Source: Tigriopus japonicus
Taxonomy: Eukaryota; Arthropoda; Copepoda; Harpacticoida; Harpacticidae
Assembly (NCBI GenBank): GCA_010645155.1
Contig: CM021317.1
Location: 1,637,077 to 1,701,076, forward strand
Reading direction: 5' to 3'
Length of the DNA stretch: 64,000 nucleotides
Position 1 is the stretch's first letter; every line of letters begins with the position of its first letter. The notes beneath the pieces were generated by a model. The model was not told the origin of the DNA. It did no database searches and was given only the letters and a program-made list of their open reading frames with translations. The position numbers and the translations under genes were made by a program. Below, piece after piece: positions 1 through 64,000 of this stretch.

Positions 1-650
1 CTACAAGAAGGTGGCCGATACATTGTTACAACCGTAAGATCAAGGGCCTTGATATGACAAATCAAAACTTCTACTTCTCCATTCGACATTCGTACATGAC
101 TAAGAAGTAAGTCTTTCCTGACATATAAACATACGCCCCCATGTGGGAAAATGGGATTATCAGGGCATACTCTATCACATCGAACTAGTCTAAAACCAGC
201 TATTGCTACTTCTTCGTCTAAAACTCCTGGACGAAGCCAAGTCTCTGTGATAGAAATGAAGGAGACCTCTCTATCAATGGCTAGCTCCTCCAGTACTTTG
301 ACCTTTGTGCTGTCTTTTTTGGAAATCAGACAATGCACGTTTAAATAGAGCCCTTTTATGGGCTTAAAGTCTTCCGATGGACCAAGTCTATCAGTTCTTG
401 GACCTTCCTGTCTAACCTTAAAAAATCCTGCTTACTAACAAATTTTTGCTCTACAGGAAGGGATTTTTGGGGAGGGGGAGGGGCGACTACATTGGAGTAG
501 GACCTAGGTTGCCCATAGGAAAAAGTGGAAGGAGGAACCGGGTTATGGATATTTGGGAGAAGGGTAGAAATAGGAATAGGTTTTGAGGTGGGGAAAGGGA
601 AATGGGACAAGGAGTTGGGAGGAGGAGGAGGACGAGAACGGGGAGGGGGG
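1..650 (-). mobile_element. Non-LTR retrotransposon fragment (ORF1-like tail and AP-endonuclease start), cut by the window edge
   Basis: Read on the minus strand, about 350 down to 1 is one open frame matching the N-terminal apurinic endonuclease domain of LINE elements. It contains SFISITETWLRPG (the ITETWL core motif), then GFRLVRCDR, GGVCLYVRKDLL and VVTMYRPPS, in the usual order. The frame has no stop and runs off the left edge, so reverse transcriptase would lie outside. Just upstream in transcription, 610-356 is a separate proline-rich frame (FSYGQPRSYSNVV, then a short heptad-like stretch LDRKVQELIDLV) that ends with a stop. That is consistent with the end of an ORF1. The clade cannot be told from this part; CR1/L2-like or Jockey-like are both possible. 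Intact codons over about 115 residues suggest a fairly young copy. Confidence 0.8.
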
Positions 651-759
651 ATGCTAAAAGGATAAAATGTTTGGGGAATTGGTTGGGGATTGGATGCTAA
701 CCTATAACCATATCTAGGAGACCCAGATTTTGCTGGTCTCGGTTTCCTCTGAGTACCTC

Positions 760-1003
760 AAAAGGATTTCTCCCAACAACTTCAATCCGACCCCCAACAG
801 GATTCGAACCTACGCCGTCTGGGGAAGCACTTACACTCGGCACTTTTAAGAACGCGCTAGTACGCGTGGCCACTCTGGCTTCCTTAAAAGGATTTCTCCC
901 GACAGCTTCAATCCGACCCCCAACAGGATTCGAACCTACGCCGTCTGGGGAAGCACTTACACTCGGCACTTTTAAGAACGCGCTAGTACGCGTGGCCACT
1001 CTG
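760..1003 (-). repeat. Tandem pair of tRNA-derived (SINE-like) units, period 126 bp
   Basis: Units 760-885 and 886-1003 are nearly identical, differing by only a few bases near their starts. On the minus strand each carries GGTTCGAATCC, a perfect RNA polymerase III B box, and upstream a tRNA D-arm-like stretch (AGTGGCCACGCG). The spacing and long variable region recall a class II (Leu/Ser) tRNA. The sequence after the T arm cannot pair with any 5' acceptor strand, so this is a tRNA-derived repeat or pseudogene pair rather than a working tRNA. The right copy ends abruptly at AATAATAGG without a poly-A tail. Confidence 0.7.
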
Positions 1004-2275
1004 GAATAATAGGAGCCATGAGCAATGTTTGAAACCCTATAAACATTTTTATGGTACAATCGAACAGGAAAATAACTCGTGAACCAGCCCGGACAAAATC
1101 TAACTGGCTTCTCTGTCCAGATTCAAGGCAAGATTCCGTGTCTGATTTTTTTCGAAATTCTAATGGTTGTAGTGGTGTGTACAAGAAAACCCGGTTTTGA
1201 AAATTACAGCTGAGCAAAAATCCGAAAATGTCCGAAGTTTTAACAATGTCAGTAGAACGTTTCAGAAATTTCAGAAATGATTGTCCGTGATGTCCAATGA
1301 TTGTTTTTCACACTCATGTTCATATTCATATTGATTTTGGTATGAACTTCAAAAAAACCAATTTCAAGTTCTTTGGAAGCTTTGAATGTACTTTTTTTTC
1401 GTTATTTTCACTTTTTCTCAAATTCTCGAGAATTCTCGAGAATTGAAATTTTCGAGAAAATCGTCAGCCCTACTCCTGAATGACCAATGTATTTGAAAAA
1501 AAATTGCGGATGAATCGACTGCTTGAATTAAGTTTCAACTTCGAAATTTGCTGAAGGACCAGACTTTCTATTTGACCAGTTTTTGTATGTGCTGTTTTCC
1601 ATTTTCCATGGATCAGCCCTTCTAAGAAATTAGAATTATTAAGCATGTATAGAAACTTACAAGACTTCCCACCCTTTTTGCTCTGACAACCGTAAAAAGG
1701 TGTGATATCGATCTGAGAAAGTACGCATCGAGCAAGCACTATTCAAAACTCTGTTGCAGGGGAACCTCATCCGTCACTTGCAGAGGTCATTATCCCGCTT
1801 TAACCGAAATAATGTTAATAATTCAAGATACGCACAGAATAAGTATTTTTTCCCAAGCAAGGGCGTTCTTTTCTAAGACTTGTACATGTAGGTCTATTGT
1901 GATGAGAGGTCACAAGTGTGTTACGCCAAGGACCCGGATTAATATTTGTGTGTCCTTTACGTCAAGAACAGTGGAGTTTGGAGTATTATTTCTGGGATAG
2001 TGTCCCCATTCTGGTCAAAAAGAAGAGTCAATGGCTTGGCAATGACTCCTCCTCACCATCTTTATTACCGCAAAGAGAGACCCAGCAATTCCCAAGAAGC
2101 AATCAAGGACCTCAATCACCAACATTCAAAAGCACCATCACAAGGGGAAAGAATTAGAAGTTTCCTTTTGGATAGAAATAGTATGCTTGAGTTTCTAAGG
2201 ATCAGATATTTTTCATAGTATCAAAAAGGAGTAAAAAATGCAAGGGAAGGGTAAGAAAGGTTGCGTGTGTAATCC
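1004..2275. other. Intergenic stretch with no supported gene
   Basis: No conserved coding frame was found on either strand. A 24 bp perfect palindrome made of two AATTCTCGAG units lies at 1421-1444. On the minus strand an AATAAA hexamer (plus-strand TTTATT at 2061-2066) lies about 210 bases past the nucleoside hydrolase stop and may be its polyadenylation signal; this is tentative. Confidence 0.5.
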
Positions 2276-5200
2276 TTATTCCGTTCCGTTGGTTTGTCCA
2301 AAAGCGCGGAGAAGCAGATTCTTGAGAACAGTCTCGTCCACGCGTTCAATAATGGTTACATTTGAATTGAACTGAGGGCCATTGCAAATGGCATGTCGTT
2401 GCTCCATGACCATTAAACCTTTAGTGTGGAGACCTGACAACTCAATGGTGGCCTAGGATAAAGAATCAAAGGCATATCATAAGTTGAAATCTCACGACAA
2501 TTCTCAAGGAACAACTTCTTCTTTTACCCAATGTCTTTTGGTTTTAGTCATGACCCTGACGTCCAAGGCTGCAGCCATGGCTAATTGGTCGCACATGATA
2601 AAGTGATCCGGATGGAAGGTGTAATTGTCGTACCAAACTTTCTCCAAAGCGTTCATCATCTTGGCTTGAGGAGTGTCAATCTTACCCAAGCAATTCAATC
2701 GCCAATCCTAAAAAAGAGACTGCTTAGAGGCGGTTCAGGTAGAAATCTTAGTTATATTGGCTTACCATATCCACTTTGCAATATTTGTAGCATAGTTCCC
2801 ATGTAGCTATGTAAGTAGGGCATTTGTTCATATTCAAGACCACAAAGGCTGCCTCAGGATCGACGTAGAAGTTAAACTCCGCTGACATGGACACATTACC
2901 CACGCCTTCGCAATTTCCGCCCATGATAAAAATCTCTTTGATTTGACTCGTGATATCCGGGCAGAGTTTGAATGCTAAGGCCACGTTGGTCAGAGGCCCC
3001 AGAGCCACCAGAGTGACTTCGCCTGCATCATTTGACCATTGATTGACTTTCTTCCATTAATCACTAATTTTGTTAGTTTCTAAATACCTGGGTTCTCGTG
3101 AATATGTCGGCAAATGGCTAAGACGGCGCCTTCCTCTTGGACCCTGGTCTCATCGGGGGTCGTATCGAAATGGACGTCGTTAAATCCATCGATTCCGTGG
3201 TAGCCCTCGGCATCTTTTGGAGCCAAAACCAAGGCGCTCTCACTTCCCCTGTGAACTGGAATCTGAAGAGAAATTTAGATTGTGTTTCATGAAAAAAAAA
3301 TATCGTCAAGGTCTCTTGGATTTAATATCATATATTTTAACTTCTCTATACATTTCTGTTCATCGCACGCTAAGTTCATGAAATTCATGAAATTGAATGT
3401 AAGTTAAAATAATAAGTGGAAACAGTCGGTCTTTGTTTCATCAAAACACTTGGCAAGCGCCTTGGCAAATAAAGAAGTGGAACATTGGTTGCCTTTGATT
3501 TACTTATTTAATTCTGTCTTGCAGAGCAAAATTCAGCCCCTTTGGGTTGTAAACATGTCGAATTTGCAGTGACGAATAATTTGTAATGACAAATTGCGCG
3601 ACATCAATCATTTGATCTAGTTTTCCAACAATTTTGAATGAAGTCGGCATGTTGGGAAACGTAGCACATTTCTAGAGCTAGATCGTGCATTTCAAATCCA
3701 TACACTTACATGTGAGTTCTCAAGTGCATTGTTGAGATTCTGAAAGAGTACATTTTGAGCCAAAAGTTGTTGGAATGCGCACTGCCACCACGATTGCGTC
3801 ACTTTCCTTGACTTAATTTTTGTGCTCTTACTCCGCTTTACTTTGGTTATTTGTGTCTAATCCAGGAAATGCTCGAAAGTTGATAAGTTCTCATGATAAA
3901 TAATCGTAATTAAATGATCAGTCAGCAATGAAGAACAAAAACATACAACCTCAAAGGATTGTGAAACAAAAATTATGTTCCGTTGTGTCCAATGCGCACT
4001 GAAAAGTTTGAGAACGGAGGGGAGTTTTTTAAACGTCCTACCTCGGGGATGACTCCTATTTAGCATAACTTTAGGAATAGCGGAGCTGTTGCGTTCAATT
4101 TGGCTAGTTCATTGATAAATTTACGGTCAGACTGTAAAATTCACTTCGTAAGCACAAGTCAGCGAAAAGCGGGTTTCATTAAGAAAACAAGCACAATTTG
4201 GCCTCATCCAGTTTATTTTCGCGAAACTTTCCTCAAAATATCCCTCAAATCTGCTGATGTTGAAGACTTACATTTATTCAAATGAAATCTTTGAATTTTA
4301 CTCAAGTAGTTAATATAATCCACAAGTGAATTTTTGAAAAAAAAACATTTTCAACTACTTCAGGCTAGAGGTTGGCGCACTAAACCAAACACCATTGAAT
4401 TTCCCGCCTAAATATTTGGTTGTTTCGTAGATGTATCCACTTTGTTCGTCCCTTAGATCAAATATAATCACTAGATAACGTGCAAGCTTTAGTCAGGCTG
4501 ATTTGGCAAGCAGGGGGGCGGAATGCGTTGAACTCATGAGGAAAATGTCTCCCTCACAACTGTTGAGCGGACAGTTAGTGTGACCAAACATGCGAATCAA
4601 GACCAACTTTTCAAAACTCGTTCTTGAACCCACAAGTTAGTTTATGTTCATATACGCATTGATTGGAATAACCCCACACAAGGACTCTTGAGCAAGGAAA
4701 CGACACGACATTTTGGTCCCACCAAGTTAAGCCATTGAATGCAACTCTGCAGATCACTCAAGACTCCAATTTTCATACTTTTACCCATTCCAAAAGCATA
4801 AAATAAATTCATATGATAGCATTTGGTATACAAAAATGTATTTTAGTTTTAATTTGTTGTATTTTAGGCAAAAATGTAATGCACAAGTTCAGTTTTGCAA
4901 GAATAAAGGTTGAACAAAATATCCCTTTCTTTGCAATTTTTGCCATTTTTCTTTATATTGAATAGAAAATATGTAATTTCAAACACTATTAGATTGAACA
5001 TAAATAAGGGATAGTATTTAAGTGGTTCACAACTAATGTTATTAATAAATACATAACCTAATTTATGTTCCCATTTAGAGTCATAAATGATATTAGGTAA
5101 GACTTGACATTTTTGAAAATTGAACTATGATGCTACAGCTTTCTTGTCTTTTCCAAGATGGTCTGAGGATCTACAGAACTTTCTATTGGCATGGAGAAAA

Positions 5201-8200
5201 AGGTGTTTTCAAGAAAATATTCAGTATTGAAATTGTATCAGTCAATGGGTAAAAGAGACCTCAAATGTAAATATAGGAAGTCTTGATGGCTGCTTGGATA
5301 TTTTATGTTTGTTTAACTCATTGGACACTCATGAATTAGGTACCTTAGTAGTATTTAAAATGGCAGAAACCCTTTATCCATGGATGCTGGTTTGTCTTGG
5401 AGATGAACCCTGTGAGAACTTTCAGGTCTTGCTCTTAAACAAAACTTGGAAAGGAACTGGTTTTTCTTGTTGTATTGTTGAGTAGCAATAGTTCGTCATT
5501 GCTCCTCTATTCTTTCTGAGTCACAAGCACAATTGTTTTCTTAAAATTTAGAGATCATTGGGCACTGACAAACAATTTCTTGACTAACTGATGGCATTGT
5601 ACCATTGCTTAAATTAAGGGTGTGCAAACTTATTTAGCAGTGGGCCAAATTGGCCCACTTTTTGGCGCTCGCCGCGGGCCACACCATCCAGAACGACAAA
5701 TAATTTCTAGTATAAAATTCTACAATCTTCCCTACCGTAACTACGGGCCACAGTCTATTGAAAATGACAGATCCTCTCGCGGGCCACGCGAAATAAGCCC
5801 GCGGGCCAGGGTTTGCACACCCCTGATCTAAATGATTCAAAAAGCAAAGTGTGTTCCTTATTGTGTGCAAGTTTTCATGAGCATGCTGATGTGTCTGAAG
5901 ACTGGAAGTGAATTCACATACCTTTTACACCTAACTAAGTGAGACAGTGTAATAGGGCCAATGTGAAAAACACTAGGGTTTGAAATTCTTGTTAAATTTG
6001 AAATAATTTTTGTTTGGAAAATAGCTGTTACTTCAATTCTTGATCTTCCATGATAAAGACCTACTTGTGTCCAATTGCTTCTTGGATTCCAATGAAAAGC
6101 AAAGCTCTGAATAAAAATATCACATAAGTAACTAAACACCTCAAGAAGATAATCTCTTTCAAGTGCATACCTATGACTTTTTCTAAAGTTGTGATATCAA
6201 AATGTGGTTCTGATTGTGTGCAAGTTTCATGAGCATGCTCAAGTGTCTGAAAGCTGTAAGTGATTTTTACATGTCTTTATGGAAAGTGGTATCTCTTAAC
6301 ATTAGAGGCATGAAAGGTTAAGGCAATCCAAACTAAAAAATCAGGTCTGAACTTCACATAGTGTCAAAATAAGTGTTGTGGTAAAGAATGAACGAAATTG
6401 CAGAATAGAAATTATGAATTTGATTCAAACAATGAATTTATTAGAAAATGTGTCATAAGTAGGGACGCGCAGAAAGTGCAAATAATCTTACCCTTTTAGT
6501 TATCAAAAGTTGCAAAAAAATGTGCCCAAAAGTGCAAAACAAAGTGCAGAAAAATGCTGAAAGTGCAAATAAATGTCAAAAAAGAGCAAATAAATGTCGA
6601 TAAAAGAGCAAATAAATGTCGATAAAAGAGCAAATAAATGTCAAAAAGAGCAAATAAGTGTCAAGAATGAGCATATAAATGACAAAAAAGAGCAAATAAG
6701 TGTCAAAAAAGAGCAAATAAATGTCAAAAAAGAGCAAATAACTTGCATTTGGACTTAAAACGTCATTCATGGAGTACCCACGGCTCCTAATTTAGCAGGA
6801 GAAGTCATTTACAAGTTCGAAAGACATTTGAGACTAGTTTGAGGTGAAGAGGCAATGCTGCACAAGTAAAAGAGTTCTATTTATTAGGTCACTAGCAAAA
6901 AGGATGTAAAGTCATGAAAAATAATCTTGTCAACAATCTTCTGAATTTTCATTCCTAAGGTGGTCTCGTGGATGTATGTACCTAAAATATTGTCGAAATA
7001 TATTTAGCATTTGTTTTATTTGGCTTTACAACACTCCGTTTTTGTCCTTCAAGTTGTTCAAAAATAGACATTGAAAATTGAACAGAAAAATACCCACGTG
7101 TGCCTAACAATTGGATCAAAGAAAATAGTCTTAAATGTGTTTTAAGCATGTTTTTAGTGACATTAATTCAATATTTGACCCATGGCCTAGTTACCAGAAC
7201 TCAATTTCAAACGTGGCATTCATTGTCTCATCACATCAAAACTGTTCAAAAATACTTTTGGAACTTAAAAGTAATATCTCCAAGTCAATTAAACAATGTG
7301 TACTGCTACATTGATGTATCCTTAGCTTGATGATTTTAAGTTAAAACGGCCTTTTTTTAGAAATAGCGATCTTTGTAGGCAGCAAACCTAATTCTGCAAT
7401 CTATATTGTTAGTAGATACTTCCATTACCAAAGCATGAGTTTCTTTAGGTTTGCTATTTGTTGCTTGCATGCAATGAGATTCTTTTGTCTAATCTTTAGT
7501 TTAGTAAACAGGATGTTATAGTTAAAGCCAAGATGGTGAATAAAGTGTGAGGTTTGCGTCTGAAATGCACATATTTCTTCAAGGTGCTAAGAATGGTTGA
7601 TTGCAAATGTTTTTCAACTAGTTCAAAATTTGATCTTGAAACTAAAAATTCTTTCAAAAGCCACTACATTTTCTTAACAATTTGTCAACTTTGGCCAAAA
7701 ACGTAAATAAAAAGTGCAAATAAAGGTGAAAAGTGCAAAAGTGCAGAAAAATGGGTTTATGTTACCAAAAATCTTTTTACACTATTTGCCCGTCCCTACT
7801 TATCATGTTGTAAATATCAATAGTCAATTCAAAGACTATGTACTCACAATAGTTTGAACCAATCAAGCACTTGCAACAATGTACATATGATTAATTGAGG
7901 AATGCATTTCTAGCTACCCATTAGAAAATATTCCAATACAAACTTTAAGTCAAGTTTTGTTCATTTGAAACATCTTCACATGATCATTGGTTTGAAAATC
8001 TTTTGCCAATAAGTAGACCCCACAAGTTGTTTTTACAAGTGTCCTAAACACTGACAAAATCATTAGCAAGAGTATCAACTTAAACAGAAGTAATTCTGGA
8101 GTGTCATCTACACAGTTTACAATATGATTGTATAACTTACTTTTAGACCATTTGTGCATGAATAGTTGAACCAGTCATGCACTTTTAATTCTTACATGGT

Positions 8201-9127
8201 CCTTTGGTTTGAAAAGAAATGTTTCATTCATTACTTTAAGGAATTATTCCAGCACTTAAGTTGCATTTTGATCAGCCTGCTCTTGGTCAGGCAAAATCAA
8301 ATCTGGCTTCCGACCAACGTCCATATCTCTAGAGGTCCATGCCGTATCTAATCAAATTCATCGGTCTTTTCCGTCCCATTTGGGCCAAAGGTACAATAGT
8401 TCTTAGTAGGCCTCACTGAAATGTCCTGAAAGTGCGCATGTAACGGTCTTTGACCTTTGCATATTTAGTGAACTCTTGTGAGGCTAATGATTTCTCCTCA
8501 TTATGTCGTCAAGACGCTGTATCCTATTTTGCACTTAGCAACTTCTTGCATGAAGGCCACGAACATCATTTTGATTTAAAAAACGAGTTGGGTGCTTTAC
8601 AACACAAACCAACTGACATTGTAGACATTTTGTCACCCTTAAAATAATAGCAAGCTCTTGCTCGAAAACATGACTAAAGTCGTACTTTTCTTCATAGACG
8701 ATCACGCATCAAAAAATGGATGTACGAATCGATATCCTTTTCCTCTAAAGGTTTGTTCCCTTGACAAAAAATCAGCACCAATAGACAACGGCCAGTAGGC
8801 TTTAAGTTGGTGTTAATTTGAAATGGTCCAACTTTTCTTACCACACCCTTTAGATAAGGCACAGTCTCCAATCCTCCAAAAGCCATTTTCCTCTCTTGAA
8901 TAATTGAACAATCAAAGTTGGGATCTACAGTAACTCACATCTGGACAGCCGCCTGCATCCAAGGTTCGAAGGATGTTGGTGAGCACATTATCGACCTTGG
9001 TATTCCCATTGACAGCTGTAATGGCCAGGATCTCGATTTCTTTGCGTTTGTGGGCATCAATGGCCATCAAAAGGGCCATAGCATCGTCAACGCCCGCATC
9101 ACAGTCGATAATAAACTTTTGCGTCAT
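2276..9127 (-). CDS. Inosine-uridine preferring nucleoside hydrolase, complete, 5 exons, 325 aa
   Basis: Exons in transcript order: 9127-8939, 3262-3088, 3022-2766, 2707-2528, 2452-2276. They total 978 bases, all in phase, with GT/AG at every junction. The family hydrolyses the N-glycosidic bond of ribonucleosides to free base plus ribose. Exon 1 opens with the calcium-binding motif FIIDCDAGVDDAMAL (Asp8, Asp10, Asp15). Exon 2 begins IPVHRGSESAL and contains GYHGIDGFNDV. Exon 3 has VALGPLTNVALA, IFIMGGN and AEFNFYVDPEAA, all family signatures. Exon 4 has FIMCDQLAMAAALD, the C-terminal Ca/base-site block. Here Cys246 precedes the Asp where many family members have His. The length fits the usual 310-330. 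The start chosen is the ATG at 9127. An in-frame ATG at 9286 would add 53 residues beginning MRVRKFLFSFSSQTSF, rich in Arg/Ser/Phe without acids, resembling a targeting peptide. Intron 1 (5.7 kb) holds transposons. Salvage role inferred from family. Confidence 0.96.
4463..4622. repeat. Dispersed repeat, inverted relative to a copy near 21700-21880
   Basis: The stretch includes GCAAGCTTTAGTCAGGCTGA, then TTGGCAAGCAGGGGGGCGGA and AACTGTTGAGCGGACAGTTA. The reverse complement of 21700-21880 shows the same order of words with moderate divergence (GCGGAAC, TTGAATTTGTGAGGAAAATG, AACTGTTGAGCGGACAGTTG). No terminal repeats or coding capacity are evident, so the element class is unknown. Confidence 0.65.
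5615..5825. mobile_element. Small hAT-type MITE, 211 bp
   Basis: The right end reads GTTTGCACACCCCTG and the left end TAAGGGTGTGCAAAC, giving terminal inverted repeats of the CAGGGGTGTGCAAAC type common in hAT elements. The interior is GC-rich with repeated GCGGGCCAC / GGCCCAC words. Flanking octamers GCTTAAAT and ATCTAAAT match at 5 of 8 positions, a weak trace of an 8 bp target duplication. There is no coding capacity. Confidence 0.7.
6460..7798 (+). mobile_element. Non-autonomous hAT-like element, copy 1 (1,339 bp)
   Basis: The element begins TAGGGACGCGCAGAAAGTGC and ends ATTTGCCCGTCCCTA. A second copy lies in opposite orientation at 53492-54751 and matches it along its whole length apart from the minisatellite. 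No transposase reading frame exists, so it would depend on enzymes supplied elsewhere. Flanks here (GTCATAAG left, CTTATCAT right) do not form a clean direct repeat; copy 2 has a perfect one. It lies inside intron 1 of the nucleoside hydrolase. Confidence 0.85.
6565..6745. repeat. Minisatellite of about 20 bp period inside the hAT-like element
   Basis: Degenerate tandem units of the form AGAGCAAATAAATGTCAAAA, some with GATAAA in place of AAAAA, repeat about nine times. The other copy of the element has a shorter array at about 54545-54660, so the array has expanded or contracted since the copies separated. The units are back to back with no unique spacers, so this is not a CRISPR array. Confidence 0.8.
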
Positions 9128-9502
9128 GTTCTTGGGTTTGTGGTCACTCCCAAAGGATGATGATGATGAGATCCTTCTAGTTGGCAAACTGAATTCCTGA
9201 CGCCGGAGATGAGCACATCTTGGCCGTGATGTGAGATAAAAACTCGTTTGAGAGGAGAATGAAAACAAGAACTTTCTCACTCGCATGATGCAAGCAAGGG
9301 CCACTTGCTCATTGCTCGAGGAAGACTTAACTTCTGAGGGGTGCACGTACTACATTCACTGACTCTACTTTTTGTGAGTGGTCACCGCCCCAAAGAACGA
9401 TCGGTTAAGGTACCCTTCTTTGAAGAATGAGTTCGAGTGTTCTATGGTAGGTTGGGTGAATTGGACTTTTTCCGTAGTTTTCACTCTACTGGGCCCTTAT
9501 CT

Positions 9503-9930
9503 AATCGATAGATCAAGAACCACTGAATTTCTCTGGACTGAGAGGCTAACGAGAGGAATCGTGATTCAATTCAATTACGTTCTTCTGCAAATGAGACCTT
9601 GCTTGTATTGATAAGAATACGTATTTCACTTTTCAACTCAATCGAATGTCGGAGTCAAAAGTTATGCTCACTCAAAGTTCAGTGCAAATCCTACCGAGAA
9701 TGAATGATCTAGCCCTTTAGAGTAATCGCTTTACCACAAAAGGGCAAGTTGATTCATTCTATGCTCTCTTCAGTACATAAGTCTGAGAAGGCATAACTTT
9801 TCACTCCGGCATTCGATTGGGCTGAAATTTGAAAAACTTGTTCTTCTCATTGCAAGCCAGATCTCATTTGCAGAATGGTTCGTTTCTGCTGGAAATCATA
9901 ATTCTCATTGCTAAGTAAGAAATGAGATAA
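9503..9930. mobile_element. Foldback MITE, copy 1 (partner at 25253-25680)
   Basis: The two copies share long stretches such as CAATCGAATGTCGGAGTCAA and ACCACAAAAGGGCAAGTT. Within each copy the halves are inverted repeats: CAATCGAATGTCGGAGTCAA on the left answers TCACTCCGGCATTCGATTG on the right, and AATGAGACCTTGC answers GCAAGCCAGATCTCATT. The whole unit of about 420 bp can fold into a long imperfect hairpin. It has no coding capacity. The transposon superfamily is unknown. Confidence 0.75.
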
Positions 9931-10543
9931 ACGTATGAAAGGATGGTGTGACTATTTTGTTACCTGCCCAAAAGTCCGTGAAAGAAAATCAAAAACAATT
10001 GTGGGATACCACCCAAATTTCACTTCTTCTATCCAACGTTCACGCCTTGATGAATCACGTCCACGGAAGCCGCCAGAAAGTGGCCGGTAGCACACCCTAG
10101 GTCATCAGACCAATGAGACAAAGTGCGACAAAATCCCACATGGGCGATCAAACTTGCAATTGGTGAAGGAAGCCGATATTTCGAAAACTGCCATTTAGAG
10201 ATTGGTCAAAAATAGCTTGATATGTTCGTCCAGAGCAACTGCTGCATGATAGTTTTTGAATTATCGACTTTCTTTGTTAATTTTCGGATCGCTATGATAG
10301 GATTTTGCCTCATTTTGTATTTCACTAATCTGATGAGCTTTGGTGTGCAAATTGACCATGGACGACCATTTTTAACTCCCTTGGATGTGGTTGATCAAGG
10401 TATGAACGTTAAATACATGGTGCCAGCCAGGTGGCTTCCCACATCTGTTGTAATAGGATTTTAAATATCTCATTTTCTAGTAAATAAACTGAGCATATTA
10501 TCAACCAAGTGTAAGCAGAGGTATCAAGACTTACAAAATAGAT

Positions 10544-10783
10544 CATGGGTTGGCAACGACGTTTGGGTCAAGGCCCACCAAATTTGATTACGTTGTCAGG
10601 GGCCCACCAAATAGACTTTGTTAGGTTCAGGGGCCCACAAATTAACGATCAAAGAGCTTTGGGCCCACAAATACAACACTATGGATGTCTCGCGAGCCCA
10701 CTATTTTGGACTTTCCCAATAGCTCCTGGGCCTGCATATGACCACCTTTGGGCCCACCGCGGGCCACCGGTTGCCTACCCCTG
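10544..10783. mobile_element. hAT-type MITE, 240 bp
   Basis: The ends are CATGGGTTGGCAAC and GGTTGCCTACCCCTG, imperfect inverted repeats of the CAGGGGTAGGCAACC type. Flanking octamers AAATAGAT and ATATTGAT match at 6 of 8 positions, as expected for an aged hAT target duplication. The interior carries many GGGCCCAC words. The element split apart at 21980-23645 is a relative in opposite orientation. Confidence 0.8.
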
Positions 10784-10794
10784 ATATTGATCGC

Positions 10795-10960
10795 TTCCAT
10801 GGACCTAGAATCATTGATTGGACGCTTAAAAACTTGGTTTCACCAAAATGGACTGGGCAACTCAGCACAACTAACGACCCTATTTTGCCACTAGTGGGAT
10901 GATTTTAAACGCTACATTGAAGCAACCTTTGTCATGGCCCATTGGTTATACGAGTTTTTG
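10795..10960. repeat. Dispersed repeat, related to 13780-13965
   Basis: Both copies contain CCAAAATGG followed by GGCAACTCAGCACA or AGCAACTCAGCACA, a CTAGTGGGATGAT or CTAGCGGTATGAT block, and GCAACC with CAT and CCC(A/G)TTGG. The second copy lies in an intron of the metalloprotease gene. Their nature is unknown; they are about three-quarters identical by eye. Confidence 0.6.
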
Positions 10961-11451
10961 GGCGAGCAGCAAACCAGTCAAACCCTCCTTTCACTTCCAT
11001 TCACTTAAAAAAAAATATTCACAAACCAGTTTCGTTTACATCGTCTCAGAGTCGATAGGCAAATGATTACAAGCAGGCATTAAAACAGTAAAAATAATCT
11101 TTAATGGTTCTCACAAAATGATTATTGAAAACTTTTGCATTTTATGGAACTTACAATATTTACTAAAAATTCGTTTTCGCCCGCACTTCGATATTTTGAC
11201 ACTATACTTATAAAACACATCGTTAATCTATACACATGAATTTGATTGAAATGAGATGATTTATCTAATGATTTTACAATTACAAGCAAATTTCTGTACT
11301 GTTTCTTGCATTTGATGCTTGATTACAAATTGATTGCAAAGACGAAAATAAGACAAGGAAGGACATATCCTATGATACGTATTTCTAATTATATAAGTAA
11401 TACTTTCAAATCGTTGTCTAATATGTTGGTAAGAGGAACTCCATTCATACT

Positions 11452-14400
11452 TTAACATTGACCACACGTTTTGACACACCTGGTCTTCCACGTGTCGCAT
11501 TTGCCTTTCTTTTTCTTCCTTAGACACTTCTCGGCACCGACTGCGTCCTCACAGGCCGATCTGGTGGCAATATTGGTTTCTCCATCTAGAGTGAAAACCA
11601 CTTATGATTCAGCGATATTACTCTGAAGTGTCTTGTTGTTCTTACCCAATGGACAAGCCTGGCTTTCATCTCCAATTTGAGATATGATAAATCGTTTCTC
11701 CCGCATCACACGGGCATTATCATGGCGTGTGTCACCTGTTACAATCTTATTGTAAACGACTTGAGGCCCACTGAAGTAGTTGATTCTCCGACCATATCCT
11801 TCACTACTGTACCTAAAGGAACAATCAGGTAACATGAATCCACCATGAAACTTGATTCCCGAAAACCTACGCCAGAAGGGTCCGCAATCCGCTATTCACC
11901 GGTGGATTGATGAGCTTGCCATAGCCGTACGGGTAATGAGCAATTGATTTGGTCTCTTCATTGTGAGTGCATCCAAACATATGGGCCAATTCATGACCAA
12001 AGGAGTAATAACCCAAGGCGCAACCTTTCCCAATTACGCCCACAGGAGCGTCCACGTTATTGCTAATGGCGCCGCCGCAAGCGCCCACATTGCTCACCAA
12101 GAGGAGAGCAGTGTCAGCTGACAGTCTCAACAGATCCGGTTTGTCTGGAAGATTTGAAACGTGACTAGTCATTATTGGACTTCAGAGTGCCACATGTTTG
12201 GAGCATGTATGGGACGTCGTTTCAATAACGAGTTTGAAAAATGACGACATCTAATAGTTGTTCATATTACTTGAAGGGAGCAATTCCGTTAGTTGGTACT
12301 TTATCACAACAATAATTATAACTTTAAAGGTCAACCGACTTTGTGGAATGATATGGCGCATGAAGTTCTATCACTTTACTAAATATACATGTTATTCATC
12401 TTCTTTCCCAAAAGACGGAGATTTGAATATTTCTTGAGGTTTTGAGAAGTTCCTTTCTACGAAGCATTGTTGCCTTAGACTTTATGATTTTGCACAAACA
12501 TGAACAGAGTCGTTTCCAAAATCTAATTGCAATATTCAGCTTAGTTAGTGACAAACCAAAAAAAAATTATTTTTTAAATCGAGGTTTGCTCATTTATATT
12601 GTTACTCAAGGCCTCTAGAGTGCTGGAGGGCCCTTGGTTTACCCACTCAACAGGTGTGAAATGAAAATGATGTGTTCTATAATGGCCAAACTTTGGGGTC
12701 ATCTTAGCAACAATGAGATTTGTTAAATGTCAAAGTTTTGTGTTGAGTTTGAAAGCCATATGCAGTATGTTGGCCATTGGTGTCAAGCGTTTTCTTTTCA
12801 AGTCAAAGAACTAGAAAGATCAAGTCAAAAAATGTCAGCTCGTACGCCCTGATCACCGCCTGTTGTGGTCAAATTAAAAAATTACAACATAGTTGCCAGC
12901 TAGTGGAGTGAGTTTTAATGCCACCCTTTCACAAAAGTTCAGGATTTTTCCTAAATCATTTCCCATGAATTTATTTCTTTGTAGTGGCATGATTCGCACA
13001 TTTTGGAGAAATTTTACTGTGCAGAAGATGTTTAACGTTTTCCTTAAGAGTGGGATTACGAATTACCATCTGGTAACTGTGTCTCAATTTAAGCGCAAGC
13101 AATGTTGACATTTTGCAGGGTTCATTGATGTAACCTTGTAAAGTAGTTCCAAGAATCTATTGTGACAATAGAGAAAGCGACTGGTTTACGTCGAGAGTGC
13201 CCAGCAAAGGTTTCCTTGCTAGAAGGAGCAACTTGCGTGTGTGATCAAAAGATAGAGAAGAATTACAGAGAGTGCACTGTACTAAAAAAGTTCCAAATCA
13301 TTCAGAGCAATGGGAATGCATAAAGGTTGCTCCAGTGAGCGTTTTAAATCTTACCGCAAGTGGTAAAACAGGTGCATTGGCTGTGCTGACTTGCTCAGCC
13401 CATTTCTGCAACTGCAAGTCATTTCATTTATTTGCGTGTTTTCAATTAGTCTAGGCTCCTGGAAATGGTGTTACATTACATTTAGGTACCTCTGATTACA
13501 TCTGGCTGGTTATATGCTCAGTTTTTTGGAAGAAAATGAGATGTATAAAATTATACATTGCTAGAAAGAAGAAGTAAAACCTTTTCATTCCTCTTTCTAT
13601 GACACATTTTTTCAATATTTGGGTGATTCTGTGGAATCATCTGAACAAATAGGTATCCATTAATTAGTTTTTGTATGAGTGTTAAGTCCTAATTTTGCAG
13701 TAGCTCAAGGCTTGCGTAAATGTTTTTTTTTTTTCAATCAACATAAAATGAGTTTTGCGTATTTTTGACCCAATTTCAACCAAGGATCGATCGTTTCCAC
13801 GAACCCAAGCTCTTTGAATACACGCTGAAATTGAAATTTCTTGAATTTGCCAAAATGGGCCCAGCAACTCAGCACAGCCAACAACCTTGTTTTACCGCTA
13901 GCGGTATGATAAAAAACCGTTCACTTGAGCAACCATTGTGCATGTCCCGTTGGATCCGATCACTGTCCTAAAATGTGAGGTTTTTGAAGCATAAAAAATG
14001 TTCCGTGAATTCTTCATTTTAATGATTGGACCTTAGCAGTATTTTGAAAGTGATCCTGGCTACATCTATCCTTGTTTTTTTGAAAAGTGGAGCTAACAGG
14101 CAACCTAACGATTCATTTTTCTCCAAAATATAAGCTCCTGTCCACTCCTAATCTACATTCAATGCACTCACAGTTTTTGTAATCCAAGAAATTGTGGACC
14201 ATTTCTTCCATGCCAGACACCTCTGCAAGGCCTTTGGCCTTTATCAAGCAATGAAGCTTCAATTTCAACGGTATCTTTGAGTTAACGTAACCCAAATTGG
14301 TTTCTGCAATGGCTTGTTTAACGAAACTTGGCACATCCGAAGTTACATTCGCAAAAGCCTCTGGAACACAATCAAAACATTTGCATATGTTATCAAAAAC

Positions 14401-15049
14401 GTTTTCTACAACCTTGAGACAGAATTCTAGCCCTACCCGTGAAGTACACAGTAACCGAATATGTGACCATAGTCTGTGTATCGTTGGACAATCCCAAATC
14501 CTCTTTGGAATTGGATCGATTGAGTTCCACCAAATCGGGTATTTGTACCTCCTTATTTGCATTTTCTTCCTCGTTATGGGATTCCAGCTCAACTAGGATA
14601 TGTTGGTTATTTCCAATAGGATGAATATTGATCATATTTCCATCCTTTGTCGCCAAATTCGCAGAAAATGAAGTCTCTCCGTGAAAAGTCACGGTTGCAT
14701 GTTGGCCTTCTGGGCCTTCAAAGTACCTGACATGGCTGGATTCAAGGTCGTGCACTGAAAAGGGTGGAAATATTGGAAGAAGGCTTCATTGGCCTTTGTG
14801 TTCCACTCACTCACGAGATTGGGATAGTGTAAGAACACTTCCATCGTGAAAATGAACCTGGTCAGAATTTCTGACGAGGTCTACATTGAGCTTGACGTTT
14901 TGGCAAGATTTCACCTTATGGGCTAAACAATCTGGGATCAGGTGCAAGTTAGCTTGATCCTCCAAGACCTCAAACAGCCTTGGTTGTCCCACTGTACTGT
15001 GGAAAATTAAGATCAATGGGAGATAAATCCAGTGAAGCCTTGAAACCAT
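11452..15049 (-). CDS. Secreted zincin metalloprotease (M12B/ADAM-like) with C-terminal ShKT-like domain; one apparent frameshift
   Basis: Exons in transcript order: 15049-14815, 14754-14172, 12144-11871, 11812-11646, 11585-11452. The start MVSRLHWIYLPLILIF forms a signal peptide ending near STVG. A prodomain follows, with ATVTFHGETSFSANLATKDG resembling ADAM prodomains, then a catalytic domain beginning TYSVTVYFT. Exon 3 holds the zinc site HELAHMFGCTHN (HExxHxxGxxH) at 11960-11995. Exon 4 has RTLLAYSSEGYGRRINYF, where the Met-turn position appears to be Leu. The last exon encodes a six-cysteine ShKT-like module ending TCGQC. All splice phases agree except within exon 2, where the frame changes near 14420-14450 between YSVTVYFT and VVENVFDNI. 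One base too many is present and no intron fits the gap. With that base discounted the length would be about 463 aa. It is either a recent pseudogene or a sequence error. Confidence 0.88.
12145..14171. other. Intron of the metalloprotease gene with no further gene
   Basis: 2,027 bases between the second and third coding exons. It holds a dispersed repeat (about 13780-13965, related to 10795-10960). The rest shows no coding pattern. The flanking splice sites are donor GTGAGTGC at 14171 and acceptor ATCTTCCAG at 12145, joining TAC (Tyr) across the junction. Confidence 0.7.
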
Positions 15050-16569
15050 TACGAACAACTGTTTTGATATTCCTAACGCGTTCAAAGTATGGATGGCATT
15101 GTCAAAAAACTTCATGATGCTAAAACATATGTGCATAGTGATTTATGGCTAGAATTGGTTCATGGTTGTTGAGTCACACGTCGTTGGCGGTGACGAAACG
15201 CTCGTATATTTCTCGAGTCTAATTGAAAATAGAAAACAGCGACAGTTTAATCATGCTAATCAGAAAGTGAGGTAACTTCTGGGGAAGTCCTCGCAGACCT
15301 CGAAAAATAAGGACAAAGCGACCCCCACCAAGTTTCATATTCGATTCGCCCTCATTCCCACTTTCCGCTCGTCTTCGCGTTGGTCCATTCAACTTTAACG
15401 ACGCCATGGAACCTATCCAGGGTGACTGCATTTTGGTGCAAATTCCTCTCATTGCGCCCGTTCCTTCTAGAGCAAAGCAAAAACCGACGACACCGCTAGA
15501 GGGCGGGAAAAAGTTGAGAATCGGGCAGAAACATAAGTTATGAAAATTAAAGGGATTGCGAAAGGATTCTAAAGGCAGTAATAAAAAAAAAGTTTTTTTA
15601 GAAGCATGAAATGGCTGAAAAAAGTTTTTTAGAAGCTTGAAATGGCTGAAAAAAGTTTTTTAGAAGCTTGAAATGGCTGAATAAGTTTTTTAAAAGCTTG
15701 AAATGACTAAACAAGTTTTTTACAAGCTTGAAATGGCTGAAAAAAGTTTTGAAAGCTTGAAATGGCTAAAAAAGTGTTTTACAAGCTTGAAATGCCTGAA
15801 AAAAGTTTTGAAATGGCTGAAATGGCAAATAAGTTTTTTACTCAGATAGAGCAAAAGAAAGTAAATGTAATTTTGGGGTCAAAAATTACTTAGCCATTTT
15901 TTCATAAAGTGCAAACATTTTTTTACTTGACCTTTAGGTCAAAATCTCTGAGATTCGTTCTTTCCCTTGAAAAATTATGGTGATTGTTGATCTAAATTTC
16001 GAAAACAAATGTAGGTACTAAAATTGTAAAAGACAAACTTTTTAAGGAACAAGTCTTTAGAGAAGCTTTTTCCGGACCTGGAACTGTTTTTGAAATTTAG
16101 TTCCGCCATAAAATAAGTCACCAAAAATTTTTGAAATCGCAAAAAAACTTTGAAAAACTTTTTGGGACACTTGTTCTGTCCAAGAAACCCATTTTTATAT
16201 TCTTAAGTACATCCTTCTCATGCCTCGCTTGGGATATCACTAATTCAATGGTATGGCAATTATTTAAGAGACCTCTACAAAAAATCAAATGCCATTCCTT
16301 AGATCAAGAACAATACTTTGGAATAAGCTGATTTCTGGCCTTGGTCACCTTGAGAGAAGATCCCAGAAGGCTCGTTTGGAGGGATTGAAGGACCGCGAGG
16401 GATATTACTCTTCTCCTTGGAACTCGGAAACTTCTGTTTGTGAATGAAGAGCCAACCAAGGCTTGAGGAAGGCCGCCGTCCGTGGGTCTTGAATGAATGG
16501 TCCAATAAGATCCTCTCCCTTGTCCCATTTTCTTCAGTTCGTTAACAGCCTTCGAAGCCTTCACACATC
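15050..16569. other. Intergenic region between two divergent genes
   Basis: The metalloprotease (minus) and the small membrane protein (plus) diverge from this segment, so both promoters should lie here. 15219-15480 and 16304-16564 are less AT-rich and open on the minus strand for 77 and 86 codons, but neither shows a recognisable domain; they may be 5' UTR. A 33 bp tandem repeat occupies 15588-15840. Confidence 0.55.
15588..15840. repeat. Degenerate tandem repeat, period about 33 bp
   Basis: About eight units of the pattern AAGTTTTTTAGAAGCTTGAA ATGGCTGAAAA follow one another, with indels in the T and A runs and a substitution of AGAAGC by ACAAGC or AAAAGC in later units. The array lies about 540 bp upstream of the metalloprotease start codon. 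Confidence 0.85.
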
Positions 16570-17250
16570 ATGATCTTGGAAGTTATTATAGCCTTCACTT
16601 GTGTTGTTACGCTATTGCCTCAAGAAATCAGTGCGTCCAAACTTTATGTGAGGAACATGAAACCAATCACCTCCAATGGAGAAGAGTTGGTGCCAAACTT
16701 CTGCAATTGCACTACCGATTGTTTATCGGCAGAAGGATTACTCTACCACGGAATCACTCTAACAAGTAAGTCAAACTTGATCCATGATTTAGATTCTTGA
16801 GATGTGGTTTCTAAACGTTCCTTTTTTCATTTTTTAGATGAAGAAAAATCTGATGTCCCACGTTGGGGCCTTCGAACTGCCTTGAAGATGAAATGCATCC
16901 AAGAACTGGTCAAAAGAGAAGACCGGGATTATGGAAAATGGCGAATGATCCGCTACAATGACTTTGATGAGGAGTCCACTACCAAAGGGTTAGCCACAGA
17001 TGTTAGTGATTCCGAATTCATGCAGATTGTCGGCTTCTTCTTGGATCATCTCACCTTGTTCATAGTGATATTCTTGGTGATCTTTTTCTTCTCGCTCTAT
17101 TGGTACTTTCATTGTCTCAATGCCGAAACAAAACATTCCACTTATGCCGACATCCAGATTCTGGAAGCTCCGCCTCAAAGGGCTAATCAGCCACGCCCAA
17201 GTTTGGGACGATATCCTTCGTCCCATCCAGACGAAGTGACAGAAGTTTGA
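16570..17250 (+). CDS. Unrecognised small single-pass membrane protein, 2 exons, 202 aa
   Basis: Exons 16570-16765 and 16838-17250 join through a 72 bp intron (donor AGTAAGTC, acceptor TTTTTTAG) in phase 1. The N-terminus MILEVIIAFTCVVTLL is a likely signal peptide ending near EISA. The ectodomain has a cysteine cluster NFCNCTTDCLS, including one N-glycosylation sequon (NCTT), then a charged stretch with KCIQELVKRED. A strongly hydrophobic helix at residues about 130-157 (LTLFIVIFLVIFFFSLYWYF) is followed by a 45-residue tail with two Pro-rich stretches. The topology suggests type I. I do not recognise a family. The cysteine cluster before a final membrane helix recalls the end of DEG/ENaC channels, but no channel signature is present, so this could also be the 3' part of a longer gene. 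An AATAAA lies 98 bases past the stop. Confidence 0.7.
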
Positions 17251-17347
17251 TGATAGTCCCACAATCGTATCAATCAATCAAATCGTAAATCTGATTCTGT
17301 GTGAGATCCTCGTATTTTTTACTGATCGCTTTGTACCAAGAGCTATG

Positions 17348-17353
17348 AATAAA
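17348..17353 (+). terminator. Probable polyadenylation signal AATAAA
   Basis: A canonical AATAAA lies 98 bases after the stop codon of the small membrane protein, a normal distance for a short 3' UTR. No other AATAAA lies between the stop and this point. Confidence 0.6.
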
Positions 17354-18947
17354 TTATTTCCATATATCCACAATTGGCCTGATTTGCCCTTCATGCATGA
17401 TTTCCAGGAACGACTCAAGGCCTCATCATGAGTCACTCCAATTTGGTCCCAGGTAGACATGGGCCATTCGGAACAGAAATAGAAGGAAAGCTACCTTGAA
17501 ACGGTGTTTTGAGATTAGGTTGAACATGCACAACAAGGATCGCATTACTCATTTGAAACCGCAGATGAAAAGGCTTGAATACTGTTGTAAATAGGGCCCG
17601 GAAATGACTTTTTAAAATGTAAAATAACTTGAAAATATTTCTCCGTTTTTCATCGATTTTTTAAATATTTTGGCTGTTTCAAGGACAAAATAAATATTTT
17701 CTGGAATGTTTGAGTCAGAAATAATATTTCAGGCAAAATTGAGGAAAATAAATAAATGACCAATGCTCAAGAGGGCTTACCCAAAATGAACCCAAAATAC
17801 AAAAATCTCTACAAAATGGCATTTATACCGAGATTGGACATTCATGACCAAAACTATTGCAATACACGAAAAAACTGCGCCATCTATTGAGGCTAATTGA
17901 AAATTGTATTGTTATATCAATTACATGTCAAGTATGCCTCCAAACACGGCCAATTGAATCAATTTAGCAAAAACTAATTTAGAAAATCGGTGCACAAAGA
18001 CAAAACTACCAAATAATGGGGTTGTCAAAAGAAATTTTCAATATCCGGCTTTTTCCCAAACATTTTGGGCTTTTGAAGAAAACATTTATTGGATATTTTG
18101 TCACTTTTTGGCAAATATTTTTCCAGGCCCTAGTTATAAGGAAAGTAGCAGTTAAAGGTTTGACCGTAATTTGGAGTTTTAGACAAAGTAAGAATTAATG
18201 TTACTATTATCTCTGAATAACAAATGAAACATCTATTTCAAGGAAACTTGGACCTGAAAACATAGCCGTAGCTTGCATTTCATTGATTAATCATACGTTA
18301 CTAAAGATGTTTTCGTCTTTTGCAAAGGACGCAAGACCAAAGAAATTCCTTTCAATCAATATTGAAATTATTAAAACATTATTTCACGAAGGATCTTTCT
18401 TGATTCTAATATTTCCGCTTTTTATACGTTCATCCTTAAATTTTGAGTTTTACCTCACAAATGTGTTATTCTGGAGGCCTGGGCTTGTCCATTGATGGTT
18501 ACTAGATAAAGCGATGGTATTCGACCTCGCGCACTATAATAAAAGAGTACAGTCATTTTCAACGCCACTAGGTTGGTTTTGCGCGAGCAAGTGTTTGCGT
18601 TTCCCAAAATAGCGATTTTTTGCGAAATATGAGGTCAGGACAACAAATGGCTATCAAACAGTCTCAAATATTTATGGAAGACACCAAGTGCATGATAGTT
18701 AATTGTGAGGTTTGCCGTCAAAATGATACGGGATAACCAAAAGTTGAAAAGATGTCGCCCGTCCCCACTCTGTACCCCCCCCCCCCTTCTTGCATTATTA
18801 TCTATTAATTTATTTCTGTATTTTATTACAAGATGGTAACCAAGTTATGTATCCTCTTGGATTTTCGGGACACCACAAAAGGGGAAGACCACTCAAACAG
18901 CATACTTAAAATGGTTGTACCTAACTCGATTTCCTTTTTGAAATACA

Positions 18948-18975
18948 TCTATCTATCTATCTATCTATCTATCTA
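18948..18975. repeat. (ATCT)n microsatellite, about 7 units
   Basis: The tetranucleotide ATCT repeats without interruption. There is no associated gene. Confidence 0.95.
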
Positions 18976-20113
18976 TAATATTTATGGAAGGAATTCAATT
19001 CAATGAAACTTCTAGTGTTTTAAGTAACATCATGGCATAGATGAGACCTAAATTTCTTTAAGGGAATTTGGCAGAAAATAGCACTAAATGGCCGTGATGG
19101 ACCAAAAAATACACCAAGAGTATTGTTCAACTACAAATCTGTGTTTGTGAAATAAAGAAGAGAATCAAGGATGATAAAAGTATTCAATATTAATTATTAG
19201 AATTTAGAATAACAAATGTCAACTGAAAATCAATTCGAAATGTAATTTTGCATGCTGAAATAACTTAAAACGTTGTATTTTAGAACACTTGTGATTAATA
19301 AATGATGCTTGATGTTATTATGATAAATTCAAACATAAATCAACTTCCTTTACCGAATAATAAATGAATAATGTCTTGAAAATATCTTCTACAAATATAT
19401 TTAAAGCCTCAGTGTAGTATTTTTTAAAAAATACAAAGATGACTTGTATGGGACTAGGTTTCTAATTTTGTTAAATTGATTTTTTATAGCATTGCATTTT
19501 TATACTAATTCAGTTTATGACAAACAAGCATCTGCGAGTCTGACTGAAATAAGATGCAATGTTAACTCATACTCTTTATATTGTATTTATGTGCAAATTA
19601 TAAAAGCAAACATGGCGGAAAGTGGCTTTGATTCATATGCCATCACCGATTGCAGGTCCATATGCAAGCCTCAATTCACATTTGAGGCCCTTTGGTTTGC
19701 CCAAAACTGATTCATGATTGTTGTTATCTGCAAATCTATGCATCTCACTAAAAAGAACTAGATGGCGCACTCTATGATTGTACTCTCTTATCATATTGCA
19801 TGGGTTCTTCCTACTACGTAGTTGGTAAACCTAGTGCATTGAACTGTTTGCGATCATTTCCCCAGAGACCGTCCATTGCTTCGCTAACCAAACGATCGCT
19901 TAGGCTGTGCTAACATAATATAATCCGTTCACGCGTTGCTTAAGATCGTAAGAATTGTTTGATTATTTCAGCAACGGTCTAGAGATTTCTTTTGTGCTTC
20001 AACGTTACGATGTTTCAATCACAATACTGTTTCTATACTTTCATGACTTTGATGAATAACTTTTTCTTGCACAACGTTTTACTGCTCTTTGAAATTCCTT
20101 CTCAATATCGGTA

Positions 20114-21509
20114 GAGGTAAATAAACGGACACGGTACTGAAAAAATCATACCAAGTTTGTATGGAAATTCACAAACACTTTGAGACATGTTTCTGATCTA
20201 TGATTTCAAGAGAAACAACTTGGATTTACTTGGAGCTAGGTCTAGAATTAAAAGATTTGAAACTACGACTAACCACAATAAGACCATGCAGAGCATCAAG
20301 TAACGTATAAAGAATTCAAGGTGTTTGAACTGAACAATTATTCTATCTGACCACCATCAGCAGCTATCATGTGCTCAATCCTGGGCCTAAAGGCATGGCA
20401 AGCCTTAATGACCTCAGCAGCCGAAACCTTGATCCAGTTCTTCTTGATGGCGGCCTTGAGGGTATTAATGTTTCGGTGGTTGGTGGCACATACCTCCCTT
20501 TCTAACTTGCCCTAGAAGTAGAAGTCCAATGGGTTCAAGTCAGGCGAGTTAGAGGGCCAGGTGCTGGGATCCCAAAACTTTATGAAATTTGTCTTAAGGA
20601 CATTGACGGTCTTCTTGGTTGTGTGGGCTGGGGCAGAATCCTATTGGAACACGAAGTTCTTCCCGACAGCCTGGGCATTCATCAACGGAATGACAACAGA
20701 CTCTAGGACCTCACAGTAATTGTCAGCGCCCAATCTTTCCTTTGGCGCAAAGAAGTGGGGTGGCATCACGGCGCCATTGCTCCCAATCACGTCTAAGGTC
20801 ATGATGGAGGCAGGAAACTTGGTTGTTTGGACGGGAGGAACATCACACTTCTTGCTGGTAATGAACCTGTCCTTCTGGCTGTTGAAAGACTTGTCCGCAG
20901 TCCACATCTTTTCATCGCTGAAGAAGATGATTTGTCCTCCATTGGATTTCATGTCATTCAGAATCTTCCTCCCGTTTTGTACCCTTTTCTCCTTCATTGA
21001 CGTCGTTAAGATGTGGCGCTTGGACAGCTTGAAGCTTTTCAATGGTTGGCCTTTTTTTATAGCCCTGCTGATCTTCCTTCGGCTCACATTTTTCTTCTTG
21101 GCAAAGACAGTCATGGGGGTGGTGGGGAGGTACCGATGCTCCGTTTCAAGTCTGCTAGGAACCTGGGAGAGCGAATTTTGTTGCTGCTTGATGCGTGAGA
21201 CTCTTTTCAGGCCCAGAGTTCAGGCCCGTTTCCACATTTTCAACGGTTGTACACGTCATAGACAATTGACTTTGGGTAGCCAAGAGCCTTCATGATGGCG
21301 GCAGGTTTGTTGCCCGCGCGAGCCATTTCGATAATGGCAAACCTTTTTGACTCTTCTATGTTATTTATTGATCTGACGATGAGTTGATATCTTGCAATCG
21401 AATGTTTACATTTCAATAATTCCAAGTAAGCAACGCTACCCCCAATCGGACTTGTACTTTCGGAATTATTAGCTTTTAAAAACAGTCCAGATTTAGGTGC
21501 CCATCCCTG
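20114..21509 (-). mobile_element. Degraded mariner/Tc1-type transposon, DD37D (maT-like), transposase broken
   Basis: Minus-strand frames give an N-terminal helix-turn-helix region (21425-21240, with KALGYPKSIVYDVYN), then a catalytic domain. The catalytic part contains IIFFSDEKMW (first Asp), DSAPAHTTKKT (second Asp) and NSPDLNPLDFYF (third Asp). Counting residues between the second Asp and the Asp of PLDF gives 37, the DD37D spacing of maT-like mariners. The gene is dead: TAG stops interrupt it just before DSAPAHTT (20642-20650) and just after LDFYF, and the N-terminal and catalytic parts lie in different frames. The right end reads as TA-CAGGGATGGGCACC. The left end, near 20114 after a TA, matches it poorly, so that boundary is tentative. 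Confidence 0.85.
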
Positions 21510-21699
21510 TAAATAGTCGGGTCACTTTCTTGAAGGAACCGAAAACGTCACTAGGTGACCATGCCTTGTTTTTGAATACTACAACTTGAAACTTTTATGC
21601 CAATACATTGAATTATTCACTGATAGGAAAAACACAATTTTAAGCTTTTGCGTCATGTAGGGTCAATCCAATACATATATGGACAAAAACTAACTTGTG

Positions 21700-21880
21700 G
21701 CTTCAAAAACGAGTTTAAAAAAGTTGGTGTTGATTTGCATGTTTGGTCACACCAACTGTCCGCTCAACAGTTGTGAGGGCGAGGTCGACATTTTCCTCAC
21801 AAATTCAACGCGTTCCGCCCCCTTTGCCAAATCAGCTTGAGTAAAGCCTGCACGCTATCTAGTGATCAATAAACGATCCA
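21700..21880. repeat. Dispersed repeat, inverted partner of 4463-4622
   Basis: It contains CAACTGTCCGCTCAACAGTT, ATTTTCCTCACAAATTCAAC and GCCAAATCAGCTTGAGTAAA, the reverse complement of words in the 4463-4622 copy. It lies 190 bases right of the mariner element. Confidence 0.65.
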
Positions 21881-21979
21881 TGAGCTAAGGTCAAATCCCA
21901 TTGCAAACTCAGTGCAAGCTTTTTGAATCACGGACAATTTGGGAGTGACATTTCTGTCGCTGTAGAACTGCACCCAATT

Positions 21980-23645
21980 CCTATGCCACACACCGGTGGG
22001 CCGGGGCCCACATATGGGCCCAAGGGTTATCTTTGGTGGGCCCAGGAGCTATAGGGAATGTCCAAAATTCGTCTAGGGCGAACTAGAGCAAAATTATAAA
22101 AGAGTACGATCATAAAGTGCGCCATCTAGTGGATTTTATGCGGCAACAGCTCGCAGTTCCCATGATACAAATATTGCTGAAGGCTGAAACAGTCAATCAT
22201 CAGGTTTGGGCAAACTAAAGTGCCTCAAATGTTGACTGAGTATTGTTAATGGACCTGTGGTGGTTTTTTGGTTGAAACTTGTAAAATCCCTTTGAAATTG
22301 GAATGCAAATCTGACTACTAAAAAGGTAATTCAGGCATGATCTATGCCAAAACTCATCAGAAAATCATTTAAACTTCTATTTGGAGGTCCACCATCAACA
22401 TTTTAATAAACATTTTGATAAACTAGATTAGTAAGTAGATTTGGTGATGTATCGTTATCCCTTGGCTTTTTTAGGTGCAAGTGCATCATCCGTGGACGAA
22501 GTAAAAATAGCCATTCAGCCAGTTTTTGAGTCTGGTCCTGAAGTGGGTTATGGGGGAAGAGTGTACTTAAGGAAAAGTTTTGATTATTTTGTTAATGAAT
22601 TGATAACCTTATAATTGACTTTAATGAAGAGAGTAATGAGGCCTTCAGGGTGGAGATTGCCTGAACCGATTTTAAGGTGAAAGAACGATTCTGCCCCAAA
22701 TAGCACTGCAGAAGTGAAAATTAAGTAAAGTTCAGGACTGATTTTAGGTTTTAGTCATTATTAGGGCAAACAATTTTAATTACGAGTTTTTGCCCAAATA
22801 ATAAATTATTAATTGCTCCCAAAGCACCAAAATAATTGCATAATAATTGTAATAATAAGGCCTTAAAAGTCTTTTTTCAACGCCACCATGGCAATTATTA
22901 TTCCAAAACACACCTGTGCTTTTGGAATTACATGATTGGTAGTGTATTTCAAGATATGGGAAAAGTTGGCTTTTAGATATGTTTTTATTAATCGCTTTCA
23001 AAAAAGGCCAAGACAAAAAGGTTACTCAGTAATGTGATGTTGTTGGCCTTTTATATGTTTCAGATAGAGCAATGATCGCAAAAGACCTGGATGCCTTGGC
23101 TATTGGCAAAAGCCTTTTTTTCTGGGCCGGTCAGGGAAAAATCGATTTTTCCGGCTGTTTGGCCCGTTATTCAAAGCTCTTGTGCTTAATTTCAACTTGG
23201 TTGTATGAACTTTGTGTCAGATAAATTAGTTTGAATCAAAGAGGAATGGTCATCATTTATCTAGTTAAACTATAACAAAGGAGGATGTTCTAGAAAAGCT
23301 AGTCATGAGAAAATTTGCAAAAAGAATACAATAAAATGTAAACCTCCCCTATGGCATTAGCTAACAACTAGGCCAAATGTGACAAAATTATTTGCATAAT
23401 CTCTCTTAAAAAATTCAAACCATGGTCATGATTTTTCAAACTGGGCAATTTTCTGTGTCCAAATTGAACTTGCGCACCTTTCAGATTGGGAGTCTAGAAC
23501 CAGTTAGCAGGGAAGACTGATTTTTTTGTGGTCCCAGAGCTCTTTGATGGTTAATTTGTGGGCGTATGAATCTGTTTGGTGGGCCTCTGACTAAAGGAAA
23601 TTAACTTTGGTGGGCCTTGACGGAAAAAACTGTTCACCACCCCTG
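21980..23645 (-). mobile_element. hAT-type MITE split in two by a 1.4 kb insertion
   Basis: The left part (about 21980-22090) matches the reverse complement of the right end of the 10544-10783 element: CACCGGTGGGCC, then GGTGGGCCCAGGAGCTAT. The right part (about 23519-23645) continues the same element: GTCCCAGAGCTCTTTGATGG, TTAATTTGTGGGC, GGTGGGCCTTGAC, ending CACCACCCCTG. The order and orientation are preserved, with about 1,430 foreign bases between. No terminal repeat or open frame was identified for the inserted segment. Confidence 0.7.
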
Positions 23646-25115
23646 CTGTAAATGACCAGTGTCCGAGATCCTAGCAGACTTACGTAAGCAATGGAAGTGG
23701 AACAAATGAATCCATATGGATATGTTATTTTTGAGCGTTTCAAACACAGACTTTATTATTCTTTCTCAGCAAGATCTTAAGAATGTGTTTGTCATGTCTA
23801 AAATAGAGCGCTAAACTAGATAAATGGGAGAAAAACAGCTGCCGAGAAACGAGAATGAAGTTAAGTCTATTTTTAGAGCACATGCTTTTCGTTGTGCGTG
23901 TACTTTCATTTCCACATTTTACGACCATCGCTGTCCCTCCTCATTTCGGATGGAATGGTCCATGTTTGGAAGAAAAATAAAACTGACTTAATTGCATCAA
24001 GCAAAGACGTCATTGCTTTGTCGGGGTTAATTAGAAAATAGAAGCCAAGGATATAGGTTGTTTCACCAATTGCTGAATGATTAAACAGACCCTGAAGAAA
24101 TGACGAAAGTATGTTAGCCAAGATAAGATTTAGGATATTATCCACTGTCAAGACGTTACAGAATGTTTTTATGTTAAAATGAAGTCCACGGAATTGGATG
24201 CCAAAAATGTATCACACATAACAGTATTGTGTATTGGTCGAGGAGGGCTTCCAATAAGTAGATTGTTTCAATTTCAATTCTGGATGTTAAGATTGCGGGA
24301 TCTTTTTTTGAGGTCGAGACCCTTTTTGCGTTTTTGGACAAAATCTCTGCTTATTGAGCTTTTATTGTAGCCATTAACAAAATTGCGATTAAAAAGTCAA
24401 CTGCAAAGATTAATGGCTCGCAAAAAGGCTTGTAAAACGCAATGGACGTGAGAGAGATGAAAATTGACATTTAAAATTCATATAAATTTGATGTTTACAG
24501 CCACCCTGTGTCAGATTATTTTGTAGGAAGTTGAGACTTCATTGCAAAATTAGGCTCCCTCAAACTCAAAAAGAAAATGCCGGATTAGGATCAAGAATGA
24601 TTTGGAAACGGTAGTGTTTCAAGCCTTGATCTTATTTTGCTTTTTCTGAATTAGGTTTGAAAATCCAACTCAGCAACATTGGCTCTCAAACCGGTTTAAA
24701 ATTTATGAGAACAAACATTTCAAGATGGATTTCGGAGATTTAACAAAACATCTTATTGATTACTACCCACGAATCTAATCTCTTATTTCATAGTCCGAAA
24801 CAAATCGATTAAATGATGAAAGGTAAGCTTTCTCAATTTGGAAAGATTGTCTCGTTATCTTGTCTCTTTAGTACAAACAAACATAACTTCAAATTGAATG
24901 AGACACTGAACATTTAACACCATCGGAACCATGATTTTCTTCGATGATGGAAATTATCAAAAATTTGGTTGATTGAAATAAAAATGGCAATTTTCATCGA
25001 TCAATTGTCCATCTAGTGTTTGATTGTTCACTAGTTTGTCTAGGTCCATTTTTAGAAAACCCATTGAAAATACATTATTGTATGGCGGGAAAAGCCACGA
25101 ATATTTGTTGATAAT
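23646..25115. other. Intergenic sequence with nothing identifiable
   Basis: Both strands were read. Open frames are short (up to 81 codons), without recognisable motifs and with chance-like composition. Confidence 0.5.
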
Positions 25116-25837
25116 AGGCCACATGTTAACGCACCTAATTCAAAAGCCAGAATATACCAAAATCAAGTTAGATTAACCAGCCTCAAGTAGATACTTGTGA
25201 CAACTCCTGTGTTTGAAACGCAGCAGCTGGGGAGAGTATATATTCGACCAAGAACTATTGAATTTCTATGGACTGGGAGGCTAACGAGAGGAATAATGAT
25301 TTCCAGTAGGAACAGTTCAATTACGTCCTTCTGCTCCAAATGAGACCTTGCCTATGTTGACATAAATACAGATTTCAATTTCAACTCAATCGAATGTCGG
25401 AGTCAAAAGTTATGCTCACTCAAAGTTCAGTGCAAATCCTAATGAGAATAAATGTATGTGTCCTTTTCTGGTAATTGCTTTACCACAAAAGGGCAAGTTC
25501 ATTCATTCTATGCTCTCTTGAGTATATAACATTGAGAAGGCATAACTCTTCACTCTGGCTCTGAGCTGAAATTTGAAAAACGTAGTCTACTGCATACAAA
25601 CCAGGCCTTATTTGGAGAAGAGCGCAAATGGTTCGTTTCAACTGGAAATTATAATTCTCATTGCTAGCCTCCCACTTCATGATTTCCGTGCTTCTTGGCT
25701 ACATTTTTCTGATCGGGGTACAATGAAGAAATGTTTAGGCACGGATCTCGAAAATTACCTAACGACCAACGAATGCTAATTCAACTTGATTTTGCTATAC
25801 TTGCACTTTTAAATTAAGTGCATTAACATGTGGCCTT
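25116..25837. mobile_element. MITE with long terminal inverted repeats, interrupted by a foldback element
   Basis: The left end (AGGCCACATGTTAACGCACC TAATTCAAAA) and right end (TTAAGTGCATTAACATGTGG CCT) are the ends of the same element seen intact at 55578-55784. The left part also carries the internal CAACTCCTGTGTTTGAAACG and GCTGGGGAGAGTATATATTC blocks. Between them sits the foldback MITE at 25253-25680. The right end stops 33 bases from the FOXJ2/3 stop codon, so the composite lies in or against that gene's 3' UTR. Confidence 0.75.
25253..25680. mobile_element. Foldback MITE, copy 2, nested in another MITE
   Basis: It is homologous over its length to 9503-9930, sharing AACGAGAGGAAT, CAATCGAATGTCGGAGTCAA, CAAAAGTTATGCTCACTCAA and CACAAAAGGGCAAGTT. 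Its insertion divides the 25116-25837 MITE. Confidence 0.75.
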
Positions 25838-25870
25838 TACAGGAAGATCCGAGGAATTTACGTAACAAAA

Positions 25871-39135
<13,265 letters not shown>

Positions 39136-41898
39136 GGCTGTTGTATGTAGATTATAACAATCCTCAAGGTTGAAAATGGATTCCAGTCTAAGGTTAAGCC
39201 ACCCCAAAAGAGTGACTGATCTACCTGAATGGACCGTCCTTTCTAGACGTGTCACTTTCCTGGGCCTCAAGAGTGTCCCTCCAAATCCAATGGTCATCAA
39301 TTGACCCTGAATCCAGCTGAGCAGCACGCACTAATTCGACGTTGGACTTGGTCGTCGGTGGCCTTTTAGTGTTGAGTGTACTGTAAGCTGCTTCTCATTA
39401 CCCAATGATATCTATGGCCCTGAAAATGAGGCATACGGTTTGGGTGGTGGATGGTGGGCCATTCGACCCAACCAATGGACGAGCACCCTCATACGGGGCG
39501 AGTGGAGAAAAGAAAGGTCCTATCGATTAAAAACGCTTCATTCGTCTTCGCGGATATAGGATTCGGCAAGTTCAATAATGGAGCTCTGAAACAAGGGACT
39601 TGGCGCACTTTGCAAATCGTTTACGGTGACTTTTATATGATTCATTATTATTTATTAGGTACAGTAGATGAGTTCAAAAAAATGCGTGTTCAAAAACTTT
39701 TAAAACACTGATGAATTGTGAAGCCTCTGCCACTTTTTTCAAAAATCTCAATCCTTACAATTGCAATTCCTTTTAATCCATAATAGAATTACAAACAATT
39801 TCAGGTCGATTACGTACTTTTCTTCTTGCGTCCAACAAATCTATCGGTAATATTTGAAACATTGATTCCACATAATATGTGACAAGTCTTGGGCTTCCCA
39901 GATACCTTCAGTAAAGCATTGAAGGAACGTGAAAAGATACTTGCTAGTTAAAAAAGTTTAAAAGAAAATTTCCGTGTTGAGCCATCGCTCAGGGACCCAC
40001 TTATGACGTTTTCTAGTTGAGATGTTTTCGGCATTGTCAATTTTTTGCATGAAAACACCGCTTTTTGTTGATTGCGTTGGGATAAATACAGAGAGCAAAT
40101 TCTATTAAAAATCAACTCAAAGCTTACCAAAATGACGCAACATCTGTCAAGTTGTGCATTCCGTTTTATATGTTGCCATTAGTTTTTCCATCATTCTCGG
40201 ACATAGTTGAACGATGATTGCCGAGTCTCTAGCTTCTTTGATGCGGCAATGACAGTTGCATATTTGAGCATTTCTTTTTCATTCATTTTAAAAGCACACA
40301 CATTTCTTTTGAAAAGGTGACATTAAACTTGAGTTAATTATTTTACCAATAGCAAGCTGCTAAGTTGCTTTTGTAACATTAAACAAAAGACTCCAGGTTA
40401 GAAATGCACTGGCCAGATATTTAGAGTTCCCCCCTCTCTTTCCTTATTGTAGTACAATGTACTTAAAATGTAGGACTTGGCTTGTTAAACACCATACTAC
40501 GTCAAACTAGAGGGCTAACAGAGAAATGCCATTCCAGTTCAGTCAGTGCACATTTGCTTCGAGCATACAGTATTTCATCCATCTAGCAGCAAGGGCGCCA
40601 TGTGACTTGATCAGTCATGCAGTGCTCGTGTTTGAGCAAAACATTTGAATTAACGATTTTGCCCCTGACTCCCTGAAATTGCAAATACCGGTTTTGAATC
40701 TTAAAACTAAATGTGCCCAATGTCAAATCCCATTGCACACACAGTGCTAGCTAGGTGAGAGGCAAAGAATTTCGGAATGTCGTTTCTTTGTTAGCCCTCT
40801 CCGCGAAACTAGGTATTGATGAAAAAACCAAGCTGTCCAATTGAAAGTGGCCTTTGGGAGCAGCTTGGAGTTTGCACTCCATGCAAGCTACCTTTGTCAT
40901 TGTAGCCTATTGAAAATGTTGAATGAACATCTGATTCTGTAAAATTCACCTCGAAGAGAATTCAATGTGCCGCTGTCCACATGATTGGGCCTTCGACCTA
41001 CTTACTTTTCGTACATCAGTTTCATAAAAAATGTGTCCTTGTTTCTAAAGCTCGGGTTCTTCGGTGTGCGTGTGTGATCGTTTGGGTCTTTACACCAAAT
41101 TCTTGCGAGAAGGCTTTGTAAATATCCTGATTTTTTTTTGTAACCGACACAACAGCATTTGTCATTCCCGGTTCATTTAGTCGTATATTACGTGCAAACG
41201 TCTGGAAGTATTTTTTTTGTCTCAATTCAAGGTCAGTATTTTTCGACAGAATCCAAAGTACGTTAGAACTCCTCGAAAATACACTTTTTCTGTCGGAAAG
41301 TTCGCAAAACAAACTTTTAATCAGCATGTAGAAAAAACACAAAATAACTCTCATACTCTAATTTCCTATGTTTTAATGTTTATTTCACGGGACTTCATGG
41401 CACATCAGTTATTAAGATTTTGAAGGGGCAGTTAGGATTAAATCACAGATTGACACTAGATTGTAGATTCCTAGTGGTGATGTCGACATTCTTGTCAGGG
41501 TGCATTGCTCACACGTCCCAATCAAGAACTTATATAAAGCAAAAGTCGAATATTTTGCCCAGAATAGGGGTCGTTCCAACTAGTTGGAATATTATATAGA
41601 TAGCACCTCAAGGATTCGTTTGGGTATGATGAGATTAAAGAGAAGTGGACTTGGATTAAAAGCTAAAACTGTCATTGCATTTCCTCGCTCGGAGCCTTTG
41701 ATCTGCACTCGACCCCCAGATCTATGAATGATGAATGTACACAATGCCCGAGAGTGGGAAGTTTGAATCCGACATACATGTTAGACAGGTAGTTTGGGGT
41801 TATGCATAGTGGGGGTGACTTAGAATGTGAGTGATGGGCTGGGAGGGTCGAGTTTTCAATTATTCAATTCTTGGAAAGTCTTTGAGTCAGTAGTAGTA
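39136..41898. other. Region between FOXJ2/3 start and integrin stop
   Basis: It should hold the FOXJ2/3 promoter and 5' UTR on its left side and the integrin 3' UTR on its right. The minus frame continues open upstream of the FOXJ ATG for about 60 codons without conservation signs, so I read it as UTR. No promoter element or polyadenylation signal could be assigned with confidence. Confidence 0.5.
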
Positions 41899-44800
41899 TT
41901 AATGATATCCGTTGCGATTGAGTGGTTGCTTCTCCGGGGAGTCGGTGGGGCGTTTTCTCTTAAAGAAGCCGCACTGAAACAAATCAAAAGGATTACGTCG
42001 AATGTTTCACAACCAATTACTAACGATGTCACTCACTCTCCAGAGACAGAAAATGATCAGAGCGAGAAGGAGGAGACCACCCAAGGCGGCCAGTAGCCAC
42101 ACCCACCAAGGAATGGAACCCTCGGCAAGTTCACTGGGAAACACCTCTGTCGTCACTTGATGGGTCTGGAACGAAAATTTAAGGTTGAGTGAGTATGCTA
42201 CATTTGTTACGTTGTAGATATTGCTCATACTTGGTAATCCATTCGAGTAACGTCCGCTTGATGAGGAAGGCGGGTAATTCTAGTGACTAGTTTGGACGAA
42301 ATTTGAACTTTGTCCGCATAATTCTGGAAAGTTCAAGTTGTAATGAATCATTATGACCCTCACTTTATTAAGTAAGTGACACTTTACCTTTATTTGAGTC
42401 TCTGTGAAAAGACGGGCTCTGATTTTGAAAAGAACGCTGTCGTCCTTGAGAAGGGGTCCAATTGTGCAACGCATCAACGTGCAACGACCAGGAACGCACC
42501 CGTTGATCTCATTTTCGAAATCTTCATTCTCGAACTGACGCTTTACTCTAAAAAATGTGTGGATTGGTAAGATTTTAACCTCCTTCAAAAGTGTTTGCTT
42601 CTTACCGAGTTCGTTTGTTCAATCCAGCCACAAGTTGGCTTTCAAACCCAGGCTCAATGTTGCTTGGTGCTACCTTGGCCTCAACTTGGCTTAGATGAGA
42701 GCGAGCTTGGTTTTCCAGCCTTCGCTTGATCTGTTCCAATTCACTACGATCATAAGTATCCCCAGCTACAGTCTTGGACCATGAGGCCCAAGATGAGCTT
42801 TTCCTCACCATGGTTCCGTCTGGTTGCCGAATCCAACCGGTGGAGTTTGTACCATGATCACCATCTTCAATATTTCTTCCACCATAACCTGCACCTTGAC
42901 CTTGGACTTCATTGTGGACCTGATTTTGGCGGTTTAAGCGATTGATCTCTTCTTGACTGAGATCCACACCACCCTGATAGGATGATTCAGACGACCAAGC
43001 TGATGTTCTTCTCACGTAGGTGCCATTGTCCAACAGGACCCAACCTGAGTCGTTTGAACCACTCAAAGATCCACCATCAATTTGGTTGTCAATGGCATTG
43101 CCCTCACCAATATGACCTGATCTAAAGTAAGTTCCACTTTGGTCTAGGGAGCCTCGGGTATTGCCTTGACGAGCTCCTTGTGACCCTCCTTGCTGATATG
43201 TGCCACTGCCTCTGTAGGATTGCCCTCGCGAACTTCCATGGGATCTTTGGAAACCTGATTGACTTTGTCCTTGGCTCAATCCTCTGTATTCGCCTTCATT
43301 GGCAACTGCCCCAAATCTACCTGTTGGACCGCGATAACTGGTTCCAGTGCCATCCCGAGATTTCGCCTCGGCATATGTGCCTTCAACAATCGTAGGTTGC
43401 CCACCGGGATTGAATGGTCCAGTGCCGTCATATCCACTACTTCCTTCACTGTAATCGCTTCCCCCAGCAGAAAATGATTGTGAACCACCTTGGTTAAGTT
43501 GCGAACCACCAGAATTCGATTCATAGGAAGTTCTTCCACCACCAGTAACAGTATTTGATGATCCACCAACAAAAGAGGCAGCCACAGTTGATTCCTTCCA
43601 TTCCCATTGATTTTTTTCTTCTGACCACACCCATTTTCCTTGTGCTGCAGCTTCAGCTGCACCTGATGATGAAGAACCTGAGGACGAGGTTTCTGGTGAT
43701 GTTATGCCACTACTTCCAGAAACTGTTCCAGAGTTAAAGTTAGAACTGAAGGAGTTTCCTGTTTGGGACGAGCCGCTGGATCCTTGATAAGATCCTCTTG
43801 ATTGAGATCCATCTTGGTATGAACCACCAGATCCTCCACTCTGATAAGTTGAACCTTGATAGGAGCCATCCACATTGCTTTGATATCGGGTATTGTCAAC
43901 CTGATATCGTGTTTCACCCCCAGTAGCTGAGAACACGGCTCCTCCGGCCTCTTTTTCAAGTTCAGATTTTCTCATGGTCCCGTGGTAGTCACCGGGACCA
44001 CGAGCAGCATTGAAAATGGTATTGGTACTATCTCCTCCAATTTGAGAACTGGAACCTCCTCCTAGTTGGGTTTCGGATCCACTTTGACCATATGCTGAGC
44101 CATAAGAGGATCCGGATCTTTGAGAAGAGTCTCCGTAACCTGCTTGATTGTTCACATTGGATCCCCCAATGGCTCCTCTCGACGACTCGCTTGACCAAGA
44201 CGACCAATTTGATTGTGTCTTCTTATAAGACCCATCTGGTTGGAGAACCCATCCACTGTCATCAGAGCCAGAGTCTCTGGAACCCCCTCGACCTCCAATG
44301 TTTATATCATTGCCTCCTACGCCACTTCCGCTCCGGCCGTCATAAATTCTGATGTAGGTTCCATTGTCTAGTAATTTCCATCCAGAGTAGGAGACTGTTC
44401 CTCTACTTGAACCCCCTGCTGCAGATGAGGATTGGCCGACACCCCCATATGAGCCGGTTTCTTCCACTCGCTGTCCTCCACGGACTCCACTGCCTCTTGA
44501 ACTACTGTACTCGTTTTCGTACCGTCGCTCATAATCATAAGAGTTACGAGATCCCCCGGCATTCCATGTAGAGCTTCCAACAGATCCTGCACTTGTCGAA
44601 AGAATGCCTCCTTCATTGGCTGACAATTTGGTTTCTTCGGCACCTTCAGCGACGATACTGCTCCCCTCGTTGTTACCAGAATATTGAATGGTATTTCCAA
44701 ATTGAGTTCCTTGACCGTAGCCTCCACTTTGAGCTCCTGAAGTTTCCACAGAGCCTCCATACACTCCACCAGCAGCCCCAGATGCAACACTACCTCTGCC

Positions 44801-47800
44801 TGCGTTGCCACTTGATGCAGAATATTTTGACTCATATGTGTAAGAGGTTTCTCCGCCTAATCCTCCTCCTGCAGATCCATAGCTGGAACCCTGCCTTGAG
44901 CCTCCCAAATTGGAACTTGATCCCGAATATTCGTAGGAATATCCACCTGAACCTCCCGAGCTCTGACGGCCTCCTCCAGATGCAGAGTATGAAGAAGATG
45001 ACGAAGATGAATAACCACCAGCATTTCCTGCTCCCAATTTGGCTCCACTTCCACTGACATAGGACGAGCTGGAACGGCTAAAACCCGCTCCAGCAGCACC
45101 AGCTTGAGCTGCTGCGTAGCCTCGAGAACCAATGGTCTAAAATGCATGGAAACATTTTTATACGAATTTGAGACCATGCTATCTTTACTCCTAAAATCAA
45201 TTTGCTTACCTTGACGTAAAGAGGATTGATGTTGTCAATAGATTGGCATTTGGCCTTGCTCTTATCGTAGTCCACATTCAAAAGATACAAGAGGTGGTCA
45301 CCGTTGTCATTGAAGCTTGGCCATAAGATGAACACCTCAGCTTCTTGAATAGTGGATGGTCCTCGGTTCTTCACATCATAGACATGAAACACTTCTTCAC
45401 CAAGCTCATCCTCAAAGTAATATTTGTCTGGAATCTCTTGGGAGATGTTGTATTCCACTTGACCAGGTTTTGAAGTTCCAGTGACTCGCCAATCCGTCGA
45501 AACTGTCACTGGGATTCGAATGAGCCGTCGGTTATCCTTTTGAAGAGAAAACACCCGGAAATTGTAGGGTCTCATTATGAAAACACACGTCAAAAAATTG
45601 ACATTTTCTCACCTGGTTGTCAGAACCATTTTCTGGATTGGACGAGTTGACAGCCATTTCGAAGTCGTACTCATTCAAAAGTTGGTCTTGATTTTCGTCA
45701 TCCATTGGTTGAAGATAGACGTTCAGAGTCAACTGTAAAGAATGTACGTTAGAAAAAGGAAATGTGTGTCAATTGATAGGTGATCTTACTTCAGAATTTG
45801 CCGGTAAAGGATTTCCAATCTCACATTTGAGAGTTCGATTGTTCTGACTCGTTGGAGGAGAGCACAAGGGTGTCAACTCGCTCGAGTTAGTGTTAATATA
45901 ATTGATTCCACGTGGAATTTGTAAGTAATACATGGCATTGAAGGCATCTTCACCGGTGTTGGTGATCTGCGTTGTGATTTCCAGCTTCTCATCGCTTCCA
46001 ATCACATACGCTCCCATGCTAAAAGACAACCAGCCGGTCAATAATCGCGTTTGAAGACGGTTTTCTCTTTCCACTTACTGAGAGGCTTCCAATGAGAGAT
46101 TGGGTATGCAGAGATTGTCTGCACCACAGTCCTTCTGAATTGAAATACTGTCCATAGCCATCTTTTCAAATTGGCCCAAGACTGGAGTAAGGGAGCCAGA
46201 ACTTCCAAAGCCAATTTGGCTTGTCTTGAGCGAGTATCGAACTTGGGCATCCAAAGTGGTCAGTTTGTCACTGATTGGCGCAGCCGTAAGATAGACGGTG
46301 AAACTGTCTTTGAACAACTGATTCTTGCGAATATTGACAGTCTTATTCCGAGAGCTGAAGCCTTCTTGATTGAGGAAGAACATCCGCTTGGCGTGATCTT
46401 TCTTTACATCCAACATGTATTGAAGGTCCAAATCTGGATTCATGGATATGAATTCGTTAGACATAGGGATTTTTAACTGTCAATTAGGTGTTCTAGATAT
46501 TTTCTACTAGATTGAACAACCTCCCTCTGTCAAGCCTTTCTGGTGCATTGCAGGTGTTCTGGACAATGCATTGATAAATGACTTGGTTTAAGGGCAGAAG
46601 GGGAATTTTCCCTCAATTTCAACTGGCCAACAAGCCGCGCAAGAATTACTTGATGATCATTAACGAGGGGCGTTATTTTTCAAATAGGTTGGTCTGTTTC
46701 ATTTCGTTTCTGGCCTGATCACAGACTGTTAGTTTGTCACATACTTTCAAGGCTGTTCCCTGGTTTTTAATATTGAACTTTTGAAAAAGCCATCGTAATT
46801 AACAAGCCAAAAATGATTGCTAACCATCAACTTTGGCGAGCTTTCTTGTTTTTTTGCATTTGATTTAGCGCTATATATGTGTTTAAGATTCGGCAAAAAG
46901 AGTATGTCATATTTCGGATACGCATACTCTTTCAAGTGGACCCAACACTTTTTCCCCCTTTCTGTGTTCATTTTTCTTTTTAAGTTCAAGTGACTTCCTC
47001 AAATTCAACAAAAAATGACACAAAAGCATAAAAATGCCCACACTACATATTGGTCTGTCAAACTTACCAATGCTTTGCGGAACACCTTCTCCATCGTAAC
47101 GCATCGTGACCTCCACATCCACACATGGAACTCGCGTTTGTCCATCTCTAAGGGTGCATTTCTTGCGTTCCAAATCGATCTGTTTACTGGCTTTCAAAAA
47201 GATCACCTACAAAAAAATCATGTTAAAAACCATAGAGTCTGACATAAATTTGAATTCAAATGGACACATACCTTGGAATCGAGATGAACCACTGGGGCAG
47301 ATCTGAGATAAACCGCATTGCTGGAATCGTACGCTCCCACCAAGAGATCAGGGTATTTGTTCTGATCCAGATCCATACCAGCGGAAATGGACCATCCAAA
47401 GGTTCTAATTGTTGAGCTAATATCTGCTGCGTGGATGACCTTAAAGCAATAATGTCGTAATGAGCCTTTGTCTTGTAATCTTTATTCTGTTTGGATGAAC
47501 AAATACCTGTGCATATTTGCCGAGGATTCCATCTTCTGATCCCAGGAATATGTAAATGGCTCCTCTATGATCGGCTCCATCATATGGAGCACCCACAATG
47601 AGATCCTCTATTCCTTTGGGATTGGACCGAGTGATGCCATCCAAGTTTAGATTACCGGCACAAGCCACAGACAATCCAAATCTGGCCTTATGGTTTTCCC
47701 CATCCAGCGTGTCAAATTTCTTAAACTTGTGCTACAAACCAAATTAACTCTCGATAAGTTCCACATTTGGGACCCAAAATGTTTTAGTTGTACCTGAGAA

Positions 47801-50800
47801 TCTTGATAAACGACATACACCCGACCGGTCTCGTATTTTCCCATGATTTCATAGTTTGTCCACATGGGCGATCCAATGATGAGGTCATCGAGCCCATCTC
47901 CATTTAGATCTCCAGCTGCCACCGAATATCCAAAGTATGCTCCGATTTGATCTCCAGTCAGATTGTACAGATTGGTCAAATTGGAGTTGTAGATGAGAAT
48001 CTATAGAAAGGAGAACTCGGTGGATGGAGTGATTGTCCATAAGATTGGCTTTAATTGATCAAGATTGAATGTCCTACCTTGCCAGTTAAACTGGCTCCTC
48101 GAGGCATCCCTACAGCTACATCGGCATTGTCACCATCTCCATTGAACTCGCCGGTGGTGACCGAATAGCCCAGATAAGAATCGTCATCGTTGGGCGATCC
48201 TTCGCCCGTTTTATGTTGAGCAGCCAAATGGGCCAAATTCTGGGAGAACACTTGCCCTAAAGAAGAATTACCGAGATCTTTAAGCATCTGTGCCGCCAAT
48301 ATTGGAAGTCAAATGGAGAGAACCCAGTGTTTCAGGGTTAGAATTAGCTCCAATTAGGCGAAACCTCTTTAGTCAAGGATGTTGGGGATACAAAAAAATG
48401 AATAACTTCCATAGATTACATAGAGCCAAAGAACAGAAAGTGTTGCTGAAGATATGAGTGGAGTTAAGAACGAATGCCCATACCTGTTCCTGGTTTGCCG
48501 CCGCGTCTTCGGAAAATGTGTGAATCAGTGGTGTTAAGTGAAAACACTTGGCCTGTAATCAAGTGATTAGTCATCACAGAGTCGACAAGTTATTTGATTA
48601 GAACCAGGTTTTAAGACAACGCCAAAACAACCATGCTTGAGGGTGTCATTTTATTTTGCCTTGAACTCACCTTGCCAATACCAAGAACCCGGTGCTCCCA
48701 CGAACATTTGCTCCCCATTCTGAAAAAGACGGGATAACCCTTATTCTAGGGGCAATAGCCATTGTACTCGAAACCGCTCATCCTCATCAAAGCCGAAATG
48801 TAACCTACTTTCCCCCAGCCCTTTCTGAAGTTCTCATGTGTCAAGGGTTTTAGTTTGACATTTTGTATATGACTTACTTCCGCGACTGCTCCTCCAATTC
48901 CAGCTTGACAGGATCCCTGACGGTGGTAACCCCATTTTCCTGGAACGACAGGTCACAAAGTGAGTGAAAAGGGAAAATCCACTGAAATGGAACGTAAATT
49001 GGAAAACCCCAAAGACAAAAATAGTAGGATGAGACATTCAGAGGAAGGCAATCAGTACAAATAGCACAAAGGATGTGTCATGCTTTCGTGTCCAAAATAT
49101 GTTGAAGGAGGAGAAGAATGGCGAGGTTTCAAAATTCCCCCTCTGCGCGACATCGTTGACGACTGGAACGGAACGGAACATGCAAAACATCGAGAAAGTT
49201 GGACCCCCAGAAAGTATATGTAAATAGTAGACATGTATCAATATCGAAGCTACGAGATTTTCCCAGATATTGTTCACACTACATGACATGGACCACTGAC
49301 ATCGAAACAAGTAAACATTTGTCGACTTGCTTGCTTACCCACTAAAACATTTTCTCCATTGGCATTTTTCTGAACCACATCACCTGAGCGAAACAGTGAA
49401 ATCATTAATATTTTGCCACCCTTTCTTTATTAAGTACTAATATGGCTCATGTGTTTGTGTTTACAGTGAAAAGCAACGAAACGTTTTCTTTGACAAAAGG
49501 CTCAGAAATCTGAGACGCCGAAATTAAAATTACAAGAGGCTTGTTTGGAAACATCTAGACTACCACAAGAAAAGCTTACAGTGGTCACGCTGAGAATTCT
49601 GTCCCGGTGAATTGCCTTGCCATCGGGAGTAATCGCAAACAACATAGAGAATCTCACTAGAATTGTGAATGGACTCCAAGCGAGTGAATTCTGAGTTTTG
49701 AACGTCAGATATCTTAAAGCTTGAAACGTCCTTTTCTGTGCTGTTGAAATAACTGCCTGGAATTGAAGCAGAGCCAAAGATACATACATTACTTTGTCAA
49801 ATATGGATCACCCTCAGCCTGGTTTCATGGTGGGGGTGTGCAAATATGATTTGAGGTGCGATTGAATATTGCCCGAGTATTTTTCATAATTCTATCTTTT
49901 TGCTTCTCTCCTCCTTCCACATGACACATCCTATGTGTGTGTGTATCTCTTCAAGATGGCACAATGCAAAGAATGGTTTTTAGATGGTTCTGTTTAGGTA
50001 AAGATTGAATTTTAAGTCAGGTTAGTTCTAGTGATTTAGAAAGGGTCGTTTAAAAAAACTGGTCAGTTTTCATGAAAGAAAAGATGAATGAGTTGTTTAG
50101 GTTGCTTTTTACATATGGTTTTAAGGGTTTTTAATGCATTGTTAGCCATAGATTTATGCCTTCCGTTCTTGGACATTTTAGAGAGGGGGGAGACATATCG
50201 TTTTTTTCTTGGTAATACAACGAGATATGGTGTGTGCCCAATAAACAGTTTTGAACGGTCAAATATGACACTCGAAATCCATTGGAGGCGAAAACAACAA
50301 CAAAAGGATGGGCAGGGTGGAAGTTCAGCAAAAAGGAATAGGAACAAGGTCAAGGATGTCCAAGGTCAAGAGAGGATGTTTTGTTTAAGGCAGGCATTGT
50401 TTAGTCTGGATCAGTGAGGAAGAATCCATTCCGAGGGTTGATTGTTTGATGGAAGAGGATCAGTTCTGTGTGTGACGATGCGAATTTGAAGCGCCCGATT
50501 GGTCTGACTGGTTTGGGCTAGCTGGACTGACAAACTTTTTGAAAAGAGGATCACATGCAGGGATTTGAGGTCCAGGCAAAAACAAAAATCGAGGATGGGC
50601 TTTAGGAAGTGTGGAACTAAGCTAAGCAAAAAGCTTGCTCATTATCTAATCAAACATCAGCGAGACATTGGACAAATATGGTCTTCTGTTGTATCATACA
50701 ACCTCGAGAGCCTCTTTGTGAAGAATTCTAATTCAAACATCCTTTGGCATAATTGAAGGGTTTCGAATCATCTCGCTTTTGTATCTGAGGCTATTTTGTG

Positions 50801-53800
50801 AATGAGATTCTGCCTAAACCCATTGTGATTCACTTGAGCTTTTTTAAGTTTCAGAAACCAGTCACCCTGCTGATGGGTTTCAATCCTTTCAAAGATTAAC
50901 CCATTGGAAAGAAAACTTTTCATTTATCACCCTAAAGCCCAACCTTGTTTCCAACATTGAATTGAATCTACACTTGCACAAAAATAAGAAGAAGGCGGTA
51001 AGTTGCACAGCAGACACGTAATTACAACTGAGCCAAAAAGAAGCCGTAAAATGAAGCTCCCATTGTCTCAAAATGGGGTTGAACCCGATCCAAGTGACAA
51101 GATCGTTTTGGGACAGGGTGGAAGTGTTTTCATCAAACTCTTGCAAAGGTGTTCATCAAACAAAATGTATCATTTTTCGTGTGCGTCCAATCCAGAGGAG
51201 ACCAACCAAGCTGAGGAAGGGCGAGGGGAGGATCGGGATCGATCGAGCGGTGTCACGAAAGCAGCTCCGGATCCCGGATTCATCACACCCCCCTCTCACC
51301 CTTCTTCGTCTTCTTCCACGACCTCTGCCCACAACTTACTTGCGCGACAGGGAGAGTATTCGGAATAGTCGGCGAAATTGTTTTTGGCCGTGTAACACGT
51401 GCCGATGGGTTCTCGACGGGCAAAGTTATGCGAGTACCAGATATACCTTGGAGCACACGCCTAGATAGATGGAGAGAAAGGGCCGCCGTTAGGATAGCTA
51501 GGGAAGGTCTAAACTGGGATACCTGATTCAACGCAAGGCCGATGGGCGCGAACTTCCGTGAAGTTCCGCCGGGTGGTGATACACATGCCCACCGGATCCA
51601 TGCGGTTCATAAAGATATAATAGATATAACGAGGAGCACATGCCTGCAAAAGAAGAATATGAGTGTGCTTATGGGGGCTGTAAAAAACATAAATTCATCC
51701 TCTATTCCTTGTTGCGGTGGCAAAGTTTGTTTCAACATTAGAGTAATGTTACCACATTCCTGATATTCCGCTAAATTTTCAAGAGCACGTTACGGTACAT
51801 TGAAAATTTAGATGGTAAACGAACTTTCTAAGTCATTCAAGAATTCTGAAATTCTTTTTGATTTTGAAAAAAAAGACCCCAGGTATGGTGAACTTGTTTT
51901 CAAATTCATTTAAAAAATGGATTACTTCTCTGGCTAGATGCAAATAGAGGTAGCATAAAAAATGTACTTGGAATCAAATTATTTGGCAGAATACATCAAG
52001 CTTCTGCAATGTTAAGTACAATTGCAATTTCTTATTTTGAGTGTAAGTAATCAAAAGTATCTTGAGATACAACTTTATAACTCGATTGCCGTTTCGACTT
52101 TGTCCACAACCTGTCAATAACAAAAATCTGATAAAGAGAAACTACTTGAAGACTGTCCATATTTTTGTTTATCAGATTGTCCAAATGAGAGGATTAATTC
52201 CAAGAGCATTTGAGAAACCGTTTTGCACCCAGTTGCTTCGGATTTCTAATGCAAAGGTTATTCGATTTCCATGGGCGATTATTGGGCAGATTATCAAGAA
52301 AGACGAAGCTCCCCAAGAAAAGAATCAGGCATTTTGGTCATCCTTTGCACGAGCACATTTTTTCATCAAACTAATGGAACACGAGGCTTGCTCTAAATCT
52401 AAATAAACAATTCTTCGTGCACTATTTTTGAGGCGACGCCCTCTTGCCCTATTTGAAAGTGTTCAGGGTTCTTTAATGCAAGAGAACACTTAGCTCACAT
52501 TTTCCGTCCTCCGCAGAGAAAAAAAAATAAAATTATACCGCCTAATTCTTCCCAGAATGACTAAACCACAAAGTATAAAAAGTAAACCGGGAACTTTATT
52601 TGCATTTTTGGGCTGAAAAACATTCAATTGTCCTTGAAAAGTAATTTGATTACTTTTTCATCCTCAAATTCAAGGAATTTTCAATCTCAATATATTAAAA
52701 TAATGTTCAAAAAGAGGGCAACAAATTTAGAGTGAAGTTTTCATGACCTCCTTTTAAACATGAAAAATACTTCTGTACTGTCACTTAGGCAATCGGTTTT
52801 CACTATTAAGGGCAGGAGATCTCTTTCATTGAAGAGCTTTCTCCCTCTTTGATCTTCCACAGCCGTTGCATGTGAGTCAAGTAATCACCTCCTATGTAGG
52901 CATTTGACACCAAATCTGAAACACGGACTCGCTCCAAAATGTGGACATATGGGACAATTCATGCAACAAGCTTCAAAGAGTTTTTCAGATTGAGATCAAC
53001 CCCTTTTAGTTGAAGCTCTTTTGAGATGAATCAAATGACAAGATAATCATTTGTAGACGAGATCTTGTAGAAATACTTAAAAAACAGATTGACCGTTTCA
53101 GACAAAAACATGTTGAATTTCGTCGATCCAATGTCATAACAAGATGTGTTTGATGGACGTGTCAATGCAAGATAACAAAACATTTTTGAGTAGTTCCAGA
53201 ATGAGACCAACACAATTTGAAACCCAAGTCACATTCAAATGGTTGCCTTGTTTATATCCAACATGAGATTTGTGCATTTTGGAAAAGGACTTGAACTTAA
53301 GCCCTCGTTTTCCTAGTTTCAAATTTCCCTTTGATCCCCGTTTCTTAATCTTTAAAATGAACGAGATCTTTGCCCGAGATCAAATATTCGAGGAAAAACG
53401 TCCTAAAATTTGAATCTTTGACTTAATCATCGTTCATCTTTTAGTGTCCAGAAAACCCAGAGACCTTGCATTTGTTTAAAACAGTGATAAGTAGGGACGG
53501 GCAAATAGTGTAAAAAGATTTTTGGTAACATAAACCCATTTTTCTGCACTTTTGCACTTTTCACCTTTATTTGCACTTTTTATTTACGTTTTTGGCCAAA
53601 ATTGACAAATTGTTAAGAAAATGTAGTGGCTTTTGAAGGAATTTTTAGTCTCAAGATCAAATTTTGAACTAGTCGAAAAAAGCTTGCATTTGCAATCAAC
53701 CATTCTTAGCACCTTGAAGAAATGTGTGCATTTCAGACGCAAACCTCACACTTTATTCACCATCTTGGCTTTAACCAAAACATCCTGTTTACTAAACTAA

Positions 53801-56800
53801 AGATTAGACAAAAGAATCTCATTGCATGCAACCAACAAATAGCAAACCTAAAGAAGCTTATGTTATGGCAATGGAAGGATCTACAAATAATATAGATTGC
53901 AGAATTAGGTTTCCTGCCTACAAAGATCGCTATTTCTAAAAAAGGCCGTTATAAACTTAAAATCATCAGGCTAAGGATACATCATGTAGCAATACACATT
54001 GTTTAATTGACTTGGAGATATTACTTTTAAGTGCCAAAAGTATTTGAGAACAGTTTTGATGTGATGAGACAATGAATGCCACATTTGAAATTGAGTTCTG
54101 GTAATTAGGCCATGGGCCAAATATTGAAGTAATGTCACTAAAAACATGCTTAAAACACATTTATGACTATTTTCTTTGATGCAATTGTTAGGCACACGTG
54201 GGTATTTTTCTGTTCAATTTTCACTGTCTATTTTTGAACAACTTGAAGGACGAAAACGGAGTGATGTAAAGCCATATAAAACAATTGCCAAATATATTTC
54301 GACAATATTTTAGGTACATACTTCCACGAGACTACCTTAGGAATGAAAATTTCAGAAGATTGTTGACTAGAGTATTTTTCATGACTTTACATCCTTTTTG
54401 CTAGTCACCTAATTAATAGAACTCTATTACTTGTGCGGCATTGTCGCTTCACCTCAAACTAGTCTCAAATGTCTTTAGAACTTGTAAATGACTCCTCCTG
54501 CTCAATTAGGAGCCGTGGGTACTCCATGAATGACTTTTTAAGTCCAAATGCAAATTATTTGCTCTTTTTGACATTTATTTGCACTTTTTTCACATTTGTT
54601 TGCTCTTTTTTCGACATTTATTTGCCCTTTTTTGACATTTATTTGCACTTTCAACATTTTTCTGCACTTTGTTTTGCACTTTTGGGCACAATTTTTTGCA
54701 ACTTTTGGTAACTAAAAGGGTAAGATTATTTGCACTTTCTGCCCGTCCCTAGTGATAAGAATTTAATTCTTTGGGTTTGCATTTTTCTGACTTGTTTCTT
54801 ATGAGGAATAATGGCTAATTCCAGGTTGGTGAGTATTCTGGCCTCTGTTACCGAACCAGGGTATGATTTTTTATTATATTTTTGTATATAGTATAATATT
54901 GATGATTTATAAAACTTTGTTTTTATGCACTTTTGGACCCTTTTATCCGGTCTCTTGCAGCTAATTAATGAAATAAAATAATGAAAGTTACCAAAATGTA
55001 GACAAAAGACATCAGATCTCAACTTCATTGTAACGCACACGTTCCTTAAGACGGTCAGAGTGCTTTTGATGTCACAATGGAGTCCACAAAAGAATTAGAA
55101 TCCATCAATAGCTAATCCTGTTGTGCCAGTAGGTCGTACTTTATAGATAAAACTCACCAGAATTATTCCATCTTCGCCCGAGGATTGGACTAAGGATCCG
55201 AACCATTGACCTGATTTCTTCTCGTATTGCTCACCAGTCGGAGCCAACGTGTTACCTAAAATAAATGCGAGTTATTTAAAAGATTATGCTTTGAAATTCT
55301 CAGAGCACTTTGGTAAAAGAGTGAGCAATCTGATGTCGTTGCACTAAAATTGGACGTCATGGCTCAGAAACATTTTTACCTACATGGTCCTTTAACAAAC
55401 AGCTGACAAGGAGGTCGCCGTACTAATACAGACAAAAGTGTGATCCATTTTCGAACTCCTCAGCTCAATATATACTGGCCGCTTAGGAATGGAAAATTTG
55501 TGTCATACAGCTCAGAGGTTGCATATACTTTATATTCGATTGTTTGCGCTAATAGCACTGGTTTGGTAAGCACTCTAAAGGCCGCATGTTAACGCACTTA
55601 ATTCAAAAGCGAGAGTATAGCAAAATCAAGTCGAATTAGTATTCATCGAGTATATACTCTCCCTAGCTGCTGCGTTTCAAACACAGGATCCGGAGTTATC
55701 TCGAGTATATACTTGAGGCCGGTTAATCTGACTTGATTTTGGTGTGCTCTCGCTTTTGAATTAGGTGCGTTAACATGCGGCCTTAAATGTGTCAAATGTG
55801 GACCGCCAATTACAAAGTTCCGCCAATTTTGGCTGACAACAATGCAAAGAATTGGTTCATCAATCGGCTCAATCTCGTTTTTCAACGTGTACCCAAAAAA
55901 GTCTGGGTTTCTTAAGTTGAGAACTCGAAAATTTGCGTCCAAGAATTTCAGTCTAGACTCCAATAAGCGGATAATAATAGGAAAGAGTAGATTATGATAC
56001 ATATGTCAACCAAATACTAGTTTGTCCCATCGATTGGAGTCGAAATCGGTAAATAATGACTTGATCTCGGTCTTTTGTCAACTTCTGTTTCAGATGTTTG
56101 GAGATCTCGAAAAATAACGAAAGGTCGGATGTTTCATATACTCGAACGCGGTGTTTTTTTAAGCCGGAGAAGTCATTTTTTCAAATTCTGAAGACTTCTG
56201 AAACCAGTTTTGAAGTTAAAAAGTATGTCCACAAAACGATGTCAAGAAGTTTGTGTTTGCTTGCCGTAAGAGGCCGTTAACTGTTGGTTGATCAGGGATC
56301 GTCGATATTTATCAAGAATATTTTTGAACGCGTGGTAAACATTTTGAGATGTAACGGTAAATTTTCGTAAATCTTTTGATGTAATGACTCCAAATGAATT
56401 GAATTGCACCTTGTTTTTTTGGAGAAACTCGTCTTTGAATTAGGTACGTGTGGAACTTTAGCTTACCCGCCTGTGCGATTGTGTTGTACAAATCACAAGG
56501 TTATGGAGTAGTTTTTTCATGTAAATCAAAAGAAAACTTTCTCTTCGGCTTTATACATTGGGCATTTTCAATTTTATAGTCGCTCTCAGAAGTTTAGGTT
56601 CGTCATATCTTCTTTATTCCAAGTGAACGCTCTCTGGACTTGCTCCATTTTGGTCCTTAGTTTCGACGTTGTATGAATTAAAAGGTTGCAGTATTCTAGC
56701 CTTGATATTTCTAATAACTTAAACAATACCTTCATTGTGCTTTTATTAAAGTTTATTAAAATTTAAGGAAAATACGCATTAGCCTGCTTCAGAATTTCAA

Positions 56801-59800
56801 TGTTAACCGAAACCTTACTTAACCTTGGCAATCGATTACACATATCAACTGTCCTCCTTGGATATAAAAAATGGTATTGTTAAATGATATTTATTCATCG
56901 ATAGTGTTTTAGTTAGCCATTAGCCTCAACAACATTGGAAACAAAGCTATGGACAGATTAAATTCATTCAACTTGTAATTCCGACTCGATTTGATCTTTG
57001 CAATTAAAAATTTGACAGAAGAATGTAAATGATTGGTTAGATTAAGACAGAAACTCTTTTTCCTACTTTTGGGTTGTCTTTCTTTACGAGGAATCTTCGT
57101 TCCCAAATAAACAGGAAGAGGGGTGAACAAAAGCAATTAGGATTAAGAAGATTTACTTTTCGTCTCTAACCCACGAACACCAAGCAACCCAAATCACCTA
57201 GGAACTAGTCCAGGACCAAACAGTTGTCCTTGTCCGTATCCAGGGCCAATAAATAAGTAGTATGTTCCGCCAAAAGAATGCAATTTGGCGTCTCTATTCA
57301 CATTGGAGTATGATGATGCGGCAACTGATGCCCGAGGTTTCTCTCGCATTCTGGTACTATGTACATAATAGAATGGTCGGATCTCAATTAGTAATCCAAC
57401 TTTCACCTTTGCATGTTCCATGAGTCCCAGCTCGCTCAACGTTGACCACTCAATTATCAAGTCCCCACCAATTAGAGGGCCAACCATTCCTCAATTCCAA
57501 CCTACCAAGCAAGCAAGCAAGCACTAAATCCACCCTGGGTGTCGTTCAAAGAGATCTCTTCCGGCATTGCGTGAGAGAACAATCATTATATGGACTTTAC
57601 CCAACCAAAGAAATCAAACGAAGAGTGTGGAGTCAAAGCTGGATATAAGAATATTATCGGCCGACAACAAAATAATTGTTACATTGAGAAGCAATTTTAA
57701 ATCAAGAGACCTAAGGTTATTTGTTGAGGGCATTTGGAAAGATAGTAATGAAATACGCAATGGAAATAACCGCGCTCTAGCAAAGTTTCAAAAGAAAAGC
57801 TAGGTTTTTCAATCGCAAAAACGCAGCTTATGGACTAAGACTGTACTCTACCATGGCTATTTTTACCTTTTCACTCTATGCTTCTACTACTGATCTTTAA
57901 TTGTACTGAATGCAAATTTCGGTCTGCATTCCTTTACTATCAGATATTCTAATACAAAATACTTATTTCCAGTTTTAATCATTTATGAAGGAAAAAACCT
58001 CAGGGGTTTGCAATTTTTGGTGGCTGACTGAAAGAAGATAAAAAAAAGTTTAAGATACTTCTCAAATGTCCAAATAACCGATTGATTTGAAAGTTAAACA
58101 TTTTTGATGTCTGTTTTGGAAATAAGATTTTTGTCATATCAGAGAATGTCTCGAACTAAATTCATATATTGTACAACGTTATACGATTCCATGAATATAG
58201 CATCATTTGGGAGGCGAATGTACATACAGGGGGATTTGTTCATCCTTCAGAAGACAAGTTCTTCCTTCAAATTTGGAAACGATTTCTGAACTTTTCCGCA
58301 TAATCGTTCCCTGGAAAGTTTCATCCTGCATTCTCAAAGATCCTCTTTCCTTCTTCCTCTCTTTCGCTCTCGCCGTCGTTTTGCTATGTGTATATCTTAG
58401 CGGTTAAACCGTGCAGAAGGGTGATTTTTATTTTACAACTCTATTTTCATTCTTTAACAACCGTTCATTTTCTTTCTTTGGTTCGCCTTTTCACTCACTC
58501 ACTCGCTCATGATTGAGTTCTCAATACCTTGCGTTCCTCTCACTCAAGTTACGAACGAAGAACCCAACAAAATTGAGCAGCTAGAGCACCACAGCCAGCT
58601 ATGTGGCTAACTCTGCCATTCGCTCTCTATAAACAGGATGGACGGGAAAAACTAAATTGTCCCCTTCGGGTGTGCCCAAATTTAACGCTCTCACACGTCC
58701 ACCAACTACACCTGTAATTTGTTTTGTACCCAGCCCTCAGTGTGAGTCAGGTACACTTGTTACAAGACGTTCGAGATTTTCATTCCTGGTAAAAGAGTTG
58801 AAAGTGTTTCTCCTTAGAAGCGATTCCTCTTGATCTCTTCATCACGGTTCAAGACATAAATGGACTACTAAACCCATGGAAAGAACGTCTTCTCTAATTT
58901 GTTTAGAGAGATCAAAGTAGAGGTCTAGGAGAAATGACACTCTGAAATGATTCGGGATTCACCAAACCTGCACCATGTGTGCAATGGGAACTGATGTTGG
59001 AAACATTTAGTTACGTGATTCAAAACTGGACTTTGCGATTTTAGTGGATGGTCATTGGCGAAATTGTTCATTCAACTGCTTTGCTTGTGCAAGAGCAATG
59101 CATGATGAATCAAGCAATTTGGCACCCTTGCTGCCTAACTGATGAAATGTTTCCAAAGCAAATCCCCACTATGTGAAGTGGAGTGACATTTCTCTACCTA
59201 GAACTTTAGATTGAAGTACAACAATCAAACATTCCGCAAGCCGTGTACATAATGTATCGTCGGATGAACCTGGCCATTAAGGGTTAAGCCCATGACAAAA
59301 GTAGTCCCTGAACGACTAAACTGCCAATGGTTGTGGATGGATGGTACAATGGTTTCACCTCCAATTTCAGATTCAAACCCGCACATTAGATTCATCTTGG
59401 GTTTCAGTTGAATAAGGGCTCGGAAAAGCGAGTAAAGGTTGATGGAATGAGCTTTGTTGATTGGCAAGCAAACTCTCCAAGGAGAAAGAAACAGAGAGAG
59501 ACAAAGACCCTTCAAGTTTGAGCTCAAAAGGAAGTTTGCAATTCTCCGCCATCAGGCATTCTTTACCCATACAAGGAAAATCTAATCAGAATTCAGACGA
59601 CGCAGGTGGAATTGAACGTTAGTTGTTGGTCATTCCTACTCCTCCTACTCTTCCTTCCATCTCTTCTTCTTTGTGAAATATGCAAGAAAGAACATTCCTG
59701 AGTGTTTGGTCGCTCAGATTAGCGAGATAGTCAGCTTTTTGTTGCTATATAAGGTAATAGTGTAATAGTTGCTCAGTAGTGTGCTCTTTAAGTGTGCTTT

Positions 59801-61045
59801 GAGTGCCAAAAAAGTTTTTATTGAAAGCTGTTTCTTTCACGCTTTTCTTGCCAAACGACGTTAGTGCTTATTTAATATATGTTTGAACATGTGTTACTCT
59901 TTAAGGGGTCTCTACTCAAAACCCTCTTACCTTTACCTTTACATTTTCTTACCTTAGTTGCCATTAAGTATCACTCCAAAATTCGGAAATCGGATTCGTT
60001 TGACAAGTTAAAGGTTTCTTTGGAGCATCATATTGAGATGAAATAATACAATTTGTTTTGCTTCTTCATTTATATTTTTCTAATAAAATTTATTACACAT
60101 TGGTGCTTCAGGTATCTTCAATAAAGGTAAAAAAAGAAATGAAACCAACATGGAATCGGCTTCTAAATTTGGGACTTGAATTTACTTTAAGGATTGTTTT
60201 TTATTATGCAACTCGTTACCTACAAACTGAACCTGACCAACCGTGTGTACCGGGTTGCCCAAAAGCGGCAAATTCAAATTCATTACATGACCAAATATTT
60301 TATTAGAACTGACACCCAAGACTGCAGGGAAATCATTCCCTAGTATCGGTTAAAAACCCGTGAACGAGCAACGAAAAAAAAACTCTGAGAAAACAGTTCA
60401 TAATGTTTTGACATCGCAATCCACAATTGGTCAAAATTCAAAGCAAAACCTGTTTTAAAAGTTCATTAATCAGGTATGACCTATACAAGGCTTAATTCAG
60501 AACCCTGGGCAAGAACGTTCTTGGATGAAATGAAAACGCATGGGTAACCTTTGGGCGTCCCTATCTGAACCGATCCACTCCCTTTGACGCAAAGATGACG
60601 TTACATTTATCCCTTCAGCCAGAAATTCACCTTTTTCATAAACGAAACTCCAGGGAAGATATCCTGAGCATGAACTCTTAAAAAATCCAAAGACAAGAGG
60701 TAACATCATCTTCAACTCACGAAAATCGCCAAGAAACCATTTCCCATTCAGTCTTTGATTCAATCTTAGTTTCCCCATTCCAATTCAAATTTATCACCCG
60801 TCATTTTTCCAAAAGGATCTTTGAATAGACACGACTAATTTACGGCCAGGATGTCTTTTTAATTCCAACGAGAAACCCCTTTGAACGTGTCTGTACTTCA
60901 TTCCGGAATCCGATTCAACGTACCATTAATATCAAAAGGAATTTGATCACAAGAGCCTGGCGCGTCCGGTTTGCATTTGTACACGGCGCCTCCTTTGGTC
61001 ACACCGGGCTGTCCAGATTCGGCAGTTGGGGCGCCCACTAGCAAC
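41899..61045 (-). CDS. Integrin alpha chain (PS2/RGD-binding type), 5' end beyond the window, with giant calf-2 insert
   Basis: Exons in transcript order: 61045-60924, 55255-55158, 51643-51523 or 51460-51340, 49383-49339, 48939-48878, 48719-48671, 48552-48484, 48256-48078, 48000-47794, 47731-47507, 47439-47272, 47206-47068, 46433-46079, 46018-45790, 45732-45613, 45536-45210, 45136-42606, 42547-42388, 42323-42231, 42165-42037, 41973-41899. All junctions are GT/AG and in phase; 1,833 residues plus stop. Propeller signatures run in order: LLVGAPTAESGQPG, GQWFGSLV, ACAPRY, VGAPGSWYWQGQVFS, DDSYLGYSV, then calcium loops GDGDNAD, DLNGDGLDD, NLNLDG and DLDQNKYPD. Thigh and calf domains follow, then furin site RVKR, a membrane helix WWVWLLAALGGLLLLALIIF and cytoplasmic CGFFKRKRP ending NRNGYH. 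Signal peptide and first blade-1 exon must lie right of 64000. It should pair with a beta chain at the cell surface as a matrix receptor. Confidence 0.97.
42606..45136 (-). CDS. Integrin exon encoding about 843 residues of Gly/Ser/Tyr/Gln-rich insert before the furin site
   Basis: One 2,531 bp exon starts in phase 0 after INPLYVK and ends in phase 2 at NKRTR, just before RVKR. In other integrins this calf-2 loop between conserved cysteines is short. The composition is dominated by G, S, Q, Y, N and T. I see no cysteine in its roughly 810-residue main part. Stretches such as GGYSSSSSSSYSASGGG recall silk or cuticle glue proteins. Four degenerate modules occur: SGWKLLDNGTYIRIYDG (about 44326-44398), SGWVLQPDGSYKKTQ with WSSWSSESS (44175-44262), SGWVLLDNGTYVRRTSAW (42981-43058) and TGWIRQPDGTMVRKSSSW (42770-42846). 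A related Trp-rich piece, KWVWSEEKNQWEWKES, lies at about 43580-43645. NGT sequons recur. The frame is unbroken and its splice phases fit, so it is a true part of the gene and not a transposon insertion. Confidence 0.95.
49339..49383 (-). CDS. Integrin 45 bp micro-exon, in-frame and potentially skippable
   Basis: Acceptor TTTCGCTCAG, donor GTAAGCAAG. It adds 15 residues (DVVQKNANGENVLVG) between PC of the alternative exon and KWGYHRQGSCQAG. In human alpha-V the matching inter-cysteine loop contains an Asp that contacts the Arg of RGD. The length is a multiple of three and flanking phases match, so skipping would leave the frame intact. Drosophila PS2 has an alternatively used exon in the propeller near the ligand site; equivalence to this one is inference. 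Confidence 0.85.
51340..51460 (-). CDS. Integrin alternative exon A (121 bp)
   Basis: Acceptor CTATCTAG, donor GTAAGTTG. It encodes ACAPRYIWYSHNFARR, then EPIGTCYTAKNNF and EYSPCRA, ending with one base of a split codon that the micro-exon completes. It is closer to the vertebrate pattern (ACAPxYxW, EPVGTC, EYAPCRS) than exon B and so is probably the ancestral form. Only 62 bases separate it from exon B. Confidence 0.93.
51523..51643 (-). CDS. Integrin alternative exon B (121 bp)
   Basis: Acceptor CTTTTGCAG, donor GTATCC. It encodes ACAPRYIYYIFMNRM, then DPVGMC, RRNFTEV and RPCVES, ending with one base of a split codon. It is homologous to exon A in length, phase and framework residues (ACAPRYI, PxGxC, NF, PC). 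Unlike A it carries an NFT glycosylation sequon and is rich in Arg and Met. It comes first in the transcript. Confidence 0.92.
51644..55157. other. Integrin intron between GIIL exon and the alternative exons
   Basis: 3,514 bases containing a 1.26 kb hAT-like element (53492-54751). A plus-strand open frame of 114 codons at 52062-52406 has no recognisable domain and is not called. No third version of the alternative exon was found by searching for ACAPRY-like sequence on the minus strand. Confidence 0.65.
53492..54751 (-). mobile_element. Non-autonomous hAT-like element, copy 2, with perfect 8 bp target duplication
   Basis: The ends are TAGGGACGGGCAAATAGTGT and GCACTTTCTGCCCGTCCCTA. Both flanks read GTGATAAG (53484-53491 and 54752-54759), a perfect 8 bp duplication fitting the hAT preference nTnnnnAn. 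Length is 1,260 bp. It is the inverted relative of 6460-7798 and carries a shorter internal array of GACATTTATTTGC-type units at about 54545-54660. There is no transposase frame. Confidence 0.92.
55256..60923. other. Integrin intron between first visible and second visible exons (5.7 kb)
   Basis: It contains the MITE at 55578-55784. Several open frames of 60-100 codons occur (57194-57487 and 59225-59527 on the minus strand), but none continues the integrin in phase with splice sites. No separate gene is supported. Confidence 0.65.
55578..55784. mobile_element. Intact MITE, 207 bp, about 55 bp terminal inverted repeats
   Basis: The left end AAGGCCGCATGTTAACGCAC TTAATTCAAAAGCGAGAG answers the right end CTCTCGCTTTTGAATTAGGT GCGTTAACATGCGGCCTT. 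The centre holds ACTCTCCCTAGCTGCTGCGT TTCAAACACAGG. It is the same family as the interrupted copy at 25116-25837. No clear target duplication was seen; the site is AT-rich. Confidence 0.88.
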
Positions 61046-64000
61046 CTGAAAGAGGGAAATCGACAGCTGAATGAACAACAATGTCAGGGTTCGTGATTAA
61101 AAGAATCTTTGTCTCTCTTTTTCATCTTTTGGCTCTGTCACTCAAAGAGGATTATGAGGGTTTTTTCTGGAATTTCATGCTTGTCTAAGCACGATTACCG
61201 AGGCTCAATCTGCCAAGAGTTCGAGGGAACATCATCATATGACACGACGAATTGAATAGGGGCGATTCCTGTGATTGAATATTAGAGGCCGAAATTGTAA
61301 GTGATCAAAAGGGGCACAGATTCTTGCAATTATGGCTTCGATTTCAAAATGGTTTGGTGTCCTTAGTAGCTGACTTTTTCCTCTCCAAAAAAAAATATGA
61401 AAATTTTTGACATTCTTTTACACTTGCTGGTGTGTAATACTTAACTACCAAATTAATGTGGACCATAAAAACTGAAACTGAATATTAAAAGACTTGAGTT
61501 TTTATTTGCGATTTTTTGGAGTACAAGGCTTGGTTTGTTTGCCAAATATCTGAATCTTTCCTGTTTACAAACAGTCTATTAACTTCCAAAGCAGGTTAAA
61601 TCAAACCTTAAACAAAGGCAATTGAAAAAATCCTACAAAAACACAAATATAAACAACGACTTCTAGTTAGCTTTTAACGCAAAAGGTCCCCAATTCCATG
61701 AGGACAATATGACAGGACGTTTAAAGATTTCAACTTGTCGCTGAATTTTATTTAGTGTTAATAAAAAAATTAACCCTGTAGACTCAGCTTAGTCTGAATC
61801 CAGTTTAAGATGAATTTATATTCAAAGGGGTTCACAAGGCTCTAAAAAAGTGGTACATTGTAGAACTGGCCAGTAATGGAAAGCTTAGGTGTACCTCTTT
61901 TTACCCTAACACCCTCAAAAAATTAATGGTAAAAATATGATATATCAAGTCTAACAGAGTTAAGTTGTAAAACTGTGAACTAAAATAATTTATTCTTATT
62001 TTGGAACTTTACAAGATTTCTTGTGCGTTAAAAATCAACAAAATAGGGAAACAATTCCCTTTCTCCAAAAAAGGTACTAATTTTTTTCCAGAATCACTTT
62101 TTTCCGTAGTCTAATAAGTCAAAGGGCAAAAACGTATTCTTTTTCATCATGTCATTCTAATCCGAATGATACTTATCCATTTAGTTTGTGTGGGGCCAAT
62201 ACTACGCATGAAGTTGAATGAACAGTTAAATGAACCTGAATATGTGGGCACAAATTCCATGCACTTTGCAATGCTGAGTTAGGTACCTCTCTCGATCCTC
62301 TTTTGAAATGAACAATACTGCATTGCCGGTATGTGGTCTATAAAATGGGCCGAACCAATTCAGCTCAAAATCTTGAGCTCAAAGCTATGCTAAGAATGCA
62401 AGCAATTCATGATAGAACAATTGGGTAGATTTCCCAGACAATCTCCAAATTCCACGGTTTCTTGCAAAAAGATTTGTTCGTTGTTCTGGTCAAGACTTTC
62501 AAAGCTTTTTTGGGCATTTTGGTTCTTCTCTCTCTCAAAAGGATGTAATCGATCAATTTGTAAAATTGTTCTTTTCGGCTAATTTGTTTTGAAGTGGAAA
62601 TCAGTTGGTTTCTCTAATTACAGTCAAGGTGCTATTCCAAGTTGAACTAAAATTATAGTGAAAAGAAACTTTAAAAAATGCAAGTCAAGCTCCTCTCTTG
62701 GTACGGAAAATGGAATTCAAAATGTGATTTCAAACTTTCTCAGAGGAATCTTGTCGTGACGCCAATTGCATTCAAATTGGCTTCTAAAATGATGACGAGA
62801 AGAACATAGCTCGAAATGATGATGATTACGCACAACTTTTGCTGTCGTGCTCATTGAAATCTCGAATCAATTTGTTATTGTCTCATCACGTGGAACAAAA
62901 CATTGCTTCAATAAAAATGAAGATCTGAATTTTACCCCATCTTTTTCCTCACAAAGAGGCATTTCAGAATCTCTAATTAGCTCTCCGACATTCCAGACCC
63001 ATTACTGGACTACAAAAAGGTTCCATTCATCTTCTTTTAGCGGGAATCCATGATGAGGAATGGCCACTTTTAATGCCTCCTTCCCATTTTTTGCCCTTTC
63101 CACAATTGACGGAGTCCCAAATTGACATTCACGTTCCATTCACACACATGGAATGGTAAACCATATGGTTGAGTACCTTCCTATGTTTGTCAAGTGTCTT
63201 CAGTCACTCAGGATGGAGTCAAGCCAAGGCCTCCTTGCAACTTTGAGCTGATGTATTAACCGAAAAAGCACATGCATTTTATTGGAATGAGTCAATAAAT
63301 GGATTGTTAAAGACATTTGGAAAATTTGTAATAATATACTACAAATTTGTTCAAAGAACATCATGCAGTCAAAACTGGATGTAAGAATAACTCTTTGTAA
63401 GAATATTTACTTGCTGGTTGTTAAAAGAATCTTTTTGCAAAATTTATGCGGCTCTTGATTTAAGAATAATATTGTTACTGGCAGATGAAAATCTTATAAT
63501 TAGCTTTGACAGCATAATCATCTTCATCCAAGTATAGTCTTTTAACATGTGAAGGTGAAGTTTGATGAACTTAAATCCCCTCTAAATGTGCTGAGAGCAC
63601 TTTGTAATGAATTCTGGTGTACTCAGACAAACACCGAAAGACCTCTAACAATTCACCTACTGTTGGATAGTAGACGGATGATGCCTCATCGATTGTTTAT
63701 CCGGAGCTATTGTAAATATTGTAGATGTGTCTAAAACCAGTTTCTTCAAGATATCGAAAGCGCGAGAAGAATTCTAAAAAGGGTTACGTCCACTTTCTAC
63801 ACCTTCATGCACTACCAAGAATTTAGGAAAAGCATCAGTGTAATCCTATCGGGGAATAGATTTTCTGTCTGATCAAGTAGAAGATTATCTATCCAAGGTG
63901 TATCTTTCTGTATTTTCTGTATTCTTTCACAGAAGATACGTATTTGATTACGATAAGAAATCTTTCGTGAATATGCAAAGTACAATAACATGTAAGAAAC
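61046..64000. other. Upstream integrin intron, running off the window
   Basis: The acceptor CTCTTTCAG precedes the 61045 exon, which begins in phase 2, so at least one upstream exon must exist. Nothing on the minus strand to 64000 resembles an integrin signal peptide or a GSYFGYSV-type first-blade sequence. The segment is AT-rich with no other gene. Confidence 0.7.

What the first reader, a model, noticed from the sequence alone, without database searches (positions are those of the whole stretch)
42606..45136. Integrin alpha chain with an 840-residue silk-like insert immediately before its furin site
A single 2.5 kb exon, in phase on both sides, places a cysteine-free Gly/Ser/Tyr/Gln-rich segment in the calf-2 loop that is short in most integrins. 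The segment nearly doubles the protein. It ends next to RVKR, so after cleavage it would hang as the C-terminal tail of the heavy chain, close to the membrane. An adhesive, spacer or cross-linking role (for example through tyrosine) is inference. I know of no integrin described with so large a disordered insert, but I could not search.
Basis: partly seen in the sequence, partly recalled or inferred. Interest (0 to 1): 0.92.

Follow-up and report, generated by a model that had tools for sequence, protein, structure and literature searches.

The report
Copepod integrin tail with tryptophan hairpins
A cell-adhesion receptor, probably from a copepod, carries a very long floppy insert near the cell membrane; such inserts turn out to be common in this receptor across insects and crustaceans, but here it hides a conserved row of small tryptophan-rich hairpins that look like its working parts.

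Summary
In detail: exon 45136-42606 (minus strand, 2,531 nt) puts 843 Cys-free residues into the calf-2 loop of an integrin alpha chain, directly before KRTR-VKR. One detail needs correcting: the exon is not a symmetric cassette (phase 0 in, 2 out); skipping it gives a stop as the eighth codon.

The gene is alpha-PS2 (inflated) by its relatives. Long Cys-free inserts at this place are routine there: 154 of 177 measured relatives have about 200 residues or more, 17 Drosophila entries 264-353, Lygus 1,107.

"Silk-like" misses the main point. Among copepod-type relatives the linkers drift, but islands are conserved: four repeats of dSGWvxLxNGTYvRKxSSWSS and one WxWS-x5-WxW motif. AlphaFold gives all five a pair of short strands in a mostly disordered chain. 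N-glycosylation sequons are missing from the linkers of six of eight inserts tested (6.4-11.8 expected); L. salmonis shows no depletion. Linker tyrosines are not conserved.

Best reading: a furin-released, membrane-proximal tail of glycosylated Trp-hairpin "stickers" on flexible spacers. Partner and function are inferred. New variant of a known kind.

The parts
42606..45136 (-). insert exon, 2,531 nt, phase 0 in / phase 2 out, 843 residues, Cys-free
45210..45536 (-). exon before the insert: N-terminal half of calf-2, ends INPLYVK
   Evidence: Pfam Integrin_A_Ig_3, positions 3-93; human alpha-V match
42388..42547 (-). exon after the insert: completes RVKR and continues calf-2 (light chain start)
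   Evidence: Pfam Integrin_A_Ig_3, positions 141-176, below cut-off; alpha-V/alpha-5 match
42538..42546 (-). VKR of the furin motif KRTR-VKR (the R codon is split by the intron: 42607-42606 + 42547)
   Evidence: cleavage itself not tested
44624..44656 (-). island a: IVAEGAEETKL (no predicted order)
   Evidence: in 19 of 30 sequences of the copepod set
44339..44389 (-). island b, hairpin repeat 1 YSGWKLLDNGTYIRIYD with NGT sequon at the turn
   Evidence: 21 of 30 by regex; 10-residue block pLDDT 86 and 68; HMM 34.3 bits
44183..44260 (-). island c, hairpin repeat 2 DSGWVLQPDGSYKKTQSNWSSWSSES, WSSWS motif
   Evidence: block pLDDT 64 and 70; HMM 31.4 bits
43880..44023 (-). island d: GPGDYHGTMRKSELEKEAGG..ETRYQVDNTRYQ, short predicted helix
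   Evidence: GPG(D/N)YHG in 26 of 30; helix 390-396
43592..43639 (-). island e: GKWVWSEEKNQWEWKE, tryptophan-zipper-like hairpin
   Evidence: 29 of 30 by regex; G500, W502, W504, S505, W511, W513 invariant in 29 aligned sequences; block pLDDT 95 and 75
42983..43051 (-). island f, hairpin repeat 3 DSGWVLLDNGTYVRRTSAWSSES
   Evidence: block pLDDT 53 and 85; HMM 44.0 bits
42773..42853 (-). island g, hairpin repeat 4 GTNSTGWIRQPDGTMVRKSSSWASWSK
   Evidence: block pLDDT 63 and 81; HMM 43.8 bits
42671..42748 (-). predicted helix shortly before the furin motif (sequence weakly conserved, 0.26)
   Evidence: H797-821, block pLDDT 64, 84, 71; identity
42641..42667 (-). island h: PSNIEPGFE (no predicted order)
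   Evidence: [NS][IV]EPGFE in 24 of 30
41899..51460 (-). alpha-PS2 integrin gene, 19 exons of the model (5' end incomplete)
   Evidence: FG-GAP and Ig domains; relatives

Best explanation
This is the alpha-PS2 (inflated) integrin subunit of an arthropod, most likely a copepod. The calf-2 loop before the furin site, short in vertebrate alpha-V and long in many insects, has here become an 843-residue extracellular 'beads on a string' tail: four copies of a Trp-containing beta-hairpin plus one WxW/WxW (tryptophan-zipper-like) hairpin, on freely varying linkers, with a predicted helix just before the cleavage site. After furin cleavage the tail would hang from the C-terminus of the heavy chain at the membrane-proximal leg. 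Most likely the aromatic, N-glycosylated hairpins are stickers and the linkers are spacers: the tail makes multivalent weak contacts (between neighbouring integrins, or with matrix or glycans at attachment sites) and holds distance at the membrane. Shown: gene family, position, exon phases, conservation, sequon placement. Predicted: the hairpins. Inferred: cleavage, glycosylation, and the sticker-spacer function.
For: Held-out conservation: in residues 1-479, over 21 relatives not used to define the islands and fetched by a search with residues 480-843 only, islands a-d have 0.59 identity against 0.12 in linkers (some of the 21, e.g. P0128 and P0137, are close to P0003, which was used). Hairpin HMM built without the window finds four copies at 31.4-44.0 bits; best of 200 shuffles 5.9. 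The zipper-like motif is in 29 of 30 sequences. AlphaFold with 8 and 29 sequences gives each of these five places a pair of short strands. All 5 sequons of the window insert lie in or within six residues of hairpins and 0 in linkers, against 9.4 expected (0 of 1000 shuffles); also 0 in the linkers of P0001-P0005 (0 of 1000 each); without any masking the window has 5 against 11.2 expected (996 of 1000 shuffles reach 5). 0 of 10 differences to P0121 fall in the 177 island residues (weak, about 0.085 by chance, my arithmetic). Two relatives carry transcript-type labels (P0005, P0006) and have the insert between the calf-2 anchors.
Against: No binding, cleavage or glycosylation data exist here. 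AlphaFold may favour WxW hairpins because similar designed peptides are solved (recalled); several block pLDDT values are only 53-70. L. salmonis keeps only hairpins b and e of the five, and its linkers are not sequon-poor (7 against 6.9 expected, 615 of 1000 shuffles at or below); P0006 has one linker sequon (5.8 expected, 7 of 1000). One L. salmonis gene model (P0032) lacks both of its hairpins, so they may be dispensable or spliced there. Island a, b, d or h is missing by regex from 11, 9, 4 and 6 of 30 sequences, some of them fragments. The copepod repeat is not found in 169 non-copepod sequences, so it is no general alpha-PS2 device. The hairpin mask used for the sequon count contains [DN]G[TS] itself; shuffles ignore local order; the copepods are related; only 8 of 30 sequences were tested for sequons.
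Confidence: 0.42

Rival explanations
1. Pure entropic spacer: the tail only fills space and sets distance at the membrane; sequence content is irrelevant apart from being soluble and uncleaved.
For: Most of the chain is predicted disordered (689 of 843 residues pLDDT <50); length varies widely between arthropods (25 to 1,107 residues).
Against: Islands with fixed Trp in recurring order across the copepod set are not needed for a spacer.
Confidence: 0.22
2. Relaxed loop: the position tolerates insertions, low-complexity sequence grows by slippage, and the tail has no role.
For: Loop position lies between the two aligned halves of calf-2; linkers have 0.12 identity; inserts differ between groups.
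Against: Conserved islands on held-out relatives, missing sequons in linkers of six of eight inserts, Cys absent in 147 of 154 long inserts, an open frame of 843 codons.
Confidence: 0.12
3. Glycan or chitin binding by exposed aromatic hairpins, comparable in principle to aromatic cell-wall-binding repeats.
For: GW..(D/N)GTy repeats with aromatics, predicted hairpins; resemblance to choline/glucan-binding repeats is recalled only.
Against: No Pfam match of the insert at E<=1.
Confidence: 0.12
4. Silk-like adhesive or tyrosine-cross-linked tail.
For: G/S-rich composition with 5.4% Tyr.
Against: Linker Tyr identity 0.09, Tyr 1.4% in P0006 and Gly 2.6% in L. salmonis, no tandem array listed.
Confidence: 0.05
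5. Gene-model artefact: the ORF is not part of the mature mRNA.
For: No transcript of this species was available; exons were chosen by hand; the 5' end of the gene is incomplete.
Against: Skipping frameshifts to a stop; relatives, including two with transcript-type labels, carry the insert in frame.
Confidence: 0.03

Closest known systems
Insect integrin alpha-PS2 (inflated), e.g. Drosophila erecta P0165, Lygus hesperus P0103, Halyomorpha halys P0026
   Same: Same subunit by similarity; long, mostly Cys-free, low-complexity insert at the same calf-2 position before a basic motif.
   Different: Shorter in Drosophila (264-353 in 17 entries); the copepod hairpin HMM does not match. Hemiptera and thrips have their own W..DG motif (11 of 87 non-copepod inserts of >=200 residues, shuffles mean 0.26, max 2; pattern written after seeing the sequences).
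Lepeophtheirus salmonis integrin alpha-PS2-like isoform X3 (P0007)
   Same: Insert of 378 residues starting TIGSR, ending RVRR; keeps hairpin b and the zipper-like island e.
   Different: Linkers N/K-rich; GPGDYHG of island d and the other three hairpin repeats not found; linker sequons not depleted.
Human integrin alpha-V / alpha-5 / alpha-IIb
   Same: Same domains; calf-2 halves on both sides of the insert align.
   Different: 35 residues lie between the aligned halves in alpha-V (834 to 870) where the window has 856.
Tryptophan-zipper peptides (designed; recalled, no call)
   Same: Two strands with WxW facing WxW; island e is WVWS-EEKNQ-WEW, predicted as two strands at block pLDDT 95 and 75.
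   Different: Natural, conserved, within an integrin; longer connection; best PDB chain of 20+ residues by sequence is at E=1.5 (shorter peptides are not in that library).

Membership tests
Integrin alpha, PS2/alpha-V type | FG-GAP beta-propeller | tested here: met
   PF01839 7.3e-16 and 9.4e-08 in two exons
Integrin alpha, PS2/alpha-V type | thigh, calf-1, calf-2 Ig-like domains | tested here: met
   PF08441 and PF20806, PF20805; the right half of calf-2 alone is below cut-off (19.3 of 23.6 bits)
Integrin alpha, PS2/alpha-V type | transmembrane helix and GFFKR tail | tested here: met
   alignment to alpha-5 and alpha-V through GFFKR
Integrin alpha, PS2/alpha-V type | furin cleavage into heavy and light chain | not testable with these tools
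   motif KRTRVKR present; cleavage is inferred
Integrin alpha, PS2/alpha-V type | closest relatives named alpha-PS2/inflated | tested here: met
   most informative names among the best 120 of 1,972 hits; others read ITGA8, vitronectin receptor alpha, hypothetical or unnamed; no tree was built
Silk / fibroin-like protein | tandem repeat units with conserved composition | tested here: not met
   no array listed in the exon; composition not conserved
Tryptophan-zipper hairpin | WxW-turn-WxW folding as a beta-hairpin | tested here: inconclusive
   motif in 29 of 30 sequences, two predicted strands; no experiment
C-mannosylated WxxW proteins | WxxW motif | tested here: inconclusive
   2 WxxW (WSSWS, WASWS) against 0.22 expected, reached by 20 of 1000 shuffles; modification and enzyme not tested; the WxxW rule is recalled
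Known Pfam domain in the insert | any curated match | tested here: not met
   0 families at E<=1

The most novel reading that the evidence does not exclude
Copepod alpha-PS2 integrins carry a new kind of receptor part: an ordered series of N-glycosylated Trp beta-hairpins, including a natural tryptophan zipper, strung on sequon-purged disordered linkers and hung from the cleaved heavy chain next to the membrane, working as a multivalent sticker-and-spacer tether. Hemipteran and thysanopteran alpha-PS2 tails, with NTTW and W..DGvvR.GSS islands, would be a parallel or ancient version of the same device.
Probability: 0.3. Interest if true: 0.75.

Novelty: new variant of a known kind. Interest (0 to 1): 0.55.

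Why it matters
alpha-PS2/beta-PS is a main muscle-attachment integrin of arthropods (recalled). Its calf-2 tail is long in most of the relatives measured, yet no title or abstract start in my search listings pointed to work on it. The result gives the tail candidate working parts: five small hairpins and a glycosylation pattern that can be removed or mutated. It would open the question whether integrins can carry a built-in adhesive or spacing layer at the membrane-proximal leg, with Drosophila (264-353 residues) as a ready test system for the shorter version.

Tried and rejected
Rejected: (1) symmetric cassette exon, because 2,531 mod 3 = 2. (2) First gene model with an acceptor at 46476, which broke the frame; a two-base placeholder was used, and the acceptor at 46433 restores it. 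The query therefore held an X and 15 residues more than the final model at that junction. (3) Silk/Tyr cross-link as main role. (4) Homology of the copepod hairpin to insect motifs: the HMM hit only P0008 (L. salmonis, put by mistake among the 108 non-copepod inserts) above 3 bits, while shuffles of that set reached up to 7.5; the 169 non-copepod proteins reach 2.1 bits at most. The W..DG likeness to Hemiptera and thrips stays a lead. (5) Known domain or solved relative of the insert: no Pfam match at E<=1, no PDB chain at E<=10; island e alone best E 1.5.

Led nowhere: ten paper searches. Nine concerned the insert, alpha-PS2 or copepod integrins, one tryptophan zippers. One search found no paper holding both 'integrin alpha-PS2' and 'copepod'. 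For the others I saw listings and abstract starts only, none of which pointed to such an insert; the papers may still mention it. Of one paper, PMC10379305, I saw 12 passages, which do not mention it. The library misses most subscription papers, so this is no proof of absence from print. The weak SCNM1_acidic match to P0122 and P0130 is below its cut-off.

Limits: the 178 alpha-PS2 relatives are the listed hits of two searches (best 120 of 1,972; best 120 of 1,572; overlapping; P0063 not measurable); they are biased towards near relatives, limited to 0.55-1.75 times query length, and include several models of one species. Insert lengths are anchor to anchor and can include up to about 55 residues after the cleavage motif. 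Islands a-h were defined by eye on 8 sequences, the helix after AlphaFold, hence the held-out test. The HMMs were built from regex matches. P0008 and P0032 (same species as P0007) and P0121 (near-identical to the window) were left out of the 30-sequence copepod set; P0141 also out of alignment A2. Most members of that set carry no species name; 'copepod' is inferred from likeness to each other and to L. salmonis.
Full report
OBSERVATION. The minus-strand ORF 45136..42602 is 844 aa stop to stop, the longest of 73 listed ORFs of at least 90 aa in the window, the next being 368. The exon is 45136-42606 with AG and GT borders, 2,531 nt; it holds no Cys, and is G 20.5%, S 20.1%, A 6.5%, Q 6.2%, Y 5.4%. 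The exon before ends INPLYVK; the exon after completes KRTR-VKRQF. A hand-chosen 19-exon model is open with GT-AG introns and gives 1,760 residues: 765, insert 843, RVKR, 148. Two more 5' exons match relatives at 61044-60919 and 55256-55158; the signal peptide was not located. The exon enters in phase 0 and leaves in phase 2, so a transcript without it reads NPLYVK-SKASVRE-stop. It is therefore not a plain cassette exon.

WHAT GENE. FG-GAP and all three Ig-like integrin domains are present. The calf-2 profile matches positions 3-93 before and 141-176 after the insert, the second half below its cut-off. Both sides align to human alpha-V, alpha-5 and alpha-IIb; in alpha-V 35 residues separate the two aligned halves where the window has 856. 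A search of 5.8 billion proteins gave 1,972 relatives; among the best 120, most informative names are alpha-PS2 or inflated, and the nearest with a species name are Lepeophtheirus salmonis, a copepod. That the window is from a copepod is inferred from this. No tree was built.

NOT UNIQUE. Insert length between calf-2 anchors could be measured in 177 of 178 relatives (119 of 120): 154 have at least 200 residues, 108 at least 400, 14 at least 700; 147 of the 154 hold no Cys. Seventeen Drosophila entries have 264-353, Halyomorpha 874, Lygus 1,107. Short ones: Daphnia carinata 172 and D. pulex 25, Penaeus japonicus 128, Amphibalanus 27, two spiders and a scorpion 30-70. Lengths are anchor to anchor, and the sample is the top of two hit lists, not a census.

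CONSERVED ISLANDS. An alignment of eight inserts shows islands in drifting linkers: a VA(D/E)GAEET; b GW+LL.NGTYIR(I/V)YD; c GW..QPDGTY.RKQSSWSSWS; d GPGDYHGT..SELE; e GKWVWS.....WEW; f DSGWV.L.NGT; g NSTGW...DGTMV+KSSSWASWS; h N(I/V)EPGFE. In a set of 30 sequences (the window and 29 relatives; copepods by inference), regexes find a in 19, b in 21, d in 26, e in 29, h in 24 (several are fragments). In 29 aligned sequences G500, W502, W504, S505, W511 and W513 are invariant. Mean identity to the window is 0.53 in 203 island residues against 0.12 in linkers (islands chosen partly on these data; f and the helix are low, 0.27 and 0.26). On 21 relatives not used to define the islands and fetched by a search with residues 480-843 only, islands a-d in residues 1-479 have 0.59 (n=102) against 0.12 in linkers (n=377); a few of the 21 are close to P0003, which was used. 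A hairpin HMM built without the window scores the window's four copies 31.4-44.0 bits; the best of 200 shuffles is 5.9, and 169 non-copepod alpha-PS2 proteins reach 2.1 at most. P0121, 99% identical from another source, differs at 10 of 810 sites, none in the 177 island residues; by chance this would happen about 8% of the time.

STRUCTURE. AlphaFold with 8 sequences (mean pLDDT 41.0, pTM 0.24) and with 29 (45.8, 0.31) leaves 711 and 689 of 843 residues below 50. Pairs of short strands, read here as hairpins, appear at 253-263 (10-residue block means 86, 68), 296-306 (64, 70), 500-515 (95, 75), 699-709 (53, 85), 768-778 (63, 81), and helices at 390-396, 728-736 and 797-821 (64, 84, 71 for the last). 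Islands a and h have no predicted order. The coordinates of the model were not inspected. Island e is like the designed tryptophan zippers (recalled); the best PDB chain of 20 or more residues by sequence is at E=1.5. The predictions could lean on such peptides in the training set.

SEQUONS. N-x-S/T sequons in the window insert: 5 (N258, N310, N695, N704, N764), against 11.2 expected by shuffling the whole insert (996 of 1000 shuffles reach 5). With hairpins and six residues before them masked, linkers hold 0 in the window and in P0001-P0005, against 6.4-11.8 expected (0 of 1000 shuffles each); P0006 has 1 against 5.8 (7 of 1000); L. salmonis P0007 has 7 against 6.9, no depletion (615 of 1000). 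These 8 of the 30 sequences were tested. The mask regex contains [DN]G[TS], so sequons at turns are masked by construction; the shortage in linkers and in the whole window insert is not. The NGT turns of b and f are sequons; c and g have DGT or DGS at the turn; the choice tends to follow hairpin position, with exceptions (P0122 and P0123 have no DGT copy before island e). Of eight non-copepod inserts one (P0065, Chrysoperla) is clearly depleted (0 of 300 shuffles); in four of the eight (P0026, P0065, P0072, P0103) sequons of the form NTTW or NTSW stand beside a Trp. The copepods are related and the shuffles ignore local order, so I treat this as strong but not proof.

AGAINST SILK. No tandem array is listed in the exon; Gly is 2.6% in L. 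salmonis and Tyr 1.4% in P0006; linker Tyr identity 0.09.

MECHANISM. Shown by sequence: gene family, position, phases, islands, sequon placing. Predicted: hairpins. Inferred: furin cleavage, a free C-terminal tail on the heavy chain, glycosylation, and function. I favour a sticker-and-spacer tether at 0.42, over a pure spacer (0.22), glycan binding by the hairpins (0.12), a relaxed loop (0.12), a cross-linked adhesive (0.05) and an artefact (0.03). One L. salmonis model, P0032, lacks both its hairpins; whether by splicing or misprediction I cannot tell.

LITERATURE. Nine searches on the insert, alpha-PS2 or copepod integrins and one on tryptophan zippers: no listed title or abstract start pointed to this insert, and one search found no paper with both of its terms. 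Only 12 passages of PMC10379305 were read. The library misses most subscription papers, among them probably the early Drosophila ones.

VERDICT. A real and striking insert, but of a kind common in arthropod alpha-PS2. What appears new is the conserved hairpin array with its sequon pattern.

Noticed in passing
51643-51523 and 51460-51340 (-): Two tandem 121-nt exons with AG/GT borders, both encoding ACAPRY.. (propeller); 121 is not a multiple of 3, so they look mutually exclusive. Relatives match the second better.
   Followed up: partly
alpha-PS2 inserts of Hemiptera and thrips (P0013, P0014, P0021, P0026, P0029, P0061, P0069, P0072, P0080, P0103; P0066 unnamed): Own Trp motif W....(D/N)G.(V/I)..GS in 11 of 87 inserts of >=200 residues (shuffles mean 0.26, max 2), and WNS..GGxP in 7 of 87 (mean 0.05, max 1); patterns were written after seeing the sequences.
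   Followed up: partly
P0003-P0005, P0129, P0130, P0133, P0135-P0137: Island d (GPG(D/N)YHG) is present twice in these sequences, so islands can duplicate.
   Followed up: no
34366-34001 and 27469-27122 (-): Two parts of a forkhead domain (profile 5-48 and 46-83), a FOX gene.
   Followed up: no
9349-8912 and 3056-2748 (-): Exons matching inosine-uridine nucleoside hydrolase.
   Followed up: no
21521-20641 (-): Transposase-like remnant in two ORFs, one with a weak HTH_23 match below cut-off; mariner-like by eye only.
   Followed up: no
6504-6741 and 54555-54698: 21-base tandem arrays that look, by eye, like reverse complements of each other, perhaps two copies of one repeat element.
   Followed up: no
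12181-11867 (-): ORF with HELAHMFGCTHNEE, metalloprotease-like by eye; no Pfam match at 0.001.
   Followed up: no
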